This document shows positions 1-12,673 of a stretch of DNA of 12,673 nt, one piece after another. The stretch comes from Nitrospinota bacterium (GTDB taxonomy: Bacteria > Nitrospinota > Nitrospinia > UBA9942 > JAHJSF01), in the NCBI GenBank assembly GCA_018830405.1, contig JAHJSF010000105.1, positions 1 through 12,673 of the forward strand. Direction: 5' to 3'. The number at the start of each line of letters is the position of its first letter. Position 1 is the stretch's first letter. The notes beneath the pieces are model-generated. The model was not told the origin of the DNA, did no database searches, and saw only the letters and a list, made by a program, of their open reading frames with translations. Made by a program: the position numbers and the translations under genes.

Positions 1-377
1 ATCTAGAGATAGGGCGCAATATTATATACGGCGGGGTAGGGCGGGTTAAACCTCTCTCCTATATTCCGGCAGCACTCTCCGAAGTGAAGGTTAAGGGTAT
101 AGAGGAGATAGATTCTGCCTACTATCTCCGCTTCTCGGTGATTGACAAGCCGAATGTCCTCTCAAAACTCTCCGGTATTTTGGGGGGATGCTCCATAAGT
201 ATCGCCTCAGTTATACAGAAGGGGAGAAACAAAAAGGGGATGGTCCCTCTGGTTATAATGACTCATCTGGCCAAAGAGAGAGATATACGAAAGGCGGTCT
301 CTGAGATAGACATACTTGATGTAGTTTGCGATAAAACGGCTATTATACGCATTGAGGGTGATTCCCATCTCAGTTAG
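1..377 (+). CDS. hom: Homoserine dehydrogenase, C-terminal part (5' end outside window)
   Basis: The reading frame is open from the first complete codon (base 3) to a TAG stop at 375-377, so only about 124 C-terminal residues are present. The stretch IGRNIIYGGVGRVKPLSYIP (about residues 3-22) matches the end of the homoserine dehydrogenase catalytic domain. It is followed by an ACT domain (YYLRFSVIDKPNVLSKLSGI onward, to IRIEG). Homoserine dehydrogenase reduces aspartate semialdehyde to homoserine with NAD(P)H in the cytoplasm, the branch point to threonine and methionine. The C-terminal ACT domain is the usual site of threonine feedback inhibition. The internal GTG at 84 is not a real start, because conserved family sequence lies upstream of it in frame. 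An intrinsic terminator follows 26 bp after the stop. Identity is secure from the domain order; isozyme and cofactor preference cannot be read from this fragment. Confidence 0.9.
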   Translation, partial: LEIGRNIIYGGVGRVKPLSYIPAALSEVKVKGIEEIDSAYYLRFSVIDKPNVLSKLSGILGGCSISIASVIQKGRNKKGMVPLVIMTHLAKERDIRKAVSEIDILDVVCDKTAIIRIEGDSHLS

Positions 378-402
378 AGAATTTAGGTAACTTTAGGAAT
401 TA

Positions 403-437
403 CCCCGAACCGTTAAATGGTTCGGGTTTCTTTTTTT
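403..437 (+). terminator. Rho-independent terminator of hom
   Basis: The arms CCCGAACC (404-411) and GGTTCGGG (419-426) pair perfectly around a 7-nt loop and are followed at once by an 11-nt T-rich run (427-437). It lies 26 bp downstream of the hom stop and ends 3 bp before the next start codon, so any transcript reaching the following glycosyltransferase from hom must read through it. Confidence 0.9.
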
Positions 438-440
438 AAT

Positions 441-1562
441 ATGAAAATTTTACAAATTGTCAGCAGTAATAAATGGAGCGGAGCGGTTGAACCAACTGCC
501 AGGCTGGCCCTTGACCTTAAAAAGATCGGGCATTCCGTTGACCTCCTCTGTCAGAAGCCTAACCCGGACCTTGAAAAATGGCTAAAGATTCTCGGCCTTG
601 AGGCTGATTTCTCTCTATCCCTCGATACTAAATTTTCCCCCCTTGCCCTAATCAAGGATGTTTTAAAACTAAGAAGGATAATCAAGGATGGGGGGTATGA
701 TATTATCCACTCGCACCTCTCCCAAGACCACCTACTCCTGTCTTTGGCCACCATAGGCCTATCCCCAAGGCCCCTGATTGTCAGGACCTTTCATAATATG
801 CGCTCAACCAGGAAGCGCCCCCTCAGACAGCTTATCCTTAGCCGGTCAACCGATGCGGTGATTACTGTATCGGAAGGGCATAAAAGGGAACTCCTAAAAA
901 ACTTCTGCTTCGATAGCCATCTTATCAAGGTAGTCAGGGGGGGGGTAGACCTAAACCTCTTTAATCCCGCTAAAGATGGGCAAAAGATAAGAGCCGAGTT
1001 TGGTATCGGGGATAATATTTTTCTTATCGGTATAGTTTCGAGACTTGTCTCCAACCGTCGGCATAGCGACCTGATAGAGGCGGTGGCCAAGATTGCCGAT
1101 AAGGTTAAAACCCTTAGGCTTATAATAGTTGGCCGCGGGGAATATATGTCTCCCCTTAAAGATATGGTTGAAGAGAGGGGGATGCAGGATATTGTTATAT
1201 TCAGTGGCTATAAGGGGGCAGACTTGCCGGAGACATATAATGCCATGGATGCCAAGGTTCTTCTGACAGAGGGGAATGATGGGACTTGCCGGGCCGCCCT
1301 CGAGGCGATGGCTAGCGGCAAGCCCTTGGTTGTCTATGATTACGGGGCCCTTCCCGACATTGTGGAAGATGGAGTTACCGGATATATTATTCCGAATAAG
1401 GAGATAGACGGCTTGGCCAAAGCGATTTTGAAGCTGGCCTTCGATAGAGAATCAGCCAAGAATATGGGGGAGAAGGGAAGGAAAAGGGCGGAGCAATATT
1501 TTGACTCCGCCCAGGTAGCTACTGAAACAGAAAGGTTTTATACCGAGATTCTGCCTCTATAG
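441..1562 (+). CDS. GT4-family glycosyltransferase
   Basis: A cytoplasmic GT-B-fold glycosyltransferase of 373 residues, the usual length for family GT4. These enzymes move a sugar from a nucleotide-sugar donor, often in LPS, polysaccharide or glycolipid assembly. The N-terminus MKILQIVSSNKWSGAVEPTA is the typical acceptor-domain start. IVGRGEYM (about 229-236) and the donor-site block GNDGTCRAALEAMASGKP (about 278-294) mark the C-terminal domain. The usual EX7E motif reads D-X7-E here (D280, E288). The ATG at 441 was chosen over the in-frame ATG at 417, because family similarity begins at 441 and 417 lies inside the terminator hairpin. No Shine-Dalgarno sequence precedes it; the T-tract ends 3 bp upstream. 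Its 3' end overlaps the convergent ferritin-like gene by 6 bp. Substrate unknown; msbA nearby is compatible with envelope glycan work, but that is inference. Confidence 0.85.
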   Translation: MKILQIVSSNKWSGAVEPTARLALDLKKIGHSVDLLCQKPNPDLEKWLKILGLEADFSLSLDTKFSPLALIKDVLKLRRIIKDGGYDIIHSHLSQDHLLLSLATIGLSPRPLIVRTFHNMRSTRKRPLRQLILSRSTDAVITVSEGHKRELLKNFCFDSHLIKVVRGGVDLNLFNPAKDGQKIRAEFGIGDNIFLIGIVSRLVSNRRHSDLIEAVAKIADKVKTLRLIIVGRGEYMSPLKDMVEERGMQDIVIFSGYKGADLPETYNAMDAKVLLTEGNDGTCRAALEAMASGKPLVVYDYGALPDIVEDGVTGYIIPNKEIDGLAKAILKLAFDRESAKNMGEKGRKRAEQYFDSAQVATETERFYTEILPL

Positions 1563-2006
1563 GTCGTTCAACTCGTGCGCATCTCTTACCAGGTTGTGCG
1601 ACTCCTCTTCCTGCTTCATTAACAGGCTGCTGAATATCTCTCTGGCCGCTTCAAGCTCAGAGTTTTCGGTCAGATGGCGGTAAAAATCGGTTATTTCCTT
1701 GTTGGCCTTAAGCCCCAGCTCAACTACCTGGTCTATGTTCATGTTGGGGGTCTTCTTTAACTCTTTCAGGAACTTGAACAGATGGTCATCAGGTACAGCT
1801 TGGTACCAGGTATCCATAGCGGTTTGGGAGGCCCCCTTCTCAAACTCGTTGATTTTCTCCTCAAGGTACTTCTGGTGGCCGGCCATATAGTGCAAGAGCA
1901 TCCTTACCCGTTCACTGCTTGTCTCCTTGGCCAAGGCCTCGTAAAAGTCGCATATTTCAGAGTAAAACCTCTTTGCCCGCCCCAACATCTTACGTGTTTG
2001 TTCCAT
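1557..2006 (-). CDS. Ferritin-like / rubrerythrin-type four-helix protein
   Basis: A 149-residue, highly charged, almost entirely helical protein with two similar helix pairs, as in the ferritin-like superfamily. These are soluble proteins, often di-iron proteins used against peroxide or for iron handling. The second helix pair keeps plausible ligands: E104 (in NKEITDFY) and an E-x-x-H motif, E134 to H137. In the first pair the expected E-x-x-H reads M-A-G-H (41-44), with E23 in the preceding helix, so a complete di-iron site is not evident. A strong SD (GGAGG, 2016-2020 on the minus strand) precedes the ATG by about 9 nt. A small inverted repeat, GTGTA-N2-TACAC (2025-2036), lies just upstream of the SD and could be an operator. 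The gene is monocistronic as far as can be seen. The family call is fairly sure; the function is not. Confidence 0.7.
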   Translation of the reverse strand: MEQTRKMLGRAKRFYSEICDFYEALAKETSSERVRMLLHYMAGHQKYLEEKINEFEKGASQTAMDTWYQAVPDDHLFKFLKELKKTPNMNIDQVVELGLKANKEITDFYRHLTENSELEAAREIFSSLLMKQEEESHNLVRDAHELNDL

Positions 2007-2024
2007 TTTGTCCTTCCTCCAATA

Positions 2025-2036
2025 GTGTAACTACAC
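2025..2036. promoter_or_regulatory. Small inverted repeat upstream of the ferritin-like gene
   Basis: GTGTA and TACAC arms are separated by 2 bp, just upstream of the SD of the minus-strand ferritin-like gene. A regulator site for metal or peroxide response would fit the neighbour, but the repeat is short and matches no Fur or PerR box. The surrounding 2037-2224 stretch contains a C5/G5 hairpin (about 2057-2071) and otherwise no gene. Confidence 0.2.
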
Positions 2037-2224
2037 AATACCTCTATATTCCTCATCCCCCCGGTAGGGGGACTATTGCGCCAGAGCGACGGACTTTGTT
2101 TTATATCATTTGAAGGATATTTCGTCAATTCCTATTTTACCCCCTTCCCCATCCTTAATCCTTTCTATTAGGGGGATAGCGTATGGTCTTTTATTTTCTT
2201 TTTTTACTAAAAACTTAATATAGA

Positions 2225-2253
2225 TTGAAAGGGGGAGAGATTAGAACTATAAT
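2225..2253 (+). promoter_or_regulatory. Sigma-70 type promoter of tRNA-Pro
   Basis: TTGAAA (2225-2230), a 17-bp spacer and a perfect TATAAT (2248-2253) predict a start near 2260, about 5 nt before the mature tRNA 5' end. Spacing and position are ideal for a stable-RNA promoter. Confidence 0.85.
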
Positions 2254-2264
2254 AGCAAACTTGT

Positions 2265-2341
2265 CGGGGCGTAGCGCAGTCTGGTAGCGCATCTGCTTTG
2301 GGAGCAGAGGGCCGGAGGTTCGAATCCTCTCGCCCCGACCA
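2265..2341 (+). tRNA. tRNA-Pro (anticodon TGG)
   Basis: A 77-nt cloverleaf with an encoded CCA end. The acceptor arms CGGGGCG (2265-2271) and CGCCCCG (2331-2337) pair fully, followed by discriminator A and CCA (2339-2341). The anticodon stem TCTGC/GCAGA encloses loop TTTGGGA with anticodon TGG (2299-2301). The T-arm shows GGTTCGAATCC. The first base pair C-G and the overall sequence are characteristic of bacterial tRNA-Pro, and this isoacceptor can decode CCA/CCG and other proline codons through wobble. It has its own promoter. The 3' end is only 11 bp from the stop codon of the convergent msbA gene, with no terminator visible between them. Confidence 0.97.
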
Positions 2342-2352
2342 TTTTAAGCCTG

Positions 2353-4092
2353 CTACTGTTTATACTGAATATCGTGGAGGAGGCGGTAGAGACCGTTGTT
2401 CTTGATAAGTTCCTGATGGCTCCCAATTTCCACAATCCTTCCATCCTTCATTACCACTATTCGGTCGGCATTTATGATGGTAGATAGGCGATGGGCGATT
2501 ACCAGGGTGGTTCTCTCCTTCATCAGGTTTTCCAAGGCATGCTGAACCAGTTCTTCCGATTTGGAGTCGAGGTTCGATGTTGCCTCATCAAGTATCATGA
2601 TGGGGGGATTTTTTAAGATGGCCCTGGCGATACTGAGACGCTGACGTTCCCCCCCTGATAGCCTTACCCCCATTTCCCCGGCTATTGTATTGTAGCCTGA
2701 GGGCATCTCCATTATAAAGTCGTGTGCATAGGCCAGTCTGGCCGCCTCATGCACCTCTTCTTCGGTGGCGTCCTTCCGGCCATAGGCAATATTGTTAAAA
2801 ATGGTGTCGTTGAATAGGATTGTTTCTTGGGTTACGACCCCTATCATCCCTCTTAGGGAGTTGAGTTTTATCGAGCGGAGGTCAAGGCCGTCTATGGTTA
2901 TACTCCCCTTTTGGGGGTCGTAGAATCTGGGAATCATATCGACCAGGGTGGATTTACCGGCCCCGCTGTTTCCGACGATGGCCACAACCTCCCCCTTTTT
3001 TATCTCAAGGTTTATATCTCTCAACACCTCTTCCTCCCCTTGGTTATAGGTGAATGAGAGGTCGTTTATCTTTATCGAGTCTTTCAGAGATTTTATGTCC
3101 GCGGCATCTTGGCTGTCTTTAATGTCTATGTCAAGATCAAGAATATCGAATATCCTGTCGCCGGCGGCAACGGCCTGTTGAATGACGTTGTTCATCTGGC
3201 TCAATTTTCTGACCGGTTCATACATCATGGTCATGGCGGCGATGAAGGAGAAGAATGTTCCCGGCGTGGTTATCCCCGCCCCAACCTTATGCCCTCCATA
3301 GTAGATAACCAGCCCTATGCCGACTGCCCCTATAAACTCCATCAGAGGGGATACCATTTCATCCCTCTTCATCTCCTTTATCGATATTTTGTAATAACTC
3401 TGATTTTCCTTGATAAATCTCTCCTTTTCATACTCCTCCATGGCGAAGGCCTTGACTATCTTGGAACCACTGAAGGTTTCAAAGAGTATGCTGTTTAAAT
3501 CGGCCATCTTCTCCTGATTCCTCCGGCTCAGCTCTTTCAGTTTTTTACCTATCCTTACTATCAGCATAGAGGCGAAGGGGATGATTAGTATGGCCATTAT
3601 GGAGAGGAACCAGTCGCGGTATATAAGTATCCCCAAGAGAACGAAGAAGGTAATGACTTGCCTGACGAACTGTGCGGCCACCGTCGTGGCTACGTCGGTG
3701 ATCCTGTTTACATCGTTGGTTATCCTCGACATCAGGACGGGGGAGGGGTTGTTGTGGTAGAAGGAGAGGGGCATCTTTAACATATGGGAGTAGAGGTTGT
3801 TTCTTATGTTTCGTATGACCTTTAGCCCTACCGAACGCATAACATAGTTTTGTCCATAGACGGCAATCCCATTTACGAGATATAGCCCCATGAAGGCCAA
3901 GGAGATAAGGGGGAGGATGCGCATATCCTTTTTGATGAATATCTCATCAAGGATTGGTTTGATGATCCAGGCAACCCCGCCGGTGGTTATCGAGACAACG
4001 GAGGCGAGTAGCATCCCCACCACTACCGATTTCCAATAGGGTTTGATATAATCTAAAAGCTTGTAGATGGTCTTTCTATCTTTGTTTTGCAT
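2353..4092 (-). CDS. msbA: Lipid A export ABC transporter, permease/ATPase (MsbA type)
   Basis: A 579-residue half-transporter with the transmembrane domain fused to the ATPase, the usual length for MsbA. The homodimer sits in the inner membrane and flips lipid A-core to the periplasmic leaflet using ATP. Residues about 20-310 hold six membrane segments of the ABC exporter fold. The nucleotide-binding domain shows Walker [10 protein letters not shown] (374-382), Q-loop Q422, signature LSGGERQ (478-484), Walker B IMILDE (498-503) and switch H534. The start [20 protein letters not shown] is typical. No SD is visible before the ATG. A TAGAAT hexamer only 8 bp upstream suggests a nearly leaderless mRNA. 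It is divergent from the aminotransferase gene with 29 bp between start codons and convergent with tRNA-Pro. A general multidrug exporter of the same superfamily is the alternative, but the full-length resemblance favours MsbA. Confidence 0.88.
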
Positions 4093-4100
4093 AATTTAAA

Positions 4101-4129
4101 ATTCTAACACACCATTTATTTATGACCAA
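4101..4129 (-). promoter_or_regulatory. Possible promoter for msbA giving a near-leaderless mRNA
   Basis: On the minus strand, TTGGTC (4124-4129), a 17-bp spacer and TAGAAT (4101-4106) form a moderate sigma-70 match. Initiation 6-7 nt after the -10 would fall within 0-3 nt of the msbA ATG (4090-4092), which agrees with the missing SD. The -35 half lies inside the first codons of the divergent aminotransferase gene. Confidence 0.35.
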
Positions 4130-5039
4130 TAAAGAAGCGACTCGCGATAGAGACGGTGTCGATTTTATTTATCTTAACGGCCGATTGGTTCCCCGCGGGG
4201 AAGCGGTTGTATCCGTATTTGACCATTCATTTCTGTATGGGATAGGGGTTTTTGAGACCTTGCGGGCCTATGGGGCGCGTGTTCTACATCTCGATACGCA
4301 TATCGACCGCCTCTACCGTTCCGCCTCGGCCATCTACCTTAATGTCGGGATGAAAAAAGGGGCAATAGGGGAGGCGGTTTATGAAACCTTAAGGGCTAAC
4401 AATCTTGATGACGCCTATATAAGGATTACCGTGTCGCAAGGGGAGGGGGAGCCGGGGCTTGATCCGTCACTCTGTAAATCCCCCAATATTGTTATCTACG
4501 CCAAACCGTTTGAGACCTATCCGGAGAAACTCTATAAGAAGGGGGTTAAGGTGGCTATTGTCTCTGTCCTTAGGCAAGGTTCACCCCTTAGCGGGATTCC
4601 TCTCAAGTCGTGCAACTACCTAAATAACTATCTGGCCAAGGTTGAGGCCAAAAATGCGGGGGCCTTTGAGGGGATTATGCTTTCTAAGGATGGGCGGGTA
4701 ACCGAGGGGACGGTCAGTAATATATTTATGGTTAGGGATAATATTATTGTTACTCCTACTGACTGTGAGGAGGTTCTCGACGGGGTTACCAGGAACATGA
4801 TTATAGAGCTGGCCATAAAGGCCGGAATAGAAATTAGAGAGAGGGATATAATTGCGGCTGATCTGGAGGGGGCGGATGAGATATTTATAACCAATACCCT
4901 CTTTGAGGTTATGCCGGTTACCAGGCTTGATGACCGTATAGTCGGCTCGGGGGAGCCGGGGGAGGTTACCTTGATTATGTCTAAACTATATAGAGAAGAG
5001 ATAGCCAGGCTTTTGGTCGACAGCGACATGGCTTCATAA
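4122..5039 (+). CDS. Class IV PLP-dependent aminotransferase (branched-chain aminotransferase / aminodeoxychorismate lyase family)
   Basis: A 305-residue fold-type IV PLP enzyme of normal family length. FIYLNGRLVP (15-24) and DHSFLYGIGVFETLRAY (34-50) are the conserved N-terminal family blocks. K162, in GIPLKSCNYLNNYLAK, is the expected Schiff-base lysine. The class IV signature is present as EGTVSNIF (195-202) and onward, where E195 contacts the PLP ring nitrogen. Family members include branched-chain amino acid aminotransferase (IlvE), D-amino acid aminotransferase and 4-amino-4-deoxychorismate lyase (PabC); motifs alone do not settle which this is. The ATG at 4122 has no SD, and no better in-frame start appears before the conserved region. 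A TATAAT hexamer at 4047-4052 on the plus strand, inside msbA, could serve it with a leader of about 60 nt, but its -35 is poor. Transcription should end at the strong hairpin near 5200. Confidence 0.85.
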   Translation: MTNKEATRDRDGVDFIYLNGRLVPRGEAVVSVFDHSFLYGIGVFETLRAYGARVLHLDTHIDRLYRSASAIYLNVGMKKGAIGEAVYETLRANNLDDAYIRITVSQGEGEPGLDPSLCKSPNIVIYAKPFETYPEKLYKKGVKVAIVSVLRQGSPLSGIPLKSCNYLNNYLAKVEAKNAGAFEGIMLSKDGRVTEGTVSNIFMVRDNIIVTPTDCEEVLDGVTRNMIIELAIKAGIEIRERDIIAADLEGADEIFITNTLFEVMPVTRLDDRIVGSGEPGEVTLIMSKLYREEIARLLVDSDMAS

Positions 5040-5041
5040 CT

Positions 5042-5150
5042 TTGCATACCTTTGTTGCTCCTCAGTTTGTCGTTACAGCGTATACTGTAAATACGCCTTA
5101 CTCCTCCCTTTCGTCGCGCCTCGGTCTGCTTTGTTCTGAGGCCATGTGTA
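5042..5150. repeat. Palindromic intergenic repeat, copy A (degenerate MITE-like element)
   Basis: It starts with TTGCATA (5042) and contains CCTTTG (5049-5054) and TTTGTCGT (5066-5073). A central palindrome follows, TTACAG-N6-CTGTAA (5073-5090), then the block CCTTTCGTCGCGCCTCGGTCT. The same blocks recur in the same order in copy B (5255-5399), and CCTTTG to TTTGTCGT has exactly the same 17-bp offset in both. The outer boundary is approximate and the ends are not clearly inverted, so this looks like a decayed member of the family. No gene is visible in this stretch. Confidence 0.5.
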
Positions 5151-5186
5151 TTGTTTAATCTATGTTTATGAGTATAGATGTTAGTA

Positions 5187-5231
5187 TAAAAAAAGACCCG
5201 CTGAGTAGCAACTCAGCGGGTCTTTTGTTTT
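5187..5231. terminator. Bidirectional intrinsic terminator
   Basis: A perfect 16-bp stem (5191-5206 with 5211-5226, core GACCCGCTGAGT) closes a 4-nt AGCA loop, with an A-run on the left and a T-run on the right. It therefore works on both strands: for the aminotransferase gene from the left and for groEL from the right. The groEL transcript would carry palindromic repeat B before reaching it. Confidence 0.92.
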
Positions 5232-5254
5232 TACGGGATTAACTTAGTGCTCAA

Positions 5255-5399
5255 TTGCATAAATCTTGCTGTAGTCGACCGGCCTTTGACACGCCCGGCT
5301 TTGTCGTCAATCCTCGCCATAGACCCTGCTATGGCTGCGGTTGCCTTCGTGCCAGTCGCGCCAAATTCTCGGTCTTGATACTGACGCAGATTTATACAA
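5255..5399. repeat. 145-bp imperfect palindrome, copy B (MITE-like element)
   Basis: The termini are inverted: TTGCATAAATCT at the left end against TTGTATAAATCT read inward from the right end (11 of 12). Further matched blocks read inward from both ends: GACCG, TTTG and C-CG-C-GGC. The centre is GCCATAG-N6-CTATGGC (5316-5335), almost exactly at the element midpoint. The element has no coding capacity; an ORF over it merely runs antisense into groEL. It sits 26 bp downstream of the groEL stop. The layout is that of a non-autonomous transposable element or a large RNA hairpin. Confidence 0.7.
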
Positions 5400-5425
5400 C
5401 TAAACACTGGGAAGGTTCTACTCCC

Positions 5426-7090
<1,665 letters not shown>

Positions 7091-7163
7091 TTAGAACAAT
7101 AATATTTAAAAAATAATCACGGTTAAGGTATCCAATACCTCCCCGCTGACTTTTAAAAGAGAA

Positions 7164-7451
7164 CTACTCAACAATAGCCAGAACGTCATCCTCTTTCATC
7201 AGAAGATACTCTTCCCCGTCTATCTTGACCTCGGTGGCCGCATACTTGCCGTATATGACCTTATCCCCTTTTTTTACATCAAGGGGCCTTTTGCTGCCGT
7301 CTTTATTGACCTTTCCGTCGCCAACGGCGATAACCTTCCCCTCGGATGGTTTTGTCTTGGCAGAATCAGGAATGATTATGCTTCCGCTTTTTAATTCTTT
7401 CTCGTCGAGCTGCTTGACCAGAATCCGGTCATGCAATGGTCTTACCTTCAC
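7164..7451 (-). CDS. groES: Co-chaperonin GroES (10 kDa subunit)
   Basis: A 95-residue co-chaperonin, the canonical length, which forms the heptameric lid of GroEL. MKVRPLHDRILVKQLDEKE is the standard N-terminus, followed by the mobile-loop region SGSIIIPDSAKTKPSEGKV (about 22-40) and the C-terminal KEDDVLAIVE-like end. The start codon is GTG (7449-7451). It is fixed by an excellent SD, AGGAGGA, at 7457-7463 with about 5-7 nt spacing, and by the family N-terminus. First gene of the groES-groEL operon. The leader from the predicted start near 7614 is about 160 nt long. Confidence 0.97.
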   Translation of the reverse strand: MKVRPLHDRILVKQLDEKELKSGSIIIPDSAKTKPSEGKVIAVGDGKVNKDGSKRPLDVKKGDKVIYGKYAATEVKIDGEEYLLMKEDDVLAIVE

Positions 7452-7593
7452 GAATGTCCTCCTTTTTTAAAATGTTATTTATTATTATGTTTTTTAAAAC
7501 CGATTAAAAAACGTTACAGCTATTTGTAAAACTGAGCTGCTCTTTCACCTCCTTGAAAAACAATGCTTAATTAACAATTTTAAGGACTATGTT

Positions 7594-7606
7594 GTTTAGC
7601 CTAAAC
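7594..7606. promoter_or_regulatory. 13-bp palindrome in the groESL leader (possible operator)
   Basis: GTTTAG-C-CTAAAC, perfect 6-bp arms around one base, lies at roughly +8 to +20 relative to the predicted groESL start. A repressor at this position could block initiation. No CIRCE element (TTAGCACTC-N9-GAGTGCTAA) was found by eye between groES and rpe, so control by HrcA is not supported. Confidence 0.3.
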
Positions 7607-7620
7607 GAAACTCAGCGGTG

Positions 7621-7649
7621 AATGTAAGACCTGGTATATTGATTGTCAA
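7621..7649 (-). promoter_or_regulatory. Sigma-70 type promoter of groES-groEL
   Basis: On the minus strand, a perfect TTGACA (7644-7649), a 17-bp spacer and TACATT (7621-7626). The start is predicted near 7614, about 160 nt before the groES GTG. It lies just downstream of the rpe stop at 7701, so the chaperonin operon has its own promoter. It does not resemble a sigma-32 promoter. Confidence 0.75.
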
Positions 7650-7700
7650 GTGGTCTGCCGACAATAGGACAAAATAACCTTAGAAGGGGTGACCTAAAGA

Positions 7701-8351
7701 TTATTTCCGGTTCTTTATGGCGTTTATGGCCTCTTTGTAATTATCACTGCCGTAGACCGCCGACCCGGCCACAAGAATATCGGCCCCCGCCTCCACGATT
7801 TTGCCCGCATTGGCCGAAGTTACACCCCCGTCTACCTCTATCTCTATCTTGTATCCCCCTTTGGAGATTATTTCCTTCAGGGCCCTTATCTTCTTCAGGG
7901 CGGAGGGGATAAATTTTTGCCCCGAAAAGCCGGGGTTGACCGACATTATGAGGACATAGTCGATATCCTCCAAAACGTGGTCGATATAATCCAAGGGAGT
8001 CGATGGGTTAAAAACGGGGGCGCATTTTTTCCCCAAATCCCTAATCATCCGCAGTGTCCCCTGGAGGTGGGGGCAGGTCTCCACCTGGACGCTTATCTAG
8101 TCTGCCCCGGCCTTGGCGAAGGCAGGGATGTGGCGCTCAGGATTCTCTGTCATCAGATGAACATCAATGGGGAGCTTGGTGCACTTTCTAACCGCCTCAA
8201 CAATAAACGGCCCGATGGTGATGTTGGGGACAAAGTGACCGTCCATAACATCGACATGTATAATGTCCGCCCCCGCCTCCTCTACCGCTTTTATCTCCTT
8301 GGCCAGATTTCTGAAATCAGCTGATAGTATAGATGGCGCAACCTTGACCAT
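7701..8351 (-). pseudogene. rpe: Ribulose-phosphate 3-epimerase interrupted by an in-frame TAG
   Basis: The 217-codon frame, including its final TAA, encodes a complete TIM-barrel epimerase, which interconverts ribulose-5-phosphate and xylulose-5-phosphate in the pentose phosphate or Calvin pathway. Codon 85 (8097-8099) is TAG. Upstream are APSILSADF (5-13), the metal ligands H32 and D34 in [12 protein letters not shown], and H65 in DVHLM. Downstream, without any frame shift, follow ISVQVETCPHL, VNPGFSGQ (138-145) and the ligand D174 in EVDGG. The stop falls where intact family members have a hydrophobic or aromatic residue between AGAD and ISV. Everything else looks functional, so the lesion is recent, a sequencing error, or a read-through codon. 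The ATG at 8349-8351 has an SD (GGGAG, 6 nt away). The 84-residue N-terminal piece alone cannot form the active site. Confidence 0.85.
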
Positions 8352-8384
8352 ATTCTTCTCCCTAAAATAGTTTTTACATCTTTT

Positions 8385-8514
8385 CCCTCTCCCTTGAGGG
8401 GAGAGGGGCAGGGTGAGGGTGATAAATCACTTCTGAAACCTCCCCTCTTTTATCCGAATGCTGACTTTTGGACCCCTCTCTCATATCTCTCCCCACTTTT
8501 TGTGGGGCGAGAGG
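8385..8514. repeat. GC-rich hairpin cluster between the HIT gene and rpe
   Basis: Two hairpins lie in this gap: CCCTCTCCC/GGGGAGAGGG around TTGA (8385-8408) and CTCTCCCCAC/GTGGGG-C-GAGAG around a T-run (8487-8511). The left one continues as GCAGGGTGAGGGTG. Both arms are rich in CTCTCCC/GGGAGAG, and the layout resembles an old palindromic mobile repeat. The run of T inside the second loop is not placed as a terminator tail. No gene is visible between 8352 and 8559. Confidence 0.45.
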
Positions 8515-8559
8515 TGGAAGAGGTTACCTTAGGTACTTATTCCCTTCCGTTTAAGCTAC

Positions 8560-8904
8560 TTATCCCGGCGGCCAGGCCATAAACCTGCCGCCCATTAGAT
8601 GAAAATGGAGGTGAAAGACAGACTGTCCGGCATCCTCATTACAGTTAACCACGAGCCTGAAGCCCGACCTGTCGATCCCCTTTTCTTGGGCAAGCTTATT
8701 GGCTGTCAGGAAGAGGTGTCCCATAAGCCCTTTATCCTCCTCCTTGGCCTCCAAGGAAGTGGCCAGATGTTTTTTCGGTATTATAAGGATATGCACCGGA
8801 GCCTTCGGGTTGAGGTCTTCAAAGGCAATTGCCTTATCATCTTCATATAACTTTTTGGCGGGAATCTCCCCACTGACAATCTTACAGAAAATACAATCTT
8901 CCAT
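8560..8904 (-). CDS. HIT-family (histidine triad) nucleotide hydrolase, HinT-like
   Basis: A small cytoplasmic protein of 114 residues, normal for HinT-like HIT proteins, which hydrolyse phosphoramidate or related bonds on AMP/GMP. The histidine triad H98-L-H100-F-H102 lies in VFHLHFHLMGGR near the C-terminus. The N-terminus CIFCKIVSGEIPAKKLYEDD and HILIIPKKH (about 38-46) are the other family blocks. The CIFC pair may bind zinc, as in several HIT proteins. Three ATG codons stand in a row (8910, 8907, 8904). GGAG at 8911-8914 on the minus strand is 6 nt from the third, so 8904 is preferred over 8910. The gene begins 15 bp after the folD stop and is probably co-transcribed with it. Confidence 0.93.
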   Translation of the reverse strand: MEDCIFCKIVSGEIPAKKLYEDDKAIAFEDLNPKAPVHILIIPKKHLATSLEAKEEDKGLMGHLFLTANKLAQEKGIDRSGFRLVVNCNEDAGQSVFHLHFHLMGGRFMAWPPG

Positions 8905-8919
8905 CATCATCTCCGGCTA

Positions 8920-9783
8920 TTAATCTTTTATCCCTCTCTGCACCTTGAAGGCGGTCAGGGTGTTTTTCATAAGCATAGCAATGGTCATCGGCCCGACACC
9001 CCCCGGAACAGGGGTGATATAGGAGGCGACCTTAGAGACCTCATCAAAGGCAACATCCCCGACCAATTTTCCTTCGGCATTACGGTTTATCCCCACGTCT
9101 ATTATAACAGCTCCTTCTTTGACCATATTCCCTTTAAGGAACTCGGCTATCCCAACCGCAGCCACAATAATATCGGCCTTTTTACATTTTTCGCCGATAT
9201 CCTTTGTTTTGGAGTGGCAGACGGTGACCGTGGCGTTCCTCTGGAGGAGGAGCTGTATGGCCGGTTTCCCCACAATATTACTTCTCCCGATTATAACCGC
9301 ATCCTTCCCCTCTATCTTTATGCCGCTCCGGTCCAAAAGCTCAATCACCCCTGCCGGTGTGCAGGGTTTAAGATAGGCCTTGTTGAGGGATAGAAGCCCG
9401 ACATTGACCGGATGAAAACAATCAACATCTTTCTCAGGGCGTATTGCCTCCAAGACCTTGGCCTCGGAGATATGTTTGGGGAGGGGGAGCTGGACCAGTA
9501 TCCCATTTATCTCTTTATCGTTATTGAGAGAGTCGATAAGTTTAAGGAGGTCTGCCTCACTATTCTCGGCCGAAAGGTCGTGGCTGACCGAGCGAATCCC
9601 TATCTCCTCACAGGCCCTCTTTTTGTTCCTCACATAGACGGCCGAGGCGGGGTCTTCCCCAACCAGAACAACCGCCAAGGCAGGTGATACCCCCACCTTT
9701 TTATTTAAGAGAGCAACCTCTTCGGCAATCTCTTTCCTTATATCTGCGGCAATTTTTTTGCCGTCTATAATGTTAGCAGTCAA
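8920..9783 (-). CDS. folD: Bifunctional methylenetetrahydrofolate dehydrogenase / methenyltetrahydrofolate cyclohydrolase
   Basis: A 287-residue FolD of standard length. It catalyses NAD(P)-dependent oxidation of 5,10-methylene-THF and hydrolysis of 5,10-methenyl-THF in cytoplasmic one-carbon metabolism. With the start below, the catalytic residues fall at their usual numbers: Y50 and K54 in YVRNK, Q98 in ILVQLPLP, and D121 in DVDCFHP. The cofactor domain has GRSNIVGKP (166-174), and TPVPGGVGPMT (257-267) is near the C-terminus. The start codon is TTG at 9781-9783. It is preceded by GAAGGA with 7 nt spacing, and the family N-terminus (TANIIDGKKIA) begins there; the upstream ATG at 9849 would add 22 unrelated residues. 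Tandem TAA TAG stops end the gene, and the HIT gene follows at once. Confidence 0.96.
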   Translation of the reverse strand: MTANIIDGKKIAADIRKEIAEEVALLNKKVGVSPALAVVLVGEDPASAVYVRNKKRACEEIGIRSVSHDLSAENSEADLLKLIDSLNNDKEINGILVQLPLPKHISEAKVLEAIRPEKDVDCFHPVNVGLLSLNKAYLKPCTPAGVIELLDRSGIKIEGKDAVIIGRSNIVGKPAIQLLLQRNATVTVCHSKTKDIGEKCKKADIIVAAVGIAEFLKGNMVKEGAVIIDVGINRNAEGKLVGDVAFDEVSKVASYITPVPGGVGPMTIAMLMKNTLTAFKVQRGIKD

Positions 9784-9918
9784 AACTATTTCCTTCTTAA
9801 TGGTGTTGATTTTTATGGGTAAAGAACCATTTTGGCAGAGTCCAAACACTACTTTGTAAGGATATCAAATTAGTTCGGAAATAGTAAATAAACTTCGTTT
9901 TTTCTCACGGTGAGTGGG

Positions 9919-10033
9919 TAACAAACCACCCCTGCCCCTCCTTAACTAAGGAGGGGAGTTTGGAGTTTAGGGCGCCCTGCATAGCTCCCCTACTATTTTA
10001 GGAGGGGTGGCCGAAGGCAGGGGTGGTAAGTTA
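9919..10033. mobile_element. 115-bp palindromic MITE-like element
   Basis: The terminal inverted repeats TAACAAACCACCCCTGCC (9919-9936) and TAACTTACCACCCCTGCC (inverted, 10016-10033) match at 16 of 18 positions. Inside are two hairpins, CCCCTCCTTA/TAAGGAGGGG (9935-9956) and CTCCCCT/AGGAGGGG (about 9985-10007), around a central GGGCGCCC (9970-9977). The element has no coding capacity. It lies in the 374-bp gap between the folD start and the broken recombinase gene; the remainder of that gap (9784-9918 and 10034-10157) shows no gene. A 7-bp-arm hairpin AGCCTCC-AA-GGAGGCT occurs at 10098-10113. No clear target-site duplication was recognised. Confidence 0.65.
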
Positions 10034-10157
10034 GAGGGGACTAAGGGGAGGGTGACATAACAACCTATTCAATCCTAAAAATAAAATGGCGGGTTAGAGC
10101 CTCCAAGGAGGCTGAGAAACCTCTTTTTATCCCCAAATAAATTTGCCTCGCTTCTGT

Positions 10158-10490
10158 TTAGCATGATACATTCACCCTTTTATGTGCACGTATGGCATTT
10201 ATTTCATCATCCAGTGGCAGGTTCAGCGCCTTTTTATATAAAAACACCAGTGCATTCATCGCCTGGTTTTGGGTAGAGGGGGATACGTTTCCTTGGACTG
10301 CAAGATGGGTCAAAAAAAGTTCAATCTTTTTTTGACCCTCGGAAAGATCGTTCCGGGACTTCATGTCGTGAAATTGAATAAATTTTTTGATCCAATCGCA
10401 ATAGGTTCGTTCGGTATGGATCAAATAATGATGAAGCCGCATATAATCACGGACTTCGTCTAGCAACTTACGTTTTTTTTGTATTGACAT
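10158..10490 (-). pseudogene. Tyrosine recombinase/integrase remnant (N-terminal SAM-like domain only)
   Basis: The 110 residues match the N-terminal core-binding domain of phage- and integron-type tyrosine recombinases: LLDEVRDYMRLHHYLIHTER, TYCDWIKKFIQFHD, FLTHLAVQGNVSPSTQNQA and ALVFLYKKAL. Family members run to about 300 residues or more, with an R-H-R-Y catalytic domain that is absent here. The frame stops at a TAA just after RAHKRVNVSC. In the next frame, a stretch beginning VMLNRSEANLF (from about 10167 downward) resembles the continuation PVVLTREEV of intact integrases, so a one-base frameshift probably came first and the catalytic part was then lost. No SD precedes the ATG at 10490. 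Flanked by the MITE-like element and an orphan lipoprotein, it marks a decayed integration site. Confidence 0.75.
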
Positions 10491-10634
10491 GGCACACGTA
10501 ATATAATGAAGCCCATAAAAGTTGTGTTATCCGATAGCTCTAAAGACAATATCAGCCTGACGATGTTAAATCAAGGCAAGTCTACTATCAGGGCAAATTG
10601 ACCTGATAATCAATGGTTCGGTGGATAAATATTA

Positions 10635-10823
10635 ATGAACCAGCACCACATGAAAAAAATTGTTTTCACGATTGTGACTATGATTTTTGCTGGCTGTTCA
10701 GTAATTGGCCATATGGACACAATCGAGCCTACTGATTCATCCGGGTGGGTCGAAACTCAACCACCATCCTCGTTCAAAGTTTACTATCATGAATGCGAGG
10801 ATTTTATATTAACCTCTTACTAA
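10635..10823 (+). CDS. Small predicted lipoprotein, function unknown
   Basis: A 62-residue frame whose N-terminus is a lipoprotein signal: MKKIVFTIVTMIFAGC, two lysines, a hydrophobic stretch and a lipobox ending in Cys. The mature product would be about 42 residues (CSVIGHMDTIEPTDSSGWVE onward), anchored by lipid. Two starts are possible. The ATG at 10635 has GGTGGA 9 nt upstream, while the ATG at 10650 gives the more standard MKKIV signal with no SD. No family was recognised, and the short mature part may be a truncated remnant of a longer protein in this disturbed region. It ends 25 bp before the glycosyltransferase-cupin gene. Confidence 0.45.
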   Translation: MNQHHMKKIVFTIVTMIFAGCSVIGHMDTIEPTDSSGWVETQPPSSFKVYYHECEDFILTSY

Positions 10824-10848
10824 ATATATTTTCCCCGGAGAAAAACAG

Positions 10849-12204
10849 ATGCATATTGCCATGCTTTCGCCCATTGCCTGGAGAACCCCGCCCCGCCATT
10901 ACGGTCCATGGGAGAGCGTTGTTTCTCTCCTCACAGAGGGCTTGGTTGCCAGAGGTGTCGATATTACCCTCTTTGCCACTAAAGACTCTATTACAAAGGG
11001 CCGTCTCCAGGCGGTCTGCAAAAAAGGCTACGAGGAGGATGTCCATGCAGAGCCGAAGGTTGTGGAATGCCTCCATATATCGGAGCTCTTTGACAGGGCC
11101 GGCGACTTTGACATCATACACAACCATTTCGATTTTCTTCCCTTAACCTATAGCGGGCTGGTGAAGACCCCGGTGGTTACGACCATACACGGTTTTTCTT
11201 CCCCCAGGATTCTGCCTGTCTATGAAAAGTACAATGGCAAGGTCTTCTACGTCGCCATAAGCGAGGCGGACAAGGCGGCCGGTCTCGATTATATCAGGAC
11301 GATACACCATGGTATCGATCTCAATGAGTTCACATTCAATCCCGAGCCGCAAGACGATTACCTCCTGTTTTTCGGCAGAATACACTCCGACAAAGGTGCG
11401 AAAGAGGCGATAGAGATCGCCAGGCGGAGCAAGAAGAGGCTGATAATGGCCGGCATCATCCAGGATGAAGTATACTACAAGCGTGAAGTGGAGCCTCACC
11501 TTAACGGTGACGGCATTACCTACGTCGGAAGCGTTGGCCCCGCAAAGAGGGACACGCTCCTGAGGGGTGCGGGCGCTCTGCTGCACCCGATCAACTTCAA
11601 CGAACCCTTCGGGCTTTCCGTTACCGAGGCGATGGCGTGCGGCACGCCGGTCATAGCCTTCAACAGGGGGAGTATGCCGGAACTCATACGAGACGGCGTC
11701 AACGGATACCTCGTCTCCACTGTGGAAGAGGCGGTTCATGCCGTGGGAAGACTTGGCGATATCAACAGGGCCAACTGCCGGAAGTTTATAGAAGAGAACT
11801 TTTCCGTCGAGAGGATGGTGACCGATTACATAAAGGTTTACGAGGAGATAATCGAAAAGACAAAGCGCGAAGAGCGCAGGCCCTGGGGGTATTACGAGGT
11901 TTTTATCGACGATCCGGACCATAAGATAAAGCGTATTATCGTGTATCCCGGAAAGCGGCTCAGTCTCCAGAGGCACAGGCGGCGCTCCGAGCACTGGCAC
12001 GTCATCTACGGCGAAGCGGTAGTCACTCTTGACGACCGAGAGATAATACTGCAGGCGGGGGATTCAATAGACATTCCGCAAGGGGCCGTCCACAGGATGG
12101 CGAACCGTGGGAAGGAGAATATGGCCTTGGTAGAGGTGCAGCGCGGCGACTACTTCGGTGAGGATGACATCGAGCGGCTGGAGGATGATTTTGGACGCAA
12201 CTAG
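10849..12204 (+). CDS. GT4 glycosyltransferase fused to a mannose-6-phosphate isomerase type II (AlgA/ManC) cupin
   Basis: A 451-residue two-domain protein. Residues 1-about 340 form a GT-B glycosyltransferase: MHIAMLSPIAWRTPPRHYG (1-19), HGIDLNEF (154-161), GRIHSDKGA (176-184), and a canonical EX7E motif, E252 to E260, in NEPFGLSVTEAMACGTPV. Residues about 344-450 match the C-terminal cupin of type II phosphomannose isomerase/GDP-mannose pyrophosphorylase enzymes: RPWGYYEV, YPGKRLSLQRH (366-376), SEHWHVIYG, IPQGAVHR (409-416), GDYFGEDDIERLEDDFGR. The second ligand position of the cupin H-x-H motif is R378, with H376, E381 and H415 kept. The nucleotidyltransferase part of ManC is absent. An SD (CGGAG, 10836-10840) lies 8 nt before the ATG. 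The GH130 gene starts 10 bp after the stop. A role in a mannose-containing oligosaccharide is inferred from the fusion and neighbour. Confidence 0.88.
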   Translation: MHIAMLSPIAWRTPPRHYGPWESVVSLLTEGLVARGVDITLFATKDSITKGRLQAVCKKGYEEDVHAEPKVVECLHISELFDRAGDFDIIHNHFDFLPLTYSGLVKTPVVTTIHGFSSPRILPVYEKYNGKVFYVAISEADKAAGLDYIRTIHHGIDLNEFTFNPEPQDDYLLFFGRIHSDKGAKEAIEIARRSKKRLIMAGIIQDEVYYKREVEPHLNGDGITYVGSVGPAKRDTLLRGAGALLHPINFNEPFGLSVTEAMACGTPVIAFNRGSMPELIRDGVNGYLVSTVEEAVHAVGRLGDINRANCRKFIEENFSVERMVTDYIKVYEEIIEKTKREERRPWGYYEVFIDDPDHKIKRIIVYPGKRLSLQRHRRRSEHWHVIYGEAVVTLDDREIILQAGDSIDIPQGAVHRMANRGKENMALVEVQRGDYFGEDDIERLEDDFGRN

Positions 12205-12214
12205 GAGGAAACCT

Positions 12215-12673
12215 ATGGACCCTGTGATAAAGAGGTACGAAAAGAATCCTGTGCTGACCAAGCATGACGTCCCTTACCCCGTGGAGACGGTACACAATGC
12301 CGGTGTCGTGAAACATGAGGGGCGATACATCATGCTCTTCAGGTCGCACCTCAGAAATGGCAGGTCCGTTATCGGCAAGGCTGAGAGTGAAGACGGATTT
12401 TCCTTTACTGCTTACCCCGAGCCCTTCATCACACCTGCTACCGAAGGGATATTTGCCGCTTATGAGGAGTTTGGTGTGGAAGACCTGCGCATCTGTGCTA
12501 TGGAGGGGGAAGACTACCTCCTCACCTACAGCGCCTACTCAAGGCATGGTGTGAGAATAGCCCTGGCGAGAACGGCTGACTTCAAGTCTATTGAACGGGT
12601 GGCTATGATCTCTCAGCCCGACATGAGAAATGTTGTCCTCTTTCCGAGGAAGATCGAGGGCCGCTATGTGCGC
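12215..12673 (+). CDS. GH130 family glycoside phosphorylase/hydrolase, N-terminal part (open at window end)
   Basis: An uninterrupted 153-codon frame runs from ATG 12215 to the last base, with no stop in the window. The N-terminus YEKNPVLTKHDVPYPVETVH (8-27), NAGVVKHEGRYIMLFRSH (28-45), GVEDLRI (87-93, D90 being the expected acid), TYSAYSRHG and PDMRNVVLFPRKIEGRYVR match the five-bladed propeller family GH130. Members phosphorolyse beta-mannosides (mannosylglucose, beta-1,4- or beta-1,2-mannooligosaccharides). About half of a typical 300-350 residue protein is present. A perfect AGGAGG (12203-12208), overlapping the stop of the upstream gene, is 6 nt from the ATG, so the two genes are surely co-translated from one mRNA. 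The linkage acted on cannot be read from this part. No signal peptide is present, so a cytoplasmic location is expected. Confidence 0.9.
   Translation, partial: MDPVIKRYEKNPVLTKHDVPYPVETVHNAGVVKHEGRYIMLFRSHLRNGRSVIGKAESEDGFSFTAYPEPFITPATEGIFAAYEEFGVEDLRICAMEGEDYLLTYSAYSRHGVRIALARTADFKSIERVAMISQPDMRNVVLFPRKIEGRYVR

What the first reader, a model, noticed from the sequence alone, without database searches (positions are those of the whole stretch)
10849..12673. Glycosyltransferase-cupin fusion coupled to a GH130 phosphorylase
A GT4 enzyme carrying the ManC/AlgA-type cupin without the nucleotidyltransferase is followed at 10 bp by a GH130 gene. This pairs a likely synthetic enzyme with a likely phosphorolytic one in one translational unit, suggesting a make-and-recycle system for an intracellular mannosyl oligosaccharide or compatible solute. 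I know of no specific description of this pair's product.
Basis: partly seen in the sequence, partly recalled or inferred. Interest (0 to 1): 0.6.

Follow-up and report, generated by a model that had tools for sequence, protein, structure and literature searches.

The report
Glycosyltransferase-isomerase fusion with mannoside phosphorylases
The window ends in the first two genes of a widespread, undescribed bacterial gene set in which a sugar-transferring enzyme fused to a probable mannose-6-phosphate isomerase sits beside mannoside phosphorylases, and which looks like a self-contained cycle for making and recycling an internal mannose-containing sugar.

Summary
In detail: a 451-aa GT4 plus PF01050 cupin fusion (10849-12204), with no nucleotidyltransferase domain, is followed at 10 bp by a GH130 gene (12215 on). 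The GH130 gene is cut at codon 153 because the window is a whole contig. The pairing is not chance. GH130 lies within 6 kb of this GT4 clade in 35 of 45 loci, against 0 of 34 for the next-nearest GT4s. In 23 of 33 fused loci the window's GH130 type is the next gene. An 86%-identical relative continues GT4-cupin, GH130, GH130, large GT4. Three operons add phosphomannomutase and a ManC guanylyltransferase that lacks its cupin; the cupin sits on the GT4 instead. I conclude that the cupin is probably a type II phosphomannose isomerase, in a cytoplasmic mannoside make-and-recycle cassette. Two corrections apply. GT4 enzymes retain and should make alpha bonds, while GH130 cuts beta-mannosides, so they are not simple forward and reverse steps. 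The best-characterised GT relative is UDP-glucose:sucrose alpha-1,2-glucosyltransferase TeGSS (42%), so donor and product are open. The GH130 has phosphorylase residues but lacks the beta-1,2 lysine. I found no description in the open-access papers searched. New variant of a known kind; interest 0.5.

The parts
10849..11853 (+). Retaining GT4-type glycosyltransferase domain (residues 1-335), TeGSS-like
   Evidence: PF00534/PF13439; nearest solved structure TeGSS 7fg9/8x3q, E 1e-77, Z 42 over 332 residues; 42% identity, catalytic Tyr18, Arg179, Lys184, Glu256 equivalents kept
11854..12201 (+). PF01050 cupin domain, ManC/AlgA C-terminal type (probable type II phosphomannose isomerase), fused to the GT4
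   Evidence: PF01050 E 1e-34; LSLQRHxxRxEHW...HR...GEDDIER motif kept; only PF01050 hit in the genome
12203..12208 (+). AGGAGG ribosome-binding site of the GH130 gene, overlapping the stop codon of the fusion (probable translational coupling)
   Evidence: sequence
12215..12673 (+). GH130 gene, type A (5' 153 codons only; cut by the contig end)
   Evidence: PF04041 56 bits; 68% identical to the complete 311-aa relative in L013 over 152 aa; E-D-x-R motif and R-N pair present

Best explanation
This is the edge of a cytoplasmic mannoside synthesis-and-recycling cassette. Proposed cycle: the fused cupin interconverts fructose-6-P and mannose-6-P (type II phosphomannose isomerase). A phosphomannomutase interconverts mannose-6-P and mannose-1-P. 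A cupin-less ManC makes GDP-mannose. The GT4 domain, with the large GT4 of the cassette, transfers alpha-linked sugar to a soluble acceptor, as its relative TeGSS does to sucrose. The GH130 enzymes add or remove beta-mannosyl units reversibly through mannose-1-P and phosphate. Mannose-1-P and mannose-6-P are thus shared by the making and the breaking side, and placing the isomerase on the GT4 links glycolytic fructose-6-P to the pathway. Shown here: the fusion, the conserved operon, phosphorylase-type residues in GH130 types A and B, the intact cupin motif, and, in many genomes, a ManC without its cupin alongside a GT4 that carries one. Inferred: isomerase activity, donor sugar, direction of flux, and product (a soluble oligosaccharide, compatible solute or reserve).
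For: GH130 within 6 kb in 35/45 loci of the GT4 clade vs 0/34 control GT4s, Fisher p 1e-13, loci not independent. GH130A next downstream in 23/33 fused loci and some GH130 in 28/33. Close relative L169: GT4-cupin, GH130A, GH130L, large GT4. Operons L156, L163, L165 add PMM (PgmG-like; 528 and 536 bits in the two scored) and a ManC ending before its cupin; L178 has cupin-less ManC next to a GT4-cupin; L030 has ManC-cupin-PMM after GH130B, GT4 and large GT4. Counted: 17 of 23 fusion genomes have a cupin-less ManC; free-standing cupins in 2/23 fused vs 5/11 unfused genomes, p 0.02. In the window's own genome ManC at C71 stops at model position 349 and the fused cupin is the only PF01050 hit. GH130A and B keep the catalytic Asp and the basic phosphate-binding positions (mechanism in PMC4599007). 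No signal peptide is apparent by eye at the N-termini, and no transporter recurs among neighbours.
Against: The nearest characterised GT uses UDP-glucose and sucrose (PMC9909042), and the clade's nucleotide-binding loops differ from it in a way I cannot read as GDP. GT4 retention gives alpha bonds, GH130 acts on beta. The genome also holds a type I phosphomannose isomerase, so the cupin is not the only candidate isomerase. The fusion is gained or lost many times (12 changes on the tree, at least 7 forced by its well-supported branches), so it is not essential to the GT. PMM and ManC are in the operon in only a few genomes. The assembly is 87% complete and the operon is cut.
Confidence: 0.55

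Rival explanations
1. The GT4 is a glucosyltransferase like TeGSS that extends sucrose or another solute with alpha-glucose from UDP-glucose. The GH130s act on a mixed gluco-mannoside made from it, and the cupin only tunes activity by binding a hexose phosphate.
For: 42% identity to TeGSS, Z 42, catalytic residues kept (PMC9909042). GH13 alpha-glucosidase-type genes replace or join GH130 in alphaproteobacterial and mycobacterial members.
Against: PMM and cupin-less ManC in the operon, and GH130s in most loci, point to mannose. The clade's nucleotide loops differ from TeGSS (K205 to I, E232-A-D234 to S-V-G). The cupin keeps the full isomerase motif.
Confidence: 0.22
2. The cassette builds part of a surface polysaccharide or glycolipid, and GH130 trims or recycles it.
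For: GT4 enzymes commonly build surface glycans, and ManC and PMM usually serve them (general knowledge); the cassette has several GTs.
Against: No Wzx/Wzy, ABC exporter, polyprenol transferase or other recurrent neighbour was found. The closest structures are GTs with soluble substrates. A dedicated phosphorylase set is unusual for an exported polymer.
Confidence: 0.13
3. The GH130 belongs to uptake and breakdown of external beta-mannan, and the GT4-cupin is an unrelated neighbour.
For: Most characterised GH130 enzymes are catabolic (PMC8950772, PMC4264767).
Against: Linkage is kept across phyla without recurrent mannanase or transporter genes. GH130A lacks the Tyr that marks GH130_1 and GH130_2 (Glu in 37 of 38, PMC4599007).
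Confidence: 0.05

Closest known systems
TeGSS / alr1000, UDP-glucose:sucrose alpha-1,2-glucosyltransferase (PMC9909042; PDB 7FG9, 7FGA, 8X3Q)
   Same: Closest characterised GT: 42% identity over 333 residues, catalytic Tyr, Arg, Lys, Glu conserved; makes a soluble stress-related oligosaccharide
   Different: No cupin; nucleotide-binding loops differ; described as a likely operon with sucrose-phosphate synthase, here next to GH130 and, in some genomes, mannose-nucleotide genes
Teth514_1788/1789 cluster of Thermoanaerobacter (PMC4264767)
   Same: GH130 phosphorylases encoded with a GT4 and a mannose-1-phosphate guanylyltransferase; mannose-1-P proposed to feed GDP-mannose
   Different: Has an ABC importer and GH5, read as salvage; no GT4-cupin fusion described; its GH130s carry the beta-1,2 lysine, the window's GH130 does not
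ManC/AlgA bifunctional guanylyltransferase / phosphomannose isomerase (TIGR01479)
   Same: Same PF01050 cupin with the conserved motif
   Different: Here the cupin is on a GT4 and the guanylyltransferase is a separate cupin-less gene
Leishmania mannogen turnover by GT108 (as reviewed in PMC8950772)
   Same: Intracellular mannoside made and recycled through mannose-1-P by enzymes with the GH130 five-bladed propeller fold
   Different: GT108, not GH130; no GT4-cupin; eukaryote. A bacterial beta-mannan reserve is only a hypothesis here

Membership tests
GH130 | PF04041 match over the curated cut-off | tested here: met
   56 bits vs 26 on the truncated gene; 187 bits for the complete relative in L013
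GH130 phosphorylase (not hydrolase) | Catalytic Asp plus the basic phosphate-binding residues | tested here: inconclusive
   The window fragment has the Asp and the first Arg but ends before the other two positions. Type A relatives have Arg and Lys there in 36 of 38 rows; the other two rows are the truncated window and one misaligned row
beta-1,2-mannoside-specific GH130 | Lys equivalent to Lys199 of BT3780 (PMC4599007) | tested here: not met
   Window type A has Arg (37/38); types B and L of the same cassettes have Lys (21/22, the other a gap, and 38/38). Column equivalence was inferred from the alignment
GH130_1 / GH130_2 | Tyr before the catalytic Asp | tested here: not met
   Glu in the window and in 37/38 of type A
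ManC/AlgA bifunctional enzyme (TIGR01479) | N-terminal nucleotidyltransferase with C-terminal cupin | tested here: not met
   Only the cupin part matches; 125 vs cut-off 373 bits
Type II phosphomannose isomerase cupin (PF01050) | Profile match and conserved QxH, REHW, HR, EDDI motifs | tested here: met
   119 bits vs 23.6; motif intact in the window, with few substitutions among the other fused cupins
Type II phosphomannose isomerase cupin (PF01050) | Isomerase activity on mannose-6-P | not testable with these tools
   needs an assay
Glucosylsucrose synthase (TeGSS) | Catalytic residues Tyr18, Arg179, Lys184, Glu256 | tested here: met
   All conserved in the window
Glucosylsucrose synthase (TeGSS) | UDP-glucose donor and sucrose acceptor | tested here: inconclusive
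   Acceptor Trp10 and the nucleotide loops differ; specificity needs an assay

The most novel reading that the evidence does not exclude
A widespread bacterial counterpart of mannogen: a soluble mannose reserve or compatible solute started by GT4 enzymes on a small primer, extended and mobilised by GH130 phosphorylases through mannose-1-P, with the isomerase that connects it to glycolysis fused onto the initiating glycosyltransferase.
Probability: 0.25. Interest if true: 0.8.

Novelty: new variant of a known kind. Interest (0 to 1): 0.5.

Why it matters
Most characterised GH130 phosphorylases are read as catabolic. A conserved cassette that ties them to glycosyltransferases, phosphomannomutase, guanylyltransferase and a relocated isomerase domain would show a biosynthetic or storage role in many bacterial phyla, and it gives a short list of purifiable enzymes whose product can be determined directly.

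Tried and rejected
Sole-isomerase idea: rejected, the genome also has a type I PMI; no PF10432 hit. Single origin of the fusion: not supported; the label changes 12 times on the larger tree with a poorly resolved backbone (one row counted as unfused, L189, ends at the contig edge). Recurrent transporters or export genes near the clade: none found (simple ORF calling, so high-GC loci are noisy). The rest of the operon elsewhere in the own genome: one GH130 hit only and no real large-GT4 hit; probably lost at the contig break. My first guess that 7FG9 is HepE was wrong; it is TeGSS tll1591. Literature: no paper found on the GT4-cupin fusion or the cassette, but only open-licence papers are held, and a 2020 GH130 diversity paper could not be opened. 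Structure job on the fusion: the list is filled by GT4 structures and the cupin part is barely tested. The second Desulfobacterota-type survey repeated the same genomes as the first apart from the centre and added nothing else.

Full report
Observation. The window is the whole contig C83 of a 1.42 Mb, 185-contig, 87%-complete genome. ORF 10849-12204 encodes 451 aa with GT4 domains and a C-terminal PF01050 cupin. The match to the bifunctional ManC model covers only the cupin. The next gene starts at 12215, 10 bp after the stop, with AGGAGG overlapping the TAG; it is GH130 but is cut by the contig end after 153 codons.

Not chance. A scan of genome contigs with the GT4 alignment gave 80 loci. 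In the clade at about 50% identity or more (45 loci), 35 have a GH130 gene within 6 kb and 22 within 200 bp. Among the 34 next-nearest GT4 loci from the same scan none has one within 6 kb, with similar flank available (p 1e-13). The loci are related, so the p-value is indicative only. The clade spans Thermodesulfobacteriota, Bacteroidota, Fusobacteriota, Actinomycetota, Pseudomonadota, Chloroflexota and others; archaeal MAG members may be contamination.

Anatomy of the cassette. Recurrent members are the GT4; a 740-800 aa GT4 with an extra C-terminal domain (two genes in Actinomycetota); GH130 type A (the window's), type B, and a long type L; and GH13 in some alphaproteobacteria and mycobacteria. 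In 33 loci the GT4 carries the cupin; 23 of these have GH130A as the next gene (2-244 bp between the aligned segments) and 28 have some GH130 on the stretch read. L169, whose fusion is 86% identical to the window's over residues 124-451, continues GH130A, GH130L, large GT4; this is the likely continuation of the truncated operon. L156, L163 and L165 read large GT4, a third GT-like gene (confirmed as GT4 by Pfam in L163), phosphomannomutase, GH130B, GT4-cupin, GH130A, ManC without cupin. L178 and the distant L059 have cupin-less ManC-type genes beside a GT4-cupin (the L059 gene is called by similarity only). L030 has a ManC-cupin-PMM fusion in the cluster. No other neighbour recurs.

The cupin. 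Fused cupins keep the motif shared with genuine ManC cupins (LSLQ-H, R-E-W, HR, EDDI-R). In the own genome the fused cupin is the only PF01050 hit, and the ManC at C71 ends at model position 349 of 467. Counted, 17 of 23 fusion genomes have a cupin-less ManC, 4 a complete one and 2 none detected; free-standing cupins occur in 2 of 23 fused and 5 of 11 unfused genomes (p 0.02). This fits movement of one activity between carriers. It does not prove activity, and a type I isomerase is also present in the own genome. The fusion has been gained or lost repeatedly.

The glycosyltransferase. Nearest solved structures are TeGSS (tll1591; sequence E 1e-77; Z 42, rmsd 2.3 over 332 residues). TeGSS transfers glucose from UDP-glucose to sucrose with an alpha-1,2 bond (PMC9909042). 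Identity is 42%; Tyr18, Arg179, Lys184 and Glu256 are conserved, but the loops around the base differ in most of the clade. Donor and acceptor therefore remain open.

The GH130. Residues were compared with characterised enzymes using the rules of PMC4599007. Type A has Glu before the catalytic Asp and the basic phosphate-binding set, and lacks the beta-1,2 lysine. Type B has that lysine and the phosphate-binding set. Type L has the lysine but an invariant Gln in place of the third basic residue. Types A and B are thus predicted phosphorylases; linkage for type A is unassigned. The window fragment itself covers only the first half of these positions. Which alignment column matches Lys199 was inferred, not read from a structure.

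Large GT4. Its C-terminal domain folds confidently (pLDDT 92) as an (alpha/alpha)6 barrel nearest to YPO2471 (Z 38, rmsd 2.8, 339 aligned) and cellobiose 2-epimerases (Z 31, rmsd 3.0, 333 aligned). A shared fold does not give the function.

Interpretation. The most economical reading is a cytoplasmic cycle in which fructose-6-P, mannose-6-P, mannose-1-P and GDP-mannose are interconverted by the cassette's own enzymes or by enzymes encoded elsewhere, GT4s make an alpha-linked product, and GH130s add or remove beta-mannose through mannose-1-P. That GT4 enzymes retain configuration is general knowledge of the family (TeGSS is stated to be retaining in PMC9909042). All evidence is genomic; no activity was measured.

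Noticed in passing
window 7701-8351 (-): Ribulose-phosphate 3-epimerase gene interrupted by one in-frame TAG (AGAD*ISVQVETCP); pseudogene, sequencing error or readthrough not decided.
   Followed up: partly
window 10158-10490 (-): 110-aa ORF with a phage-integrase N-terminal SAM-like domain (PF13495) just upstream of the cassette; possibly the remnant of a mobile element.
   Followed up: no
window 10651-10824 (+): Short lipoprotein-like ORF directly upstream of the fusion gene, seen by eye.
   Followed up: no
L169 589-2772 (-): Na+/H+ exchanger with TrkA-N and PTS EIIA-like domains downstream of the large GT4 in the closest relative; may hint at salt response.
   Followed up: no
GH130L rows, e.g. 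L013 4616-6070 (-): Long GH130 type with about 250 residues before the Pfam match and an invariant Gln at the third phosphate-binding position (38/38).
   Followed up: partly
L016 15068-16162 (+): C-terminal domain of the large GT4 is an (alpha/alpha)6 barrel nearest YPO2471 and cellobiose 2-epimerase; function unknown.
   Followed up: partly
L008 7956-13682 (+): Cassette without the cupin (GT4, two GH130, large GT4) on a plasmid of Ilyobacter polytropus typed as conjugative, so it may move between cells.
   Followed up: no
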